A DNA stretch of 64,000 nt from Pseudomonas laurentiana (GTDB taxonomy: Bacteria; Pseudomonadota; Gammaproteobacteria; Pseudomonadales; Pseudomonadaceae), in the NCBI RefSeq assembly GCF_014648275.1, contig NZ_BMQU01000002.1:62001-126000 (forward strand). The letters run 5' to 3'. The position numbers and the translations under genes were made by a program. Positions within the stretch are counted from its first letter, which is position 1. Every line of letters starts with the position of its first letter. Of the stretch, positions 1-64,000 are shown one piece after another. The notes beneath the pieces were generated by a model. The model saw only the letters and a program-made list of their open reading frames with translations. It made no database searches and was not told the origin of the DNA.

Positions 1-209
1 GGCGGATAGTCTGGGGCTGAGGTGCCCAACACCAGTACCCGCTTGCCGTTTAACCACTGACGGTCGTTCACCGACAAGGACAATGGTTTGCTGCTGCTCA
101 ATGAGCGGGCAAGCAGATTGCGTGGCTCACCCTGTTCATCGGCCACGGCGAGGCTGGCTGCCAGTAACGCCAGGCAGCAGAGCAAGGGCGCCAGCCGTAG
201 AGGTCTCAT
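1..209 (-). CDS. Sensor histidine kinase, N-terminal end (partial, BvgS/EvgS-like)
   Basis: Only the first 69 or so codons are in the window; the gene runs off the left edge. It starts at ATG 209-207 and overlaps the stop of the response regulator gene by four bases (ATGA), which indicates a translationally coupled pair. The product begins with MRPLRLAPLLCCLALLAAS, a clear signal peptide, followed by a stretch ending WLNGKRVLVLGTSAPDYPP. That last part resembles the start of a periplasmic solute-binding-type (SBP_bac_3) sensor domain as found in BvgS/EvgS kinases. The kinase core is not visible, so the assignment rests on the signal peptide, the sensor-like start and the partner regulator. 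Confidence 0.7.
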   Translation of the reverse strand, partial: MRPLRLAPLLCCLALLAASLAVADEQGEPRNLLARSLSSSKPLSLSVNDRQWLNGKRVLVLGTSAPDYP

Positions 210-814
210 GTCAGGTTACGGTTGGCCAGATCGACCATTTCCACCAACGAACTGACCTGTAGCTTCTCCATGATCCGGGTTTTGTAGGTGCTGATGGTCT
301 TTGGACTGAGCATCATCTCCTCGGCTATGTCCTTGTTGGAGCGACCTGCTGCCAGCAAGCGCAACACCACCATTTCCTGATCAGACAAGTCCGTCAGGCG
401 TTCCCCCTCACTGGCCATCGGGCCGCGCAAGGACATGTCGGGGAAGTACGCGTAACCGGAAACAACGGCTTTCAAGGCAGCCAGGAAAGACTGTTCCGTC
501 TCTTCCTTGTGAACGAAAGCCGACGCACCTGCATCCAGGCACCTGCGGGAAAACAGTTCTGCAGGTTGCCCGGTGTAAACCAGAATGCGAGGAGGCGGCT
601 CAAGCAAGCGCAGGCGCTTGAGCACACTAAGGCCATCTAGGCGGGGGATGCCAATATCAAGAACGACAACGTCAGGTTTGAGTTCTCGAATCAGTTGCAC
701 CGATTCGACGCCGTCGCCGGACTCACCGACCACGTGGTAACGGTGTTGCTCCAGCAGCATCTTTAAGCCAATGCGGATCGTTGGGTGATCGTCGACGATC
801 AAGACCTTCGCCAT
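206..814 (-). CDS. NarL/FixJ-family response regulator (BvgA/EvgA-like)
   Basis: The 202-residue product has an N-terminal receiver domain (about residues 3-120) with acidic pair DD at 8-9, phospho-acceptor Asp53 in VVVLDIGIPRLDG, and the conserved Lys in FVHKEE. A LuxR-type helix-turn-helix fills about residues 138-197 (LSDQEMVVLRLLAAGRSNKD and following). Length and order are those of BvgA/EvgA regulators, which pair with hybrid kinases having periplasmic sensors; the overlapping upstream-reading kinase gene fits. It probably acts as a cytoplasmic DNA-binding activator once phosphorylated. The signal and target genes cannot be read from the sequence. The start ATG at 814 gives a standard receiver N-terminus (MAKVLIVDDH). 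Confidence 0.93.
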   Translation of the reverse strand: MAKVLIVDDHPTIRIGLKMLLEQHRYHVVGESGDGVESVQLIRELKPDVVVLDIGIPRLDGLSVLKRLRLLEPPPRILVYTGQPAELFSRRCLDAGASAFVHKEETEQSFLAALKAVVSGYAYFPDMSLRGPMASEGERLTDLSDQEMVVLRLLAAGRSNKDIAEEMMLSPKTISTYKTRIMEKLQVSSLVEMVDLANRNLT

Positions 815-1021
815 CGCGCAACTCCTTGTCGTAAATGTGGGCCTTTTCTTGATTCTCTCAGGAAGGCGCGCCTGGCCGTTGTCGGCAAGCAGCCTACGAT
901 ACGTCGAATGGGGTCTGATGAGTATGGAGATTATAGAAGCGTAGGAAATTATGCGCAGGATAAAAGAAACGCCCTACAGCCAAGGTAATACATGCCGGGT
1001 TGTGGTGCAAAAACGCCGGCA

Positions 1022-1045
1022 GCGCATCCTCAAATGAGGACGCGC
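1022..1045. terminator. Candidate rho-independent terminator hairpin
   Basis: Arms GCGCATCCTCA and TGAGGACGCGC pair at 10 of 11 positions around a two-base loop. T-rich stretches lie on both sides (GATTTTTTTC on + just right, GCGTTTTTGC on - just left), so it could work in either direction. It most likely ends the leftward cobalamin/DUF1272 transcript. Confidence 0.5.
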
Positions 1046-1079
1046 GCAATGATTTTTTTCGCTGGGGAGGCTGTGCAAA

Positions 1080-1325
1080 CTAGCGGCTGGAGCAGCCCTT
1101 GTCCTTGACGATTCGCAGTGTTGACGCAGGGTTCCTGGCCAATGCTGCACCCACTCGGGGCGGACGCGCAGTGAGTTGTCCCCCGCAGTTCGGACACCGC
1201 CCCTTCAGGGTGTGGTCGCTGCAGTCTCGACAGTAGGTGCATTCGAAGGAGCAGATAAAGGCATCCGTGCTGTCCCCCGGAAGATCAGTACCACAGCATT
1301 CACAGTTGGGGCGCAATTCAAGCAT
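1080..1325 (-). CDS. DUF1272 domain protein, small zinc-ribbon-like
   Basis: The 81-residue protein starts MLELRPNCECCGTDLPGDS and carries a run of paired cysteines (CECC, CSFEC, CRDC, CPNC), the pattern of the DUF1272 family, and is likely to bind zinc. The function of the family is unknown. It lies 45 bases after cobM on the same strand and could be the last gene of the riboswitch-controlled cobalt/cobalamin operon, though nothing in the protein ties it to B12. The C-terminal 25 residues, after the last cysteine pair, look disordered. Confidence 0.85.
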   Translation of the reverse strand: MLELRPNCECCGTDLPGDSTDAFICSFECTYCRDCSDHTLKGRCPNCGGQLTARPPRVGAALARNPASTLRIVKDKGCSSR

Positions 1326-1370
1326 GGTCGACTCCTTCGGACTGAATGGGTGTGCTGCTGCGGAGGTTGT

Positions 1371-2117
1371 CTAGGGGCGGTACAGGTGTGCGTGTCCGGC
1401 GCGGTACAGCGCCGACTCGGCAAAGGCATCGGCAGCCAGCACCCGGCCGACCAGAATCAACGCTGTACGCCGGAAGCCTTTAGCCTGCACCTGCGGCAGA
1501 ATATCGTCCAGTGTCCCTTTGACCCAGTCCTGATCTGGCCATGTAGCCCGGTGCACCACGGCAATGGGGCAATCCCCGCCGTAGTGTGGGCGCAGTTCTT
1601 CGATGATTTTTGCCAGGTGCTGTACACCCAGGTGTACGGCAAGCGTGGCCTTGTGTGTTGCCAGATTGGCAAGCTCTTCGCCGGCCGGCATCGGCGATTT
1701 GTCGGCATAGCGGGTGAGGATCACGCTCTGCGAGACCTCCGGCAGGGTCAACTCGCACCCCAGCAGGGCGGCACTGGCAGCGGCCGCGGTGACGCCGGGA
1801 ATGATCTCGAAGGGGATAGCCAGTTCGCGCAGATGCCGAATCTGCTCGCCTATGGCCCCGTATAGGCTAGGGTCGCCACTGTGTACACGGGCAACATCCT
1901 GGCCTTTGGCATGTGCTTCACGCATGGCGTCGATAATTTGCGCCAGGTGCAGCTCGGCGCTGTTGATCACGGTTTCGGCGCGGTGCCCTTCGAGCACTGC
2001 TGCGGGAACCAGGGAGCCGGCGTAGATAATCACCGGGCAGCGATGAATCAGGCGCTGGCCCTTGACGGTAATCAGCTCCGGGTCACCGGGGCCGGCACCG
2101 ATGAAATAAACGGTCAT
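1371..2117 (-). CDS. cobM: Precorrin-4 C(11)-methyltransferase
   Basis: CobM transfers a methyl group from S-adenosylmethionine to C-11 of precorrin-4 to give precorrin-5 in the aerobic cobalamin pathway. The protein starts MTVYFIGAGPGDPELITVKG, the glycine-rich signature of the tetrapyrrole methylase family, and continues with VIYAGSLVP and ARVHSGDPSLYGA, typical of CobM/CbiF. Length (about 248 residues) is normal. ATG 2117 is preferred over an upstream GTG at 2123 because AGGA lies 7-8 bases before it. It lies 31 bases after cobE in the operon cbtB-cbtA-cobE-cobM. Confidence 0.95.
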   Translation of the reverse strand: MTVYFIGAGPGDPELITVKGQRLIHRCPVIIYAGSLVPAAVLEGHRAETVINSAELHLAQIIDAMREAHAKGQDVARVHSGDPSLYGAIGEQIRHLRELAIPFEIIPGVTAAAASAALLGCELTLPEVSQSVILTRYADKSPMPAGEELANLATHKATLAVHLGVQHLAKIIEELRPHYGGDCPIAVVHRATWPDQDWVKGTLDDILPQVQAKGFRRTALILVGRVLAADAFAESALYRAGHAHLYRP

Positions 2118-2154
2118 GGGCACATCCTGAATTTAAAGTCGAGGCGAGGCGGGA

Positions 2155-2580
2155 TTATCTGCCAAAGGTGCTGCCGCAAGCCAATGCCAGGGTGGCATTG
2201 ATGCTGGTGCGGCGGGAAACACAGAGCTGCGCGGGAGTTGCATCGAGCTGTTCGGCCACCGCCAGCGCAGCACTTTCAGCTACGCCGTAACAACCGCTGT
2301 GCGTAAAGGCATTGATCGAGCGGTGGGTCAGGCGTGATTCAAAAGCCGCCAACTCGGCAGCACTGAAAAACAGTAGCGGAATGCCGAGCTGGGCGGCGAG
2401 GGCATGCAGGCCGGGCTCCTGGCTTTTCAGCTCGATGCTGGCAATGCCGCCAAGGCTATCGCGGGTGAGGCCGTGGGCTTGCAGAACTTGATCCAGCAGA
2501 TCGCTCAAGGCCGTCACCGAACAGCCTCGGCGACAGCCCAATCCGGCGAACACCCGCAACGGATTGGGCCGTTCAGGCAT
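2155..2580 (-). CDS. cobE: Cobalamin biosynthesis protein CobE (CbiG C-terminal type)
   Basis: The product (about 141 residues) starts MPERPNPLRVFAGLGCRRGC and contains GIASIELKSQEPGL, the CbiG C-terminal/CobE fold pattern with the conserved GxGCRRG start. CobE is required in aerobic cobalamin synthesis, but its exact step is not settled in the literature. The start is set at ATG 2580 because it overlaps the cbtA stop as TAATG, a coupling arrangement; an upstream alternative at 2610 would extend into cbtA. Ala and Cys near SGCYGVAESAA are conserved in the family. Confidence 0.92.
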   Translation of the reverse strand: MPERPNPLRVFAGLGCRRGCSVTALSDLLDQVLQAHGLTRDSLGGIASIELKSQEPGLHALAAQLGIPLLFFSAAELAAFESRLTHRSINAFTHSGCYGVAESAALAVAEQLDATPAQLCVSRRTSINATLALACGSTFGR

Positions 2581-3269
2581 TATGCCTGGCTCTGGCGACG
2601 GTACAGCCAACTGCTGACCAGACCCAATGCCAGCCAGAAGGCGGCGTTGGTCAGCAGGGAAGCGACTTTGAATTCAGCTTCCAGCGCTTCTGGTGCCAGC
2701 GCCTCGTGCACGTCTGGCTGCGGCGCACCGATAACATGAGGGATGATCAGTAGCACGGCGCCCAGCACCTTGAGCAAACCGTTGCGGGCGAATGCAATCA
2801 ACCCCAGGCCGACAGCGGTGGCTGCAGCAGTGCCGATCCACCAGAACTGACGTTGTGCCAGGTCGGCAGCGGCTGTGCCTGGCAGCTCTGGCGGCAACCC
2901 CAGCGTCGGAGCCAGACAGAACACCGCAAAGCCTGCCAGGCCCCACAGTGCACCCGCGGCCAGGCCGCCAGGGGCGCGCAAGGTATACAGCGCCGCCAGC
3001 ACCAAGGCAAAACCGACAGCCACTACCAGATTGCCGCCGGTGGTGGACAGCAGGCGCTGCCAGCCATCTTCGGGGGCCCAGGCTTCTGCATCATGATGAT
3101 GTGCGGCGGCACCCGCGTCATGGCTATGGGTTTCGACGACTGGCGCCGCGCTCTCATAGGTTTCCGCCTTGATAATCAGTGGCGTGACCCACAGGCTCTG
3201 CAGCAACGTCAGCAGCAGGGCGGCGAGCAGGCCGGTGAAACCGGCGGTGCGGGCAATGTGCTTGATCAT
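2580..3269 (-). CDS. cbtA: CbtA, predicted cobalt transporter subunit
   Basis: The 229-residue protein begins MIKHIARTAGFTGLLAALLL and has about five hydrophobic membrane segments. A histidine-rich loop (ETHSHDAGAAAHHHDAE) follows the first segment and is the expected metal-binding region. The CbtA family is predicted to take up cobalt together with CbtB and is typically B12-regulated; direct transport evidence is limited. ATG 3269 is chosen because AAGGGATAACACC precedes it as a ribosome site. It follows cbtB by 11 bases and is controlled by the leftward cobalamin riboswitch. Confidence 0.93.
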   Translation of the reverse strand: MIKHIARTAGFTGLLAALLLTLLQSLWVTPLIIKAETYESAAPVVETHSHDAGAAAHHHDAEAWAPEDGWQRLLSTTGGNLVVAVGFALVLAALYTLRAPGGLAAGALWGLAGFAVFCLAPTLGLPPELPGTAAADLAQRQFWWIGTAAATAVGLGLIAFARNGLLKVLGAVLLIIPHVIGAPQPDVHEALAPEALEAEFKVASLLTNAAFWLALGLVSSWLYRRQSQA

Positions 3270-3280
3270 GGTGTTATCCC

Positions 3281-3469
3281 TTAATGGCAAGGGAATGCAG
3301 CGCTATGACGGGTATCGTGGGCCGCATTATGAACGGCCTCAATGTGCGAGAAGCCGGCGAAGTAAACCAGGCACAAGCCCAGCAGCGATGCGCCGATCGC
3401 GACGACCAGGCGCTGGCTGCGGGTGCTGCTGACGGCGGCGGAGTGGCTGTGGGCGGTAGTGATAGGCAT
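3281..3469 (-). CDS. cbtB: CbtB, small cobalt transporter subunit
   Basis: A 62-residue protein starting MPITTAHSHSAAVSST with one membrane segment (VVAIGASLLGLCLVYFAGF) and a histidine-rich tail (HIEAVHNAAHDTRHSAAFPCH), the standard CbtB layout. It is the first gene after the leftward cobalamin riboswitch. ATG 3469 has AGAGGAAAG about six bases upstream; a longer reading frame upstream would run into riboswitch DNA and is not likely. It is presumed to form the cobalt uptake unit with CbtA. Confidence 0.93.
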   Translation of the reverse strand: MPITTAHSHSAAVSSTRSQRLVVAIGASLLGLCLVYFAGFSHIEAVHNAAHDTRHSAAFPCH

Positions 3470-3582
3470 GGCGCTTTCCTCTGGAGTTTTATCGGCAACA
3501 GGCAAGCGCAGGGAACCCGTGGACGGATTCGCCCAGAGGTTGCAACAGCGCCCGCCCACCGCGGGTTTGTCAATTCTGTGTT

Positions 3583-3772
3583 GGGCCGGTCTCCGGGCTT
3601 ACGAGGGCTGGCACTGTGCTCAGCCTGGAGCGTCACCTTCCCATGCCGCAGCTGGCACAGTGGTCTAGACGCTTTCCTCGCTTACCGTTGCGGGGGCAGC
3701 ACCGGAATGGTCGCAGGCGATTGATAGACGCTGCGATGCACCGGTTTCCCGTTTCACCTTGTTAAAGGCACC
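3583..3772 (-). ncRNA. Cobalamin riboswitch upstream of cbtB
   Basis: Read on the minus strand the element shows GAAACGGGAAACCGGTGC near its 5' side, the core GCTGCCCCCGCAACGGTAAG, and near its 3' end the B12 box AGCCCGGAGACCGGCC. These are the defining conserved blocks of the adenosylcobalamin riboswitch. It lies about 115 bases before the cbtB start, so it should repress cobalt uptake and the cobE/cobM genes when cobalamin is abundant. Boundaries are estimated from the conserved blocks. Confidence 0.92.
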
Positions 3773-3865
3773 CAAACGAAGGCGGTAGCAAATCACGGGC
3801 GGCAGTGCACGTCAATGACAACAGCGGTTGACCGGTCCAGAGCGACTGCGTAGCCTTGCCGTTTC

Positions 3866-4037
3866 GAGGTTCTCCGGTCAGCCCGGAGCTAAGACGGGAA
3901 CGCGGTTGAAGCCGCGGCTGCCCCCGCAACTGTAAGCGTTGCAAAGCCTGGCATTGCCACTGCGTAGTTTTGCGGGAAGGCGCCGGTGCCGCTGGCACGT
4001 TCGCCAGCACGACGCAAGCCAGGAGACCTGCCTCGGA
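3866..4037 (+). ncRNA. Cobalamin riboswitch upstream of cobW
   Basis: The + strand carries the core GGCTGCCCCCGCAACTGTAAG (3915-3935) and the B12 box GCAAGCCAGGAGACCTGCC near 4014-4032, with a 5' GGTTCTCCGGTCAGCCCGGAG region. It lies about 110 bases before cobW and points away from the first riboswitch, so the two halves of the cobalamin locus have separate B12 sensors. The 5' limit is approximate. Confidence 0.92.
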
Positions 4038-4147
4038 CAGTTTCCGACATTCAACCGGGCGGGGTGATCCGGTAGCGAACGCGCACGGGCACATTGCGCC
4101 CGTAGTTTTCGTCGTGCCCGCCCGCCATTGCTGCCAAGGGCAACGAC

Positions 4148-5215
4148 ATGAAAACACTGGCAAAACTCCCCGTCACCATCGTTACCGGCTTCCTCGGCTC
4201 GGGCAAGACCACCCTGTTGCGGCATATGCTCGACAATGCCCAGGGTCGCCGTATTGCAGTCATCGTCAATGAATTTGGCGAGCTGGGCATCGACGGCGAG
4301 ATTCTCAAGCAATGCAGCATCGGCTGCACCGAAGAAGAGGCCAATGGCCGGGTATACGAACTGGCCAACGGCTGCCTGTGTTGCACGGTGCAGGAAGAGT
4401 TCTTCCCGGTCATGCGCGAACTGGTAGCGCGTCGCGGCGATCTGGATCATATCCTCATCGAGACCAGTGGCCTGGCCCTGCCAAAGCCGTTGGTACAGGC
4501 CTTCCAGTGGCCGGAAATCCGTAACGCCTGCACGGTTGATGCTGTTATTACCGTGGTCGACAGCCCAGCCGTGGCTGCCGGTACGTTTGCGGCGTACCCG
4601 GACCAGGTGGATGCCCAGCGTAAACTGGACCCGAACCTTGACCACGAGTCGCCGCTGCATGAGCTGTTCGCCGACCAGTTGGCCAGTGCCGACCTGGTGG
4701 TATTGAACAAGGCTGATCTGATCGAGGCGCATGCCTTGGCGGCAGTACGCGCGGAAGTGGCTGAAGAGCTGCCGCCAGCGGTCAAGGTCGTCGAAGCCAG
4801 CAGCGGCCGTCTGCCGCTTGAGGTATTGCTGGGGTTGAGCGCCGAGTCGGAAGCGCACATCGACGGTCGTCGTACGCACCATGACAGCCATCACGACGGT
4901 GAAGACCATGATGATCATGATCACGATGCGTTCGACTCCATCTCGATCGAGCTGCCTGAAGCCGACGAAAGCCTCCTGCTGGATGCCTTGACCCAACTGG
5001 TCGTGCGTCACGGCATCCTCCGCGCAAAAGGCTTTGCCGCCATCCCGGGCAAGCCGATGCGCCTGCTGATTCAGGGCGTGGGCACGCGCTTCGACAAGCA
5101 CTTCGATCGTGCCTGGCGCACCGACGAGCCACGCAGTACTCGCCTGGTGCTGATCGGTCAGGCGCTCGACGCCCAGCGCCTGGAAGCGGAACTGCGTACC
5201 GCGTTGGGCGCCTGA
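4148..5215 (+). CDS. cobW: CobW-type G3E GTPase
   Basis: The 355-residue protein starts MKTLAKLPVTIVTGFLGSG with the Walker A motif GFLGSGKTTLL (about residues 14-24), the CxCC metal site in GCLCCTVQEE (about residues 76-85), the Walker B region and base motif LNKADL. A histidine/aspartate-rich linker (HHDSHHDGEDHDDHDHD, about residues 242-258) precedes the C-terminal CobW_C domain. CobW is a metallochaperone-like GTPase thought to supply cobalt to CobNST. AAGGG lies about eight bases before ATG 4148. It is first in the right-hand riboswitch operon, three bases before cobN. Confidence 0.95.
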   Translation: MKTLAKLPVTIVTGFLGSGKTTLLRHMLDNAQGRRIAVIVNEFGELGIDGEILKQCSIGCTEEEANGRVYELANGCLCCTVQEEFFPVMRELVARRGDLDHILIETSGLALPKPLVQAFQWPEIRNACTVDAVITVVDSPAVAAGTFAAYPDQVDAQRKLDPNLDHESPLHELFADQLASADLVVLNKADLIEAHALAAVRAEVAEELPPAVKVVEASSGRLPLEVLLGLSAESEAHIDGRRTHHDSHHDGEDHDDHDHDAFDSISIELPEADESLLLDALTQLVVRHGILRAKGFAAIPGKPMRLLIQGVGTRFDKHFDRAWRTDEPRSTRLVLIGQALDAQRLEAELRTALGA

Positions 5216-5218
5216 TCC

Positions 5219-8200
5219 ATGCACCTGCTGCGGACCCAGCCCGGCGGTTTTGTGCCGGATGACAGTATTGCCGATCTCGGCCAGACACCCGCCGAACTGG
5301 TCATTCTCTGCAGCGGTGATTCACATCTGGCACTGCTGGCCGAAACGGCCCGGCAGTTGCCGGAGGATTATCCCAGCCTGCGCTTGGCCAACCCGATGCA
5401 AGTGCAGAACCATGCGTCGGTAGATCTGTACGTCGACCAGGTGCTGCGTCACGCCAAAGTCATCCTGGTGTCGCTGCACGGAGGCATCGGATACTGGCGC
5501 TATGGTGTAGAGCAATTGGTCGCCCTGACGGCTCAAGGGGTTCAGTTGATTCTGGTTCCGGGCGATGACCGCCCAGACCCGGAGTTAACCCGCCTCGGTA
5601 ACGTGCCGGCGCCAGAGGCAGAGCGTCTCTGGCACTTTTTGCGGCAGGGCGGCAAAGCCAATGCACTGAACCTCTTCAAATGCATGGCCAGTCAGTGGCT
5701 CGGGCGTGACTACGCCTGGGATGCACCGCAGCAACTGCCGCGCACGGTGGTGTATCACCCTCGGCGTGAAGCGGCCGTGCTGGAAGACTGGTTCGGCGAC
5801 TGGGTGTCCAGCCAGCCGGTGATTCCGATTCTGTTCTATCGCTCGCACCTGCAAGCGGCCAATACTGCGTTTATCGATGTCTTCTGCGAGCGTATTCAGG
5901 CCGCGGGGCTTAACCCTTTGCCCATCGCAGTGGCCAGCCTCAAGGAAGCCGAGTGTCTGGCACAGGTTGAGGTATGGCTGGATCAGGTTGAAGCGGCGCT
6001 GATCATCAATACCACCGGCTTTGCCCAGTCCAGCCCGCAAAAGCCGCACCTGCGGCCATTTCGTCGTGATATTCCAGTGCTGCAGGCCATTTGTGCCCAA
6101 GACAACGAACCCGGCTGGCAGGCCAGTGAACAGGGTTTGGGGGCGCGAGACCTGGCGATGCATATCGCCTTGCCGGAACTCGATGGACGCATCATTACCC
6201 GCCCGATCAGTTTCAAAGACCTGGCCTGGCGCAGCGAGCGCAGCCAGTCGGATGTTGTCTGTTACCGCGCGCAACCGGAACGCATGGACTTCGTCGCCGA
6301 ACTGGCGCGCCGGTGGTGTGAGCTGGCGCAGTTGCCCAATGCCCAGAAGCGTATCGCTCTGGTGCTTGCCAACTATCCAACCCGGGATGGGCGAATCGGC
6401 AACGGCGTTGGGCTCGACACCCCGGCCGCCGCCCTGAACATTCTGCGTGCCTTGCACGGGCAGGGGTACCCGGTGGGCGCCTTGCCTGACACCGGCACGG
6501 CATTGATCCAGGCCCTGCTCGGGGGTGTCAGCAACGATCTGGATAGCCTCGATCAACGCCCTTGTGCGCAAAGCATGGCCTTGGAGGACTACCACGCCGC
6601 CTTCGCTGCCTTGCCGCAGGCCAATCAGGATGCCGTCAGGGCGCGCTGGGGTGAACCGGAACAGGACCCAATGTTCCGCAGTGGGCGCATGATGATTGCA
6701 GGCCTGCGTTTTGGCCTGACGTTCGTTGGCATTCAGCCTGCTCGTGGCTATCAACTGGACCCCAGTGCGGTGTATCACGACCCGGATCTGGTGCCTCCTC
6801 ACGGTTATCTGGCGTTCTACTTCTGGCTGCGCCATGGCTTTGCTGTCGACGCGCTGGTTCACGTCGGCAAACACGGCAATCTGGAATGGTTGCCCGGCAA
6901 AGGCGTAGGGCTCTCGGCGCAGTGCTGGCCCGACGCACTGCTCGGGCCTTTGCCAAACCTCTATCCGTTCATCGTCAACGACCCGGGCGAAGGCGCCCAG
7001 GCCAAGCGCCGGACGCAGGCGGTGATCATCGACCACCTGATGCCGCCACTGACCCGTGCGGAAACCTACGGCCCGTTGCGTAATCTGGAATTGCTGGCTG
7101 ACGAATATTACGAGGCTCAACTGCTCGACCCGCGCCGGGCCAGAGAACTGCAGCGCGATATCCTTGCGCTGGTTCGTGACAACCATATCGACCGCGAACT
7201 GCAGTTGGAAAACAGCCTGGACGACGCCGCCGTCTGGTTGCCAAAGCTGGATACCTACCTGTGCGACCTCAAGGAGTCGCAGATACGCGACGGCCTGCAT
7301 GTGTTCGGTGAATCGCCCCAAGGACGTCTGCGCCTGGACACGTTGCAAGCACTGCTGCGAGTAGAACGTGGCGATGGCCGAGGTCAGCATGCCAGCTTGC
7401 CCAGGGCCTTGGCCAAGGCGTTTGCCCTGGGCGTCGATCCACTGGATTGTGATTTGGGCGCAACCTGGCAAGGTCCGCGGCCACAGCCACTCAACGAAGT
7501 CAGTACAGACCCGTGGCGTACAGCAGGTGACACCCGCGAGCGGCTGGAACTGTATGCGCTGTATTTGATCGAGCAGGCGTTAGCGGGCGTGACCAAGCTC
7601 CCGGAAGCGCAAACCTGGGATGATGTTCGGGCGATTCTGCGGGCATTGGTCGATACCGTCGCGCCACAACTGGATGCCTGCGGCCCGGCAGAAATGCAGG
7701 GCCTGCTCGATGCGCTGGAGGGTCGATTCGTACCTGCCGGTCCGAGTGGCGCGCCCAGCCGCGGGCGACTGGACGTACTGCCGACAGGCCGTAACTTCTA
7801 TACCGTCGACGTGCGCAACCTGCCAACCACAACCGCTTGGCGTCTGGGGTTTGCCTCGGCCAACCTGATCCTCGAACGCCACCTGCAGGATCATGGCGAC
7901 CACCTGCGCCAGCTTGGGTTGTCGGTATGGGGCACAGCGACCATGCGTACCGGCGGTGACGACATTGCCCAAGCCATGGCGCTGATGGGTGTCAGGCCGG
8001 TGTGGGCCAGCGGCAGTCAGCGGGTCGATGATTTCGAGATTCTGCCGCTGAGCCTGCTGGACCGACCTCGGGTCGATGTGACCTTGCGGGTCTCGGGCTT
8101 TTTCCGGGATGCCTTCGGCAACCTGATCAAGCTCTTCGATGCGGCGGTGCAAGCGGTTGCGTCGCTGGACGAGCCGGACGACCTCAACCCATTGGCCGCA

Positions 8201-8980
8201 CGCGTGCGAGCCGAACAGGCGGAACTGCTGGTCAGTGGCGTCGAGCCGGAACAGGCTCGGCGTCAGGCAGGGTGGCGGGTGTTCGGAGCCAAGCCGGGGT
8301 CCTATGGTGCTGGTGTGCAAAACGCCATCGATGGCCGGCAGTGGAGCCGTCGCGAGGATCTGGCAGAGGTTTACCTGAATTACGGTGGTTACGCCTATGG
8401 CGGTGCAGACGACGGTACTCCGGCCCGAGGCCATTTCGCCCAACGCCTGAGCCAGGTTCAGGCTGTGCTGCAGAATCAGGACAACCACGAACACGACGTG
8501 CTCGACTCCAATGATTACTACCAGTTCCAGGGCGGAATGCTGGCTGCCGCGGAAAGCCTCGGCGGCGAATCGGTGGCCAGCTACCATGGCGATCACAGTC
8601 AACCGGAACGTCCGCGTATTCGCACCCTGAAAGAAGAGCTTAACCGCGTCATCCGCGCCAGGGCACTGAACCCCAAATGGATCGATGGGGTTAAACGGCA
8701 TGGCTACAAAGGTGCTTTCGAGTTGGCCGCGACCGTCGATAACCTGTTTGCCTTTGACGCAACCACGCACCTGATCGACGATCACCATTATCAGGCGTTG
8801 GCCGACGCTTATGTATTGGATGGCGAGACCCGGGATTTTATTCGTCAGCACAATCCCGATGCCTTGCGCGACATCACCGAGCGCTTGCTGGAAGCCCAGC
8901 AACGAGGCCTCTGGGAAACTCCAGGAGCCTATAAAGAGGCCCTTGAAGAACAGCTGCTGGACGGTGAAGAAGAGAACTGA
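5219..8980 (+). CDS. cobN: Cobaltochelatase large subunit CobN
   Basis: At 1253 residues this is the normal size for CobN, which binds hydrogenobyrinic acid a,c-diamide and inserts Co(II) with ATP hydrolysed by partner subunits. The central region has the CobN/BchH signature HVGKHGNLEWLPGKGVGL (about residues 546-563) followed by IVNDPGEGAQAKRRTQAVII. The C-terminal region contains GTATMRTGGDDIAQAM and FRDAFGNLI, also typical. ATG 5219 follows cobW by three bases, implying coupled translation. Downstream is a ChlI-like ATPase one base after its stop, completing the chelatase motor genes; cobS/cobT are not in the window. Confidence 0.96.
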   Translation: MHLLRTQPGGFVPDDSIADLGQTPAELVILCSGDSHLALLAETARQLPEDYPSLRLANPMQVQNHASVDLYVDQVLRHAKVILVSLHGGIGYWRYGVEQLVALTAQGVQLILVPGDDRPDPELTRLGNVPAPEAERLWHFLRQGGKANALNLFKCMASQWLGRDYAWDAPQQLPRTVVYHPRREAAVLEDWFGDWVSSQPVIPILFYRSHLQAANTAFIDVFCERIQAAGLNPLPIAVASLKEAECLAQVEVWLDQVEAALIINTTGFAQSSPQKPHLRPFRRDIPVLQAICAQDNEPGWQASEQGLGARDLAMHIALPELDGRIITRPISFKDLAWRSERSQSDVVCYRAQPERMDFVAELARRWCELAQLPNAQKRIALVLANYPTRDGRIGNGVGLDTPAAALNILRALHGQGYPVGALPDTGTALIQALLGGVSNDLDSLDQRPCAQSMALEDYHAAFAALPQANQDAVRARWGEPEQDPMFRSGRMMIAGLRFGLTFVGIQPARGYQLDPSAVYHDPDLVPPHGYLAFYFWLRHGFAVDALVHVGKHGNLEWLPGKGVGLSAQCWPDALLGPLPNLYPFIVNDPGEGAQAKRRTQAVIIDHLMPPLTRAETYGPLRNLELLADEYYEAQLLDPRRARELQRDILALVRDNHIDRELQLENSLDDAAVWLPKLDTYLCDLKESQIRDGLHVFGESPQGRLRLDTLQALLRVERGDGRGQHASLPRALAKAFALGVDPLDCDLGATWQGPRPQPLNEVSTDPWRTAGDTRERLELYALYLIEQALAGVTKLPEAQTWDDVRAILRALVDTVAPQLDACGPAEMQGLLDALEGRFVPAGPSGAPSRGRLDVLPTGRNFYTVDVRNLPTTTAWRLGFASANLILERHLQDHGDHLRQLGLSVWGTATMRTGGDDIAQAMALMGVRPVWASGSQRVDDFEILPLSLLDRPRVDVTLRVSGFFRDAFGNLIKLFDAAVQAVASLDEPDDLNPLAARVRAEQAELLVSGVEPEQARRQAGWRVFGAKPGSYGAGVQNAIDGRQWSRREDLAEVYLNYGGYAYGGADDGTPARGHFAQRLSQVQAVLQNQDNHEHDVLDSNDYYQFQGGMLAAAESLGGESVASYHGDHSQPERPRIRTLKEELNRVIRARALNPKWIDGVKRHGYKGAFELAATVDNLFAFDATTHLIDDHHYQALADAYVLDGETRDFIRQHNPDALRDITERLLEAQQRGLWETPGAYKEALEEQLLDGEEEN

Positions 8981-8981
8981 A

Positions 8982-9980
8982 ATGACTGAAACCGCACATT
9001 TTCCGCTGGCTGCCGTGGTGGGTGCCGATGACCTGAAACTGGCATTGTGCCTGACCGCCATCGATCCGAAGATCGGCGGTGTACTGATCGAAGGGCCGCG
9101 AGGCATGGCCAAGAGTACCCTGGCCCGTGGCTTGGCCGACCTGCTCGGTGAAGGGCCGTTCGTGACCTTGCCCTTGGGAGCAACGGAGGAGCGACTGGTG
9201 GGTACGCTTGATCTGGATGTGGCGCTGGGGCAAGGCCGTGCGCAGTTCTCGCCGGGGGTTCTGGCCAAAGCCGACGGTGGGGTGCTCTATGTGGATGAGG
9301 TCAACCTGCTGGCCGACCATCTGGTTGACCTGTTGTTGGACGTCGCCGCCAGCGGCACCAACCGCATCGAGCGCGATGGCATTTCTCACCGGCACAGCGC
9401 GCGCTTTGTGCTGATAGGCACCATGAACCCGGAGGAGGGCGAGCTGCGCCCGCAACTGCTCGACCGCTTCGGCCTGAATGTGGCCCTGGAGGGGCAGCCG
9501 CTCCCGGAAGCGCGTGGACACATTATCCGTAGGCGCCTGGCGTTTGATAGTGACCCTGTAGCGTTCTGTGCGCAGTGGGAAGAGGCGCAGGCGGCATTAA
9601 GGCGACGTTGCCATGAGGCGCGCGAGCGCTTGCCTGGCATTGCCTTGGATGATCAGGCTCTGGCACAGATTACCGAGCGCTGCTTTGCCGCGGGCGTGGA
9701 TGGACTGCGGGCGGATCTGGTCTGGTTGCGCGCGGCACGGGCCCATGCGGCCTGGCGCGGTGCCCAGCATATCAGCGAAGGCGATATCGACGCGGTGGCA
9801 GAGTTTGCATTGCGCCATCGTCGTAACACGGCAGCCGAGCCGCCTCAGTCTCAATCGCCCACGTCGGCAGGCAGCAGCCAGACGCAGGCGCAGGCCGAAG
9901 GGCAGTGGGGGGCATTGCCACCCCAGGCAGTGGCTACTGGCGCTCGCCGCGAGGTACCGAGCTGGCCAAAAAAGCCCTGA
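8982..9980 (+). CDS. ChlI/BchI-like AAA+ ATPase of the cobaltochelatase
   Basis: The 332-residue protein starts MTETAHFPLAAVVGADDLKL. It has Walker A GPRGMAKSTL (about residues 36-45), Walker B VLYVDEVNLL, sensor motif GTMNPEEGELRPQLLDRFGL and a C-terminal lid, matching magnesium-chelatase subunit I. In pseudomonads such a protein next to cobN is assumed to replace CobS as the motor. The last ~45 residues (PQSQSPTSAGSSQTQAQAEG and on) are a low-complexity linker of the sort that joins AAA and VWA parts in ChlD. That linker overlaps the next gene by 76 bases in another frame. ATG 8982 starts one base after the cobN stop. Confidence 0.92.
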   Translation: MTETAHFPLAAVVGADDLKLALCLTAIDPKIGGVLIEGPRGMAKSTLARGLADLLGEGPFVTLPLGATEERLVGTLDLDVALGQGRAQFSPGVLAKADGGVLYVDEVNLLADHLVDLLLDVAASGTNRIERDGISHRHSARFVLIGTMNPEEGELRPQLLDRFGLNVALEGQPLPEARGHIIRRRLAFDSDPVAFCAQWEEAQAALRRRCHEARERLPGIALDDQALAQITERCFAAGVDGLRADLVWLRAARAHAAWRGAQHISEGDIDAVAEFALRHRRNTAAEPPQSQSPTSAGSSQTQAQAEGQWGALPPQAVATGARREVPSWPKKP

Positions 9981-10645
9981 GCATCCGCCCAGCCACCGCT
10001 AACGTGGCGGATGCAAGGCCACATGCGGGGCGGTTGAGGCAGGGCGAACGCGGAACAGCCGTTGCCAGCAAACATGGCCGTGTCGCCTGGCCGGCCACAC
10101 TACTCAAAGGGCGCCCACGGCAACGCCGCGACTTATGCTGGATCCAGCGTACGGCCTCACCCCATGAGTTGTGGCTGGTGATTGTCGATGCCTCGGCGTC
10201 AACCCGCCGTCACAAGGCGTTGAGCCAGGCGAAGGGCGTGTTGGCCGAATTGTTCGATCAGGCCTACCGGCAACGGGCACGCTTGGCACTGTTGACAGCC
10301 AGCGGTGACGAGCCGCGTTGGCAGCGCCAGGGCTTAAAGGCATCCTCAGCGTTCGGCCCTTGGCTGGAAGCACTGGGCGCCGGCGGCGGTACACCTCTGT
10401 TGGCGGCCCTCGAGCAGGCCAGGCAGTGGTTGCTGCAGCGGGCCAAGCGTTATCCGGCTGAACAGCAGCGTTGCCTGATACTGACCGACGGGCGGCTTGG
10501 CGCCTGGCCAGCGTTGCAGGCACTCCCTTGCAGCAGTCTGTTGATCGACATGGAAATGGCGCCACTACGTCTGGGCCGCGCTCGTTTGATGGCAGAACAA
10601 CTACAGGCCGAGTATCGCCACATCGAACAGTTCAAACTGTTGTAG
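9905..10645 (+). CDS. VWA-domain protein, ChlD-like chelatase subunit
   Basis: The 246-residue product has a von Willebrand A domain with a MIDAS motif: DASAS (about residues 98-102), the threonine in GGGTPLL, and the aspartate in LTDGRLG. These features are those of the C-terminal half of magnesium chelatase subunit D/CobT. It would form the second ring partner of the ChlI-like ATPase acting on CobN. The frame opens with GTG 9905 with a GAAGGGC stretch before it, inside the preceding gene; a start further down is also possible. The N-terminal 60 residues are basic and linker-like (KGRPRQRRDLCWIQ leads into the domain). Confidence 0.85.
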   Translation: MGGIATPGSGYWRSPRGTELAKKALSIRPATANVADARPHAGRLRQGERGTAVASKHGRVAWPATLLKGRPRQRRDLCWIQRTASPHELWLVIVDASASTRRHKALSQAKGVLAELFDQAYRQRARLALLTASGDEPRWQRQGLKASSAFGPWLEALGAGGGTPLLAALEQARQWLLQRAKRYPAEQQRCLILTDGRLGAWPALQALPCSSLLIDMEMAPLRLGRARLMAEQLQAEYRHIEQFKLL

Positions 10646-10716
10646 GGCCATTACTTAAGTGATGGCTGATACGGCAATTTGATATCGCCGTTCAATAAAG
10701 ACGTCATAAACCTCAG

Positions 10717-10749
10717 TATGAAAGTGCGTCAAAAAGACGCACTTTCATA
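10717..10749. terminator. Hairpin between convergent genes, candidate bidirectional terminator
   Basis: A perfect 14-base stem (TATGAAAGTGCGTC pairing with GACGCACTTTCATA) surrounds an AAAAA loop, between the end of the VWA gene and the end of the convergent small gene. A strong U-tract is absent, so terminator activity is inferred from position and perfect pairing. Confidence 0.55.
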
Positions 10750-10762
10750 TCGGTCGCACTAC

Positions 10763-11029
10763 TCACTCGGGCATTGTCCAGGGTTGTAGGTTGTACCCTT
10801 TCTCGCTCAATTCAGCCCGCACCTCTTCAATGAAATGCGCCAGTTGCTCCGGGTCGGAATAGGTGCTGCTCGGGACTTGCTTGCTGCCGATACGGGTGCT
10901 GGTACGGTCGATCACCGCCAGGCTCAGCTCGCCTGTACCGTTAGGTGAATCCCACGTTACGCATTGGAAGGGTTCAAACGCGTGGGTGGTAATAAGCAGT
11001 GCTTCGTTGACACGCAGCGAGGCGTTCAT
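10763..11029 (-). CDS. Small hypothetical protein, DUF1652-like
   Basis: An 88-residue soluble protein starting MNASLRVNEALLITTHAFEP. The pattern of an N-terminal helix, one cysteine in FQCVTWDSPNG, a beta-rich centre (GELSLAVIDRTS) and a C-terminal helix (AHFIEEVRAELSEKG) resembles the DUF1652 family common in Pseudomonas, but this is a pattern judgement. ATG 11029 has AGAGGACC about nine bases before it and is preferred to an upstream frame start at 11056. Function unknown; it is convergent with the cobalamin operon and not obviously linked to it. Confidence 0.65.
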   Translation of the reverse strand: MNASLRVNEALLITTHAFEPFQCVTWDSPNGTGELSLAVIDRTSTRIGSKQVPSSTYSDPEQLAHFIEEVRAELSEKGYNLQPWTMPE

Positions 11030-11340
11030 CGGGTCAGGTCCTCTAGTAATACCCAAACATTCATGGAAGCCGCATTGGCGGTGAGTTACTTGTACTGATG
11101 CTCGCAGGGCGTGTTCGAGTCACACCACACATTAAAAAAATAGAAGCTTCGCGCTCACGTCTTCTTGACCTGGAAGTTTTGATGTCAAACGGCATGGAAA
11201 ATTCCCGGGGCGGTTTTCCGGCAGCCCCTTGACGGACAGACGGTAGTGGGAACTTGATGGTTCGTTGCTACTGTTACAAGCGGACCTGCCAACATGCTGT
11301 TTTCACTAACTTTCCTAATAATTGGCGTCAAGGATAGTTC
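11030..11340. other. Intergenic region between divergent small gene and sigma-54 activator
   Basis: About 310 bases, relatively AT-rich, carrying the promoters of both flanking divergent genes. AAGGATAG before 11341 is the ribosome site of the activator gene. No clear sigma-54 or sigma-70 box, repeat or RNA could be called with confidence. Confidence 0.5.
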
Positions 11341-12666
11341 ATGCTCGAGCCTGTTCAGAGTCGCCGCCTGCTCATCGTTGACCCCTGCGATGACTGCCAT
11401 CGCCTATTGCCCGGATTGCGCAGCGTGGGTTGGGATGTCAATAGCTGCACCTTGGCGGCCGCAACTGAACAACGTTGCGATGTGGGCTTGCTGCGCTTGC
11501 AAGCTTCACACCTACAACACCCGGATGCGGTAAAGGACTTGATCAGCCGCAGCGGTACCGAATGGATTGCAGTGCTGAGCGCCGAGGAGTTACGTGCGCA
11601 GAATGTGGGTGATTTTGTCTGTGAATGGTTTTTCGACTTTCACACCCTGCCGTTCGACGTTTCCCGGGTGCAGGTCACCTTGGGTCGTGCTTTTGGCATG
11701 GCACGTTTGCGCGGCAAGGGCCCGGTACATGTGGACGAATCCGAGCACGAGTTACTGGGTGACAGCCAGCCGATTCGTGAGCTGCGCAAGTTGCTCAGCA
11801 AGCTTGCCCCTACGGAGTCACCGGTACTGATTCGCGGCGAAAGCGGCACCGGCAAGGAACTGGTTGCACGCACGCTGCATCGCCTGTCGCAGCGCCGGGA
11901 CAACCCCTTTGTTGCGATCAACTGCGGCGCCATTCCGGAGCACCTGATTCAGTCAGAGCTGTTTGGTCACGAAAAAGGCGCGTTTACAGGTGCCCATCAA
12001 CGCAAGGTCGGTCGAATCGAGGCGGCCAACACCGGTACATTGTTTCTTGATGAGATCGGCGATCTGCCGTTGGAGTTGCAGGCCAACCTGTTGCGCTTCC
12101 TTCAGGAGAAACATATTGAGAGGGTCGGCGGCAGTCAGCCTATTGCGGTGGATGTGCGGGTGCTGGCGGCGACTCACGTGGATCTCGAATCGGCGATCAC
12201 CCGTGGACGGTTTCGTGAAGACCTGTATTACCGGCTTAATGTGCTGCAGGTCGTGACGGCGCCGCTGCGTGACCGCCATGGCGACCTGTCGATGCTGGCC
12301 AACCATTTTTCTCATTTCTACAGCCAGGAAACCGGACGTCGCCCGCGGTCATTCAGTGACGACGCCCTCGCGGCAATGGGTAGGCATGACTGGCCGGGAA
12401 ATGTCCGTGAGCTGGCCAACCGAGTACGTCGAGGCCTGGTGCTGGCCGAAGGGCGACAGATCGAAGCACAGGACCTGGGCTTGCAAGGGGCAGCGTTCGA
12501 AGTGACGCCAATCGGCACACTGGAGGACTACAAGCATCGCGCTGAGCGTCAGGCGCTGTGTGATGTGCTCAACCGACACAGCGATAACCTGAGTGTTGCG
12601 GCACGAGTGCTTGGCGTTTCCCGCCCGACCTTCTACCGGCTGCTGCATAAGCATCAGATTCGCTAG
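11341..12666 (+). CDS. Sigma-54-dependent activator, VpsR-like
   Basis: The 441-residue protein has three parts: an atypical receiver-like N-terminus (1-130), an AAA+ sigma-54 interaction domain (about 140-370) and a C-terminal Fis-type helix-turn-helix ([20 protein letters not shown]). Walker A is [10 protein letters not shown] (about 163-172) and the sigma-54 contact loop GAFTGAH is intact (about 213). In the receiver the position of the phosphorylated Asp reads DVGLLRLQ, so Asp is lacking, as in VpsR/FleQ-type regulators that sense c-di-GMP rather than a phosphoryl group. A role in exopolysaccharide or biofilm control is an inference by family. ATG 11341 follows AAGGATAG. Confidence 0.9.
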
Positions 12667-12724
12667 CATGTGCGTGGCACGGCCGCAAACACGGAACTCC
12701 GTAGCCACTCGTCATGTACGGATG

Positions 12725-13270
12725 CTAGACACCCTCTGGGATCTTCGACTGCATCATTTTTCTTCTATTCAACTTACGTCCATCGATCACGAACGTGCCG
12801 TCCCCTACGGCATGAATCGTTCGTTTCTCTTTTCGGGCGCTATCAACGTACGCCGCGATGCCTTCAAGGACCACAATATTGTGCTTCTGGATGATATCGA
12901 TCACTTTGCACTCTATGTTTGCCAGGCACTCCTTGATCAAAGGTGCCCGGACATGCTTGCCGTCAACGGGCGTTAGCCCGAACGTTGCAAACTTGTCCGT
13001 GTCGACGCCTGAACACGTTCCAACCCCAACGACCTGATCGATCATGTCCACGGTGGGGATTGATATCGTGCATTCCCGGGTGTCGCGAAGAGCGGTGTAC
13101 GAGTAATTCCAGGGCCCGGTCGTTATGGCAAATACCGGAGTGAAGTCCATCACCATGGTCCACGAGAGGGTCATTACGTTGTTCTTCTCGCCATTATTTG
13201 TGGTGACCAACACCACTGGGCCGGGCTCCATCAACGTGAAGGCTTTACCGATGTCTATTTCTCGCATCAT
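12725..13270 (-). CDS. Flavin reductase-like FMN-binding protein
   Basis: The product (about 181 residues) starts MMREIDIGKAFTLMEPGPVV and matches the flavin reductase-like domain: the FMN-pocket segment NVMTLSWTMVMDFTPVFAI, then ECTISIPTVDMIDQVVGVGT and KHVRAPLIKECLANIECKV. Proteins of this family bind FMN and many reduce flavins with NAD(P)H, but the native partner is unknown. The start at ATG 13270 is chosen because GGGAG lies six bases upstream; a frame open to a TTG at 13402 lacks a ribosome site. It is convergent with the sigma-54 activator gene. Confidence 0.87.
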   Translation of the reverse strand: MMREIDIGKAFTLMEPGPVVLVTTNNGEKNNVMTLSWTMVMDFTPVFAITTGPWNYSYTALRDTRECTISIPTVDMIDQVVGVGTCSGVDTDKFATFGLTPVDGKHVRAPLIKECLANIECKVIDIIQKHNIVVLEGIAAYVDSARKEKRTIHAVGDGTFVIDGRKLNRRKMMQSKIPEGV

Positions 13271-13523
13271 CAGGTGCTCCCGATTCTCCCGTTTCAGCCG
13301 GAACAGTGGCCAATCAGCGGGGCGTTGGGTTGCGGGCGGAGCGCGATGACGATGCTGGCGCTCCAGGTTGCCTTGCGGCGCAATGGGTTTGATATAGATC
13401 AAGCCCGGTAAGGCTTCAAGGGACGATTCTGGACAACAGTGGGTGATGATGCACGGTTAATGGTGTTCCACACTGGGCAACCGCCGATGCCTGGTACGAG
13501 GGTTACACTTCAGGAGCCTTCCG

Positions 13524-14192
13524 ATGCTTGAGCCTCGTTATCAAAAAATGGCGTTGGATGATGTGGAGCTATCAGCCGATTTGCGTTTGCCGAACAACGC
13601 TGTTGGCCTGGTGGTCTTCGTTCATGGTAGCGGCAGTAGTCGGCAAAGCCCGCGAAATCAAAGCGTGGCGGCGTACTTGTCCAGGCGCGGTTTGGCTACC
13701 TTACTGTTCGACCTGCTTACAGAGCCGGAGCAGCGGCTGGACAACCTCACCCGGGAGCTACGTTTTGATATCCCCTTGCTTTCCCGGCGCCTGGTTCAGG
13801 TCATTGACTGGATTGGCCGGAATGCTGAACTGCAATCGTTGCGGATAGGGTTGTTTGGTGCGAGCACCGGTGCGGCGGCGGCACTCCTGGCTGCTGCAGA
13901 GCGCCCGGAGGTCATTCATGCGGTAGTCAGCCGGGGAGGGCGAACCGACCTTGCCGAAGCTGCCCTGCCTCGAGTCAAGGCTCCTACGTTGCAAGTCGTC
14001 GGTGCGCTGGACCCGGTGGTGCTCAAGCTGAACGACCAAAGCAGTCAGGCCCTGCAGTGCGAGCAACGCCTGGAGGTGGTGGCGGGCGCCACGCATCTTT
14101 TCGAGGAGGCAGGTGCGCTTGAGGACGTCGCCAGGCTCGCGGGTGACTGGTTCGAGCAGTATCTCACCAAGTCCTCTCCCAACAGAACCTGA
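13524..14192 (+). CDS. Alpha/beta hydrolase, dienelactone hydrolase-like
   Basis: A 222-residue cytoplasmic protein starting MLEPRYQKMALDDVELSADL. It shows the oxyanion region VVFVHGSGSS (about 30-39), nucleophile elbow GASTGAAAA with the serine at about 114, acid in VVGALDPVV and histidine in GATHLFEE, giving a full Ser-Asp-His triad. Related proteins in Pseudomonas sit in stress-linked clusters, frequently with phosphoribosyltransferases; none is adjacent here. Substrate unknown. AGGAG lies about seven bases before ATG 13524. The next gene on the same strand is a PolX polymerase 51 bases on. Confidence 0.88.
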   Translation: MLEPRYQKMALDDVELSADLRLPNNAVGLVVFVHGSGSSRQSPRNQSVAAYLSRRGLATLLFDLLTEPEQRLDNLTRELRFDIPLLSRRLVQVIDWIGRNAELQSLRIGLFGASTGAAAALLAAAERPEVIHAVVSRGGRTDLAEAALPRVKAPTLQVVGALDPVVLKLNDQSSQALQCEQRLEVVAGATHLFEEAGALEDVARLAGDWFEQYLTKSSPNRT

Positions 14193-14243
14193 CGGTGATG
14201 ATGCCGACTGCAGCATCAACCTCTATCGGGCCAGGATTGCGCT

Positions 14244-16040
14244 ATGAAGCTTACGGCGGTGCCTCTTCAGGATCTCTCACCCGAATCACGATCTTCACCC
14301 GCCAGGGTGACGCAGGTGATCGGTAATCATCAGATCGCCGCGATTTTTGATGATATCGCCGATCTTTTGGAGATCGAGGACGCCAACCCTTTCCGAATCC
14401 GGGCTTACCGCAATGCGGCGCGGACGCTAAGGGCTTCTACCGTGGTGGTGTCGGAACTGGTTGCGCGGGGTGAACCTCTGCCCAAACTCAGCGGTATTGG
14501 GGCTGATCTCTCTGGCAAAATCCACGAAATTGCAACGACCGGCGATTGCGCGTTGCACCAACGGCTGCGAACGACATTACCCGCAGGCTTGGTCGAGCTG
14601 CTTTCCATTGCAGACCTGGGGTCCAAGCGAGTCAAACACCTGTACCACGATCTCGGTATCGAAACCATTGAGCAGCTTTGCCAGGCCGCCAAACAAGGGC
14701 GCATCCGCCAACTGGCTGGTTTTGGCGAAAAAATGGAAGCTCGATTGCTGCGTGCCGCACAGAAGGGGATCGGTAGGGAGCACCGTTTGCCATTGGCTGT
14801 TGTTGCTCCGCTGGCGCAAGGACTGGCCGAGTACCTCAAACAACTCCCGGGCGTCGCATCAGCCACGGTTGCCGGAAGCTTGCGACGCATGCGCGACACC
14901 GTTGGTGATATTGATATTCTCGTCGCCGCAGCGCACTCGGTGGGCGTCGTGGCACACCTCATCAAGCACCCTGACATTGCGACCGTGCTTGCAAAGGGGC
15001 GCACACGCGCCAGCGTCATGCTGCGCTCAGGTATGCAAGTGGATCTGCGCGTGGTTGATCCAGCGGTCTACGGCGCTGCACTGGTGTATTTCACGGGTAG
15101 CAAGGCACATAACATCGCGATTCGGCAGCGGGCTCAAAAACAAGGTTTGAAACTCAGTGAGTACGGTGTATTCAGGGCAAAAAAATGCCTGGCCAGCGCG
15201 ACTGAAGACGCCGTTTACCACGCGCTGGGGCTGCCTTGGATAGTGCCTGAGCTGCGCGAGGATCGTGGTGAAATTGCTGCGGCACTAGCCGGTTGCCTGC
15301 CCACGTTGATTGAACTGGGCGACCTTAAAGGTGACTTGCATGCCCATACCCGTGCTTCAGATGGCAGTAACAGCCTGGAGGAGATGGCATTGGCTGCGCA
15401 GGAGGCCGGGCTGGAGTACCTGGCAATTACTGAGCATTCAAGGTCTCTCAGAATCGCGAAGGGGCTGGATGTCGACAGGTTGCTCAAGCACATTGACCAG
15501 ATTGATCTGATCAATGCCGGCTTGCGGGGCATCACGCTCCTCAAGGGGGTGGAAGTTGAGATTCTCGAAGACGGTAGCCTGGATCTACCGGACGATATTC
15601 TGCGGCGTCTTGACCTGGTGGTAGGCGCAATACACAGTCATTTCGGCCTGACACTGCGTCAACAAACCCAGCGCCTGTTAAGGGCCATGGACCACCGCTA
15701 TTTCACCCTTCTGGCACACCCGCTATGCCGGCTGATCAATGAGCGCGAACCCCTGGACCTGGACTTGCCCGCAATTATCAAGGCAGCCAGGCAACGTAAT
15801 TGCTGCCTTGAGCTGAACGCTCAGCCGCAGCGTATGGACCTGTTCGATCTCCAGTGCCGGTACGCCATGGATGAAGGTGTGCTCATCTGCATCAACTCGG
15901 ACGCGCACCGTACCGCCGACTTCGGCTATTTGCGTTACGGCGTCGCTCAAGCGCGAAGAGCCTGGCTAGGGAAGCAGAATGTCCTCAATACTCGATCGCT
16001 AACGGACCTGAGGACGTTTCTGAGCTCATCTGGCGGTTAG
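14244..16040 (+). CDS. polX: Family X DNA polymerase with PHP domain (PolX)
   Basis: The 598-residue protein joins a PolX polymerase module and a C-terminal PHP phosphoesterase domain. Visible parts: helix-hairpin-helix region (LPKLSGIGADLSGKI and LAGFGEKMEARLL), nucleotidyltransferase acids in RDTVGDIDILV, and PHP metal motifs GDLHAHTRASDG, ITEHS, GAIHSHF, LAHPLCR and NSDAHR. Bacterial PolX enzymes fill short gaps in base-excision and end-joining repair; the PHP domain gives 3'-5' exonuclease and AP-site cleavage in studied members. The 25-residue leader before the HhH region is longer than usual. The gene is followed after 42 bases by a P-type ATPase. Confidence 0.93.
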   Translation: MKLTAVPLQDLSPESRSSPARVTQVIGNHQIAAIFDDIADLLEIEDANPFRIRAYRNAARTLRASTVVVSELVARGEPLPKLSGIGADLSGKIHEIATTGDCALHQRLRTTLPAGLVELLSIADLGSKRVKHLYHDLGIETIEQLCQAAKQGRIRQLAGFGEKMEARLLRAAQKGIGREHRLPLAVVAPLAQGLAEYLKQLPGVASATVAGSLRRMRDTVGDIDILVAAAHSVGVVAHLIKHPDIATVLAKGRTRASVMLRSGMQVDLRVVDPAVYGAALVYFTGSKAHNIAIRQRAQKQGLKLSEYGVFRAKKCLASATEDAVYHALGLPWIVPELREDRGEIAAALAGCLPTLIELGDLKGDLHAHTRASDGSNSLEEMALAAQEAGLEYLAITEHSRSLRIAKGLDVDRLLKHIDQIDLINAGLRGITLLKGVEVEILEDGSLDLPDDILRRLDLVVGAIHSHFGLTLRQQTQRLLRAMDHRYFTLLAHPLCRLINEREPLDLDLPAIIKAARQRNCCLELNAQPQRMDLFDLQCRYAMDEGVLICINSDAHRTADFGYLRYGVAQARRAWLGKQNVLNTRSLTDLRTFLSSSGG

Positions 16041-16082
16041 TTAATCGCGAAAACCTGTTTTTTTGCCACTACTGGCGCGCAC

Positions 16083-18794
16083 ATGAACATTCATCAGCAG
16101 TCAGTCGCCGATGTTTTGGCCAGTGTTCACACCACGGCCCAGGGATTGTCCTCTGAAGAGGCCAGGCGACGCTTGCAGCAGTTCGGACCCAACCGCGTTG
16201 CACCGGCCAAGCGCCGCAATAGGCTCTGGGCATTTCTTGCCGAGTTTGTGCAGCTGTTTTCCATCGTGCTCTGGATTGCTGCACTGCTGGTCTTTGTGGT
16301 CGAGTGGCAAATGCCGGGGCAAGGGATGGGGCGCCTTGGCGTCGCCATTGTTGTGGTGATCATTGTCAGCGGCCTGTTTTCATACTGGCAGGAGTACCGC
16401 ATTGAGAAGGCGATGGGGGCCTTGAACAAACTGCTGCCGCAACGGGTGCAGGTTCAGCGTGATGGGTCTGTTCAAGCGATTGCCATTGACGAGCTGGTCC
16501 CAGGGGACCTGATGCTGCTGAGCGAGGGCGATAGTGTTCCAGCCGATGGCCGACTGATCGAAGCCAGTGGTATGCGCGTGAACAACGCCACCGTTACCGG
16601 CGAGTCCTCCGCTGAGGCCCGGGATGCCGCTGCCTGCCAGAGCGTAGACCGGCTACATGCCCGAAATATCGTGCTGGCAGGCACTTCGATCGTCTCCGGT
16701 AAAGGCATCGCGGTTGTGTTTGCTACTGGGATACAGACCGAGTTCGGCCGGATTGCCCATCTGACCGAGGTCAGTGGTGACGAAATCTCGCCATTGCGCC
16801 TACAGATCATTCGCCTGAGCCGCAGCATTCTGGCGCTTTCACTGGGTATCAGCGTGCTGTTTTTCTGGCTGGGCAGCTTGTTTGGCGTTCCATTCCGGGA
16901 GGACTTCATTTTTGCCATCGGCCTGATTGTGGCGATGGTGCCCGAAGGACTTTTACCCACATTGACGCTCGCGTTGGTGCTGGCCGCCCAGCGCATGGCT
17001 CGCCACCAGGTTCTGATTCGACACTTGCCCTGCGTTGAGGCGTTGGGCTCCGTGACGGTCATTTGTACCGACAAGACCGGGACGCTGACCCAAAACAATA
17101 TGACAGTACACACCGTGTGGCTCGACGGGCAGGAATACCCGGACGTGTACCAAGACATGCCATCGGCATTGTGTACGGCGAATTTGCCGTTCTTCTGGGT
17201 GGCCGGACTGTGCCACAAATTGCATCTTATCGCGCAGGGCGAGGCACTGACCTGCTGTGGCGACCCCATGGAGCAGGCGCTGGTTCAATTTGCCAGGCCA
17301 CACATTGCCCCGTGGAGTGGACTGCCGCGTATCAGTGAGTTGCCTTTCGACGCCACGCGTATGTGCATGTCTGTGGTCTATGACTTCCCTGAGGGGCGTG
17401 TGTTGCTGTGCAAAGGGGCATTGGAAAAAGTCCTGCCACGTTGCGAGTCGACCTGGCATCTACAGCGAGCAGAGCCACTTTCTTCCGAGCACCGGGCGCA
17501 AATCCTGGCATCGCAAGAGCGTATGGCTGACCGCGGCCTGCGCGTGCTGGCCCTGGCCTGGCGTTGGCTGGCCCCAGGCCAGGAACCCTCCGAGCAAGGC
17601 TTGATACTGGCAGGGCTGGCAGGTCTGCAGGACCCTCCCAGGCCGCAGGTGCCAGCGGCGATAATGGCCTGCCAGCAAGCCGGCATCAAAACCATCATGG
17701 TCACGGGCGATAACCCGCATACGGCTGTCGCCATCGCACGGCAGATAGGTCTGGTAACCATCGCGACACCACTGGTACTGAATGGCGAGCAGATCGAGAA
17801 CCTGTCGCACACCCAGTTGCTGTTGGAACTCGATGCACCACAAATCATCTGTGCACGGATCTCGGCGGATCAAAAATTGCGCATTGTTTCTGCACTGAAG
17901 CGCAAGGGCGAGATCGTTGCCGTGACCGGCGATGGTGTTAACGATGCGCCGGCACTCAAGAGTGCCCATGTCGGGATTGCCATGGGGCTGTCGGGCACCG
18001 ATGTCGCGAGGGAAGCCGCAGACATGGTGCTGCTGGACGACAACTTTGCAAGCATCGTGCACGCCATCACCCAAGGGCGAGCCATTTTCGACAATATCCG
18101 CAAATTCCTGACCTATATTCTGGCCCACAACATGGCCGAGTTGATTCCCTATCTGTGTTTTGTGCTCGTCAGGGTTCCCTTGGCGATAACGCCCCTGCAA
18201 ATGCTGGCCATCGATATGGGAACTGACTCATTGACGGCGCTGGGGCTGGGCGTCGAGCGCCCAGATCCGGACATTATGCGCAGGCCGCCGCGTCCTCCCA
18301 AGCAACGGCTGTTCAACCTGGCCTTGGCGTTACGGGGGTATCTGGTACTGGGGCTCATTGAAGCGCTCGGTACAATGGCTGCGTTCTTTTTTGTGCTGAC
18401 CCGGGAAGGGTGGATCTGGGGGCAGACGCTGGCGTCCAGTGATCCGCTCTATATCCAGGGGACGACAGCCAGCCTGGTGGCTATCGTTGTTTTGCAGATC
18501 GTCAATGTCTTCATGTGCCGCAGTGCAACCCGGTCTTGCCTGGAAACCGGTCTGCTGGGCAATCGCCTGATCATCTGGGGCGTACTTTTGGAGATCCTGC
18601 TGATTCTGGTCTTTGCCTACACCTCTTGGGGAAATGAGTTGCTGGGAACCTCGCCTGTTTCCTGGCAGGTATGGGCCTTGTTGATACCCTTCGCACTGGC
18701 CTTGGTGTTGCTGGAGGAGTACCGCAAGCATCGAAGTCGCCGTCGATGGCCGGAAAAGGCAGGGCCCGCCGCTGATCCTCCCAGCCAGCGATAA
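16083..18794 (+). CDS. P2-type cation-transporting ATPase
   Basis: A 903-residue membrane pump. It has the N-terminal cation ATPase region, actuator motif VTGESS, M4 motif MVPEGLLPTLTLAL, phosphorylation site DKTGTLT with Asp330, nucleotide-binding ELPFDATRMCMSV, hinge GDGVNDAP and about ten membrane helices. The PEGLL sequence in M4 is the form seen in Na+,K+-type (P2C) rather than SERCA-type pumps, so Ca2+, Na+ or another cation is possible; heavy-metal CPx motifs are absent. Located after PolX and before a tyrosine recombinase on the opposite strand. ATG 16083 gives the usual N-terminus. Confidence 0.92.
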   Translation: MNIHQQSVADVLASVHTTAQGLSSEEARRRLQQFGPNRVAPAKRRNRLWAFLAEFVQLFSIVLWIAALLVFVVEWQMPGQGMGRLGVAIVVVIIVSGLFSYWQEYRIEKAMGALNKLLPQRVQVQRDGSVQAIAIDELVPGDLMLLSEGDSVPADGRLIEASGMRVNNATVTGESSAEARDAAACQSVDRLHARNIVLAGTSIVSGKGIAVVFATGIQTEFGRIAHLTEVSGDEISPLRLQIIRLSRSILALSLGISVLFFWLGSLFGVPFREDFIFAIGLIVAMVPEGLLPTLTLALVLAAQRMARHQVLIRHLPCVEALGSVTVICTDKTGTLTQNNMTVHTVWLDGQEYPDVYQDMPSALCTANLPFFWVAGLCHKLHLIAQGEALTCCGDPMEQALVQFARPHIAPWSGLPRISELPFDATRMCMSVVYDFPEGRVLLCKGALEKVLPRCESTWHLQRAEPLSSEHRAQILASQERMADRGLRVLALAWRWLAPGQEPSEQGLILAGLAGLQDPPRPQVPAAIMACQQAGIKTIMVTGDNPHTAVAIARQIGLVTIATPLVLNGEQIENLSHTQLLLELDAPQIICARISADQKLRIVSALKRKGEIVAVTGDGVNDAPALKSAHVGIAMGLSGTDVAREAADMVLLDDNFASIVHAITQGRAIFDNIRKFLTYILAHNMAELIPYLCFVLVRVPLAITPLQMLAIDMGTDSLTALGLGVERPDPDIMRRPPRPPKQRLFNLALALRGYLVLGLIEALGTMAAFFFVLTREGWIWGQTLASSDPLYIQGTTASLVAIVVLQIVNVFMCRSATRSCLETGLLGNRLIIWGVLLEILLILVFAYTSWGNELLGTSPVSWQVWALLIPFALALVLLEEYRKHRSRRRWPEKAGPAADPPSQR

Positions 18795-18843
18795 GCGTTG
18801 CGTGCTCATGTCCGTGCAGGGGCCTGCTCGTTGATCACTGCGG

Positions 18844-19995
18844 TTACTGCTCAGGGCCATCGTCGTCCAGTAGCTGAGTGGCGCGGCTGCCCAGCAACGA
18901 ACCTGCCTGGAAATAGCCCATTACCGTGCTGACACTGCGGTGCTCGGTCATGGCCATCACTTCACCCAACGGCACCCCCTGGCGACCGGCCTCTGTGACG
19001 AAGCCCGATCGCAGGCTATGGGCGGCCCAGTCTCCTGCAAGCCCGGCCATTTGGGCGCGACGCTGGACGATCCTGGCAACCTGGTCCGCGCATAGCCCAG
19101 TGGTACCCACCTTGCCGCCTTTGTACAGACGCCGGAACAGCGGTCCGTCGTGTGCGGGTGCAGCAGTCAGCCAGGCTTCCAGCGCGTGTGCCGCCGGCCC
19201 GCGAAGTGGTTTCTCGCGGCGGATTCCACCGGTGTCGGTCTTGGTCGCACCGAGGGCGTAGAGCCACGTGTCGGCATCCAGTCGGCGCACATCACCCACT
19301 TGCAGGCTTACCACCTCGGAACGGCGGCGGCCACCACCGCTCCACGCCAGCAGGAGAAGTGCCCGGTCACGCAGACCCCGTACCCCGTCATTGCACGTGG
19401 CGAGCATGGCCTGCAGGGGTTCGAGCACCGCTGCGGTCTTTTTACGTACGTTGGCGCCCTGGCGGGTCTGGGCCTTACGTGCTTCGCGCATCAGGGTTTT
19501 CAGCGCTGGCGCCTCGGTCGGGCTGTCCCATCCGCGCAGGCTGTGCCACTTCCCCAGCACCGCCAGGCGATGGCTGACCGTGTTGTAAGCCAATGGCCCA
19601 AGCCTGGCCTTGACGCGCGCGCTTACCAAGGCGACATCCAGTGCCGGCGGTAGCAGGTGGGTCCAGCGCCCCTCGTCCACTGGCCGGGCCAGGTGATCAA
19701 GCACGAACTGTACGGCGATGGTGGGCGGCAATGCGGTGTCGCCCAGCGCCAGGCCATAGCGCAGTTGCAGCCAGGCGGACCAGTAGGCGAGGGCACTGCG
19801 GTAGCTCCGTACCGTGTTGGCCGCTGTGCCCGCGGCGATGAACGCCGCCGCTGCTTCCTGCGCACTCAGTGCCAGGCAATGGGGGTCTTGGGCGGTTTCA
19901 TCAATCGGGTACAACTGATCTGTAATATTTATTACGTGCAACGTATTATTATTCCAGTATGTAAAAAATAACGTCGGATAACATTTTATTATCAT
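18844..19995 (-). CDS. Tyrosine recombinase/integrase
   Basis: About 383 residues with a core-binding domain (AANTVRSYRSALAYWSAWLQ) and a C-terminal catalytic domain. The catalytic set is visible: arginine in GGGRRRSEVVSLQVGDVRR, lysine in ALGATKTDTGGI, HxxR in AAHSLRSGFV, histidine in TEHRSVSTVMGYF and the tyrosine five residues after it. There is no nearby attachment site or phage gene, so this is an orphan recombinase. The start is uncertain: ATG 19995 has a weak ribosome site, and the first ~45 residues look unlike family members. Divergent from a KfrA-like gene with about 25 bases between starts. Confidence 0.88.
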   Translation of the reverse strand: MIIKCYPTLFFTYWNNNTLHVINITDQLYPIDETAQDPHCLALSAQEAAAAFIAAGTAANTVRSYRSALAYWSAWLQLRYGLALGDTALPPTIAVQFVLDHLARPVDEGRWTHLLPPALDVALVSARVKARLGPLAYNTVSHRLAVLGKWHSLRGWDSPTEAPALKTLMREARKAQTRQGANVRKKTAAVLEPLQAMLATCNDGVRGLRDRALLLLAWSGGGRRRSEVVSLQVGDVRRLDADTWLYALGATKTDTGGIRREKPLRGPAAHALEAWLTAAPAHDGPLFRRLYKGGKVGTTGLCADQVARIVQRRAQMAGLAGDWAAHSLRSGFVTEAGRQGVPLGEVMAMTEHRSVSTVMGYFQAGSLLGSRATQLLDDDGPEQ

Positions 19996-20019
19996 ACCTA
20001 ATTGCAAAGGGAGCAGGTG

Positions 20020-20994
20020 ATGGCTATCGGCGTACCGGAAACGGACGTATTTGCCGCCGCAGACGCGGTGCTGGAACGCGGTGAGCGGCCAACGGTGGAA
20101 CGTGTACGTCTGGAACTTGGCCGTGGCAGCCCGGCACGGATCGGTGCATTGCTTGATCAGTGGTGGGATCGCCTGGCTGAACGTTTGCGCGGTGAAACCC
20201 GCTTGCCGGCATTACCGGCCGAGGTATCCCAGGCGTTCGTGGCTGTCTGGCAACAGGCGACCTTGCTTGCGCACGGTGTGGCGGAGCAGGGTTTGAGTGA
20301 GCAGCGCAACGTGCTGGAAGCAGAGCGAGAGCGGGTTGCCCGCGTGGAGGACCAGGCGCGCCTGGACGCAGCGCAATTTCGTCAACAGGCTGCGTGTGCA
20401 GAGGCTGCGCGGGACGTCGCAGAAACGCGCCTGGCTGATCTGGAATTGTTGCTGGAGCAACGCCAGGCGCAAATTGAGGACCTGCACACGCGGAGCACCA
20501 CATTACTGAATGAGCGTGCCGAGGCCTTGATGGAGGTACAAACCCTGCGCAAAGAGCTGCAGTCAGCACAACGTCAAGCGGAGCAGGAGCGTAAAGCCCA
20601 GGATGCCTATGTTCGCGGCGTGGAGGATCGTGCACATCGTGAAGTCGACCGCGTGCGTGAAGAGCACAAGGCGATGACAGCCCAGTTAAAGCAACTTGGT
20701 AAACGCACGGAGCAATTGCAACAGCGTTGGGAAGCCGCTTTAGCGCAGCTCAACGATGCGCAGCAGCAATCTGCGGCAAGACAGGCGATCGCAGACCTGG
20801 CCGAAAAGCAAATGCAGCATCTGCAAGGGCGGCTGGAACGTGCCCAAACCGAGCTAAACGAAGTGCAGCAACGGGCCGTTGCATACCAGACTCGGGCGGA
20901 AAGCGTGGAGACCCAACTCGAACAGCTGCGGCTGGTGACCAAGCCCGAACGCAAAAGGAGCAGTCAACGGAGCACCGCAGCGAAAAAACAATGA
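20020..20994 (+). CDS. KfrA-like DNA-binding coiled-coil protein
   Basis: A 324-residue protein. The N-terminal ~120 residues match the KfrA N-terminal DNA-binding domain (ETDVFAAADAVLERGERPTV, then RVRLELGRGSPARIGALLDQWW). The remainder to about residue 300 is a long alanine/glutamate/glutamine-rich coiled coil, then a lysine-rich tail. KfrA of plasmids autoregulates and helps partition; chromosomal relatives are poorly characterised. ATG 20020 is chosen because AAGGGAG lies seven bases before; a TTG at 20002 is less likely. Its promoter region is shared with the divergent recombinase gene, which it may regulate. Confidence 0.87.
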   Translation: MAIGVPETDVFAAADAVLERGERPTVERVRLELGRGSPARIGALLDQWWDRLAERLRGETRLPALPAEVSQAFVAVWQQATLLAHGVAEQGLSEQRNVLEAERERVARVEDQARLDAAQFRQQAACAEAARDVAETRLADLELLLEQRQAQIEDLHTRSTTLLNERAEALMEVQTLRKELQSAQRQAEQERKAQDAYVRGVEDRAHREVDRVREEHKAMTAQLKQLGKRTEQLQQRWEAALAQLNDAQQQSAARQAIADLAEKQMQHLQGRLERAQTELNEVQQRAVAYQTRAESVETQLEQLRLVTKPERKRSSQRSTAAKKQ

Positions 20995-21016
20995 GTAGAC
21001 ACTTAGCGGGACGTGC

Positions 21017-21050
21017 GTGCGGCCGATCATCCTGCCTGGATCGGCCGCAC
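21017..21050. terminator. 12-bp hairpin between convergent genes
   Basis: Perfect arms GTGCGGCCGATC and GATCGGCCGCAC around a ten-base loop, lying between the end of the KfrA-like gene and the end of the DUF1552 gene. There is no U-tract, so a bidirectional terminator is likely but not certain. Confidence 0.55.
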
Positions 21051-21067
21051 AAACACCTGCCAATACG

Positions 21068-22459
21068 CTAGCCTCCGCTCACGACGTTGGTGAAAATGCC
21101 ATTGATCGGTGACACATTGCCGCCATAGGGCACACTGGCACCGGCGGCTTGAGCGATGCTGGCCCATACCCGCTGCATGCTCACGTAGTTGCCCAGCCAG
21201 TCACTGTGGTCACCCTGCGTTCGGACATCGAAAAATCGCCCCTTACCGTCCCCGCTTTTCAGTAAGCCCGATGCGCCGCCCATCAGTACCAAGGGCATAT
21301 TGCGCGTGTGCTCTGGCGCACCGTCGGCCATCTCGCTGGTGAGTACGACCAGGGTGTGCTTGAGCAGGTTATCGGCAGGAACATCAGGGTCAGCGTGTTT
21401 TGCCAGTTCATCCATGAACAGCTTGGCCTGGCGCACATACCACTGCCGAGAACCTCTCCAGACCTCCTCACCGCCGTAACGGTGCGCACAGTCGTGCGGG
21501 TTGGTCGTTGAGCTCACATCGAGTATGTTCAACGACTCGGCCGAGCGGCCTACCTGGACGGTGGCAATCCGTGTGACGCCACAGGAGAGGGCCGTAGCAA
21601 CGACTTTGTGATGACTCGCCTGAACCTGATTGCGGAAGGCTGCAGAACTGATCGGATGGTCTTCAAGGCTGAGTGGTTCGCACACTGCGGGTATGGCGTC
21701 ATCCATATCAGCCTTGACTTGCTCCACCGCGTCGAGGTGGTCCTTGAGCTTTTGCAGTTGCGAGCCGGAGAGTCGCGCCTGGATCTCTCTGACATCGGCC
21801 AGCACGGGGTCAAACACATGGGCTCCACGTGCCTGGCTGTCCCGGGCTTCCCGGCTGACAGCGCCGAACACTGCTTCGTACATCCGTACCGGGTTTTGGT
21901 GGGGGGCCCTCATCCCTTGTGCGGACCACGACACATACCATGGGGTGCCATCGGTGCCCGCATGTGGCCCAGCGAACAGACTGCGGTGCGAGGGTTGGGT
22001 GCCCGGTAGGGCATCCCCCAAAATGATGTCAATCGAGGGCTTGCTCGCCTGATTGTCGCGTAGCGCATAGTTCCATCCATTGTGGCCACCATTGCCTGGG
22101 CCGAGGATGAACCCTCGCACGTACAGCGACTGGTCTCGGTAAGCCGCCAACTCCTGGCTGACCGCATTGAGCGCGAAATCACTGGTATCCAGTGTGAAGT
22201 CACGGTTTTTCAGGTCGAGGCCACGGGTGCTGTTGCCGGCAGGGGTGGGAAACCACAACCCGTTCCCATTGTGCTCCGCGCCACTGTAGGAATCGACGGC
22301 CAATCCGTCGGGGACGATGAAAAACACCACCTTGAGCTTGGCCTGCTGGGATTCCCCCAATAGGGCCATTTTTGCCAGACCGACGCGGCTTAAAGGCAGC
22401 AGCGCGCCGGTGGCAGCCAGTTGCATCAAGAAACGACGGCGACTTTTGAACATGTCCAT
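21068..22459 (-). CDS. DUF1552 protein, exported with twin-arginine signal
   Basis: The 463-residue protein starts MDMFKSRRRFLMQLAATGAL; SRRRFL followed by a hydrophobic stretch is a Tat-type signal, implying export of a folded protein. The rest matches the DUF1552 family (VVFFIVPDGLAVDSY, GGHNGWNYALRDNQASKPSI, HDCAHRYGG and GNYVSMQRVWASIAQAAG). DUF1552 genes typically lie beside DUF1592/1588/1585 genes in planctomycetes and myxobacteria; the function is unknown. That pairing holds here: the big upstream gene ends two bases before this start. The Tat route suggests a cofactor or metal is inserted in the cytoplasm, but no binding site is clear. Confidence 0.88.
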   Translation of the reverse strand: MDMFKSRRRFLMQLAATGALLPLSRVGLAKMALLGESQQAKLKVVFFIVPDGLAVDSYSGAEHNGNGLWFPTPAGNSTRGLDLKNRDFTLDTSDFALNAVSQELAAYRDQSLYVRGFILGPGNGGHNGWNYALRDNQASKPSIDIILGDALPGTQPSHRSLFAGPHAGTDGTPWYVSWSAQGMRAPHQNPVRMYEAVFGAVSREARDSQARGAHVFDPVLADVREIQARLSGSQLQKLKDHLDAVEQVKADMDDAIPAVCEPLSLEDHPISSAAFRNQVQASHHKVVATALSCGVTRIATVQVGRSAESLNILDVSSTTNPHDCAHRYGGEEVWRGSRQWYVRQAKLFMDELAKHADPDVPADNLLKHTLVVLTSEMADGAPEHTRNMPLVLMGGASGLLKSGDGKGRFFDVRTQGDHSDWLGNYVSMQRVWASIAQAAGASVPYGGNVSPINGIFTNVVSGG

Positions 22460-22461
22460 GA

Positions 22462-25400
22462 TTAATCCCGTCCTTTTTTATGGAGAAAGGCGTTGGAGGT
22501 GGCCAGATTGCGAATCATCCCTGTCAGCGAGCCGGACGTTTTCAAACCATCGGACAGCGCTTTGACAGTACCGGCCGTGCCTGCATCAGGCTCGTTACCG
22601 AACGCGAAGCGGAAATAGCTATCGGCCATACAGGATTGGGCAACGTTATTGGTGGGAATGAGCCTGGCGATGTCACGAACATCCTGGACATGCGCCCACT
22701 CGGTATAGCCGGTGTTGTCGACGAAGGGACCGGCAGCATTGATCGGCAACTGCACCGGGAATTGCCCGTAGTTGTAGGCGTTTTCATGGGTACGGTAACG
22801 TCCGGTCGCGTCGTAGTGCTCCATGGCTGCGCCGGTGTCGTTCATGTATTGGTGGCACTGCCAGCAGCGGCCCTGCGAGGCTTCCTTGCCATTGACCATG
22901 TCCCACCGTTCACGTGTGCTGACCGCCCTTGATGGAAACTCCGGTTCGCCGGGCATCGTATCGACCGGGGCGCCGAATTCGCGGCAGAACAGCTGCTCGC
23001 GGACCATGATCCCCCGCTTGACCAGGGACGTGGCTTGATAGTCCGATGTTGCCGCCTGGGTCAGACCCAAGTGCAACAGACCACCACGACGGTTGTCGAC
23101 TGTCACCTTGCGCATGTCGGTGCCACTGATACCAGCAATACCGTAGTGCTCGGCCAGCGCCTGGTTCAGGTAGGTAAAGCCGGGGTTGAACAAGGCATTG
23201 AAGCTGCCATCGCCGTTGGTCAGCACATCACGTACCAGGCGGTATTGCTCGGCCGTCATGTCCTGAATAAGGCTGGAACTCAAGCCTGGCTTTTCCTGGG
23301 CGCCACGATTGGTCTTGATGTAGTAGCTGATAAAACGGTTGAACTGCTCCACGCCCCGATCAGACCGCAGCATGTGATCCACCTGCGCACCGATCTGCTC
23401 AGGCGTACTCAATTGCCCCTGTTCAGCCTTGCGCAGAAGCGCAATGTCCGGCGTGGTACCAAGGATCGCGAACGACAATGCGGTCGCCAGCTCATCCGGT
23501 GTCAGCGTATAGGTACCGGAGCGTTGCGCATCGGCACTGCCCAGTTCAGAGCGATAGAGGAAGTTTGGTGACAGCAGCATCGCGGCGATGAGCGATGTCT
23601 GACCATGTTCATCCTTCACGCGCTGATAGCGGCTGCGCTCCTCGCTCGAAAGAACCCGGCGAAACACCTTATGGCCCAGATCAGCCACCGTCTCGGTGTT
23701 CGCAGCGGCAGCATTGGCGACGAACCAGGCCATGTCGTAGAGCGCTTTCACATTGTCGGCCTGCAAGACGCCATAGTCGGCATCGCCCGGATACTTGAAG
23801 GTTTTAGGCGATTTGTCAGCCGGCAGCTTCTCGGGGTTGATCGTGACGCCAAGTAGATCCTGAACACTGTTGGCGTACTCTGTTGGCGTCAGCAGCCGCA
23901 GTTGGCGGGTGCCATAGGACTCTTGCGGGTTCAGGTAGGGCGCCCAGACCACATCGAACAAGTGTCGGGAGATTTCCGATGCGCATGTCGCGTCGCAGTG
24001 CCCACTGACCGGCATACTCATGATCTGCTTTATCAGTGCATCACTGCCGGCATTGCTCCAGGTAATCGCCTTGTTCTGATCATTGAAGTAGTCGATGGAG
24101 TGGCAGGTGCTACAGGTTTTGGTCAATACCTCTTGCCCAAGATCAGTGACGGTGCGGTAGTTGATCGCTGTCAGTTCAACATCGCTGCTTTCTTCATTGA
24201 TCAGCAAGGTGGCTTTCGAAGGTTCCGGCAGCGCCCTTGGATAGTAGGGATAGATGAAGTCATATTCCCCGTAGTTAAGGATTTCCTTGGCTTCACCGCC
24301 CCATGGCACCCGAACCTCACGGGGTGTTGCACCCGTGTTCTTGCTGAGTACGGTCACTTTCCAGAACTCATCATTGACCGATGCAGGCTTGGCAGGCGCC
24401 TTGAGGGTCGCTTCGACTTCAACGTGCGTTGGGCGTTTGCGGTACTCCAGTTTTACCGCACGCGTCTGGCTATCAATCCTGGTACTGGGTTGGGCACTGC
24501 TGTTGAACGTAAACGTCGATCTGCGCGTGACAGGAATCCAATCAGCGACATCGTTCAATTGCACCGTGTACGTGCCTGGTTTCAAGCCATAGATCTGCAA
24601 GTCAGGGCTGCCCCAAGCGACCTGGAACATACGATTCCGCCCATCGGGGTCGATCAACGTACCGCTGACCATCTGATCGGCCACGTGGGTATCTGGCACA
24701 GCAGTAGGTTGAAGGTGCAGCACCGTACCAGCCTGCATCCACTCCTTGGCGTCGAAAGAGACGCGATAGATGACACCGACCACATCGTCTGATACCAGCA
24801 AGCTCTTGTCTGCCAGTTCAAGGAAGTCGGCAGGGCGCCCGACGCATTTGTCTGTCAGGCAATAAACATCAATGCTGTCGGCGGATTTTCCCCAACCATT
24901 GATCAGGGGGATCTGGTTGACAACCTTGCTATCGTTCTGGATGCCCAGCATGCGAATTTCCATCCCGGGCTCGCTCATCGACCCCGTGCCATGGACAGCA
25001 ACCAGCAGGTGCTGCAGGCCATAACCGAATATCGGATCAGGCTTCCAGAACTTCAAACCCAGCGGTGCCGTGTTAGCCCCCATCTCATAGGCCGGCGGGC
25101 TGTAGTCACTCTGATTGATCTGGGCAAGTGGCTTGTCGGAAATGATCGCGCCATTTGTGAGTGGCGGTGTGATCGACTCCGGTCTGTTGAACTCATCGGC
25201 GGTAAAACCGGGCGTACTGCGACCAAACATGTAAGGAACGCCAAAGTGCTCACCCGAAGTGGCAATTCGATTGATTTCATCCGCGTTGGGGAAGCCCTGG
25301 CGGTTGTTATCGCTGAACCAGATCTTGCCGTCACTGGGGTTCCAGTCGAAACCGACAGCGTTGCGTACGCCTTTGGCGAGTATTTCTGACTCGCCCGTTT

Positions 25401-26700
25401 CGATGTTGTACCGCAACACTGTCCCATAACGTGGATCGGCTGGAATCATGCACAGGTTGCAGGGGATGCCGACAGCGGTATAAAGCCACTTGTCAGCAGG
25501 GTCGAGAGGGTTGAATTTCAATGGATGTTTTTGATGCCAGTAGCGATACACCCCATCGCCCAGCGGTGCTGGCGTGTCATCTGCAGGGAAGGTAAGCACC
25601 CGCTCAGGCTTGGGGTCCGCATACGTAGTGTCGATATTGCGTACGCGATAGAGTCCGCCAGTCGTGGCGTAAAACAAGTCGCCATCGCGGTACACCACGC
25701 CATGGGGTTCTTCTAGCCCGGAGGCGACGATATAGATCCCTGTCGGTTTGCCCTCCGCGTTCAATGGCAATGCATAGATGAAGCTGGCAATGCGCCCTTC
25801 ATAGACATAGCTGGGAATGGCGCTGGAGCCGACATACAGCACCTGCTTGCCCATTGCCATTTGCCGCGGTTGCGACAGCCCCTGGGCAAACACCTCAACC
25901 TTGACACCGGGAAGCCCATGTAACTGGCTGATATCGAGAGGACGGCGGTACTTGACCGCAAACTGTTGTTTCTCACCGTTCTCTTCGGTGAACCTGACCT
26001 GGTTGGGGGTCGTCAGCGGCAGGTAGCCCTGCGCCGAATCCATTATCAGGTCGTAGTTACAGGCTTTCAGGCCCTCGATGGTGATGGTGGTATTCGATTT
26101 TCCGGTGATCGGCAACGATTCGCCCTTACAGCGCAGCACGCCGGTGACCTCGGCATCGCCACCGGGCCCGACGCCCGCGGTAGTGGCTTTGTAGGGAACG
26201 TCGCCGGTAACGGTGGCAAAGCTCAGTTCAAGTTTGTTGCCGGTCGGAGCAGCGTTGCATTCCCCCAGGTCTTTCCAGGCATCACCCCAGTTTGCAGATT
26301 GGCCGGGGGCATAAGACGGTTGGTTGCACCACGCCCAACTGCCGACGCCGTAGGGGGCTTCATTGTCCTTCCAGCATTCAAACGCGTGGCCAACATTCGT
26401 CACCCAGCTTCCTTGGTTGTATTTCAGGTCTTTGCCAGCTTTGGCGCTGTCTGGTTTGCCGTGTCCCTTTACGGCATCAAGCGCGTATTGTTCGGCCTTG
26501 CAGGCTTCAGCACTCGCCTGCTTGCCCGGCTCGAATTGGCTCGAAGAAGGGCGCAGCAGGACCTTGCCGGTTTTATCGGGCGTTGTTTTGTCCTGCGCCT
26601 GAACCTCCGTCGAAACGGCGGTACTGCACAGCGCTGTCAGCAGAAACAACAGGTAGGGCGCGCGAAGGAGATGTCGCGCGGGTGCACAGGAAGTAGCCAT
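22462..26700 (-). CDS. 1412-residue exported protein: chitin-binding-like, sorbosone dehydrogenase-like, cytochrome c and DUF1592/1588/1585 parts
   Basis: A secretory signal peptide (residues 1-36, cut near TEVQAQ) leads. About 45-150 resemble a type-3 chitin-binding-like segment (GSWVTNVGHAFECWKD). A beta-propeller-like region (about 265-690) recalls glucose/sorbosone dehydrogenases (LPGVKVEVFAQGLSQPRQMA, SDNNRQGFPNADEINRI). A cytochrome c heme site CSTCH is at about 861. After it come DUF1592-type (RQLRLLTPTEYANSVQDLL), DUF1588-type (GRCWQCHQYMNDTGAAMEHY, with a CxxCH at about 1277) and DUF1585-type (SGSLTGMIRNLATSNAF) regions. The fused order is unusual. Middle gene of a three-gene operon with an M12-like peptidase and DUF1552; a periplasmic or outer-surface redox role is inferred. 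Confidence 0.85.
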   Translation of the reverse strand: MATSCAPARHLLRAPYLLFLLTALCSTAVSTEVQAQDKTTPDKTGKVLLRPSSSQFEPGKQASAEACKAEQYALDAVKGHGKPDSAKAGKDLKYNQGSWVTNVGHAFECWKDNEAPYGVGSWAWCNQPSYAPGQSANWGDAWKDLGECNAAPTGNKLELSFATVTGDVPYKATTAGVGPGGDAEVTGVLRCKGESLPITGKSNTTITIEGLKACNYDLIMDSAQGYLPLTTPNQVRFTEENGEKQQFAVKYRRPLDISQLHGLPGVKVEVFAQGLSQPRQMAMGKQVLYVGSSAIPSYVYEGRIASFIYALPLNAEGKPTGIYIVASGLEEPHGVVYRDGDLFYATTGGLYRVRNIDTTYADPKPERVLTFPADDTPAPLGDGVYRYWHQKHPLKFNPLDPADKWLYTAVGIPCNLCMIPADPRYGTVLRYNIETGESEILAKGVRNAVGFDWNPSDGKIWFSDNNRQGFPNADEINRIATSGEHFGVPYMFGRSTPGFTADEFNRPESITPPLTNGAIISDKPLAQINQSDYSPPAYEMGANTAPLGLKFWKPDPIFGYGLQHLLVAVHGTGSMSEPGMEIRMLGIQNDSKVVNQIPLINGWGKSADSIDVYCLTDKCVGRPADFLELADKSLLVSDDVVGVIYRVSFDAKEWMQAGTVLHLQPTAVPDTHVADQMVSGTLIDPDGRNRMFQVAWGSPDLQIYGLKPGTYTVQLNDVADWIPVTRRSTFTFNSSAQPSTRIDSQTRAVKLEYRKRPTHVEVEATLKAPAKPASVNDEFWKVTVLSKNTGATPREVRVPWGGEAKEILNYGEYDFIYPYYPRALPEPSKATLLINEESSDVELTAINYRTVTDLGQEVLTKTCSTCHSIDYFNDQNKAITWSNAGSDALIKQIMSMPVSGHCDATCASEISRHLFDVVWAPYLNPQESYGTRQLRLLTPTEYANSVQDLLGVTINPEKLPADKSPKTFKYPGDADYGVLQADNVKALYDMAWFVANAAAANTETVADLGHKVFRRVLSSEERSRYQRVKDEHGQTSLIAAMLLSPNFLYRSELGSADAQRSGTYTLTPDELATALSFAILGTTPDIALLRKAEQGQLSTPEQIGAQVDHMLRSDRGVEQFNRFISYYIKTNRGAQEKPGLSSSLIQDMTAEQYRLVRDVLTNGDGSFNALFNPGFTYLNQALAEHYGIAGISGTDMRKVTVDNRRGGLLHLGLTQAATSDYQATSLVKRGIMVREQLFCREFGAPVDTMPGEPEFPSRAVSTRERWDMVNGKEASQGRCWQCHQYMNDTGAAMEHYDATGRYRTHENAYNYGQFPVQLPINAAGPFVDNTGYTEWAHVQDVRDIARLIPTNNVAQSCMADSYFRFAFGNEPDAGTAGTVKALSDGLKTSGSLTGMIRNLATSNAFLHKKGRD

Positions 26701-26739
26701 AGCAGTAACCTCGCTGCATTCATACCAAGAGGAAATGAC

Positions 26740-28602
26740 CTAGCCTTTGATTGCCGAACACGGGCCCAGCAAGCGCCAGACCTGACTGCCTGGGGCAGGG
26801 GCTGTGCCCTTGACCCATTGTTTTGCCGCGTAACGTTGGCCCTGGTAATGCACTTCATTCGGCACTGCGTAGTAACGCAGGGCACTCCATGGCACCGGAA
26901 TGGTACTGACCAGGCTCCAGGCGTCGTTGTTGGACGGAGCGGCTGTCCCTGTGGCCCAGGACGCAACCCATACCGCGTGCTGAGCACTGACTTTGACGCC
27001 CGCGGGGTAATCCTTGGCTTCCCAAGGCGTTACGTGTTCGGCCTCGGGGTCTCGGTAGTCACAACCTGAAGGTGCAGCACTTATGGTCACCGTCTGTTCG
27101 GCAGAGGTCACATGCTGTCCCACGCTGTCGCTGGCGCGGGCGCTCAACCGGTAGACGCCTGCGGCCACGTTGTTCCAGGCAAAGGTGTACGGCGGCTCGC
27201 TGTCTTGCCCGATCACGTCACTGCCACGCAGAAACTCCACAAGCCGAATCGTCGCGTTACCGCTGGCAGTAGCGTTGGCACTCAATTGCACCGTTGCAGG
27301 TTCCACTGTGCCGCCGGTGACGGACACGCTGACATGCGGCAGCCCGGGACTGGGGTCAAGAGGTGGGTAGTAGGCCGCGACGATGGGGGCCGCGTCGCGC
27401 AGGACGCGGGCGTTGTCTTGCTTGTCTGCCGACCCGAGCGGCAACCCCTGATAACGCATCTCGGCGTTCGACCAGTAGTTCACCCGATTGCAGCGCTGGC
27501 TGGCGTCGCCTGGGCACTCATAGGCCATCACGCTGCGCCAGTGCCCAGGCCAGCGAACACCATGGGCATAGACAGGCGTGACAGGGGCGCTGTATTGATC
27601 CGGGTCGTGCCGTGCACCGAAATTGTGACCCAGTTCGTGTGCGAAGGTATGGTTACTCAGGCATTTCGGATCGACGATGCTGACACCAGCATCCTTGTTC
27701 AGTGCGGTGTAGGCCAACCCACACACGTCAGGTATTACAGTGAGCAAGCTGAGCAGATCGGCACGGCTAGCCTCGCGTTGCTGCCGTGCAGGCTTCCCCA
27801 GTTGAGGGTCGTTGCTGTTACGTAGCTGTGCAAGCACCTCGGTGCCGTTTGCAGACCCCGACTCCGTCCAGTCGATCCGTTGCACCCCTGCGTTCTCGAG
27901 TCGCACATTGATCTGACTGTTTTCCAGCCCGGTGTTGGCCATGACCAGTGCATTGGCGACGCTGGCGTCCATGTCCGGCATGAGCTCGAATGCCTTGTTG
28001 GAGACCAGCGTCAGTACGCGAATCACAACCGGTGTTGTGTGGGTGGCAGGTGCGGTGTGCGTTGCTGACTGTGCTGGTGTTTTGGCGGAAGCCGTTTCGA
28101 CGACCTCATCCTTCCCCTCGGGAAACTTTGACGCGTCGACCTTGATGACCGCGTGCCGTCCATCACCCAGCGGTTCAATACGATACAACTGGCCATCGGC
28201 TTTCACCACGCCCACCAAGTGCGCACCGTGCCGGGTCAGGAATGCCGTGTTTTGGTCATCGGGTGCCTGGGTCTGTGCGGTCCCCGTGACACCTTGCCAT
28301 GTCAGGATGCCGTCAGCCTGGGCATCGACTCGTGTCTTGTGAAACACCTTGGAGACACCACGCTCCAGATCCAGTTGCAGATCCTGGCGCGTGGCTGCGA
28401 CAAGCTCGCCCTGTACCTGAACCAGTAATATCGAAAGGGTCGTACGCTCGCTGGCAAGGTGCCGGAGGAGGGCGTTGTTGCTGCTCCGCATCTGCTGTAG
28501 CGACTCCTCCTCCAGCGCCTTCAATGGTCGCTCAACCGCATGAGCGAGGAGGCTGACGCTGAGCGCAAGAACAGCTACACCTGATTTCAACAGTCGAGTC
28601 AT
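26740..28602 (-). CDS. Exported M12/reprolysin-like zinc metallopeptidase with Ig-like and chitin-binding-like domains
   Basis: A 620-residue protein: signal peptide (1-22, cut after SLLAHA), a probable propeptide (to ~190), a catalytic domain with the zinc motif HELGHNFGARHD (about 322-333) and Met-turn SVMAYE. An Ig-like domain follows (about 420-505; TIRLVEFLRGSDVIGQDSEP) and then a C-terminal carbohydrate-binding-like domain (YPAGVKVSAQHAVWVASW; WRLLGPC). The HExxHxxGxxHD pattern places it in the metzincin M12 group. The carbohydrate-binding-like end is similar in kind to the N-terminal segment of the next protein, suggesting a common surface. GGAAGGAG lies eight bases before ATG 28602. 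First gene of the operon. Confidence 0.88.
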   Translation of the reverse strand: MTRLLKSGVAVLALSVSLLAHAVERPLKALEEESLQQMRSSNNALLRHLASERTTLSILLVQVQGELVAATRQDLQLDLERGVSKVFHKTRVDAQADGILTWQGVTGTAQTQAPDDQNTAFLTRHGAHLVGVVKADGQLYRIEPLGDGRHAVIKVDASKFPEGKDEVVETASAKTPAQSATHTAPATHTTPVVIRVLTLVSNKAFELMPDMDASVANALVMANTGLENSQINVRLENAGVQRIDWTESGSANGTEVLAQLRNSNDPQLGKPARQQREASRADLLSLLTVIPDVCGLAYTALNKDAGVSIVDPKCLSNHTFAHELGHNFGARHDPDQYSAPVTPVYAHGVRWPGHWRSVMAYECPGDASQRCNRVNYWSNAEMRYQGLPLGSADKQDNARVLRDAAPIVAAYYPPLDPSPGLPHVSVSVTGGTVEPATVQLSANATASGNATIRLVEFLRGSDVIGQDSEPPYTFAWNNVAAGVYRLSARASDSVGQHVTSAEQTVTISAAPSGCDYRDPEAEHVTPWEAKDYPAGVKVSAQHAVWVASWATGTAAPSNNDAWSLVSTIPVPWSALRYYAVPNEVHYQGQRYAAKQWVKGTAPAPGSQVWRLLGPCSAIKG

Positions 28603-28910
28603 TTCACCACTCCTTCCCTGTTCACGGATGGGGTGAAATTAGGCGCTACGTGATGTGACCGTCTACTGACAGAAATACCAGGGTAGGGGCCTCACCTGGC
28701 TATCCCGATGCGGAGGGACGATGTGCCTGATTCAGACACTAACCTTTCAACTGCGACAGCATGTCACAGCCTGGAGCGGGCCTACGACTGAGGTCGGGCG
28801 ACGGACTGCTGGAACCGCTGGCCGTTCGCATGACAGAATATGTAATTGCATAACGTTTGTTGAAGGACGCCACTCCCAGGACTGGTACCTTCCCGACAGG
28901 ATGGTAATAC
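28603..28910. other. Divergent intergenic region, metallopeptidase operon / SCO gene
   Basis: 308 bases hold the promoters of the leftward exported operon and the rightward copper-chaperone genes. The leftward ribosome site GGAAGGAG is clear. The region ACAGAATATGTAATTGCATAACG (first 20 bases at 28834) is AT-rich and may hold the rightward promoter, but no box is certain. Confidence 0.4.
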
Positions 28911-29516
28911 ATGACTGATTTACTGACCCGACGTCAGGTTGTCGCCGGGATCAGCCTGCTGGGCCTGGGTGCCCTCGTAGGTTGTGATAGCTCAGGTAGT
29001 TTGTCGTTCAAGCACGGCAAAGACATGAGCAATCAGATCCTCGGGCGCTCGTTCAAGCTGAAAGACCCTCAAGGCAACGAAATTACCCTGTCGAGCTTCC
29101 GTGGCTCGATGCCCATGGTGTTCTTTGGCTTTACCCAATGCCCGGCGGTTTGCCCGACTACGCTGGCACGTGCAGTGCAAATCAAGAAACTGATGGGTAA
29201 GGATGCCGATTTTCTTCAGGTGATCTTCATTACGCTGGACCCTGAGCGTGACACGCCAGAAGTGCTCGACGCCTATGTAAAAGCCTTCGACCCTTCGTTC
29301 GTGGCGCTGTCCGGCACGCTGGAAGAGACCGCCCAGACCGCCAAGGAATTTGGTGTGTTCTACGAGAAGATCCCCAGCGGCGACACCTACACGTTGTCCC
29401 ATACTGCAACCAGCTATGTCTATGATTCCCGAGGCGTGTTACGTCTTGGCCTGTCGCATTCCCTGTCGGCAAAGGAGTGCGCAGAGGACCTGCTCACTGT
29501 TATGGAGGTATGTTAA
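28911..29516 (+). CDS. SCO1/SenC family copper chaperone, lipoprotein
   Basis: 201 residues with an N-terminal segment TRRQVVAGISLLGLGALVGC whose LVGC is a lipobox, so the mature protein is anchored to the membrane from Cys25. The SCO domain shows the copper/thiol motif CPAVC (about residues 77-81, FGFTQCPAVCPTT), DPERDTP and the distal histidine in TYTLSHTATSYV. SCO proteins deliver copper to cytochrome oxidases or multicopper enzymes and keep cysteines reduced. It overlaps the PCu(A)C gene by one base (TAATG), so the two are coupled. No oxidase gene is adjacent; the nearest copper enzyme is the multicopper oxidase at 36817. Confidence 0.92.
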   Translation: MTDLLTRRQVVAGISLLGLGALVGCDSSGSLSFKHGKDMSNQILGRSFKLKDPQGNEITLSSFRGSMPMVFFGFTQCPAVCPTTLARAVQIKKLMGKDADFLQVIFITLDPERDTPEVLDAYVKAFDPSFVALSGTLEETAQTAKEFGVFYEKIPSGDTYTLSHTATSYVYDSRGVLRLGLSHSLSAKECAEDLLTVMEVC

Positions 29517-30040
29517 TGCGCTCGACATTCGCCAATGCGATGGTAGCCAAACCGCTCAACCGCGCCCTCGCACTGCTGATGCTGCTCGGGGCGGCCCTGC
29601 CTGTTGCCGCGCAAACGGTCGTTGACGACGCGTGGGTGCGGGCCACCGTACCTCATCAAGCCTCAACCGGGGCCTTCATGAAAGTGACGGCCTCCAGCGA
29701 CAGCACGTTACTGCGCGTTGAATCCCCAGCGGCCAAGACGGTGCAGATCCACCAGTCACAGATGAAAAACGATGTGATGAGCATGCAGCCCGTTTCATCG
29801 ATAGCATTGCCTGCTGGAAAGACCGTGATGCTGGAACCTGCCAGCTACCATGTGATGCTGATTGACCTGGTCAAGCAGGTCAAGGAAGGCGATGAGGTGC
29901 CACTGACGCTGGTGGTGGAAGATGCCAAGGGCCAGCAGGAACGTATCAATGTCGTGGCCCCGGCACGTGCGTTGAACATGCCGGACCATGATCACATGCC
30001 TGATCACGCGCACATGTCCGGTCACATGCACATGGAGTGA
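29516..30040 (+). CDS. PCu(A)C-type periplasmic copper chaperone
   Basis: A 174-residue exported protein. The start is ATG 29516, overlapping the SCO stop; the signal peptide is RALALLMLLGAALPVAAQ. The mature part has the PCu(A)C copper ligands: QIHQSQMKNDVMSMQP (His and Met pair) and, about 22 residues later, YHVMLIDL. A histidine/methionine-rich tail (MPDHDHMPDHAHMSGHMHME) adds probable Cu-binding capacity. The family passes Cu(I) to SCO or directly to oxidase subunits; coupling with the SCO gene supports a copper relay. Confidence 0.92.
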   Translation: MRSTFANAMVAKPLNRALALLMLLGAALPVAAQTVVDDAWVRATVPHQASTGAFMKVTASSDSTLLRVESPAAKTVQIHQSQMKNDVMSMQPVSSIALPAGKTVMLEPASYHVMLIDLVKQVKEGDEVPLTLVVEDAKGQQERINVVAPARALNMPDHDHMPDHAHMSGHMHME

Positions 30041-30080
30041 TCCGGTCTCAGCCGGGGCGAATCTGCATCGTCCCGGCGTT

Positions 30081-30899
30081 TCAGAACGGTTGGCCGATGT
30101 ACTTGAAGGGGTAGTTGATTTCCTTGTAGCTACCTACCTTGCGTTTCGGCAGCTTGACCTTGGGCTGCTTTATTTCCTTGTAGGGAATTTGCGCCAGAAA
30201 GTGCGTCAACAGGTTCAATCGGACCCGTTTCTTGTCCTCCGAAGGCGCAACGAACCACGGTGCCCATTGGCTGTCCGTGGCTTTGAACATCTCGTCTCGA
30301 GCACGGGTGTAGTCGTCCCAGCGGTTGAAGGACAGCACATCCATCGGCGACAACTTCCAGGTCTTGCGGCCGTCGGTAATCCGCGCTTTAAGGCGACGCT
30401 CCTGTTCTGCCGGGCTGACCTCCAACCAGTACTTGAGCAGAATGATGCCTGAACGCACGATGTGCTTTTCGAACATTGGCGTCAGCTCGAGAAATGTGCG
30501 TACCAGGTCTTCCTCTGCGAAGCCCATGACACGTTCGACACCCGCCCGGTTGTACCAACTGCGGTCGAATATGACCACCTCACCACCTGCTGGGAAATGC
30601 TGCATGTAGCGCTGTAAGTACAGCTGGCTTTTTTCCCGCTCGGTAGGTGAGGGCAGGGCGACAACACGAAAAATCCTTGGACTGACGCGTTCGGTCAGTG
30701 CTTTGATGGTGCCACCCTTGCCTGCGCCGTCGCGCCCTTCAAAGACCACCAGCACCCTTGCACCGGTCTTTACGACCCACTGCTGCAATTTGACCATTTC
30801 CACATGCAGTGTCTTCAATTGCTTTTCATAGGTTTTACGGTCGAGTTTTTTGGGCGACGCTTTGTCTGAATTGCGCGCTGCAGCGCTCTCTTTTTTCAT
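30081..30899 (-). CDS. ppk2: Polyphosphate kinase 2
   Basis: The 272-residue protein has the PPK2 core: Walker A-like FEGRDGAGKGGTIK (about 53-66), Walker B-like VIFDRSWYNRAGVERVMGF, and lid residues in ARITDGRKTWKLS. One-domain PPK2 enzymes make GTP or ATP from polyphosphate and GDP/ADP; the exact nucleotide class cannot be set by eye. The charged first 25 residues are poorly conserved. It is convergent with the PCu(A)C gene and lies about 100 bases after the antiporter gene on the same strand; separate expression is likely. ATG 30899 has a GGAGC site upstream. Confidence 0.93.
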   Translation of the reverse strand: MKKESAAARNSDKASPKKLDRKTYEKQLKTLHVEMVKLQQWVVKTGARVLVVFEGRDGAGKGGTIKALTERVSPRIFRVVALPSPTEREKSQLYLQRYMQHFPAGGEVVIFDRSWYNRAGVERVMGFAEEDLVRTFLELTPMFEKHIVRSGIILLKYWLEVSPAEQERRLKARITDGRKTWKLSPMDVLSFNRWDDYTRARDEMFKATDSQWAPWFVAPSEDKKRVRLNLLTHFLAQIPYKEIKQPKVKLPKRKVGSYKEINYPFKYIGQPF

Positions 30900-31006
30900 C
30901 GTTGCTCCTTTGCTCTACGCAGCTCTGTTGGAGTGAAGCGTAGCCATTGCCATTCGATACGCGCTGTCAGTGGTCGGCGAGCGAACGGTTTCTGTTGCCC
31001 TTCCAT

Positions 31007-32197
31007 TCAAGGCGTACGGCGAACCAGACGCGCTACCCACGGGTTGGCGCTCACACCATGTAGCAACACACTCAGTAAAACGGTACAAATGGCGGTAGCG
31101 ACCAAGGTGTTAATGGCTTCCAACGGATAGTCGATGATCATCACCGCAAAGACGATTGTGGCCAGGCCTCGCGGGCCAAACCACGCCATGAACAGCCGGG
31201 TTTCGGTGTCAAAGCGAGTCCCTGACAGGCTGAGCAGTACTGGCAGCATACGTACGACCGTCAGGCTGAGCAGGGCATAGAGCCATATATTCCAGGTCAG
31301 GCTGCTCCAGGCTTTGGGTATGACCAGTGCACCAAATACGCCCCAGGTGAGCACCGACAACAGGCTTGCGAACTCTTCACTGGCCTCTAGCAGGTGATGC
31401 TTCTGCTCTTTGAACAGGTAGCCCGCAAGCAGGCCGCCAACGAACGCGGCAATGAACCCGCTACCGCCCAGTACTTGTGCGGTGGCAAAGCACAGTACTG
31501 CCAGACCCGGCAGGGTCAATTGCGACCACACCGGCATTTGCCACTGATGTTTCCAGGAAAACTGTTGCAGCTGCCAGGCAGCAACCGTGAGAAGTACTCC
31601 ACAGAGCGCACCGATGCCGAGCTCTTCGGCGACCAGTTCCAGTGCCAGAAAAACCGGGTTGTGCGCTTGTTCCTCAACCAGTAACGCCAGGAACAGCAGG
31701 AGTACCGGTACGCAGATCCCATCGTTAAGACCGCTTTCTACGTTAAGCCCCTCGCGCACGGGTTCGGCAACTTTGGGGTTCGTGACCACGGCTTTTCCCA
31801 GCGCGGCGTCGGTAGGTGCGAGCAGAGTAGCCAGTATTGCGAGCTCTAGCAGCGGCACCTGCGGGAACAGCCAGACGCCCACCAACCAACCCAGCACAAT
31901 GGTCAGCGGCAGGCCGATCAACAACAAGCGCAGTGGTAGCCCCTCATGGGCTCGCAGTACCTTGAGGTTGGCATTGGCTGCATCGCTGAACAGAACAATT
32001 GCCAAGGTCAGTTCAGCCAGTGTCCTCAAGCCATCCTTGTCAATTCGTGGCTGCACAATGCCCAGAAGCGCAGGGCCCAGGATGAGCCCCATGAGCATGA
32101 ATACCAAGGGGCCGTTGAGCAGGCGCTTTTCGAAACGACCGGCAAATATGCTGTAAAGCAACAGAAAGGCGGTGAACAGCGCAAGGTTCTGGTACAT
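31007..32197 (-). CDS. CPA-type cation:proton antiporter
   Basis: A 396-residue membrane protein with about 11-12 hydrophobic segments, starting MYQNLALFTAFLLLYSIFAG. Family signatures include GPLVFMLMGLILGP and the ion-site region LLAPTDAALGKAVV and ESGLNDGICVPVLL, as in CPA1 sodium/proton antiporters. No C-terminal NAD-binding (TrkA-N) domain is present. The start lies six bases after the pqiC stop, so it is probably the last gene of the pqi operon, an uncommon association. Confidence 0.9.
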   Translation of the reverse strand: MYQNLALFTAFLLLYSIFAGRFEKRLLNGPLVFMLMGLILGPALLGIVQPRIDKDGLRTLAELTLAIVLFSDAANANLKVLRAHEGLPLRLLLIGLPLTIVLGWLVGVWLFPQVPLLELAILATLLAPTDAALGKAVVTNPKVAEPVREGLNVESGLNDGICVPVLLLFLALLVEEQAHNPVFLALELVAEELGIGALCGVLLTVAAWQLQQFSWKHQWQMPVWSQLTLPGLAVLCFATAQVLGGSGFIAAFVGGLLAGYLFKEQKHHLLEASEEFASLLSVLTWGVFGALVIPKAWSSLTWNIWLYALLSLTVVRMLPVLLSLSGTRFDTETRLFMAWFGPRGLATIVFAVMIIDYPLEAINTLVATAICTVLLSVLLHGVSANPWVARLVRRTP

Positions 32198-32203
32198 GGG
32201 CAG

Positions 32204-32767
32204 TCACGGTACTGATGGGCAGGTATTACGCCCAGCGCTTGCTGCTTGAGTGATCAGCCGAGCCAGCGTTTGAATGTTGTGTTGATGGGCGGCGACCAAA
32301 TCATCAACCGCTGGCCCCGAAGGCGTTTTCAGCATGCTCTGACAACTCAAGGGAGGTGTGTTGTCCCCTTGGGCCATTGGCCGAAGTCGCCATTTGGCCT
32401 CCAGTAAGGCGTACTGCCCGGGCACCGAGTCAAACCGCTGAACATCCAGCCGCAAACCGATCTTGTGCGAGGAACCGTTGCTGGGGAGCAAATCGACAAG
32501 GGCACTCTGCAACTCATCGACCAGGCTCGCCCCCCACCATTCGGTCTCCAGAACGGCCAGGCCACTGTTGCCCTGGCGTACGACAATCTGCGGGCGATCG
32601 ACCTGCGGAGGCACGCTGAGCCGCTCGATCCGAATATCGAGGTCACTGGCGCCTGATGCAGGCGGTGCTTGTGTCGGCGTCAGCGTGTGATAGTGAATGG
32701 GGTCGCTGCGGCAGGCCGCAAGCAACAGTCCTAGAGCGAGCAGTAAGGGTCTCAGCGGTAGCCGCAT
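32204..32767 (-). CDS. pqiC: PqiC-like outer-membrane lipoprotein
   Basis: A 187-residue protein with signal peptide MRLPLRPLLLALGLLLAAC ending in a lipobox (LLAAC, Cys19 lipidated). The rest matches the ABC-transport auxiliary lipoprotein fold (HYHTLTPTQA, IRIERLSVPPQVDRPQIVVR). PqiC works with PqiA/PqiB in moving lipids across the periplasm and sits at the outer membrane. It lies 17 bases after pqiB. Confidence 0.9.
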   Translation of the reverse strand: MRLPLRPLLLALGLLLAACRSDPIHYHTLTPTQAPPASGASDLDIRIERLSVPPQVDRPQIVVRQGNSGLAVLETEWWGASLVDELQSALVDLLPSNGSSHKIGLRLDVQRFDSVPGQYALLEAKWRLRPMAQGDNTPPLSCQSMLKTPSGPAVDDLVAAHQHNIQTLARLITQAASAGRNTCPSVP

Positions 32768-32784
32768 GGTACGAGCTCCTGCAA

Positions 32785-34437
32785 TCAGTTGCGCGAGGGT
32801 TCCAGATTTTCTGCTGGCGCATCTTTGGGTCTGCCACGCAGCAAGGACTCGGGATGACGCCCGAAGTAGTCCGACAGCTCACGCAAGGAGCGCGACATAC
32901 GGCCCACATCATCCAGTGTTTGCTTGAGTTGCTCCCGCTGTGGCGAGTCGTCGGCCAAGGTCGAATTTGCCGATTGCAAGGTTTTGCCGATCTCTTGCAA
33001 CGTGCCATGAACGCCCGGCAACGTATTGCCATTAAGCTGCTTCAGGCCCTTGCGAAGCTCCACCAGGTTGCTGTCCAGGTTATTGGCGATGCGATCGAGC
33101 GGGAGTTTGTCCAGCTTATCGAGCATTGACTGAAATTTTTCCTGCAGTTGTTCCAAGCTTCCTGGCACGGTTGGCAGGCTTATAGGCCGGGCATCCGGAT
33201 CGAAGACCACTTTTTTCGCATCAGGGTAGAAGTCCAATGCAATGTACAACTGGCCCGTCAGCAGATTGCCACTGCGTGCCTGGCCCCTCAGACCGTTGTT
33301 AATGAAGGTGCCCAGTAGCCGAACGCTTGCCTGCTCATCGCTTGGATCATGCTTGAGAGCCTTGAGCATCTTTGCGTGGGCCGGACCCAGGCGTTGCGGA
33401 TAGATCACAATTCCAATGCTGGCCGGGAACGTGTGGTGCTGTTCATCGTAGTCCAGGTTGACCGAGACGACCTTGCCGATGTCCACGCCAAGGAATTCGA
33501 CCGGTGCGCCGACTTTCAGGCCACGCAATGGCTCATCAAAGCGCAGTGAAAGGTATTGCGCCTTGCCGTTAGGTGGGGCCAGCGCGGATTGCTGATCGGC
33601 AAACAATTCGAAGGGTGCATCCTCAAGCGCTGGCTCGTCGTTAGGACTGTAGTCCGGTGCACGAAAGGCAATGCCACCTACCAGCAGGGAGGACAACGAC
33701 TCGGTACTCACGGCAAAGCCGTTGGCGCTGAGTTCTACATCGACGCCACTGGCGTTCCAGAAGCGGGTGTCATTGGTGACGAAGCTATCATTGGGCGCAT
33801 GGACAAACACTTCGATGTCCACACTCTCGCCATTGGGCGCCAGGTTGTAGGACACCACTTGGCCTACGGGAATCTTGCGGTAGTACACCGGTGAGCCGAT
33901 ACCCAGTGAACCCAAGTCTGGCGCGCGCAGGGTAAAGCGCTTTCCTGGCTCTCCATAGGTGATGGGGGGAGGCACTTCCAGGCCGGTGAAGGTTTTGGAC
34001 TGGCCTTCACCCTGACCCACGTCGGCACCAATGAAATCGCCGGATAACAGCGTATCGATTCCGGAGACCCCGCCGGCGCCGATGCGCGGACGCACGACCC
34101 AGAACCGCGAACCGGTGCGGGTGAAATGCTCTGCCTGTTTATCCAGTTTCAAGGTCGCCTTCACATTTTTCTGGTCACTGCTCAACTCGACATTGGTGAC
34201 TTGACCTATCACGACGTTACGGTACTTCACCGGGGTTTTATTGGCAGTCAGCCCCTCACCCGTCTTGAAGGTAACGGCGATGACTGGCCCTTGCTGCAGC
34301 CAGTTGTGCACCACCAGGGATATGCCCACCAGCACCGCAATGATTGGCACGATCCACACCACCGAAACGCTGAAGCGGCGGGTCTTGATGCTGGGCTGGC
34401 CAGGCATGGGTTGTCCTTCAGGGGATACTGGTTTCAT
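32785..34437 (-). CDS. pqiB: PqiB, MCE-domain lipid transport protein
   Basis: About 550 residues. One N-terminal membrane anchor (FSVSVVWIVPIIAVLVGISL) precedes three MCE/MlaD domains (repeats such as VTFKTGEGLTANKTPVKYRN and FDEPLRGLKVGAPVEFLGVD) and a C-terminal helical region (LDKLPLDRIANNLDSNLVEL) expected to build the periplasmic tube. ATG 34437 is preferred to 34452 since GAGGAACG lies just before it; either way the gene overlaps the end of pqiA by about 20 bases. The ring-and-tube protein carries lipids between inner and outer membranes. Confidence 0.92.
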   Translation of the reverse strand: MKPVSPEGQPMPGQPSIKTRRFSVSVVWIVPIIAVLVGISLVVHNWLQQGPVIAVTFKTGEGLTANKTPVKYRNVVIGQVTNVELSSDQKNVKATLKLDKQAEHFTRTGSRFWVVRPRIGAGGVSGIDTLLSGDFIGADVGQGEGQSKTFTGLEVPPPITYGEPGKRFTLRAPDLGSLGIGSPVYYRKIPVGQVVSYNLAPNGESVDIEVFVHAPNDSFVTNDTRFWNASGVDVELSANGFAVSTESLSSLLVGGIAFRAPDYSPNDEPALEDAPFELFADQQSALAPPNGKAQYLSLRFDEPLRGLKVGAPVEFLGVDIGKVVSVNLDYDEQHHTFPASIGIVIYPQRLGPAHAKMLKALKHDPSDEQASVRLLGTFINNGLRGQARSGNLLTGQLYIALDFYPDAKKVVFDPDARPISLPTVPGSLEQLQEKFQSMLDKLDKLPLDRIANNLDSNLVELRKGLKQLNGNTLPGVHGTLQEIGKTLQSANSTLADDSPQREQLKQTLDDVGRMSRSLRELSDYFGRHPESLLRGRPKDAPAENLEPSRN

Positions 34438-35062
34438 CCATGCGTTCCTCATCTATTCGGGATTCCCAGATCATTCGCGGGTCGAAACTCATCGCCGAGA
34501 GCATGGTGAACACCACCACCAGGCCGAAAAAGAGAATCCCCGGACGCGGCTCAATGTCGCCGAGCGCCTGAAACTTGACCAGCGCTGCGACCAGAGCCAC
34601 CACGATGACGTCCAGCATTGACCAATAGCCGATGACCTCGACGAATCGGTAAAGCTGAGCGCGTTCCTTGCGGGCCCAGTCACTGCGGCGCTGCACCGTG
34701 ACCAGTAACAGGGTCAGGGCGACAAATTTGGTCGCGGGTACAGCGATGCTGGCGATGAAGATGATCGAGGCAATATCCCAGGCCCCATGCCCCCAGAACT
34801 CAATGACACCACTCATGATCGTGCTGTCGGCACCACTGCCGAACAGGCTCGTATTCATCACGGGTAAAAGGTTGGCAGGGATATAGAAGACCAGCGCCGC
34901 AATCATGTAGGCCCACGTGCGGGCTAGTGCATTAGGCTTGCGTACATGCAATGGTGCACCGCAGCGGGGACAGGTATGCGGGTGCTCAGTGATGTCACAG
35001 GCCGCCGTGCAGGCATGGCAAAGTGCAAGGTTCAGCTCAGCGGCGAGGGCAGGAGAACTCAT
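34418..35062 (-). CDS. pqiA: Paraquat-inducible protein A, second half
   Basis: About 214 residues starting MSSPALAAELNLALCHAC with cysteine pairs (CHAC, CPRC) forming a rubredoxin-like zinc site, then four membrane segments (TWAYMIAALVFYIPANLLPV and FVALTLLLVTV among them). It corresponds to the C-terminal half of E. coli PqiA. The start is ATG 35062, overlapping the stop of the preceding pqiA-like gene as ATGA; longer upstream frames lie inside that gene. Confidence 0.9.
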   Translation of the reverse strand: MSSPALAAELNLALCHACTAACDITEHPHTCPRCGAPLHVRKPNALARTWAYMIAALVFYIPANLLPVMNTSLFGSGADSTIMSGVIEFWGHGAWDIASIIFIASIAVPATKFVALTLLLVTVQRRSDWARKERAQLYRFVEVIGYWSMLDVIVVALVAALVKFQALGDIEPRPGILFFGLVVVFTMLSAMSFDPRMIWESRIDEERMDETSIP

Positions 35063-35658
35063 GGCAGCATCTCCCACAGTTCGCGAACATCGCGACCGGC
35101 GATCCTGATGATCAGCAGGCTCAACACTGCCAGTGCAATCAGCCCGATACCAGGGAGTACATCCAACATGCCCGCCAGCTTGAAGACTGCGACCATTGCC
35201 CCGAGCAGGCACACCTCCAGCATGCTCCAGGGCCTGAGGGTTTCCAGCCAACGCATGCACAATTTGAACGCCGGAGAACGCTTGGCGGCCAATGCGAAGG
35301 TCAGCACCCAGATCAGCAGCAGTAACTGAAAGAGTGGCGCGATGATGATTGAAATGGCTGCGACCAATGCGATGAAGGTGATGGGCCCATTGCTCAAGGC
35401 AACCACAGAGTCCCAGAGCGTTGCGCTATTGCTCAGGCCCTGCAGACTGATACTCATGACCGGGTAGAAATTGGCGAAGATCCACAGAACCGCCGCCGTC
35501 AAGCTCAAGGCCAGACGCTGTTGCAAGGTCATGCCGTTGTAACGCTGAAGCACCGCGCCGCAACGCTGACACAAGGCTTTCTGATGTTTGGCAAGCGTGA
35601 CTTTTTCATACACGCAGTCACAGTGTTCGCAAATGATCAAGCGATCAGTCTTCACCAT
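35059..35658 (-). CDS. pqiA: Paraquat-inducible protein A, first half
   Basis: The 199-residue protein begins MVKTDRLIICEHCDCVYEKV and has CEHC/CQRC pairs for metal, followed by four membrane helices (LALSLTAAVLWIFANFYPVM; FQLLLLIWVLTFALAA). It matches the N-terminal half of PqiA, so PqiA is encoded here as two separate genes joined by an ATGA overlap. It is the first gene of an operon pqiA-pqiA-pqiB-pqiC-antiporter for envelope lipid transport. Confidence 0.9.
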   Translation of the reverse strand: MVKTDRLIICEHCDCVYEKVTLAKHQKALCQRCGAVLQRYNGMTLQQRLALSLTAAVLWIFANFYPVMSISLQGLSNSATLWDSVVALSNGPITFIALVAAISIIIAPLFQLLLLIWVLTFALAAKRSPAFKLCMRWLETLRPWSMLEVCLLGAMVAVFKLAGMLDVLPGIGLIALAVLSLLIIRIAGRDVRELWEMLP

Positions 35659-35746
35659 GATGTGTGCTCTAGCGAAGGACGAGGAAGGGCCGTCACTAGC
35701 TCAATATAGAAGTGTGCTGGAATTGAGCAAATCAACCGGCGCGTTT

Positions 35747-36778
35747 TTAATCACCGGGCGGTACTGCTGCTCGGGCATCCAGGGCGTCGCTGACAACGCT
35801 GCCCGTTTCAGGGGCGGGCGCCTGAATGCGCTCCGTCTCTTCCGCCAGGTAGGACAGCAACGCAGCAACCTCCGTATCGCCCAAGCGCAGATTAGGCATC
35901 GCCAGGCGGTTGTATTGTTCATACAGCAACATGGCCAAAGGATCTTTTTGTGCAAGCATCTGGTCAGGTTCCTTAAGCCAGCGCACAAGCCATTGGCGAT
36001 CGCGCTGCTGGGTCACGCCCAGCAGGTCAGGACCGATACCGCGTGCCCCTGCGTGCTCGGCATCGCCCAGCGTATGGCAGGATGAGCAGCGTGTCCGGAA
36101 TATCTGTTCGCCGCTGCTGGGCGTACGTATTTCCGGCGCGTGTTCATAGCCATTCTGCGTGACACTTGCCTGTTTCCAGTTGTGCAGGCTGTTGCCCAGC
36201 CTATCCGCCAGGATGTAAGGGCTCTCGAACGGCGAGGCCTTCATCCAGCGCCCGGTGGACTGGTTACCGATCAGCAGGCTCAGGTTGTGGTCCTTGGATC
36301 GACCGTTTTCCAGGCCCTCGATGAACAACCCTAGGCGTTTTCGCAGTTCGGTGATGTCGTTGGCCTGGCCGGTCAACAGCGTCCAGCCTGGCCCCAGGTT
36401 GAATTTATTGGCGTATTGCTTGAGTGCCGTCGGCGTGTCGTTGTCCGGGTCAATGCTGATGGAATAGAAGAACACATCCTTGCCGACGCGATCGCCCAGT
36501 ACCTTCTGGACTTGCCGTAAACGGGCCGTCTCCAGTGGGCAGGAGTCGGTACAGGAGGTGAAGATAAAGTTGATCGCCACCACCTTGCCTTTGATCAGGT
36601 CGTCGAAGAAACGAACCGGCTGCCCATCCTGGGTAATCAGCGGCGTATTGGGAAAATAGTCCTGTCCCCAGGGCGTAGCCGCTTCCCTGTCTTGCGCGGC
36701 CGCAGCCGACCAATAGGGGATGCACGCTGCAATCAACAGCAGTACAGGAGAGCGAGCAATACGCCGGATCCAGCCCAT
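35747..36778 (-). CDS. SCO domain fused to cytochrome c
   Basis: A 343-residue exported protein: signal peptide (to about SAAAAQ), SCO1/SenC domain with CTDSC (FIFTSCTDSCPLE, about residues 76-80), SIDPDNDTP and the distal histidine in GRSKDHNLSLLIG, then a class I cytochrome c domain with heme site CSSCH (about 233-237) and axial methionine probably in RLAMPNLRL. SCO-cytochrome c fusions occur beside copper enzymes and could couple copper delivery to electron flow. The gene lies 38 bases after the multicopper oxidase gene, suggesting that oxidase as the client. Confidence 0.92.
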   Translation of the reverse strand: MGWIRRIARSPVLLLIAACIPYWSAAAAQDREAATPWGQDYFPNTPLITQDGQPVRFFDDLIKGKVVAINFIFTSCTDSCPLETARLRQVQKVLGDRVGKDVFFYSISIDPDNDTPTALKQYANKFNLGPGWTLLTGQANDITELRKRLGLFIEGLENGRSKDHNLSLLIGNQSTGRWMKASPFESPYILADRLGNSLHNWKQASVTQNGYEHAPEIRTPSSGEQIFRTRCSSCHTLGDAEHAGARGIGPDLLGVTQQRDRQWLVRWLKEPDQMLAQKDPLAMLLYEQYNRLAMPNLRLGDTEVAALLSYLAEETERIQAPAPETGSVVSDALDARAAVPPGD

Positions 36779-36816
36779 GATGTCGCACCTTTTCTGATGT
36801 AGGGACGTTGTTCAGT

Positions 36817-39800
36817 TCAACGCGTGCTTATCGGTACCGTAATGGATTGACCGAACGCCGAACGCACAGTGATGGTCGGGTTGGGCGACGGGCCGCTGCC
36901 TGTTGTGGTGACCGACAGGCGCCACCGGGCTCCGGTGCCGGTAGAACTCAGGGTGGCGGAGCCCAAGGCAAGCGGCCCGCTGCTGGTCGAGGCCGTCACC
37001 GTGATGGTATTGCCAGCCCCACGTGATGTCGTCCCGGCAAGGTCCCAGGTGTAGCGATTGTTGCTACGCGAAACCACACTGGCGCTAGTCACCTGCAACT
37101 CTTCAGCGACCGGTGTTGCTGCCACTGCAACGCTCACGGTGGCCGGTGCCAACGACACTGCGCCCAGGGCATCACGCACTTCATAGGTGAAAGCGGCAAT
37201 GAACGGCTCGGTGACCGTGGCGGGCGGGGTATAAGTCACCGTGCTGCCATCCGTGCTGACACTGCCGCGTCCAGAGTCCGGCTGGCTCAAACCACTGACA
37301 GTCAATGGCAGGTTGCGGTCCGGATCGCTGTCGTTGGCCAGTACATTGAGCGTGATCGCCGTACCACCGCTGGTGGCGGCGCTATCATTGTTGGCCACTG
37401 GTGGTTTGTTGCTGCTCTGTCCATCACCCGAGCCACTGGATGAGCTGCGGAAAGTCGGCAGTGCAGCAGAGCTGACATACTCGACGCCATCCCAACCCGG
37501 CAGAGGCGTCGGCATCAGCTGGAACTGCCCAGGGTGCTCAATATCCCATCGCAACAGCATCGACGAATCTTCGTGCTGGGTATTGTGGCAGTGCTCCATG
37601 TACGTGCCTGCGAACTCACGGAAACGAATGGCGACTTCCACATCAATCGAACTGTCCTTTTCTGCACCGATACGATAGACGTCCTTGCGGGCCCATTTTT
37701 CCCACTCAGGTGGCGCCTTGCCGTCACGACTGAGAATGGTGCCTTCTTCAAAGTGCACGTGAACCGGGTGGCTCCAGCCGTTACCACCATTCTTGATCTT
37801 CCACACCTCAAGGCTACCGTCGCCACTGAAACCGCCATCACTGGGGCCGTTGGCGAGCTGGATCGCTGCGGTGATGCGGCGCGGGTCCATGCTGTAGCCG
37901 AACCCGCCGTCGGTCTTGATGGTCCAGGGCGCCGTGTCGGTACCGTCGGAGCGACCGAAGATGAATTCGCGGTGCCGTGCAAGCTTGAGTTTGGCCTGAT
38001 CGGCAGCGTCATCACGGTTGATTGACAGCGGAATCATCTTCTTGCCTGCGGGTTTACCCGGCTTGGCCGGTTCGTAGGCAACAGGGTCCATGCTCAGGTC
38101 TTGCCCGCTGTAAGGTTGGACGACCAATTGAAGGAACTTACCTACAGCGGGATCTCCATTGTCCCACTCCGGACCTTTGCTGGTTTGCTTGATCACTGCC
38201 TTGTATTTTTCCGAGAGGACATCCGCCAGCGGAATCGGGTCTTTGTTCGGACCTTTTCCGGTGGCGTGCTCCATCAGGTTGACGAAGTACAGTTTGTCAC
38301 CGGTTTTAATCCCGTTCTTCGCAAAATTGATGATGATGTCGTAACGTTCGGCGATGGCCTGGGTCGGAAGAATCCCGTTATGGTCCTGCTTGTCGCCATC
38401 GCCGTTGAGGTCCATGCTGCCGTCGAACGGTACAGCATGCTCCATGATGTTTCCGTCATTGCCGATCATATGGAAGGGCACCCGGCTGTAAGACACCCCG
38501 GAGCCGGAGGGCCCCTTGAACTCACCGCCGCTCCCTTGGATCTCGCGTACCACGGCAAACTTGAAGTAGCGTGACACAGAGCCGTTGAGAATCCGGAAGC
38601 GGTAGCTGCGTGCCCGCACTTTCAGACGCGGCTGGTACTGCCAGTTGACCAGCACTTGATCACCTAGAAAACCGTCCGAATTGAACGGGTTGAACCACAG
38701 CTGGCCATTCTCATCCCAGGCTTTGTCGGCGACCACCAGGTTGACATCGTAGTCGCGGTTGCCCCAAGGCATTGCGGAGCCACTGGGGAATCGCAGGTTG
38801 ATCCCGTCCTCTAGCGCTTCATTGCCGCGGTCAAGGGCACTGTAGTAATTCATCATCACTGCGTTGCCTTTGTAGACATTCTGCGCTGTGAAATCGAGCA
38901 TATGGTCGTGGAACCAATGAGTGCTCATGGTTTCACGCCAATCGCCACGAATCTTGATGCTGCCGTTTTCGCAGGTTTTCAGACCAGGCGAGGCATCGTT
39001 GACGAAGAGCGTTTCACCAGGTGAGCAGGGGAACGCTGCCCTGGGATCCTGGGCACGGGTATTGATTGTGTCGTAACCGGCCAGTTGCACGGGCCAGCGG
39101 TAGTCGTAGTACTGACCTGGAAAAAAGTAGGCATTGGCGTAACCGTCGCTCTCTGCTGGCGAGTGACCGTTGTGCTCGTGCGTCGAGATTGTGTGCAGGC
39201 CAAATCCACCGTTCGCCGACGGATCAATCGGCAGGGCATTGTAGTGGCGCATCAGGATGGGTTGGCCATAACGAACCATCAGCAGCTTGGGCGGAAAGGT
39301 ACCGTCGAACGTCCAGAGGGACTTGTGGCTCTGCAGTGGCATTTTGGGGTGGAAACGTGTGTCGATCCCACGGGTAGTCCCCAGTGTGTTGGGGATGTCG
39401 GATGTCTGGTTGTAAAGCCCGCCGGGAGCGAATTCGCCCACCGAGTAGCCATGCAATTGCTTACGGTCACGCAGGCCCAGGTTGATTCGCGCGCCTGCTT
39501 GCGCCGTCTTGAACGCTGCCTGCGGGTAAAACTCATTCCAGCGTTGGTGAGACCAGCCTTTTCCCGGTGGGCGTCCTTCTGCTGGTGAGCCAACCGAATT
39601 GCGGTTAAGGAACGCTTCGATTTGTGCCTTCCAGGGATTGCGGTCCAGCACATTGGAATACTGCGAGGGGTATGGATACAAACCCGGCTGTTTCAGGAAC
39701 GCTTCCAGTGCGGTTCCTGCGGGACCGCTGCGCGCAACATTGTTCGGGTCCTGTGCAGGGGCTGGGCCCTTGGTTGGAACCGGAAAGGTAAGGTCGGGTG

Positions 39801-40218
39801 CTGGGGTAGACGGGTCAAGCTTCTCTGGCCCGAACTCCTCGAACAGGAGCAACTGTTGGGTATAGGGTTCTGCACCGAACAGAGGGCTTGGCTTGCCGTT
39901 GGTAGGGTACTGGTTCGACGTTTGCTGCAAGGGCGGCAGAACGTTCTCGACCGTTGGCGTAGTTCTATCGCCCCACGCCCCATCGGGCAGCTCAAGCGAT
40001 CCCTCATTGGCCTCGGGCATGGTTTTCAAGGCTTCCAACGCTGCGACGGGATCGTCAGGCGGGTTGGTATAGGCTGATGGGTCGGTTGGCGGCGGGGGGT
40101 CGAAATCATCGAGTGACGACGCAACCCCGGAGGGCGTCCCGGCGCATAGCAACATGGCCGCGACGCCCGACAGTAGAAAATAGTGCTTGGGTGAACTCAC
40201 CACGGTTGTGATTTTCAT
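36817..40218 (-). CDS. Large multicopper oxidase, MofA/McoA-type (candidate Mn(II) oxidase)
   Basis: An exported 1133-residue protein with all four copper motifs: STHEHNGHSPAESDGY (about 342-350), STHWFHDHMLDFTAQNVYKG (about 433-441), HPVHVHFEEG (about 817-826) and MEHCHNTQHEDSSML (about 873-887), the last with a methionine axial ligand. The wording of the first two motifs recalls the Leptothrix MofA and P. putida GB-1 McoA proteins, implicated in Mn(II) oxidation. A C-terminal Ig/cadherin-like region (about 935-1035; PPVANNDSAATSGG) follows. A sigma-54 promoter sits upstream. The SCO-cytochrome c gene follows. Mn oxidation is inferred, and other substrates are possible. Confidence 0.9.
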   Translation of the reverse strand: MKITTVVSSPKHYFLLSGVAAMLLCAGTPSGVASSLDDFDPPPPTDPSAYTNPPDDPVAALEALKTMPEANEGSLELPDGAWGDRTTPTVENVLPPLQQTSNQYPTNGKPSPLFGAEPYTQQLLLFEEFGPEKLDPSTPAPDLTFPVPTKGPAPAQDPNNVARSGPAGTALEAFLKQPGLYPYPSQYSNVLDRNPWKAQIEAFLNRNSVGSPAEGRPPGKGWSHQRWNEFYPQAAFKTAQAGARINLGLRDRKQLHGYSVGEFAPGGLYNQTSDIPNTLGTTRGIDTRFHPKMPLQSHKSLWTFDGTFPPKLLMVRYGQPILMRHYNALPIDPSANGGFGLHTISTHEHNGHSPAESDGYANAYFFPGQYYDYRWPVQLAGYDTINTRAQDPRAAFPCSPGETLFVNDASPGLKTCENGSIKIRGDWRETMSTHWFHDHMLDFTAQNVYKGNAVMMNYYSALDRGNEALEDGINLRFPSGSAMPWGNRDYDVNLVVADKAWDENGQLWFNPFNSDGFLGDQVLVNWQYQPRLKVRARSYRFRILNGSVSRYFKFAVVREIQGSGGEFKGPSGSGVSYSRVPFHMIGNDGNIMEHAVPFDGSMDLNGDGDKQDHNGILPTQAIAERYDIIINFAKNGIKTGDKLYFVNLMEHATGKGPNKDPIPLADVLSEKYKAVIKQTSKGPEWDNGDPAVGKFLQLVVQPYSGQDLSMDPVAYEPAKPGKPAGKKMIPLSINRDDAADQAKLKLARHREFIFGRSDGTDTAPWTIKTDGGFGYSMDPRRITAAIQLANGPSDGGFSGDGSLEVWKIKNGGNGWSHPVHVHFEEGTILSRDGKAPPEWEKWARKDVYRIGAEKDSSIDVEVAIRFREFAGTYMEHCHNTQHEDSSMLLRWDIEHPGQFQLMPTPLPGWDGVEYVSSAALPTFRSSSSGSGDGQSSNKPPVANNDSAATSGGTAITLNVLANDSDPDRNLPLTVSGLSQPDSGRGSVSTDGSTVTYTPPATVTEPFIAAFTYEVRDALGAVSLAPATVSVAVAATPVAEELQVTSASVVSRSNNRYTWDLAGTTSRGAGNTITVTASTSSGPLALGSATLSSTGTGARWRLSVTTTGSGPSPNPTITVRSAFGQSITVPISTR

Positions 40219-40254
40219 CGTGTCTGCCCCACCTCTTGCTGCGTGGATGTGGCG

Positions 40255-40272
40255 GCTATCTACCTAGATAGC
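40255..40272. repeat. Inverted repeat in the oxidase mRNA leader
   Basis: GCTATCTACCTAGATAGC has perfect 8-base arms around CC, lying in the predicted 5' leader of the multicopper oxidase mRNA. It could be an RNA hairpin that protects the transcript, or a protein-binding site. Confidence 0.6.
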
Positions 40273-40297
40273 GCTTTGCCTCATTGTTTGGATCCAC

Positions 40298-40313
40298 AGC
40301 AAAGGTCGGGCCA
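40298..40313 (-). promoter_or_regulatory. Sigma-54 promoter of the multicopper oxidase gene
   Basis: Read on the minus strand the sequence is TGGCCCGACCTTTGCT: TGGCCC, five bases, TTGCT. It matches the sigma-54 consensus TGGCAC-N5-TTGCW with one mismatch and exact GG/GC spacing. Transcription would start near 40286, leaving a leader of about 68 bases. Confidence 0.72.
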
Positions 40314-40524
40314 GAATTACGACGGGTTTAAAGATCAGTATTTCCAAATACTTGCAACACTTTGCAACAGCGGGCTGAAGCGCGTTGGCCACACCTAGGG
40401 AATAGTCCCCACTTCCGGGTAGGCCGTTAGGGTGTTTCACCCATTTGTGCGAGTGCAGGCATACAGCAGGGGTAGCATGAGCCCCTGCCGCTGCCTGGCC
40501 TTCCGGAGACTCAGGGCGACTGCC

Positions 40525-41397
40525 TCAGATTGACGAACGGAGCGGACTTTCCGGGCTCGATGCAACCAGTGAGGCACTCACCGTGCCGTCATCTGCTTGC
40601 CCGGAAGCTGGCGCACGGAGTGGCAGCGACAAACGCTCCCTGCCGTAAAGCGCCAGTGCAACCATCAACGTGCTTAGCCAGACGAAAATCCCAGACCAAA
40701 AGGTATGAGACATGAAATGCCAGCCTTGCAGCACCCGGGTGGTTCCAAAAACGAGCCCTAACAGCAGGGCCCCCACGAGCACTTTCCTGGCGTGCGCCCA
40801 ACGGTAACGCCGAGCAATGAAGTAAAGGGCCAGCATACTGAAACCACCGGAAGCATGGCCACCGGGCCAGCATCTACCGGGCCCTGCGTCTTGCCACAAC
40901 GTGAAGTTCTCGAACCATTCCTTGCGAATTTCCTTGCCGCCGTAAAGGTTGGTTTCAACGGGGCAGTAAATGCCAGTATGACTTTTCAGGTAGTGAATCA
41001 CGGTGGTGCTCAACGCGAACGCCAGTACAACAAAGAGAAAGTCACGACGGTAGCGGGTGGTGAAGCGAAGCACTGGCGCAATGCGAACAGTTTCCAGAAC
41101 CGTGGTCACCCGTGAGTGAGGATAAGCGGCGAGGCGAGGCCAGATAAACGACAGCACCGAACCGATGATCGCCACTTCTCCTGTCCAGTTAGGAATCACC
41201 CTGGCCCATTTATGGGTGATTTTCTCAAACAGTACACTGTGCTGCAGCGGAAACACACGGGTCGACGGATCATAGAGCAGGTCACTGAGCAAACGGTCGA
41301 GATCTATCAGGTCGAACAACACCAATACAGCCAAGGCAAACAACAGGACATAGCCCACATTGGCCTGGTAGAACGCTCTACGCGATACAGCCTGCAT
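40525..41397 (-). CDS. PAP2-family membrane phosphatase
   Basis: A 290-residue protein with about six membrane helices and the three PAP2 acid phosphatase motifs: KSHTGIYCP (first motif in modified form), PGGHASGGFS (second, with catalytic His) and RVLQGWHFMSHTFWSG (third). Related enzymes remove or transfer phosphate on lipid A or undecaprenyl pyrophosphate (LpxE/LpxT type). It lies two bases after the histidine phosphatase gene and in a locus of glycosyltransferases, which favours lipid A. The last ~30 residues are hydrophilic and variable. Confidence 0.87.
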   Translation of the reverse strand: MQAVSRRAFYQANVGYVLLFALAVLVLFDLIDLDRLLSDLLYDPSTRVFPLQHSVLFEKITHKWARVIPNWTGEVAIIGSVLSFIWPRLAAYPHSRVTTVLETVRIAPVLRFTTRYRRDFLFVVLAFALSTTVIHYLKSHTGIYCPVETNLYGGKEIRKEWFENFTLWQDAGPGRCWPGGHASGGFSMLALYFIARRYRWAHARKVLVGALLLGLVFGTTRVLQGWHFMSHTFWSGIFVWLSTLMVALALYGRERLSLPLRAPASGQADDGTVSASLVASSPESPLRSSI

Positions 41398-41399
41398 CC

Positions 41400-42089
41400 C
41401 TAGTTCCTCACCTGTTGCTCAACTTTTTGCCATTCATCAGCCGAAATACTGCCGAGAATTCGAGGCTGGCCTTTATCGGAAACGGAAACAAACAAGGCCT
41501 GCGCATAGGCAAACGAGCGTTCACCACCGGGTACATTCTGCTGACGCTCAAACTGATCAATGCAGCCGCTGTGGGTGATCAGTACCAGATTTCGATTGGG
41601 TGTCTTGTGCTCAAGTACATCGCTGGCGAACCCCTTGCCACACAACTTCAACCAGTCTTGGGTGGCGACCGAATGCCCGACAATCCAATCAGCCGTTTGT
41701 TGAGTCCTTAGCAAAGGACTGGCAAAAATATCCGTTTGCGCAAGACCGAGTGTCTTGAGCCCCTTGCCAACCTGTACCGCCGCCTGGCTACCATTGACGG
41801 TAATGCCTTCAGGCGCGCCAAGACAGGGAGCCTTAGAGCGGTCACAGCGTTCAGCGTGACGTATCAGGACAATAACTTCGCCCCTTTTCCAGCTTTCATA
41901 GACACCGGCCTTGGCCATGGCGCCGTTGACGCTGAGATCGGGCACATGGGACCAAACCAAGAACCAGACAGCCAGGGCGCCTACTATAGCGGTCACCATC
42001 AACCCTCCCGCGAGCATGAGTAATCGCGCATATTTCCGGCGTACCGCAAGGGGGAGGGCTTCTGCCCGGCCAATCACTGCATGCAGCAT
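41400..42089 (-). CDS. Histidine phosphatase family protein, membrane-anchored
   Basis: About 229 residues with one N-terminal membrane segment (LLMLAGGLMVTAIVGALAVW) and a periplasmic histidine phosphatase domain: RHAERCD holds the catalytic RH and LITHSGCIDQ the second histidine. It resembles the Ais-type LPS heptose-phosphate phosphatases. The start is ATG 42089 (GGAG seven bases before); ATG 42092 is an alternative. It forms an operon with the PAP2 gene, so the pair probably trims phosphate from envelope glycolipids. Confidence 0.82.
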   Translation of the reverse strand: MLHAVIGRAEALPLAVRRKYARLLMLAGGLMVTAIVGALAVWFLVWSHVPDLSVNGAMAKAGVYESWKRGEVIVLIRHAERCDRSKAPCLGAPEGITVNGSQAAVQVGKGLKTLGLAQTDIFASPLLRTQQTADWIVGHSVATQDWLKLCGKGFASDVLEHKTPNRNLVLITHSGCIDQFERQQNVPGGERSFAYAQALFVSVSDKGQPRILGSISADEWQKVEQQVRN

Positions 42090-42301
42090 CATGCAACTCC
42101 AGTGCAAATGTTCCTGATGGGACGACTAAACATCACGAAATAGCGTTGAGCAGCGAAGATAAGGGCGCAGGGAGAAATGACTCGTCAAACGGGTGTGAAA
42201 GGTGTGTGAAAAGGACTACAGCTCAGTAACCAGTGAACCGTTGACCACTCAACCGCGCAGCCCCGCCCGGTAGGCCCAGGCAGAGCAACGCGATTGTAGT
42301 A

Positions 42302-43741
42302 TCACTGTGTGACAGAAACGGGCGCTTTGGGGCAGGCCGTTCCAAGGCCGATCAACAGTGCGCTGCGTTTGGGCTTCAGGTAGGGGTCAATCTGAGCCAG
42401 TACACAGGGTTGTAGTGCATTGAGCGCCACTGGAAGTGGTGCTTGAACAAACAGCAAACCCGGGGTATCGGTGTGAGCCAGTGCCTGTTCAGCACTGATC
42501 ACTGCGACCGGACGCCCCATGTAGTAGACCAGGCGCATGTCGGGTGGGGCGAGGGTGTAGGCAGGCAACCCGGGATGAGCCGCCGCGGCGCTACTGATTT
42601 GTGGGAACCCTGCTACCCGATGGGAGAAGGCACGGTACTCGAACCCCATGTAAAACAGGGTAAAGCCCAGCAGTACGATGAGCGGGAATACCCTCATCAG
42701 CTTGGACCGGGCATTGCTCACACGCGACAACACCTCGTTCCATTGCCAGGCTAGTAGCAATGCAATGGCCGGGTAGGTAGGCAGCAGGTACTTGGCGTGT
42801 TTTTCGGTAAAGCATGAAAAGAGCAGCAGGGGCAGCACACTGCAGCACAACAACATCATCAGTTCAGGGCGCGCACGGAGGCTCTGCCAAAGGCGGCGCG
42901 GTTGAACCAGCAACACCAGCCAGAATGGGAAAAAGTCGCCGGCCAGGTACAACAGATAGGCGTACCAGGCTTCGGCACCCTGGCCGGAGATTTTCTTGAC
43001 AATGTCTTCGTTCAGAATGCCCGCCCAAATACCCCAACCTTCCTGCAGCGAGACGGCCAGGTACCAGGAACTGCCAATGGCCAATGCAATCAGCCAACCC
43101 CAACCGTCACACAGATAGGCTTTGGCCTTCCCTGAACGGGTAATCAATGCAAATGCAAGAATCGGTGCTGTCACCCACAACAGGCAAACCGGCCCCTTGG
43201 TCAGCAGTGCACACCCCAACAGGGCATAGCTGAGCCATACCCAGCCCCTGCGCCCCTCATAAAACAGGTACTGCCAGGCGGCAAACAAGGCCAGGAAGCA
43301 CAACCCGGTCAGCGTCATTTCAATTTCGGCGCGGCGTGCAAACAGGCTGAAGCCAGCATTGGCCACCAGGAACACCAAGGCGAACAAACCGACCTGGCGC
43401 CCCCCCAGCCTGGAGCCCTGCCAGTAGACAACCCCGCAGCTCAGTGCAGCAAACAAGGCCGAAGGCAGGCGCAGGCTCCATTCGCTTAGCGTCCCCAACA
43501 CTTGAGTTGAGATCAGCGCCAACCAATAGAAGAAGGGCGGTTTGGACAAGTACAGGTCACCGTTCATGTAGGGCAATAGCCATTGACCGGTTTCCAGCAT
43601 TTCCCGAGACGTCACGGCGCGGCGCGCCTCGTTCACACTCAGGAAAGGTATGCTGCCCAAGCCCCAGAACAGCAACAACAAGACCAGCGTTAAAGCCATG
43701 ATGGTGAAGGTGCGTGTCGCGTTGCCGGCAGCAAACTTCAT
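42302..43741 (-). CDS. GT39/ArnT-like membrane glycosyltransferase
   Basis: About 479 residues and a dozen membrane helices. The luminal loop motif FLSVNEARRAVTSREMLETG and the later YLSKPPFFYWLAL are those of the ArnT/PMT family, in which the first-loop Glu/Asp residues take part in catalysis. Such enzymes transfer sugar from a polyprenyl-phosphate carrier to lipid A or other acceptors on the periplasmic side. ATG 43741 is chosen (AGAGG eight bases before). It lies 34 bases after the SdiA-regulated-like gene, in the same transcription unit as the second GT39 gene. Confidence 0.87.
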   Translation of the reverse strand: MKFAAGNATRTFTIMALTLVLLLLFWGLGSIPFLSVNEARRAVTSREMLETGQWLLPYMNGDLYLSKPPFFYWLALISTQVLGTLSEWSLRLPSALFAALSCGVVYWQGSRLGGRQVGLFALVFLVANAGFSLFARRAEIEMTLTGLCFLALFAAWQYLFYEGRRGWVWLSYALLGCALLTKGPVCLLWVTAPILAFALITRSGKAKAYLCDGWGWLIALAIGSSWYLAVSLQEGWGIWAGILNEDIVKKISGQGAEAWYAYLLYLAGDFFPFWLVLLVQPRRLWQSLRARPELMMLLCCSVLPLLLFSCFTEKHAKYLLPTYPAIALLLAWQWNEVLSRVSNARSKLMRVFPLIVLLGFTLFYMGFEYRAFSHRVAGFPQISSAAAAHPGLPAYTLAPPDMRLVYYMGRPVAVISAEQALAHTDTPGLLFVQAPLPVALNALQPCVLAQIDPYLKPKRSALLIGLGTACPKAPVSVTQ

Positions 43742-43775
43742 GTGCAAACCTCTCAAACAGCCGCGTCGGGTGTGT

Positions 43776-44729
43776 TTACTTTTTCTTGAACTGGTAGAAC
43801 AGATTTGGCTCGCTCACGACATACAGGTTGCCGTCACCGTCCATGGTCATACCCTCGGCTTGAGGTGCACTGTCCTTCATCTCGGTAATGCCACCGCGCA
43901 ACGAACGAATGCTGACAAAGTTACCGTCGCGGTCCAGTTCGGTGATGGATTTCGATTGATCGCTCAGAATCAGCATGTGGCCGGTGGTAGCGTCGTAGTA
44001 ACCGTCAGACAGGTCTCTGGCAAAGACACTCCTGTCCACCCACGAGGTGAGGTCCGCTACTTTTATTTTCAGTGGCGCCGCTATCGAGTTGATCATCCCT
44101 GTGACTTCAAACAACTGACGAGGGTCGCGCTCCTTGATGGCGAACAAACGATCATGTTCGGCATCATAGGTCACACCCTCAAACCCTTTGTTTGTGTTGG
44201 TAAGATTGATTTCCAGGCTGATGAAGTGAGAGTCATCGGCCTTGATCGGGCCTGCCTCTGCCGGAAGGGTAATCACATGGAGTCGTTGCAGGTCTTCATC
44301 GGCCACCGCTACACGACCGTGTCCGAGGTAAGCGAGACCTTCGGTGTCCTTGAAATCCACGAGTGGGTAGCGACTGACGATTTCGCCGGCCTTGCTCAAC
44401 ACCAGCAACTCCATCGGCGTGTTGTTGGTGATCGCCAGCAGACGGTCCTGATCGTAGTCGTAGGTGATACCCGAAAGGTTTCGCAGGGTACCCTCTACCA
44501 CCTTGCCATCAATCGCTACCTTGTAGTCAGGCAGCCAGATGTTCTGCCCCGGCGCAGTGTTGCCCGTCCAGGCGTTGTGCAAATGGACGTAGATCTGCTG
44601 GTGTATAAAAAACCGGGACGATGCGGCATAGACCAACACCAGCACGATCAACAGCAGTAACACGCGAAACAACCTTGGTGTTCGGCGAAGCGGTAGCCAA
44701 CGCGCTGTCTTCCCTGTATCCGAAATCAC
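43776..44729 (-). CDS. SdiA-regulated-like beta-propeller protein
   Basis: A 317-residue protein with one N-terminal membrane segment (VLLLLIVLVLVYAASSRFF) and a periplasmic SdiA-regulated domain: repeats such as NLSGITYDYDQDRLLAITNN, DTEGLAYLGHGRVAVADED and KGFEGVTYDAEHDRLFAIKE form propeller blades. The YjiK-like family has no settled function. It starts with GTG 44729 (TGGAGA nine bases before). Sitting between two GT39 genes, it may help the envelope modification, but this is position only. Confidence 0.85.
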   Translation of the reverse strand: MISDTGKTARWLPLRRTPRLFRVLLLLIVLVLVYAASSRFFIHQQIYVHLHNAWTGNTAPGQNIWLPDYKVAIDGKVVEGTLRNLSGITYDYDQDRLLAITNNTPMELLVLSKAGEIVSRYPLVDFKDTEGLAYLGHGRVAVADEDLQRLHVITLPAEAGPIKADDSHFISLEINLTNTNKGFEGVTYDAEHDRLFAIKERDPRQLFEVTGMINSIAAPLKIKVADLTSWVDRSVFARDLSDGYYDATTGHMLILSDQSKSITELDRDGNFVSIRSLRGGITEMKDSAPQAEGMTMDGDGNLYVVSEPNLFYQFKKK

Positions 44730-44795
44730 GGTGTCAATCTCCAGGCAATATGAGGTAGCCAGGCCGCTAACGGCCTGGTGATCAAATCAAGGTAA

Positions 44796-46319
44796 TTACA
44801 GGGTGCTGGTGTGCCAGCTGAAGCGGTACACGTTGGCCGGTGGTGCCGGGCGGCAACTACCGTTATCGGCATCTGCGCCCACCAGGAACCACTGCGCACG
44901 CGACGTTTCACCTAGCTTGCGTGCCTTGTCCGCGAGGAAGCAGCGTTCAAGTTCACTGGCCGGTACCAACGCATAGGCGTTGGGATGCTCGTGCAACCAC
45001 AAGGCGGCCTGGTCGACCGTCGATGCATCGATAAAGCCGAAGTGAATGATCGGCTGCTTCGCGAACAACCAATGCCCCTCGCGCCAATTGACCAGCACCA
45101 GATCGGCCCCCTGGGTCAGTGCCGCTGTCTCGTTCATCAGCGTTTCATGGGGGTTGCGACCTTCCTTGTGGGCTTCGACGAAACCGCGGGCAAACCATAG
45201 GCCGAACCAGAGCACCGCAACCACGGTGAAAATCTTGCGTCCCATAGGGCGCTGGCCAAACCAGCGACGCAGCAACCAGGGCACCAGCGGGGCGGCGACC
45301 AGGGCCAGGCCTGGCAGTGCCGGATAGATGTACAGCTTGCGTTTGCCACTGCTCAGGCAGAAGAACAGCACAACGAGAATGACCCAGCCCAACAACACCA
45401 GCACACGCCCGTCGTGCTTGAGCAGTTGCCGACGCCATGCGGGCACCAGCCACGGCAAGGCAAGGAACATCGGCAACCAGTACTGCGGAATCACCTTGAC
45501 GAAAAAGTACCAGAACGGTTCACGGTGATCCCATGCGCTGGCGTAGCGATGAGCAGTCTGGCGCAACAGAATTTCCTTGATGTAGGCCAGTTCTGCAGCA
45601 CCGCCGTGCAACACCGCCGTAACCACCAAGGGCACCAGCCAGACCGCGATGGCCAGCAGCATGACCAGCAACCCCAGCCACCAGCGCGGCCCTTGCCCGG
45701 GCATGGCTACCACACCTTTCCAGCCCTTGCGTACGGCATAGAAGTAGGGGATCAGCATCAGCGCAGGGACAAACCCGACACCTTTACTGATCACACCAAA
45801 GCCCATCGCCGCACAACCCAGGTAGAACCAGCCCCAGGCAGGTCCCAGCAATAGATGGCGGACCAGCCCATACATGCCCAGTGCTACCCACAGGCACAAA
45901 AAGCTGTCGATCTGGCCAGTACGCAAGATACTGTAGGTCTGGTAAGTGGCCAGGAAGAGCAGGGCAGCGATACGACCCACCCGGCGATTCCACAAGCGGC
46001 GCCCGAGATCATGCAGCACCACCGTGGCGGTGGCTGCCGAGAGCAGCCCGGGAAGGTACAGTGCGATCTTTGGCAGGCCCGTCAGCCACGTGAAAAACGC
46101 AACCGCCCACATGAACAATGGCGGTTTATCAGGATAGATTTCAGCCGCACGATGTGGGATGAACCACGAGCCGCTTTGGAGCATTTCCAGGGCGACCCCC
46201 AGAAAGCGCTCTTCATCGACATTCATTGGCTGACGCAAACCGAGGCCGGCGCCCACCAGTACAAGGGCTAACAGGGCGAACGCCAAGCGTTCAGTCCTGT
46301 GGGAGGTGAACATGCGCAC
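44796..46319 (-). CDS. GT39/ArnT-like membrane glycosyltransferase
   Basis: 507 residues, many membrane helices. The first loop reads QPMNVDEERFLGVALEMLQ and then YPDKPPLFMWAVAFF, the GT39 hallmark with paired acids. The C-terminal soluble domain (QPIIHFGFIDASTVDQAALW) is variable. It would use a polyprenyl-phosphate sugar made by the nearby GT2 protein. GTG 46319 has AAGGA nine bases upstream; ATG 46313 is a close alternative. The LABN gene ends five bases before, so it is in the same operon. Confidence 0.88.
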   Translation of the reverse strand: MRMFTSHRTERLAFALLALVLVGAGLGLRQPMNVDEERFLGVALEMLQSGSWFIPHRAAEIYPDKPPLFMWAVAFFTWLTGLPKIALYLPGLLSAATATVVLHDLGRRLWNRRVGRIAALLFLATYQTYSILRTGQIDSFLCLWVALGMYGLVRHLLLGPAWGWFYLGCAAMGFGVISKGVGFVPALMLIPYFYAVRKGWKGVVAMPGQGPRWWLGLLVMLLAIAVWLVPLVVTAVLHGGAAELAYIKEILLRQTAHRYASAWDHREPFWYFFVKVIPQYWLPMFLALPWLVPAWRRQLLKHDGRVLVLLGWVILVVLFFCLSSGKRKLYIYPALPGLALVAAPLVPWLLRRWFGQRPMGRKIFTVVAVLWFGLWFARGFVEAHKEGRNPHETLMNETAALTQGADLVLVNWREGHWLFAKQPIIHFGFIDASTVDQAALWLHEHPNAYALVPASELERCFLADKARKLGETSRAQWFLVGADADNGSCRPAPPANVYRFSWHTSTL

Positions 46320-46324
46320 CAGGC

Positions 46325-46603
46325 TTATTCCTTAAGCGTTTTGTTTCGAGCAATCAGTTGCAGATTGCGCAGGTAGACGATAAAGCCGAAGGCTTGACCG
46401 GCGATGAACACCGGGTCTTGCCGGTAGATTGCATACACCAGCAACAGCGCACTGCCGAGGATGCTCAGGTACCAGAAACCTACTGGAATCAGGCTGCGCT
46501 TCTTGACCTCGCTATAGATCCACTGCAGCAAAAAACGCCCGGTAAAGACAACCTGTCCGGTAAAGCCCAGGATGAGCCAGAGTGTTTCGCGAGTAATGTT
46601 CAT
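46325..46603 (-). CDS. Small LABN-domain membrane protein
   Basis: A 92-residue protein with three membrane helices, starting MNITRETLWLILGFTGQVVF, then FLLQWIYSEVKKRSLIPVGF. This is the lipid-A-disaccharide synthase N-terminal (LABN) domain found as a stand-alone protein next to GT2 and GT39 genes. Its role is not proven; a carrier-lipid sugar flipping or acceptor-binding job has been suggested by context. ATG 46603 overlaps the GT2 stop as ATGA. Confidence 0.9.
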   Translation of the reverse strand: MNITRETLWLILGFTGQVVFTGRFLLQWIYSEVKKRSLIPVGFWYLSILGSALLLVYAIYRQDPVFIAGQAFGFIVYLRNLQLIARNKTLKE

Positions 46604-47343
46604 ACGTCCACCTCTTGGGGGATGGCGTCGAAACGGGTACGGCGGATCAACCACCAGACACCGAGCAAGTCGAGAATCCCCACCAGGGCGCGGTCCAGGT
46701 TGCCGTACTTCGAGGTACCGGCCTGGCGATGGCGGTGATTGACTGGATGCACCAGCATTCGGCCTTTGTTGCGCTGGATAAGCGCTGGAATGTAGCGGTG
46801 CATGTGATCGAAGTAAGGCAGGCGCAAAAAGGCGGCGCGCTCGATCAACTTGAGCCCGCAGCCCGTATCAGGCGTGGCGTCCTTGAGCATGCGGCTGCGC
46901 AATCCGTTGGCGAATCGCGAAGCCCAGCGCTTGCTGGCCGTGTCACGACGGTTCACCCGGTGCCCGGCAACCAGTTTGATGCCGTTGGCATCGCCTTCAC
47001 TGCCGCGAACCAGTGCAATCATGCTGGGAATATCAGCAGGATCGTTCTGGCCATCACCGTCGAGCGTCACCAGCCAATGCCCGTGCGCGGCCAGTGCTGC
47101 GTGATAGATCGATGTGCTCTGCCCGAGTGAACGCGCCTGGTGCAAGATCCGTAACTGATCGAAACCGCTGCTTTTAAGCGTGCGCAGTTTCTCCAGCGTG
47201 TTGTCGGTACTACCATCGTCGACAACGATGATTTCGTAGGCTTCGCCATCGAGCGCCGCACGAATTTCGTGCAGCAAAGGAGGCAAGTTTGCCGCTTCAT
47301 TCTTTGCTGGAATCAGCACAGAGATGTAAATGTTATTGCTCAT
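46600..47343 (-). CDS. GT2 glycosyltransferase, dolichyl/polyprenyl-phosphate sugar synthase type
   Basis: About 247 residues, MSNNIYISVLIPAKNEAANL, with the GT-A motifs VVDDGSTDNT, LDGDGQNDP (metal site) and the GCGLKLIERA region of polyprenyl-phosphate synthases. There is one predicted short membrane-associated tail. It is likely to load a sugar from a UDP donor onto polyprenyl phosphate, the donor used by the two GT39 enzymes. The GGGAG site lies five bases before ATG 47343; the epimerase gene ends 38 bases before. Confidence 0.9.
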   Translation of the reverse strand: MSNNIYISVLIPAKNEAANLPPLLHEIRAALDGEAYEIIVVDDGSTDNTLEKLRTLKSSGFDQLRILHQARSLGQSTSIYHAALAAHGHWLVTLDGDGQNDPADIPSMIALVRGSEGDANGIKLVAGHRVNRRDTASKRWASRFANGLRSRMLKDATPDTGCGLKLIERAAFLRLPYFDHMHRYIPALIQRNKGRMLVHPVNHRHRQAGTSKYGNLDRALVGILDLLGVWWLIRRTRFDAIPQEVDV

Positions 47344-47381
47344 GACGCTCCCGCAACTATTTCTATGGTGTTGTGCCTTGC

Positions 47382-48377
47382 CTAGATTCGGTAATAGTTT
47401 CGGTACCACCTCACAAATTCAGCGACGCCCGTTTGAACCGTAACGGAAGGCGAAAAATCGACCCACTTGGCCAGTGCCGAAACATCTGCCCAGGTTTTCT
47501 CCACATCGCCTGCCTGCATGGGCAACATGTTGCGTTTTGCCTCGATCCCCAAGGCAGACTCAAGGCATTCAACAAAGTCCAGAAGTTTTACCGGCATGCC
47601 ACGGCCGATGTTGTAAAGCTTGCTTGGAACCGACGGTGTGATGACATCCTTCGTTGGCGGCTGCCACGAAGGCGGTCTGAGCCGAAGGCGCACGATGCTT
47701 TCGACGATGTCATCGATATAGGTAAAGTCGCGCGACATCTGCCCGTTGTTGTAGATATCGATCGGCTGGTTTTCAAGGATTGCCCGGGTGAACTTGAACA
47801 GCGCCATGTCCGGGCGGCCCCACGGCCCATAGACCGTAAAGAAGCGCAGGCCACTGGCCTGGATGCCAAACAAGTGCGAGTAACTATGGGCCATCAGCTC
47901 ATTGGCACGCTTGCTGGCAGCATAAAGTGACACCGGCTGATCGACCGCATCCTCTATACAGAACGGCAGCTTGTCATTCGCACCATAGACCGAGCTGCTG
48001 GAAGCGTAGATCAAATGCCGGGGCATGTGATACCGACAGGCCTCAAGCACATTCAGGAAACCGACCAGGTTCGACGAGCCGTATGCATCCGGATTATCCA
48101 GGGAGTAGCGAACGCCCGCCTGTGCAGCCAGGTGTATGACCTCGGTGAAGCCGTGCGCTTCAAACAAGGCAAGCAACGCCGGCTTGTCGACAATGTCCAT
48201 GGTTTGAAAGCGAAAGTTTTCAAACACGGATAGCTCTTTCAAGCGGTCACGCTTGAGCTCAACGCTGTAGTAGTCATTGAGATTGTCGATACCTACAACG
48301 TCGATACCCTGCTCGCACAAGCGTTTAGCTGTGTGGAAGCCAATGAAACCTGCTGCGCCTGTAATCAGTACGGTCAT
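47382..48377 (-). CDS. NAD-dependent nucleotide-sugar epimerase, UDP-glucuronate 4-epimerase-like
   Basis: A 331-residue short-chain (extended SDR) epimerase: GAAGFIGFHTAKRL (NAD site), DNLNDYYSVELKRDRL, catalytic SSSSVYG with YAASK at about 150, and FFTVYGPWGRPDMALFKFT. The DNLNDYY and GPWGRPDMA wording is close to bacterial UDP-GlcA 4-epimerases (GalA-forming), so UDP-galacturonate is the best guess for its product. It overlaps the truncated ugd by ATGA, fitting a Glc-GlcA-GalA sequence of reactions. Confidence 0.9.
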   Translation of the reverse strand: MTVLITGAAGFIGFHTAKRLCEQGIDVVGIDNLNDYYSVELKRDRLKELSVFENFRFQTMDIVDKPALLALFEAHGFTEVIHLAAQAGVRYSLDNPDAYGSSNLVGFLNVLEACRYHMPRHLIYASSSSVYGANDKLPFCIEDAVDQPVSLYAASKRANELMAHSYSHLFGIQASGLRFFTVYGPWGRPDMALFKFTRAILENQPIDIYNNGQMSRDFTYIDDIVESIVRLRLRPPSWQPPTKDVITPSVPSKLYNIGRGMPVKLLDFVECLESALGIEAKRNMLPMQAGDVEKTWADVSALAKWVDFSPSVTVQTGVAEFVRWYRNYYRI

Positions 48378-48769
48378 TCGCTGTCCACCCGGCCACGTCC
48401 TATGCCGTAGTAGGCAGGGCCTGCGGCGGCCATGTGCTCGGGTTCAAACAGGCTTCTCCCGTCAAACACCACTCGGTCAGCAAGCATTTGAGGAACCTGC
48501 TCCAGGTCCAGGACGCGGAAATCCTGCCATTCGGTATCGGCACAGGCGGTAGCCAACGCGGCGTCATTGGTGAACTTGAGCCGTCCTGAGGCAAGGTTTT
48601 TTTCCAGCAAAGCCGGCAAGCCAGGCTCGAAAATAGGGCAGTGCCCTTGAAGCAGAGATGCAATCCGCCGCTCATCGACATCCACACAGCCCACCGAATG
48701 CCCTACTTCTGCGAGGCATGCAGCTTGTGTGAGACCGACGTAGCCGGTTCCAAAAACAGTGACCTTCAT
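48374..48769 (-). pseudogene. ugd: UDP-glucose 6-dehydrogenase with large internal deletion
   Basis: The 131-residue frame starts as normal Ugd (MKVTVFGTGYVGLTQAACLA; CVDVDERRIASLLQG; IFEPGLPALL) for about 78 residues, then jumps at ACADTEWQDF straight to the C-terminal domain (FDGRSLFEPEHMAAAG). A full enzyme is about 450 residues, so roughly 320, including the catalytic cysteine, are absent. The frame and stop survive, keeping the ATGA overlap with the epimerase. It cannot be an active dehydrogenase, so UDP-GlcA must come from another ugd copy. Confidence 0.85.
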
Positions 48770-49598
48770 CCTTTGCTATTCCTTGTCGAAACGCATGCTG
48801 TACACCTGGTAGCAGGCAGGCCGAGATGCTTTGCGAGAGCTCTGAAAAAAAATGTCACAAAATTGTTAAAATTTTGTTATCGCAGCAAATTAACCCAGGA
48901 ACGCCAACAGGCCGTTTAGCCTTGCTGGGCAAGGTGCGGAGGGCGCTGAACGATTGGTTGGTTGACTGAAAGAGGGTAGTCGATACCGGGAGTGCAGCCA
49001 GTATTGAACAGCTGGAGGTCCCCTTGAACGCGTTGGCCCAGCGACAGGGCTTAGGTGAGCACCCGGCTTGTTGAGTCGTGGTAGAGAATTTAGACAAGGT
49101 GTACCGCAAGTGCAGGCAGTCGAAATGCCTAGGCTGAGCACTCTGCGCTTGCTCCAGCCGTGCAAGGCTGCGCCCGGCCTGTGGGCCGTAGATACGCAAA
49201 GTGGAGTTTTTGGCCAAGCCTGTGTACAGCATGCTCAATCACCTTGATCTGCAATGCCAGCCACTGAGGCGTCGGGGACGGTTTGCCGTCGCATTGCATT
49301 TCTTGTTTTTATTGTGGGTCACTAGACCCATACCTCATCACCCATAGAACTGCAGCATACTGCTTTATAGAGGCGCTTGAGTTGTGCTACATCAGGTGTT
49401 CGCATGCTACCTAGCGCCTAAGGAAAATTCCAGCGCAGCAGCAACCGCTAAACAGAGAAGGGCGCACAGGGGACTCGGCACGAGAGGTGACGGCCTTGAT
49501 CAGGCACAAAAGCGCACCTGCTTCTGGATGCTTCAGGCTTATAGTTACACCGTTCTTGTTGTATATTCTCGTCGATAACAAACAACGACTGTGACGTG
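48770..49598. other. Intergenic region, about 830 bases, no convincing gene
   Basis: Lies between the ugd remnant and the diguanylate cyclase gene, and should hold the promoter of the leftward envelope operon. An AT-rich inverted repeat (ACAAAATT / AATTTTGT, 48857-48877) stands about 90 bases before ugd. Open frames here (for example 48855-49238 minus, 127 codons) have no recognisable domain or ribosome site and are not called. Confidence 0.6.
48857..48877. repeat. AT-rich inverted repeat upstream of ugd
   Basis: Perfect 8-base arms ACAAAATT and AATTTTGT around GTTAA, in an AT-rich stretch. It could be an operator or a terminator-like hairpin at the head of the envelope operon. Confidence 0.5.
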
Positions 49599-50630
49599 AT
49601 GAGAGAATCAGAAAGGCTTGCTAATGCTCTAGCGCTGTACCCGGAGGACACCCAAGAGGCGGCGGCCCTGCTGAAGCAAGCGGTACCCTTGATGATGCGT
49701 CACGGCATTCCACCCAATCCGGTGCATTACGCGCTTTGGTATACATACTGTAGAGGCCACGAGCCAGATCTCAATCACCAACTGGATCGGCTCGTCAAAG
49801 AGGCCGGCAGTTTCCCTGCTGACTCAGCCACCAAACTCTTTCGCGACTACATCATTCGCGATGAGCTGGAGGCGGCTCATGCCGGGCAACAGCAAGCTAT
49901 CGATCTGGTTGACGACATGGAGCGTGACGTCTCGAATAGCGTCAAGATCAATCTCAACTTCCAGGCCAGCCTGGAACATTGCATTGAGATGCTTGATGAA
50001 CCGATCGCGTTGCCCAGCATACTAAGCGAGTTGCAACAGAGCACCCAGCTCATACAGGACCAGCAAACGCTTTTCCTCTCCCAGCTCCGTGCAGCCCAAA
50101 ACGAGATCACAAGCCTACGGGCTAAACTTGAGCGGGTTCAGCTTGCGGCTACGATGGACAGCCTGACTCAGGTACTCAATCGAAACACCTTCACCCGCTT
50201 GCTGGAACAAGCACTCGGCAACGAGCCTCAAGGTGTTGCATTGGTCATGCTGGACATCGACCACTTCAAGCAATTCAACGACCAATATGGACATCCGCTA
50301 GGTGATCGCGTACTCCAACATGTTGGCCAATTGCTACGTAACGCGCTTCCTGCCCATGGCATAGCGGCACGGTATGGTGGAGAAGAGTTCTGCATCATCC
50401 TGCAGCGATGTGCCGATGGTGATAGCGTCTATGCCTTCGCTGAGCAGTTGCGCCTGAAAATCCGGACGCTGCGCATCAAGACACGAAGCACCGATGAACT
50501 GCTCGACACGGTAACAGCCTCTTTTGGCGTGGCCTTTGCCGAAAGCGGTGACAGCGTGGAAAGCCTGGTCACGCGCGCCGATGACGCGCTGTACAAAGCC
50601 AAGCGCAATGGACGCAACCAGGTGCAGTGA
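49599..50630 (+). CDS. Diguanylate cyclase (GGDEF domain)
   Basis: About 343 residues. The N-terminal ~170 are helical with no membrane segment or known sensor domain. The C-terminal GGDEF domain has the active site in RYGGEEF (about residues 258-264, GGEEF), metal/substrate residues in DIDHFKQFNDQYGHPLGD and a preceding TMDSLTQVLNRNTF. An RxxD inhibitory site is not obvious before GGEEF, so product feedback is uncertain. It would make c-di-GMP from two GTP in the cytoplasm. GTG 49596 and ATG 49599 are adjacent start options. Confidence 0.92.
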   Translation: MRESERLANALALYPEDTQEAAALLKQAVPLMMRHGIPPNPVHYALWYTYCRGHEPDLNHQLDRLVKEAGSFPADSATKLFRDYIIRDELEAAHAGQQQAIDLVDDMERDVSNSVKINLNFQASLEHCIEMLDEPIALPSILSELQQSTQLIQDQQTLFLSQLRAAQNEITSLRAKLERVQLAATMDSLTQVLNRNTFTRLLEQALGNEPQGVALVMLDIDHFKQFNDQYGHPLGDRVLQHVGQLLRNALPAHGIAARYGGEEFCIILQRCADGDSVYAFAEQLRLKIRTLRIKTRSTDELLDTVTASFGVAFAESGDSVESLVTRADDALYKAKRNGRNQVQ

Positions 50631-50831
50631 CATTTAGTGGTGCTTTGTCATAGTTCCGCCCCGTGTGCACTATCATGGAACTGACGCACTCATCGGCGCT
50701 GTTGCCAAGCCCCTGAGGCAGACGCCTTCCAGTCTGGAGATCGTCCTGCCGCAGTATTAATGGTACATAGCGGCATCAGGGCTTGATGACTGCCAATACC
50801 CTTGGCTAGATAGGTCGATCGGGATCAGTTC

Positions 50832-51551
50832 ATGAGCTCAGATCAAACTGTTTCTATCGCTCATCCGGCAATTGTCTCAAGCGGCCTGACCAAATGGTTT
50901 GGGGAAGGGGACGCGCGAATGAAGGCTGTCGACCATGTGTCACTGGTCGCACAGTTTGGTGAAATGGTGTTTATCGTCGGCCCGTCAGGGAGCGGCAAGA
51001 CCACGCTGCTCAGCATGATTTCGGGCATCCTCAAGCCTGATTCCGGTACGGTGCATATCAACGGGAGAGACATATGGGCCTTGAGCAACGACCAGTTGGC
51101 CGAGTTACGCCTCAATAGCATTGGCTTCGTGTTTCAGGACTATCACCTTTTTGCGCGATTGACCGCTGCCGAAAACGTCGCGATTCCGTTGATCCTCAAA
51201 CATTGCGACTGGGACGATGCCATCGTGCAGGCGAATCGAAGCCTGGAAGTGGTGGGCCTAACGGGGCGAGGTGACATTCGTCCAGTCAAGCTGTCTGGCG
51301 GCGAACAACAGCGGGTAGCCATTGCTCGCGCAATCATTGGCAGCCCGCAAATATTGATTCTCGATGAGCCTACCGCGTCCCTTGATGGCGACACGGGGAA
51401 GATGATCATTGCCTTTGTGAAGTCGAAGATACTCAACACGCAGCGCTGCATTCTTATCGTCACTCACGATGTACGGATCAACGAGTACGCCGACCGCATC
51501 ATCCACATGGAAGACGGTCGTATTATCGAGTCTGATCGGCCTGTACCATGA
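50832..51551 (+). CDS. ABC exporter ATP-binding protein (LolD/DevA-like)
   Basis: 239 residues: Walker A GPSGSGKTTLL (about 54-64), Q-loop FVFQDYHLF, signature LSGGEQQRVAIARA, Walker B ILILDEPTASLDG and H-loop VTHDVR. The order and length match the MacB/LolD/DevA type that works with an FtsX-like permease. It overlaps the next gene by ATGA (51548-51551) and is the first of four coupled genes encoding a tripartite exporter. Confidence 0.93.
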   Translation: MSSDQTVSIAHPAIVSSGLTKWFGEGDARMKAVDHVSLVAQFGEMVFIVGPSGSGKTTLLSMISGILKPDSGTVHINGRDIWALSNDQLAELRLNSIGFVFQDYHLFARLTAAENVAIPLILKHCDWDDAIVQANRSLEVVGLTGRGDIRPVKLSGGEQQRVAIARAIIGSPQILILDEPTASLDGDTGKMIIAFVKSKILNTQRCILIVTHDVRINEYADRIIHMEDGRIIESDRPVP

Positions 51552-52435
51552 GGAACCGATTACTGTTCGTGCTAGCGGTCATCGGGGTGCTGGCCGGATT
51601 GGTTGCCGCCTACCTGCTCGGACGCACACCTCACGCCTTGCCGCCTGCCTTTGCACCGGCGAGCAGTCCCTACGAAACCGCCATTTATGCTAACGGCATT
51701 ATCGAAAGCGAGCAGTCCGGCGGCTCCAACATCGTGATCTATCCGCAGGTTTCCGGGCCAGTCACACAAGTACTGGTGCACGAAGGGCAGGTGATCACTC
51801 GCGACATGCCTCTGGTAGCCATTGACGACGCTGTGCCCAGGGCGAACGTTGAATTGGCACAGGCCAACCTGAGAACCGCTCAGGATCAATACACCAAGCG
51901 CCTGGCGTCCTACAGGCTCGATCCGAAATCCATCAGCAAGGACACGCTGGACACTGCAAAAAATGCCACGACCCAGGCCCAGGCTGCTCTCAAGGCAGCA
52001 AATGCCTCGCTTGCGCAATACGTGATCAAGGCCCCGGTGGATGGGGTGATCCTGGCCATCAATACTACTGCAGGCAGCTACGTATCTTCTCAGGGCGCTT
52101 ATGACACCTACATCCAGCAATTCAGCCCGCTAGTGGTGATGAGTGCTGAACAGACCCACCTGGCAGTGCGCTGCTATGTCGATGAGATCCTGATCGCCCG
52201 TTTGCCGGCCCCCGAGCATATTCGGGCACAAATGTTGATTCATGGCTCGGATATCAAGGTGCCCCTGGAGTTCGTCCGCGTGCAACCGTATGTGTCGCCG
52301 AAAATTCAGTTGTCCAACCAGCGCCAGGAGAAAGTCGACCTGCGGGTGTTGCCGGTCCTGTTCCGGTTTGAGAAAAAAGACCTTCCAATGGTGTATCCGG
52401 GGCAGTTGGTGGATGTCTTCATAGGGCAGAAATGA
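51548..52435 (+). CDS. Membrane-fusion protein of ABC exporter (HlyD/DevB-like)
   Basis: 295 residues; N-terminal membrane segment LLFVLAVIGVLAGLVAAYLL, lipoyl-like halves (GPVTQVLVHEGQVI and APVDGVILAINTTAGSYV) flanking a helical hairpin (VELAQANLRTAQDQYTKRLA), and a C-terminal beta domain. This periplasmic adaptor would join the permease and the outer-membrane factor encoded next. The gene is joined to its neighbours by ATGA overlaps at both ends. Confidence 0.9.
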   Translation: MRNRLLFVLAVIGVLAGLVAAYLLGRTPHALPPAFAPASSPYETAIYANGIIESEQSGGSNIVIYPQVSGPVTQVLVHEGQVITRDMPLVAIDDAVPRANVELAQANLRTAQDQYTKRLASYRLDPKSISKDTLDTAKNATTQAQAALKAANASLAQYVIKAPVDGVILAINTTAGSYVSSQGAYDTYIQQFSPLVVMSAEQTHLAVRCYVDEILIARLPAPEHIRAQMLIHGSDIKVPLEFVRVQPYVSPKIQLSNQRQEKVDLRVLPVLFRFEKKDLPMVYPGQLVDVFIGQK

Positions 52436-53928
52436 TGTGTCAGTCCAACGTGCATCACTCCCTGCATCCTTTTGCCTGGGTGTTTTACGCCATGGGACTG
52501 CTGGTCGTGAGCGCGTGTACGGTTGGCCCCGACTTCTCGCGTCCAGCCGCACCGTCGCAGACCACCTATATCCCTGATCCAGTAGCCGCCACCCTCCCGG
52601 CGCAGGGCCAGGCACAACACTTTCTGTCAGGTGCAGCAGTCGCGCCCGACTGGTGGCGGCTATTCAAGTCTGCGTCGCTGGATACGATGGTTCACCAAGC
52701 CATTGCCAACAACCAGACGCTGCAGGCTGCCGAAGCCAGCCTGCGACGAAGCCAGAACACACTCATGGCCGGCTATGGCGTCTTCTATCCACACCTTGAT
52801 GCGCATGCAGGTGCGACCCGGGAGCGCAATGCGCCTCTGCAACCAGGGCTGACAACAAACGGATCGATTTTCAACGTAGTCACCCTGAGTGGAACGATCA
52901 GTTACACCCTTGATGTCTTTGGAGGAGAGCGTCGTAGCGTGGAGGGGCTGCAGGCGGAGGTCGATTATCAAACCTGGCAGACCCAAGCGGCTTACCTCAC
53001 GCTCACCGCAAATGTGGTCAATACTGCAATCGCTCGTGCGGCCTACGCGGCACAATTGCACGCAACGGAGCAATTGATCTCGCTACAAAAGCAACAACTG
53101 CAGACCACTCAAGTACAGGTACATAGCGGTACCGCCCCCTTTTCAGCCATTCTCAGCTTGCGCAGCCTGATTGCCAGCAATGAGGCCTTGGTGCCGGCGT
53201 TGGCACAGAAAATCAGCCAGGCAGAGCATTTGCTCGCGACCCTGGAGGGCGTTGCACCCAGTGAAGCCAGGCTTCCTGACATCGTGTTGACGGGGCTTTC
53301 ACTGCCCACCGATTTGCCAGTCAGCCTACCGTCCTTACTGGTACGACAGCGACCCGATATTTTGTCCGCAGAAGCACAGCTGCACCGGGCCAGTGCCGAC
53401 ATTGGCGTAGCAACCGCTGCGATGTTTCCCAGTTTCAGCCTGACGGGAACCTATGGTGCCGCAGGCTCGGACATGGGCTCACTGTTCGCAAGCGGGGGGC
53501 GGTTCTGGAGTGTCGGGCCATCAGTCGACATTCCTCTGTTTCACGCAGGCAGCCTGTGGTTTGGTCGTAAAGCTGCCATCAATGCCTATCAGCAGGCGAC
53601 GGCGAACTATCGGCAAACCGTACTCGACGCATTCGCACAAGTTGCAGATGCATTAAAGGCCCTGGAGTTCGATGCGCAAGCCTTGCAAAAGCAGGCTGAG
53701 GCACAAGCTGCTGCTGAGGAGGCACTGCGTTTGCTGCAAGCAAACTATCAGTCCGGTCTGGTGACCTACCTGGATCTGCTGATAGCCGATGTACAGCTTC
53801 ATCAAGTCAACATTGCGTATCTGCAAGCGCTTGCTCAACGATATCAGGATACTGTTGGGCTGTTTGTCGCATTGGGGGGCGGCTGGTGGAACGCCCCGGC
53901 CTCGACCGAGAACAGGCAGCAGCCATGA
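52432..53928 (+). CDS. Outer-membrane efflux lipoprotein, NodT/TolC-like
   Basis: 498 residues with signal and lipobox region MGLLVVSACTVGPDF (Cys29), then two OEP repeats (SLDTMVHQAIANNQTLQAAE; LPSLLVRQRPDILSAEAQLH; the RPDI segment is the family marker). It would form the outer-membrane channel of the exporter. The OMF gene lies within the ABC operon, between adaptor and permease, so the system is self-contained. It overlaps the permease start by ATGA. Confidence 0.92.
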   Translation: MMCQSNVHHSLHPFAWVFYAMGLLVVSACTVGPDFSRPAAPSQTTYIPDPVAATLPAQGQAQHFLSGAAVAPDWWRLFKSASLDTMVHQAIANNQTLQAAEASLRRSQNTLMAGYGVFYPHLDAHAGATRERNAPLQPGLTTNGSIFNVVTLSGTISYTLDVFGGERRSVEGLQAEVDYQTWQTQAAYLTLTANVVNTAIARAAYAAQLHATEQLISLQKQQLQTTQVQVHSGTAPFSAILSLRSLIASNEALVPALAQKISQAEHLLATLEGVAPSEARLPDIVLTGLSLPTDLPVSLPSLLVRQRPDILSAEAQLHRASADIGVATAAMFPSFSLTGTYGAAGSDMGSLFASGGRFWSVGPSVDIPLFHAGSLWFGRKAAINAYQQATANYRQTVLDAFAQVADALKALEFDAQALQKQAEAQAAAEEALRLLQANYQSGLVTYLDLLIADVQLHQVNIAYLQALAQRYQDTVGLFVALGGGWWNAPASTENRQQP

Positions 53929-55067
53929 AGTACCCAGGCATCCTTCGAATCGGCTTCAGGCTGCTGGTCAATGACAGGGCCAAGTTCTCAGCGCTGCTGG
54001 TGGGGATTACCTTCTCGGTGTTCCTGATGATGCAGATGACGGCCATGTTTGCCGGCATCCTCAACCGCGCCTACTCGACCGTGACCAATATCGGCGCGGC
54101 GATGTGGATCATGGACCCGGCCGTTAATACCCCGACCAGTGTCATTCCTCTGCCGGATTATCTGCTCGACGCCGTACGCAGCATGGAGCAGGTCCGCTAT
54201 GCGGTGCCGGTGTTCATTGGCGGCGCCCAGGTCAAACTGGCCAGTGGCACCTATCAGCCAGTCAGCGTAATAGGCCTCGACGATACCAGCCTGTTCGGTC
54301 GACCGGAGCTCGAGCAGGGTACTATCGAGGACATCTATGCAGAAAACGCATTCGTCGTGGTTCACGATGCCGAATACTCAAAACTGGAAAGTCCCAAGAT
54401 CGGTACCGCCTTCGAACTCAACGACCACCGCGGCACCATCGTCGGCATTGCCAAGGTGTTGACCAGTGGCTTGACCGGTGTACCCACGCTCTACACGACC
54501 TACCGGCGAGCCATCGAATACATCCCGACCACCCGTTTCACCGTGTCTTACATTCTGTTGGAACCCAAGAGCAAAGCCGCAGAGGCGGTGATCAAGCAGC
54601 AGGTTGCGCAATTGGGCTATGTCGCCTTGAACAGGGGAGAGTTCAACCAACGCATTACCGACTACTACGTCTACCAGACAGGGGTGGGCACCAACATATT
54701 GATGATGACCGTTATCAGTTTTCTGGTCGGTTTATCTATCTCTGGACAAACGTTCTATACCTTTATTCTAGAGAACCTGGACAAGTTTGCGGCCCTCAAG
54801 GCCATCGGTGCAAAAGGGCGTGAGCTGATCTACATGATCCTCTTCATGGCGACCTTCACCGCGTTGACGGGGTATGGGCTCGGTGTCGGCCTGGTCACAC
54901 TGATGATTTCAATCGCACGCAGCTATCTACCCAACTATGCAGCAATCATCACGTACTGGAACCTGGGCCTGGCATTTGGCCTGGTGCTTTTGATCGCAGG
55001 GGTTTCAAGTTATGTGGGCGTGCGCAAGGTGCTCAGAATCGAGCCTTTTGACATTTTCAGAGGATAA
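53925..55067 (+). CDS. ABC exporter permease, FtsX/DevC-like
   Basis: About 380 residues with four membrane helices: one near the N-terminus (FSALLVGITFSVFLMMQMTA) and three in the C-terminal FtsX domain (ILMMTVISFLVGLSISGQTF, YMILFMATFTALTGYGLGVG, LGLAFGLVLLIAGVSSYVGV), with a periplasmic MacB-like domain between. The start is ATG 53925. The DevBCA-type family exports lipids, glycolipids or small toxins; the substrate here is unknown. Confidence 0.9.
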   Translation: MKYPGILRIGFRLLVNDRAKFSALLVGITFSVFLMMQMTAMFAGILNRAYSTVTNIGAAMWIMDPAVNTPTSVIPLPDYLLDAVRSMEQVRYAVPVFIGGAQVKLASGTYQPVSVIGLDDTSLFGRPELEQGTIEDIYAENAFVVVHDAEYSKLESPKIGTAFELNDHRGTIVGIAKVLTSGLTGVPTLYTTYRRAIEYIPTTRFTVSYILLEPKSKAAEAVIKQQVAQLGYVALNRGEFNQRITDYYVYQTGVGTNILMMTVISFLVGLSISGQTFYTFILENLDKFAALKAIGAKGRELIYMILFMATFTALTGYGLGVGLVTLMISIARSYLPNYAAIITYWNLGLAFGLVLLIAGVSSYVGVRKVLRIEPFDIFRG

Positions 55068-55092
55068 CCGAGCAGTCGTAGGCAGCGCACCT

Positions 55093-55659
55093 TCAGTTGG
55101 CGGCCCCATGCCGCAACACTTCAATGCAAAACGCCGACTCGTAAGGAGGGACGTTGCATTCCACAATATCAGTAGCCGCAACTTGCAGATGCACTCCGAC
55201 AATGTCGGCATGAATCGGTTGCTGACAGACATGTCGATCGACCAACACCGCCGTGTAAACCCGACGAGCCCCCAATTGCGCCAAGTACGCACACGTACGC
55301 AGGAGCGAATGGCCTTCAAACAGCACGTCATCGACAACAAGCAGGGTGCTGTTGGAGAGGTCCAGCGCACCCAAAAGCGGATTTTCGGTCAATTGCGTGC
55401 GGGTATGCAGCACTTTGAGGTCATCGGCATAACGTTTGACCTTGAGCGGGTAAAGAGGTAAATCCGGCAAACCGGTCTGACGTGAAAGGTGTTGCTGTAG
55501 TCGTTGTGCCAGCGGTTCGCCCCGGCGCTGGATACCAATCAGTACGGCATGAGCGGGTGGTAACAGTGCCGCAGCCTGTCGCGCCATCGCCTGAAGTACC
55601 GAATCCAGCTCATCGTTCTCATACAAACGCACCCTTTGACCCACAGGTGTAATCGGCAT
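55093..55659 (-). CDS. PyrR-like phosphoribosyltransferase
   Basis: About 188 residues starting MPITPVGQRVRLYENDELDS. The PRPP-binding site is VVDDVLFEGHSLLRT and the fold matches PyrR/uracil phosphoribosyltransferases. In Pseudomonas, pyrR usually lies just before pyrB; here it is alone next to an exporter operon. ATG 55659 is chosen because GTGAGAG lies just before, over an upstream start at 55776. Regulation of pyrimidine genes cannot be assumed for this orphan copy. Confidence 0.85.
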   Translation of the reverse strand: MPITPVGQRVRLYENDELDSVLQAMARQAAALLPPAHAVLIGIQRRGEPLAQRLQQHLSRQTGLPDLPLYPLKVKRYADDLKVLHTRTQLTENPLLGALDLSNSTLLVVDDVLFEGHSLLRTCAYLAQLGARRVYTAVLVDRHVCQQPIHADIVGVHLQVAATDIVECNVPPYESAFCIEVLRHGAAN

Positions 55660-55768
55660 GGCACTCTCACTTTGAGCGTAGATAGATTGATCATAGCGCA
55701 AGGAACTGTAGTGGCGATTTTCGTGCGGTAAGGGCAGGGGAAGAACGCCACAGGATTTTATAAATAAG

Positions 55769-55800
55769 TAACTCAACTAAATAGACATTTAGTTGAGTTA
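55769..55800. repeat. 14-bp perfect inverted repeat
   Basis: TAACTCAACTAAAT and ATTTAGTTGAGTTA around AGAC. It lies about 110 bases upstream of the PyrR-like start and is followed on the + strand by TAGTCTTTTTG, so it could be an operator or a terminator-like hairpin. Confidence 0.65.
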
Positions 55801-56034
55801 TAGTCTTTTTGTATATAGAAACAGGTTAATGCATCAGATGCGCTAGGGGTAGCCTATACATGCGCGTCATTTTTCAAGCAAGTACGGCATCATTTGATCG
55901 CGTGCCAGAAACACGACTAATCGGTTACAAACCACAAATCAACGAAAACAGCATGCTCTGAATCTGGTACCCAAGCACTGAATGAGCACGAGCGAAAGGA
56001 CTGTTGCAACCAAACTAAGACCTGAATCACAACA

Positions 56035-56271
56035 TCATCCAGGATGTACCGGAAGCTGCAACTTGCTGGCAACATTTTGGCTGACATAAATGCCCAAGCC
56101 AACGCTACCAGATCGCGCATTGGGCTGAGCAAGCAAGAAAAAAGGCTTGTGCGTTATCGCAATGTATTCACGAACGCTCGTTATTCCCGGGAGGTCCGGT
56201 TGCCGATCGGTTCGACTATGAAGACAAACTGGTCGATGTCCCGCACATGCTGATCGGCAATGTTTCAACAA
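56035..56271 (-). pseudogene. Possible histidine-kinase C-terminal remnant
   Basis: A 78-codon frame on the minus strand contains HKPFFLLAQPNARSG followed by SVGLGIYVSQNVASKL, resembling the F box (PFF) and G2 box (GxGLGLxxS) of a histidine kinase ATPase domain. The frame opens without the N-box or kinase H box and ends abruptly. The similarity is by eye only and short, so this is a weak call; the part before PFF does not look like a kinase. Confidence 0.25.
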
Positions 56272-56408
56272 ATGGACCGCCGTGATCCGTTGAACGTTCG
56301 CCTAGGAATCTCACAGAAGGAATTCCTGCTGGAGTCCAGCAGAGAGCCAAAGCTGTTGTGAGCCATGCTGAAAAGCAGCCTGCCATGGGTCTGAGGCCTC
56401 AATACAAA

Positions 56409-56436
56409 CTTACTCATAATGTATATTATGTTAAAT
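56409..56436 (+). other. dif: dif site (XerC/XerD chromosome resolution site)
   Basis: The stretch from 56415 to 56436 (CATAATGTATATTATG then TTAAAT) is identical to the corresponding 22 bases of the E. coli dif site, covering the inner XerC arm, the six-base centre and the XerD arm. The outer six bases of the XerC arm (CTTACT) differ from the usual GGTGCG/GATTCG. This identifies the chromosome dimer resolution site, or a dif-like copy, and so the replication terminus. Confidence 0.85.
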
Positions 56437-56880
56437 TATGTGTCAGGAAAGGATGGCCGACCTTTGTCCATTTCCACTAACCCCCTAACCCCCGGTCGCT
56501 TTTCCACAAAACCCCGTTTCCTAGCAAACCCGGCCACGGACTTCCGAGATTGGCCGATCAACCCCAACTGGAGAATTTTCCAAGGCAACCGTGCCGCTGA
56601 TTCCTCCGAGGGAATCGAAAAGAACGTGTGGAAACGCGAGATTCGATGCGTTACCCAGTTCATGGATTTCTACCTAAAGGACGTGTCAGCTAAACGGGAC
56701 AACGTGGCCTCCGAAAAGCTCGAATCTTTATTCAGTTAATCGACAGCTCACCCGCATCACATTTCCGATTTCCAAGTACCATCGTCGGACTCTTCAAATC
56801 ATTGCCACACATGCCCCTTACACGAGCCATGACATGAGCAAAGCCAGCAGGTGTAATGACACAGGGCAAGTGCTGGTGCG

Positions 56881-57660
56881 TTAGAAGGCAGGCACAACAT
56901 CGCCGTGATAGCGCTCAAGGATGAACTTCTTAACTTCGGGGGAATTAAGCAAAGCGCCGAGTTTTAGTACCGCCGGGGCGTTCGCCTGATCGCGACGTAC
57001 ATACAGGTAATTGGCGTATGGTGACTCCGAGCTTTCGATAAACAGAGCATCCTTGTGAGGTTCAAGCTTTGCTTCCAACGCATAGTTGGCTTTGATCAAT
57101 GCCAAGTCGACCTGGTTAAGCACGCGCGGCAACATGGCCGCCTCTAGCTCCTGAAATTTCAGATGTTTGGGGTTGCTGACGATGTCGAGGCGCGTCGCCA
57201 TGATGTTGTCGGGATCTTTAAGGGTGATCAAGCCTTGCTTGGCGATCAACAGCAGTGCACGACCGGAGTTGGTCGGATCGTTGGGGATTGCGATGGTAGC
57301 GCCATCCTTGAGCTCACTGATGGATTTGATCTTCTTCGAGTAGGCACCGAAGGGTTCGACGTGCACGGCGACAATTGGCACCTGATCGCTGCTTGGGCGG
57401 TCTTTTTTGTACGCCTCGTAGTACGGCTTGCTCTGGAAGTAATTGGCGTCCAGCAAGCCTTCATCTGTCTGCCGATCTGGCTGGATATAGTCAGAGAAGA
57501 CTTTAACATCCAGCGTTACCCCCTCCTTGGCCAGCTCAGGTTTGAGAAATTCCAGGATCTCGGCATGGGGCACAGGCACCACTGCGATTTTCAGGGTTTC
57601 GGCATAGGCAGAACCCATGGCAGTAACCAGCAGTGCAACGGAGAGAGCGACACGTTTCAC
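56881..57660 (-). CDS. MetQ/NlpA-type substrate-binding protein
   Basis: About 259 residues with signal peptide KRVALSVALLVTAMGSAYA and the NLPA domain (LKIAVVPVPHAEILEFLKPE, VFSDYIQPDRQTDEGLLDAN, IAIPNDPTNSGRALLL, KANYALEA). The family binds methionine or related amino acids for an ABC importer, but no permease or ATPase gene is adjacent, so it would serve a remote transporter. GTG 57660 overlaps the solA-like stop as GTGA, so the two are coupled. Confidence 0.88.
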   Translation of the reverse strand: MKRVALSVALLVTAMGSAYAETLKIAVVPVPHAEILEFLKPELAKEGVTLDVKVFSDYIQPDRQTDEGLLDANYFQSKPYYEAYKKDRPSSDQVPIVAVHVEPFGAYSKKIKSISELKDGATIAIPNDPTNSGRALLLIAKQGLITLKDPDNIMATRLDIVSNPKHLKFQELEAAMLPRVLNQVDLALIKANYALEAKLEPHKDALFIESSESPYANYLYVRRDQANAPAVLKLGALLNSPEVKKFILERYHGDVVPAF

Positions 57661-58835
57661 GATAGTTTTCCTTCGAAGCGTTTCAGGGAGAATGATGAGA
57701 GATCCAAATCGGTCGAGCCGCGCATACACCACTGCGCAAACGCTTCGCCCAGTGCAGCGGAATGTTTGAAGCCGTGACCGGAACAGGCTGACACCACCAA
57801 GGTGTGCTGTAACGACGGATGCTCGTCGATGATGAAATGTCGATCCGGCGTCACGGTGTAGGCGCAGACCGCCGACTTGACCACCTTCGAGGTAACGCCG
57901 GAGATGCGGCCATGCACCTGCTGCTCATACATGTCCTGCTCTTCGGCCGCCGAGACCGTACGATCCATTGTTTGTGGCAATGAAGAAGTGTGGTACTGCG
58001 CGGTGGCGATTTTCAGGCTGCCCTCGCCGGTTAACGCAGGGAAGCCGTAGTTGATTTTGTCGTCTCCACGACCGTGGGTGAGGATAAACGTCGGTGAGTG
58101 GCCCACCAGCCCGGCGCTCTCCTCCAGCTCGAACCAGAAAAGCTTCTGCCGATAGACACTGAGCAGGCTGTCAAACGGCTCGCCCAACAAGCCACCGATC
58201 CAGTTGCCCGCGCTGATCACAAGCTTATCGGCAAACAGCGTGCGCTGGTTTGTAATGACCGTAACGCCCTTCTCGTCCGAACTGATATCGGTGACTGTCT
58301 CGCCCTTATACAGGATGGCGCCATTCTGTTCGGCCTGCTTGAGCTGCACATCGATGCAGCGCTCAGGGCGGACGAAGCCACCACCTGGTTCAAAGTAACC
58401 GATGGCGGTATCGTGCACGTTGGCGAACTGCGGGAAGCGCTGGCGAATCTGCTCGGCGGACAACACTTCATGCTCAATGCCATAGGTCTGCGCCAGGCCA
58501 ATGGTGCGCTGGGTGAAGTCTGTTTTATCGTTTGGGTCGAACTCAGGGCTTGAGGTCAGTACCAACAGACCGGACTGTTCGAACAGTGACTCCCCCGTCA
58601 GTTCCTCGAGCTCACGCCAAATGCGATGGGAATTGCGCACGATGGGAACGTATTGCGCACCCTCACCTACCGAAAGTCGGGTAATGCGCGTATCGCCATG
58701 GCTGGAACCCAAGTTGTGGGGTGGGTGATGACGGTCGATACCGACCACATTCGCACCGGCCTTCGCCAATTGATAAACCGTTGCAGCGCCCATGGCACCT
58801 AAGCCGAGAACCACTACTTCACACCGCTTGCCCAT
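57657..58835 (-). CDS. solA: N-methyl-tryptophan/sarcosine oxidase-like FAD enzyme
   Basis: 392 residues, DAO/MTOX family: FAD site VVVLGLGAMGAATVYQLAKA (N-terminus), GSSHGDTRITRL (SolA signature), SACSGHGFKHSAALGEAFA near the C-terminus with the cysteine that carries covalent FAD in this family (Cys in SACSGHG), and YTVTPDRHFIIDEHP. Likely to oxidise N-methylated amino acids to formaldehyde, H2O2 and free amino acid. The substrate is not certain. The binding protein next to it may supply it. Confidence 0.88.
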   Translation of the reverse strand: MGKRCEVVVLGLGAMGAATVYQLAKAGANVVGIDRHHPPHNLGSSHGDTRITRLSVGEGAQYVPIVRNSHRIWRELEELTGESLFEQSGLLVLTSSPEFDPNDKTDFTQRTIGLAQTYGIEHEVLSAEQIRQRFPQFANVHDTAIGYFEPGGGFVRPERCIDVQLKQAEQNGAILYKGETVTDISSDEKGVTVITNQRTLFADKLVISAGNWIGGLLGEPFDSLLSVYRQKLFWFELEESAGLVGHSPTFILTHGRGDDKINYGFPALTGEGSLKIATAQYHTSSLPQTMDRTVSAAEEQDMYEQQVHGRISGVTSKVVKSAVCAYTVTPDRHFIIDEHPSLQHTLVVSACSGHGFKHSAALGEAFAQWCMRGSTDLDLSSFSLKRFEGKLS

Positions 58836-59103
58836 TAATTCTCGCCTAGTAAAAAAGCCGATAGTTGAGAGCGAAAACGATAGAGAATCAACAACTAAAA
58901 GAGCATAAACATATGCCCAAATACATGACTACGGCTACTACCCCACTGCTGCTGCCTGCCGAAGTAGAAACGGTCAGTACTGGCGAAGCCCGACTAAAAG
59001 TTACTTGATCCCTAAGCCGTAACAACAGCCACTTCAAAGTTCGGCGGAACGCCGGCTATTGCATTCACTTGATATCCGCCGGGCAATGAAGTCCTTCTCT
59101 GCA

Positions 59104-59131
59104 ATAAAAAAGGGCCCTGCGTAAGGCCCTT
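59104..59131 (-). terminator. Rho-independent terminator after the MvaT remnant
   Basis: On the minus strand AAGGGCC and GGCCCTT pair around an eight-base loop and are followed by TTTTATTG. This standard terminator lies 19 bases beyond the MvaT-remnant stop, so the end of the original gene was kept. Confidence 0.82.
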
Positions 59132-59149
59132 CATGTTTACAAACCAACA

Positions 59150-59460
59150 TCACGTTGCGAGCCAAGACTCCACGGTGTCAGAACCGTATTGAGCCTTCCA
59201 CTCCTTCAGCGTTTTATGATTCCCGCCTTTGGTTTCGACGACTTCACCTGAATGAGGGTTTTTATAAACCTTAACTTGGCGAGGTTTGCGAGTGCCTGCT
59301 TTGGATTCGGTAGCTGATGCATGACGTCCGGCTTGTGGATCAAGCAGATTGATCACGTTTTCAAGCTGTAACCGTACTCGTCAAGCAACGAGCACGGCCC
59401 CGCCTTAGCGTCCGCCTGATGCTCGATGGCGTGCCACGCTTCGAAAAGCTCGCGATAGGT
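59150..59460 (-). pseudogene. MvaT/TurA-family gene, 5' truncated and frameshifted
   Basis: The last 68 codons (from GTG 59356) give the MvaT C-terminal DNA-binding domain: RQVKVYKNPHSGEVVETKGG then NHKTLKEWKAQYGSDTVESW. Upstream, another frame encodes LLDEYGYSLK, which in MvaT proteins is directly joined to NVINLLDP; one missing base in an A-run explains the break. The frame with DEYGYSL runs back to the stop of the aminotransferase gene (TGA at 59463-59461), so the coiled-coil dimerisation region is missing. The 68-residue domain could still be made. Confidence 0.8.
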
Positions 59461-60780
59461 TCAATGAACCCCTTGCATTGCAACATCGACCGCCTCGATA
59501 AGAATCTCTGCATGCTCTTTCGTAAACGCCAATAGCGGTCGTATCTTGAGCACGTTTTCGAGCGGGCCGGCGGCACTGATCAGCACCCCATGTTCACGCA
59601 TTGAGTTGACGACCTTGCGAGCCTGTTCGGCTGCTGGTCGCTTCGTCGCACGGTCAGTGACGAGCTCAACACCGAGGAACATGCCAGCCCCCCTGACGTC
59701 ACCGATCATTTCATGGCGCTCCGCAAGCTTTGTCAGGCCATCCAGCAGATAACCGCCAATGTCATGCGATCTCTGCTGCAGATGTTCTTCCTGGATGACG
59801 TCCAGAACAGCTTGGCCTGCGGCACACGAGACGGGGTTGCCTCCAAACGTATTGAAGTAGCGCATGTTCCTTCCGAAGTCATCAACTACCTCAGAGCGTC
59901 CAACGATACCGGCAATGGGCTGACCATTACCCATGGGCTTACCGAGCGTGACAATATCCGGACGCACGTTATGCCTCGAAAAACCCCACATGTTCAGACC
60001 GGTACGCGCAAAGCCTGGCTGTACCTCATCTGCGATGTACAGCATTCCTTCTGCCTGGGCCAATGCAACACCTTCAGCGAGGAAACCAGCCGGCCCGGGC
60101 AGGACACCGTCGCTGGAGAAGATGCCATCCAGCAAAATAGCCGCAGGACGGATACCGTGCGCGTTCAAGTCATCGATCGCGGCACGTACGTCTGCGGCGA
60201 AAGTCGACGCCACGTTTTCGGCCCCCAGACGGTAAGCGTCAGGTGCGCGAACGGTACGGACATGTTCCGGGAGCACCATGCCGCGACCGAGCGACGGCGA
60301 AAGCTCGGCGATGTCTCCAGTTACACCGTGGTAGGCAAATTGGGTGATGATGACGCCGGTACCGCCTGTGTACTGCTTGGCGATCCGAAGCGCGAGGTCA
60401 TTCGCTTCACTACCGGTGCAGGTGAACATGACTCGATCCAAGTCACCAGAGAATGTGCCCAACAGTTGTTCTGCATAGTCGAGAATGCCCTCTTGCAGGT
60501 AGCGGGTGTGCGTGTTCAGCAGAAGCGACTGCCGATACATTGCCTCAACCACTCGGGGATGGCAGTGACCGATGGACGCGACGTTGTTGTAGGCATCCAG
60601 ATAACGACGGCCCTGCTCATCGTAGAGCCAAACGCCCTCCCCTCGAACGGTATGGAGCGGTCGTTCGTAGAAAAGACGGTACGCCGGACCCAAAAGACGC
60701 TCGCGGCGCTCAATCAAGCGTCGTTCCGTTTCCGAAAGCCGTGTTGCGTCCTCTGAAGTGAAACCGTTGATCATGCTCAT
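59461..60780 (-). CDS. Class III aminotransferase-fold phospho-lyase-like enzyme
   Basis: About 439 residues. PLP-lysine is in VTLGKPMGNGQPIAGI and other signatures are MFTCTGSEANDLALRI and EVQPGFARTG. The GKPMGNG form is that of AGXT2L-type enzymes (ethanolamine-phosphate and 5-phosphohydroxylysine phospho-lyases) rather than omega-aminotransferases. It is coupled by ATGA to the kinase gene before it; a kinase plus phospho-lyase is the known hydroxylysine breakdown arrangement, so that or a similar amino-alcohol is the inferred substrate. ATG 60780 is chosen for the overlap. Confidence 0.85.
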   Translation of the reverse strand: MSMINGFTSEDATRLSETERRLIERRERLLGPAYRLFYERPLHTVRGEGVWLYDEQGRRYLDAYNNVASIGHCHPRVVEAMYRQSLLLNTHTRYLQEGILDYAEQLLGTFSGDLDRVMFTCTGSEANDLALRIAKQYTGGTGVIITQFAYHGVTGDIAELSPSLGRGMVLPEHVRTVRAPDAYRLGAENVASTFAADVRAAIDDLNAHGIRPAAILLDGIFSSDGVLPGPAGFLAEGVALAQAEGMLYIADEVQPGFARTGLNMWGFSRHNVRPDIVTLGKPMGNGQPIAGIVGRSEVVDDFGRNMRYFNTFGGNPVSCAAGQAVLDVIQEEHLQQRSHDIGGYLLDGLTKLAERHEMIGDVRGAGMFLGVELVTDRATKRPAAEQARKVVNSMREHGVLISAAGPLENVLKIRPLLAFTKEHAEILIEAVDVAMQGVH

Positions 60781-61844
60781 GCTTTGACCTCTCGCAGGCA
60801 CGCTGAAGAAATTCGATCTTCAATTTCAGATCGAGACAGAGACGACATGGCCTTCAAATTTGCCCACGCGCGCTGGGCGTTTCGAAGGATGTACTCACGA
60901 TTCTCAGGATGGAGCTCGGCGCGCCATGAGTTGATGCAAAGGGCTAATGCCAACCGCGTGGCGAGCAGCTCCGGCAGCAGTGCCAACTCATCCTGCGTAA
61001 GCGGATTGTGTTGGTGGTAAGCGCCAATGACATCCAATGCCGGCTCCAGGACATCGCCGACCTGCCCAAGGTGGTATGAAGCGGCAACCGCTACTTCGTT
61101 CACCAATGGTGCGGACACCATGTCACCGAAATCAAGAATGCTCCGCAGGACATTAGGGCTCTCGGCATCCACGATAATGTTGTGCGGGTTCGTGTCATTG
61201 TGAATAACCTGCTTTCGGAGCCGAGGGATCCGGGGCAAGACGACGGATTCGTACAGGTCAAGACTTTGCTCGACGATGCTTCGCCCCTGACCTGGCTCGA
61301 TGTGAGTCAGGAGCGGTCGAAGGTGCGCGGCATGCTGCATGTCCCAGAGCAGAGCATGCCCAGCGGCAGGATGAGTGAAGCCTTCCAGCGCTACGTCAAG
61401 CCGAGCAATGGACTGCCCAATGACTCGGCGAAACGCCGTTGTGGTGCGACCCACGCAGTGAAGGGACATACCCTCTTCAAAAGACAGGAGTCGGGCCAGC
61501 ATGTGCTGCCCATCAATCTCAACAAAGGTGGCGTACTGGCCGTCAAGCGACGGATGCACGCGTTGAACCGGAAGATCGGGATCTCGACGTTCGATCCTTA
61601 GCATCGCCTGGTTGTGGAAGTCGACCACATCGGGGTTCTCAAGCGGATGGGAGAGCTTGAACAACCGAGATGACCCGTCTTCAAGAACCACGCGGAAATT
61701 GAGGTCTCGCTCTCCGCCCAATTTTTCGAGCTTGCCGCTTAAACCAAATTGCTGCTGGAGCACTGCGGACGCTTGTGCATCAGTGACCAGAGCTGGAGCA
61801 GCTTCCAGTAAGCTGTCATCAACAGCTAAATTTTCAAGTGGCAT
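60777..61844 (-). CDS. APH-family small-molecule kinase, hydroxylysine kinase-like
   Basis: A 355-residue aminoglycoside phosphotransferase fold protein with the catalytic loop VIHNDTNPHNIIVD (about residues 215-228) and metal motif ILDFGD. It lacks the usual aminoglycoside-resistance context. With the phospho-lyase-like neighbour it most likely phosphorylates an amino alcohol such as 5-hydroxylysine, as human HYKK does. Other phosphate acceptors remain possible. ATG 61844 is the start; the SBP gene ends 57 bases before. Confidence 0.87.
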   Translation of the reverse strand: MPLENLAVDDSLLEAAPALVTDAQASAVLQQQFGLSGKLEKLGGERDLNFRVVLEDGSSRLFKLSHPLENPDVVDFHNQAMLRIERRDPDLPVQRVHPSLDGQYATFVEIDGQHMLARLLSFEEGMSLHCVGRTTTAFRRVIGQSIARLDVALEGFTHPAAGHALLWDMQHAAHLRPLLTHIEPGQGRSIVEQSLDLYESVVLPRIPRLRKQVIHNDTNPHNIIVDAESPNVLRSILDFGDMVSAPLVNEVAVAASYHLGQVGDVLEPALDVIGAYHQHNPLTQDELALLPELLATRLALALCINSWRAELHPENREYILRNAQRAWANLKAMSSLSRSEIEDRISSACLREVKA

Positions 61845-61870
61845 GACTCACGTCCTCATCCGGCTTTCGA

Positions 61871-61898
61871 ATGGCGCCCCTGTTTCCAAGGGCGCCAT
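61871..61898 (-). other. Intercistronic hairpin after the binding-protein gene
   Basis: Arms ATGGCGCCC and GGGCGCCAT around ten bases, between the binding-protein stop and the kinase start. There is no U-tract. It may lower expression of the downstream enzymes relative to the binding protein, as is common for transport operons. Confidence 0.6.
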
Positions 61899-61901
61899 GC
61901 A

Positions 61902-62933
61902 TCACTTATTGACCCAAGCGTTGAATCGCTCCTCCAGATCCTCACCATGATCGATCCAAAACTCGGCGTCGGTAGCCCGGGCGTTTTTTAGATTTTCGGG
62001 TGCAGTCGGGAGTTTTTCGCCAACACGTTTATCTACCAAGCTCATCGCGTTTGTGTTGCTGGGCCCATAGGGAATGGCTTCGACGTAATTCTTCTGTTGA
62101 ACAGGCTCGCTAGCGAAAGCAATGAAGCGCTCTGCCAATTCCTTTTTCGGAGACCCTTTCACGATCGCCCAGTGGTCGAGGTCGTAAAGGCTTCCATTCC
62201 ATTGCATTGCAAATGACTGGCCTTCCTCCTGGGCAGAGGTGACACGGCCGTTGTAGGCGGAGGTCATGACCACGTCACCGGCTACCAACCATTGCAGAGG
62301 TTGCGCGCCGGAATCCCACCATTGGATGTTGGATTTGATTTCGTCGAGCTTTTTGAAAGCCCGTTGAATACCCGCTTCAGTGCCGAGAAGCGTGTAGAGG
62401 TCTTGGTTGCTTACTCCGTCCGCAAGCAGCGCGAACTCCAGCGTGAATTTCGCTCCGCGACGAAGGCCGCGCTTACCGGGATATTTTTTTATGTCCCAGA
62501 AGTCGGCCCAACCTTGCGGGCTAGTGGCTAGCTTCTTGGGATCATAGGTAAGCACAGTCGACCAGATGAAAATGCCGACGCCACAGTCGCTGACAGCGGC
62601 AGGAATGAAATCCTCCTTCTTCCCTATCCGGCTCCAGTCCAAGGGCTCGAACAACCCCTCACTGCAGCCACGGATGAGCTCAGGAGATTCGACCTCCACA
62701 ACATCCCAACTGGTCTTACCGGTGTCGGCCATCACCTTGATCTTAGCCATTTCGCCATTGTAGTCATCAGCCATGATGGCCGTGGCGCTCTTGGCTGTGA
62801 AGGGTTTGTAGAACGCCTTCTCTTGAGCCTGGCGATTGTTCCCGCCAAAGGAAACCACGGTTAGCTTTTCAGCGGCACTCAGCGGGCCTGCAATTGTTCC
62901 AAGCAAAAGTACAGCTGCGATTTTCTTATTCAT
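61902..62933 (-). CDS. Extracellular solute-binding protein, polyamine/PotD-like
   Basis: 343 residues with signal peptide MNKKIAAVLLLGTIAGPLSA and the SBP type 2/PotD-F fold: LTVVSFGGNNRQAQEKAFYK, SWDVVEVESPELIRG, TSPQGWADFWDIKKYPGKRG, VVMTSAYNGRV and AIPYGPSNTNAMSLV. The family binds polyamines and other cationic amines. No permease or ATPase gene lies in the window, so they must be elsewhere or beyond 64000. It is the first gene of an operon with the kinase and phospho-lyase. GGAGAG precedes ATG 62933. Confidence 0.88.
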   Translation of the reverse strand: MNKKIAAVLLLGTIAGPLSAAEKLTVVSFGGNNRQAQEKAFYKPFTAKSATAIMADDYNGEMAKIKVMADTGKTSWDVVEVESPELIRGCSEGLFEPLDWSRIGKKEDFIPAAVSDCGVGIFIWSTVLTYDPKKLATSPQGWADFWDIKKYPGKRGLRRGAKFTLEFALLADGVSNQDLYTLLGTEAGIQRAFKKLDEIKSNIQWWDSGAQPLQWLVAGDVVMTSAYNGRVTSAQEEGQSFAMQWNGSLYDLDHWAIVKGSPKKELAERFIAFASEPVQQKNYVEAIPYGPSNTNAMSLVDKRVGEKLPTAPENLKNARATDAEFWIDHGEDLEERFNAWVNK

Positions 62934-63059
62934 GCGTCTCTCCAGGTCAGCTACGGGTCGTGGGCAGCTTTAAAGGGATGGCAGTTTTCTTGTAGTGGCA
63001 GCAATCGATCGAATGTGACGCTTCCTCCGGTGAGGACAGAGTCCATTAAACCACACAAT

Positions 63060-63081
63060 AAATATGATGCATCATATTTTG
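63060..63081. promoter_or_regulatory. 22-bp perfect palindrome, probable GntR-type operator
   Basis: The repeat reads AAATATGATG and its complement CATCATATTT, one matching base further on each side, in the divergent region between the binding-protein and SDR genes. It lies about 38 bases before the SDR start. A regulator dimer is the obvious ligand, likely the GntR-type gene starting at 63921. Confidence 0.75.
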
Positions 63082-63118
63082 CGCTACACTCGTTTTCACC
63101 AATGAGAGGGATCCCGTC

Positions 63119-63853
63119 ATGACCGATCAACGTACTCTGCTTCTCACCGGTGCGAGCCGAGGCATCGGCCACGCGACCGTGAAACATTTCAGTGCCGCGG
63201 GTTGGCGAGTCTTTACCGCTTCGAGGCAGGATCTGGGCGAAGGCTGCCCATGGGCCGAAGGGATGGCCAACCACATTCACCTCGACCTCGGGAACGTGGA
63301 GGATGTACAGCGCAGACTTCCGGAAATCAGGGAGAAGCTCGGTGGCCGACTGGATGCCCTAGTTAATAACGCAGGCATTTCACCAAAAGGCTCAGATGGG
63401 GAGCGGCTAGGGGTTTTGGAATCCGACTATTCGACCTGGCTGAACGTTTTCAATGTGAACATCTTCTCGACAGCACTGCTGGCTCAGGGGCTTTTTGAGG
63501 AGCTCAAGAGGGCAAAAGGCTCCGTTATCAACGTCACCTCCATTGCGGGTTCGCGCGTCCACCCGTTTGCAGGTGTCGCTTACGCCTGCTCGAAAGCGGC
63601 GCTATCCGCCCTGACTCGCGAGATGGCGCATGACTTCGGGCCTCACGGTGTTCGCGTAAACGCGATCGCTCCCGGGGAAATCGATACCTCCATCCTATCC
63701 GCCGGCACCGAGCTGATAGTCGAGCGATCGATTCCAATGAAACGCATGGGTAAGCCCGAGGAAGTCGCCGCACTTGTGCATTTCCTTTGCACGCACGGCG
63801 CTTCGTATGTCAATGGCGCGGAAATTCACGTAAACGGTGGGCAACATGTTTGA
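63119..63853 (+). CDS. Short-chain dehydrogenase/reductase
   Basis: A 244-residue classical SDR: cofactor site TGASRGIGHATVKHF (about 12-26), NNAGIS, serine in VINVTSIAGS, catalytic YACSK (about 157-161) and the C-terminal VNGAEIHVNGGQHV. It acts in the cytoplasm on an alcohol or keto group with NAD(P)H; the substrate is unknown. It is divergent from the binding-protein operon and shares the palindrome, suggesting a role in the same pathway. GAGAGGGAT lies six bases before ATG 63119. Confidence 0.92.
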   Translation: MTDQRTLLLTGASRGIGHATVKHFSAAGWRVFTASRQDLGEGCPWAEGMANHIHLDLGNVEDVQRRLPEIREKLGGRLDALVNNAGISPKGSDGERLGVLESDYSTWLNVFNVNIFSTALLAQGLFEELKRAKGSVINVTSIAGSRVHPFAGVAYACSKAALSALTREMAHDFGPHGVRVNAIAPGEIDTSILSAGTELIVERSIPMKRMGKPEEVAALVHFLCTHGASYVNGAEIHVNGGQHV

Positions 63854-63920
63854 GTTACTCGATAATCGCTGCCGGTAGCCTCCCCTATCCAGCCGGGCAT
63901 GTGCCGCACACGAGTACGCG

Positions 63921-64000
63921 ATGAATTACCCTATTGAGAACCTAAAACACTCCTATCTTGGCAGCGGTATCTATGGCTTGCTCCGAGAGGCTTTGATCAC
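63921..64000 (+). CDS. GntR-family regulator, N-terminal end (partial)
   Basis: Only 26 codons are visible: MNYPIENLKHSYLGSGIYGL and LREALI. The IYGLLREALI pattern is the first helix of the GntR winged helix domain. Downstream parts lie outside the window. It is 67 bases after the SDR gene on the same strand and is the likely ligand of the palindrome. Confidence 0.55.
   Translation, partial: MNYPIENLKHSYLGSGIYGLLREALI

Follow-up and report, generated by a model that had tools for sequence, protein, structure and literature searches.

One of the closest described systems to the site around which this analysis turns is chromosome dimer resolution by XerCD at dif, with which it shares a single 28-bp motif of 11-6-11 layout at the switch of GC skew and KOPS polarity. 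CTX-type inoviruses and other Xer-integrated mobile elements (IMEX) use the host XerCD at dif, and the rox/Dre and loxP/Cre systems exemplify symmetric sites, with an anatomy of 14-4-14 (or 13-8-13). Single-recombinase Xer systems (XerS/difSL, XerH/difH, and XerA; PMC5357621) combine a recombinase carrying a complete catalytic set with a near-symmetric terminus site of about 28-32 bp that adjoins the recombinase gene, and they take the place of XerCD/dif. Here, we analyzed a 64,000-nucleotide stretch of the Pseudomonas laurentiana genome (the window, by which we mean the whole stretch), which holds dif and, ~0.64 kb from it, a second, palindromic site that an earlier, sequence-only reading of this DNA had overlooked. 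The dif site is already known in Pseudomonas; a second recombinase/site pair beside it is apparently undescribed. No description turned up in searches of the open-access literature (title and abstract level, preprints excluded) on inovirus attachment in Pseudomonas, on the letters of the motif, on an additional Xer recombinase, or on palindromes close to dif, and prior work may exist. We tentatively propose that many Pseudomonas have two dimer-resolution systems at the terminus, XerCD/dif and a plasmid-derived pair of a third recombinase (TR3) and a symmetric site ~0.7 kb off in the same FtsK convergence zone, the latter pair being parasitized by integrase-less filamentous phages; taken as a whole, we consider this reading possible, if slightly on the doubtful side.

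dif and the replication terminus

The dif site of the window is composed as follows.
56409-56436, + strand: dif, 28-mer CTTACTCATAATGTATATTATGTTAAAT
56409-56419, + strand: XerC arm of dif, CTTACTCATAA
56420-56425, + strand: center of dif, TGTATA (6 bp)
56426-56436, + strand: XerD arm of dif, TTATGTTAAAT

The 22-base exact match to the core and XerD arm that had been claimed at 56415-56436 was confirmed on the + strand. With an approximate dif pattern, 56409-56436 was the sole hit in the window (2 mismatches), against a background of 0.00 expected in 100 dinucleotide-preserving shuffles. A genome-wide check for further dif-like copies in the draft assembly (5,209,936 bases in 223 contigs) found none besides this site, the 22-mer of core and XerD arm having one match at up to three mismatches and the reversed 22-mer, used as a control, having none at the same threshold. 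Across the genus, the dif core was matched (up to two mismatches) in 222 of 249 genomes, in single copy except for one genome with two. The genome also encodes proteins that we take, from their sequence likeness, to be XerC (L279) and XerD (L278). With its 28-bp motif, its single copy in the draft, its location at the switch of KOPS polarity and GC skew, and the presence of XerC and XerD genes, 56409-56436 is the chromosomal XerCD site dif, ordinary and well supported, and XerCD/FtsK-dependent recombination is its predicted function. The 22-base core is the one that a list in PMC2731167 gives for the dif of P. aeruginosa PAO1.

The polarity of KOPS and the GC skew were followed along contig C2 (392,557 bases), on which dif occupies 118,409-118,436. 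KOPS sites (GGGNAGGG) were 17 forward and 0 reverse to the left of dif and 5 forward and 27 reverse to its right. The polarity split that fits best accommodates 44 of the 49 sites and falls in a 4.9-kb gap, from -694 to +4209, that contains dif and is bounded by the following sites.
55732-55739, + strand: last left-hand KOPS directed to dif, GGGCAGGG
60635-60642, - strand: first KOPS right of dif, closing the convergence gap, GGGNAGGG on the reverse strand

Among the comparison patterns, GGGANGGG showed a partial bias (10/1 left and 7/12 right of dif), which is what the skew alone would give, and GGGAAGG showed little (8/7 left and 5/9 right). Cumulative GC skew on C2 peaked at contig position 102,481, on a plateau at 90-120 kb, and fell thereafter; checked around 56.4 kb of the window, this puts dif on the plateau, ~16 kb from the maximum. 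Together, the sole dif copy, the KOPS switch, the GC-skew maximum, and the conservation of the core in the genus support the claim, made from the letters alone, that the terminus lies in the window. An excerpt of PMC6199493 reports for PAO1-UW a skew switch within 15 kb of dif, yet replication ending elsewhere; by terminus, we therefore mean here the terminus defined by dif and skew and not a measured meeting point of forks.

The sole feature of this dif that is unusual for the genus is the T at position 6 of its XerC arm. When dif was compared across 109 relatives, out of 222 genomes with a core match, the core was shared and this T was the only oddity: positions 1, 2, and 4 of the arm vary freely, position 3 is T in 107 of the 109, position 5 is C in every one, and at position 6 G predominates (104), followed by A (4) and T (1). 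Over 399 genus genomes, 12 sites with an otherwise matching core, that of the window included, have a base other than G at position 6 (T in 3), in a count confined to the non-G sites. In other genera, from which 80 of 103 dif stretches were considered, T is frequent among the position-6 non-G sites listed, for example, in the ATTACT of a Glaciecola (L079). The statement that CTTACT, the outer part of the arm, is unlike the forms known from gammaproteobacteria therefore needs correction, the only rare base being the T at position 6. As for the two origins that the sequence-only reading had offered, that of a local dif form fits the variable arm seen across the 109 relatives, and that of a Xer-integrated mobile element is left unsupported by a draft with no second dif. 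We read CTTACT as drift in the less conserved half of dif and not as the trace of an integrated element. That an element of the IMEX type brought dif itself seems to us exceedingly unlikely: the rarity of the T and the gene remnant that adjoins dif would suit such an origin, but the hallmark of an IMEX is an element between two dif copies and the draft has one (up to three mismatches), located at the KOPS switch, and further bases of the XerC arm are also variable across the genus.

A palindrome beside dif

The second site was first noticed as a recurrent short match at 55769-55802 when the surroundings of dif were compared with those of relatives.
55769-55800, no strand assigned: palindromic Xer-type site of 32 bp, TAACTCAACTAAAT-AGAC-ATTTAGTTGAGTTA, with 14-bp arms and a 4-bp center

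As judged from its sequence, this palindrome has the anatomy of a tyrosine-recombinase site, with a symmetric 14-4-14 layout like that of rox/Dre and loxP/Cre. It lies 638 bp from dif, center to center, on the side of the XerC arm, and it is unique in the 5.2-Mb draft at up to three mismatches. Both the palindrome and dif fall inside the KOPS convergence gap, and the KOPS at 55732-55739 sits outside the palindrome. On a weight matrix built from 67 sites (consensus TAACTMAACTAAATRRYYATTTAGTTKAGTTA), the palindrome of the window scores 58 bits and the runner-up position in the 392-kb contig -5.7.

A scan of 110 dif loci (window included), covering 1-1.5 kb on each side of dif in most and using the matrix derived from these same loci, returned a palindrome of more than 20 bits in 68, the best copy being on the XerC side in every one of these. 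The offset from dif has a median of -726 bp and an interquartile range of -805 to -682, with three palindromes at about -83. No palindrome was found in the 1-1.5 kb scanned on either side in the other 42 loci, six of which have a distant copy, up to -22.8 kb away (G004, G005, G015, G044, G045, and G052). Searched through whole genomes at up to two mismatches, the palindrome is present, usually as a single copy, in 64 of 99 genus genomes, and its reversed control in 0 of 99. Of these 64 genomes, 45 were compared with dif by coordinates, both sites being on one contig in 43; the palindrome is on the XerC side in all 43, within 3 kb of dif in 41 and at -3.5 and -22.8 kb in the remaining two.

The palindrome mostly has different neighbor genes in different loci. 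No ORF family near it is common to more than 3 of 21 stretches (the window and 20 from 17 genomes, five of those without dif), which ties the palindrome to dif and not to one gene. The intervals between palindrome and dif match another over more than half their length in 45 of 65 cases, being alike within subgroups, and 10 of the 65, that of the window among them, match no other. In the window, the palindrome sits upstream of a phosphoribosyltransferase gene; that it might be the operator of one conserved neighbor was rejected on account of the turnover of neighbors between loci. The XerCD enzymes were also considered as its recombinase and thought unlikely, the window dif scoring -11.5 on the palindrome matrix versus 58 for the palindrome. 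Positions at dif are among the top ones of the contig on that matrix, and most loci that lack a palindrome have dif as their highest-scoring hit, which suggests that the two sites are distantly alike. One gene family of 152-185 aa, presumably cupin-like, directly adjoins the palindrome in three loci (L256, L263, and L264).

TR3, plasmids, and inoviruses

The genome has ten matches to PF00589, nine of them above the cut-off; two are XerD and XerC. A third Xer-like recombinase, TR3 (L280, ~304 aa), is encoded on contig C3. Counterparts 79-88% identical were found in four of five other genomes searched, and one of 81% in the fifth (G017) in a later search. The catalytic set of TR3, R-K-H-R-H-Y, is complete, aligning with that of E. 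coli XerD and being invariant in 18 aligned orthologs, among which mean column identity is 89%. TR3 scores well under the NCBIfam cut-offs for XerC and XerD (122.7 versus 335 bits and 102.7 versus 330). As far as can be seen by eye, nothing in its C-terminal tail corresponds to the XerD residues reported to contact FtsK; PMC5357621 describes these residues and also XerS, which is without them yet requires FtsK. TR3 is present in 68 of 99 genus genomes, one copy each (with an internal TGA in G067 and partial in G075), and the copies in the 67 other genomes are 75-92% identical to that of the window genome, XerD in the same genomes being 86-94% identical. A dif match is found in 30 of the 31 genomes without TR3, so a second system would be dispensable for the genus. 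In a sample of 218 genomes from the family, TR3 occurs in 21, from 3 of 19 genera, one of the two further genera having a single match at 89% and the other three matches at 35-37%. A search of 50,697 phage records gave no match to TR3 (E up to 1e-20).

The palindrome and TR3 occur together. Both are present in 62 of the 99 genomes and neither in 29; two have the palindrome without TR3 (G035 and G092), and six have TR3 without a palindrome at up to two mismatches (G002, G036, G046, G072, G083, and G088, with a weaker copy at -698 in G046, L184). The Fisher p of 7e-17 for this co-occurrence ignores kinship, the genomes being related and not 99 independent events. On a midpoint-rooted tree of XerD DNA only, covering 90 of the 99 genomes and without support values, one clade of 15 has neither palindrome nor TR3, and the other 75 genomes comprise 55 with both, 12 with neither, 6 with TR3 only, and 2 with the palindrome only; outside the 15-genome clade, palindrome and TR3 are missing together at three or more points of the tree. 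G035 and G092 group with genomes missing both, as expected if TR3 is lost first and the palindrome then decays. All seven genomes with more than one palindrome (G011, G021, G024, G051, G059, G094, and G096) have TR3. Among the 45 TR3 genomes with a known dif, gene and site share a contig in 35, and TR3 is on the XerC side of dif, as is the palindrome, in 31 of these 35, at a median distance of 39 kb (one at 1.6 Mb); in the window genome, with TR3 on C3 and dif on C2, and in nine more, they are on separate contigs.

A further tyrosine recombinase gene of the window is given as context and is not proposed to act on the palindrome.
18844-20007, - strand: tyrosine recombinase gene, 387 aa, sporadic in the genus

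Its product, which we take to be Cre-like, was rejected as the enzyme of the palindrome, the gene being in 12 of 99 genomes versus 64 of 99 for the palindrome. In most of these 12, the gene shares a contig with dif or the palindrome; in G011 and G051, it lies between two palindromes, and it may mark an island using the second site. L254_6 of G032, encoded on the right-hand side of dif and classed as a tyrosine recombinase by visual inspection of its motifs, was likewise rejected as the enzyme, being sporadic (8 of 59 genomes).

Relatives of TR3 are found on 1,770 plasmid records, all below 60% identity, the best among the matches listed reaching 38-40%. Five plasmids were examined for an upstream site. 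Two of these come from Pseudomonas, pQBR55 and a plasmid of P. frederiksbergensis, and both have a block of conserved sequence 83-84 bp upstream of the gene for the TR3 relative. This block shares 21 and 22 of 32 bases with the window palindrome, and the matrix of chromosomal sites ranks its location first of 8,886 positions in both plasmids, scoring it at 15.0 and 16.9 bits where the runners-up have -25.7 and -17.8 (41 and 35 bits lower). The recombinases of the two are 94% identical and therefore count as one line of evidence, not two. On plasmids of Kosakonia, Enterobacter, and Vibrio, a looser pattern, derived from the Pseudomonas pair, picks out a similar site 88-111 bp upstream but also hits 46, 5, and 17 of 200 shuffles; the chromosomal matrix ranks these three sites only 10th, 3rd, and 19th, and they lend weak support to the pairing.

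Seven viral contigs carry the palindrome exactly as patterned. All seven match inovirus Zot and secretin and six match a Rep query, and in all seven, no more than ~60 bases separate the end of the secretin match from the start of a palindrome. None of the seven has a match to TR3, and a Pfam search of frames from three of them (10 from L364, 8 from L361, and 1 from L367) gave no recombinase. One contig (L367) has two palindromes 9.9 kb apart with inovirus genes between them. On two others (L362 and L366), dif is 82 and 674 bp from the palindrome, center to center, with the palindrome on the XerC side as usual, and these contigs look like prophages beside the host dif. Among the genus genomes, G024 has an inovirus between two palindromes 9.3 kb apart, the dif-proximal one at -821 (L261), and G059 has tandem inovirus copies, each with a palindrome, the last copy being apparently truncated before the host palindrome, so that the phage array apparently lacks a clean end on it. 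The inoviruses that carry the palindrome are, as far as their sequences indicate, apparently without an integrase. The co-occurrence across genomes, the sites on the Pseudomonas plasmids, and the palindrome-bearing inoviruses argue that TR3 acts on the palindrome as a second Xer-type pair beside dif, which we regard as likely.

Possible roles of the palindrome and the surroundings of dif

In the explanation that we propose, TR3, as a third chromosomal tyrosine recombinase, would have the palindrome as its recombination site; binding, cleavage, and recombination of this site are its predicted activities. Enzyme and site would descend from a module for plasmid multimer resolution that the chromosome acquired next to dif. 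Where FtsK translocation converges and brings two sister sites together, a TR3 homotetramer would recombine them as an auxiliary means of resolving chromosome dimers, and filamentous phages would integrate via TR3 as CTX-type phages do via XerCD at dif. The location of the palindrome inside the KOPS convergence gap (KOPS at 55732-55739, palindrome at 55769-55800, dif at 56409-56436) fits a role in dimer resolution, and we rate such a role for TR3 as conceivable, falling just short of probable.

Like the single-recombinase Xer systems, TR3 is one Xer-like recombinase, with a complete catalytic set, proposed for a near-symmetric terminus site. Unlike them, it is additional to XerCD/dif, all being present in the genome, and does not replace it, and its gene usually lies kilobases from its site (TR3 to dif, median 39 kb in 35 genomes); a site adjoining the gene is well supported for two of the plasmid relatives and weakly for the other three. 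With the plasmid multimer-resolution recombinases of the ResD/rfsF kind, which are presumably like TR3, it has in common relatives on plasmids and, in two Pseudomonas plasmids, a similar site just upstream of the gene, whereas TR3 itself is chromosomal and its site, beside dif, is mostly unlinked from the gene. The phages with the palindrome resemble CTX-type inoviruses and other IMEX in being filamentous, in having no integrase found so far, in carrying a copy of the host site, and in apparently integrating at the terminus, but the site that they use is the palindrome next to dif, for which the host would supply TR3 and not XerCD. In contrast to the rox/Dre and loxP/Cre recombinases, TR3 is Xer-like in length and sequence, and the Cre-like gene of the window, being sporadic, does not track the palindrome.

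Other explanations leave recombination out. The palindrome might be a transcription-factor operator of a neighboring gene, with only an ordinary dif nearby, and an AT-rich symmetric 14-4-14 palindrome upstream of a phosphoribosyltransferase gene, as in the window, would also suit a homodimeric regulator; this becomes very unlikely when adjoining genes differ between loci while the place beside dif is kept, when the palindrome is usually single-copy and tracks a recombinase gene across genomes, and when a similar site stands upstream of TR3 relatives on two Pseudomonas plasmids and inoviruses carry the palindrome themselves. We give just as little credence to a terminus-organizing site, a functional analog of matS/MatP that would be bound and not recombined. 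The link to a recombinase and the use by phages argue against it, as does the single copy in the window genome and most others, where many sites across Ter would be expected of such an analog: there is one site in 5.2 Mb (up to three mismatches) and no other hit above 2 bits in 392 kb. In its favor, the palindrome keeps to the terminus, and an excerpt of PMC6199493 reports that no MatP-like system was found in P. aeruginosa.

A different alternative accepts TR3 and the palindrome as a real recombination pair and regards them as selfish, or as the relic of a plasmid or island that had inserted close to dif; chance or phage traffic would have maintained them, and they would play no part in chromosome segregation. 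The plasmid relatives of TR3, the 31 of 99 genomes without TR3 (30 of them with a dif match), the inoviruses carrying the palindrome, and the somewhat lower conservation of TR3 than of XerD in the same genomes are all consistent with this. On the other hand, TR3 is still 75-92% identical in 67 other genomes, with 89% mean column identity among 18 orthologs, and a narrow distance between palindrome and dif is kept while neighbor genes turn over; we hold a selfish or relic pair to be unlikely, though a good deal less so than an operator or a matS-like site. If the proposed auxiliary dimer-resolution system is real, it bears on chromosome separation at the Pseudomonas terminus, where P. aeruginosa is reported in that excerpt to be without a MatP-like system (PMC6199493). 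It also predicts phages hitch-hiking on a host recombinase other than XerCD, and it would represent a plasmid maintenance module turned chromosomal and put a compact symmetric recombinase/site pair on offer.

The description of the dif surroundings as a 1.2-kb AT-rich region holds relative to the window, the region 55777-56880 having 48.5% GC versus 57.8% for the whole window and the six lowest-GC segments of 1.2 kb (100-base steps) all lying inside 55301-57000; in absolute terms, it does not. The ten frames of the gap around dif had zero Pfam matches at E up to 1, and a conserved protein in this gap was rejected, the two PHROGs matches (E 0.14-0.16) being at chance level. One ORF overlaps dif.
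56419-56739, + strand: ORF of 106 aa, starting inside dif, probable gene remnant

A search limited to the collected dif loci gave this ORF a weak similarity (29% over 72 aa, E 9e-4) to a fast-evolving gene that some relatives have immediately right of dif, and the ORF is probably what is left of a member of that gene family. Members of the family are found near dif in several relatives (L261, L262, L254, L183, L236, L224, and L009), immediately to its right where checked, and the family is probably distantly related to tyrosine recombinases; the two members tested had no match in Pfam or NCBIfam. In L254, a member stands next to an apparent canonical tyrosine recombinase, which suggests degenerate recombinases, the window retaining a remnant only.

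Bases flanking dif are also conserved, by up to 1.2 bits, in 109 Pseudomonas dif loci: AAAT ~35 bases to the left (56371-56374), ATA just left (56402-56404), and A-GTRT just right (56438-56443), which may be a genus-specific extension of dif or the mark of an accessory factor. Eleven dif sites, mostly from Thiobacillus records (L072, L076, L081, L084, L086, L089, L099, L116, L117, L126, and L128), agree fully in their left flank, gacccgataaTATGCA, but not in their right flanks, a pattern that repeated integration of elements on the XerD side would give. A dif core and XerD arm of the gammaproteobacterial type also occur in distant phyla (L054, L104, and L122 from Atribacteria/Caldatribacterium and L080 from a Bacteroidia MAG), where convergence, transfer, or contamination might account for them.
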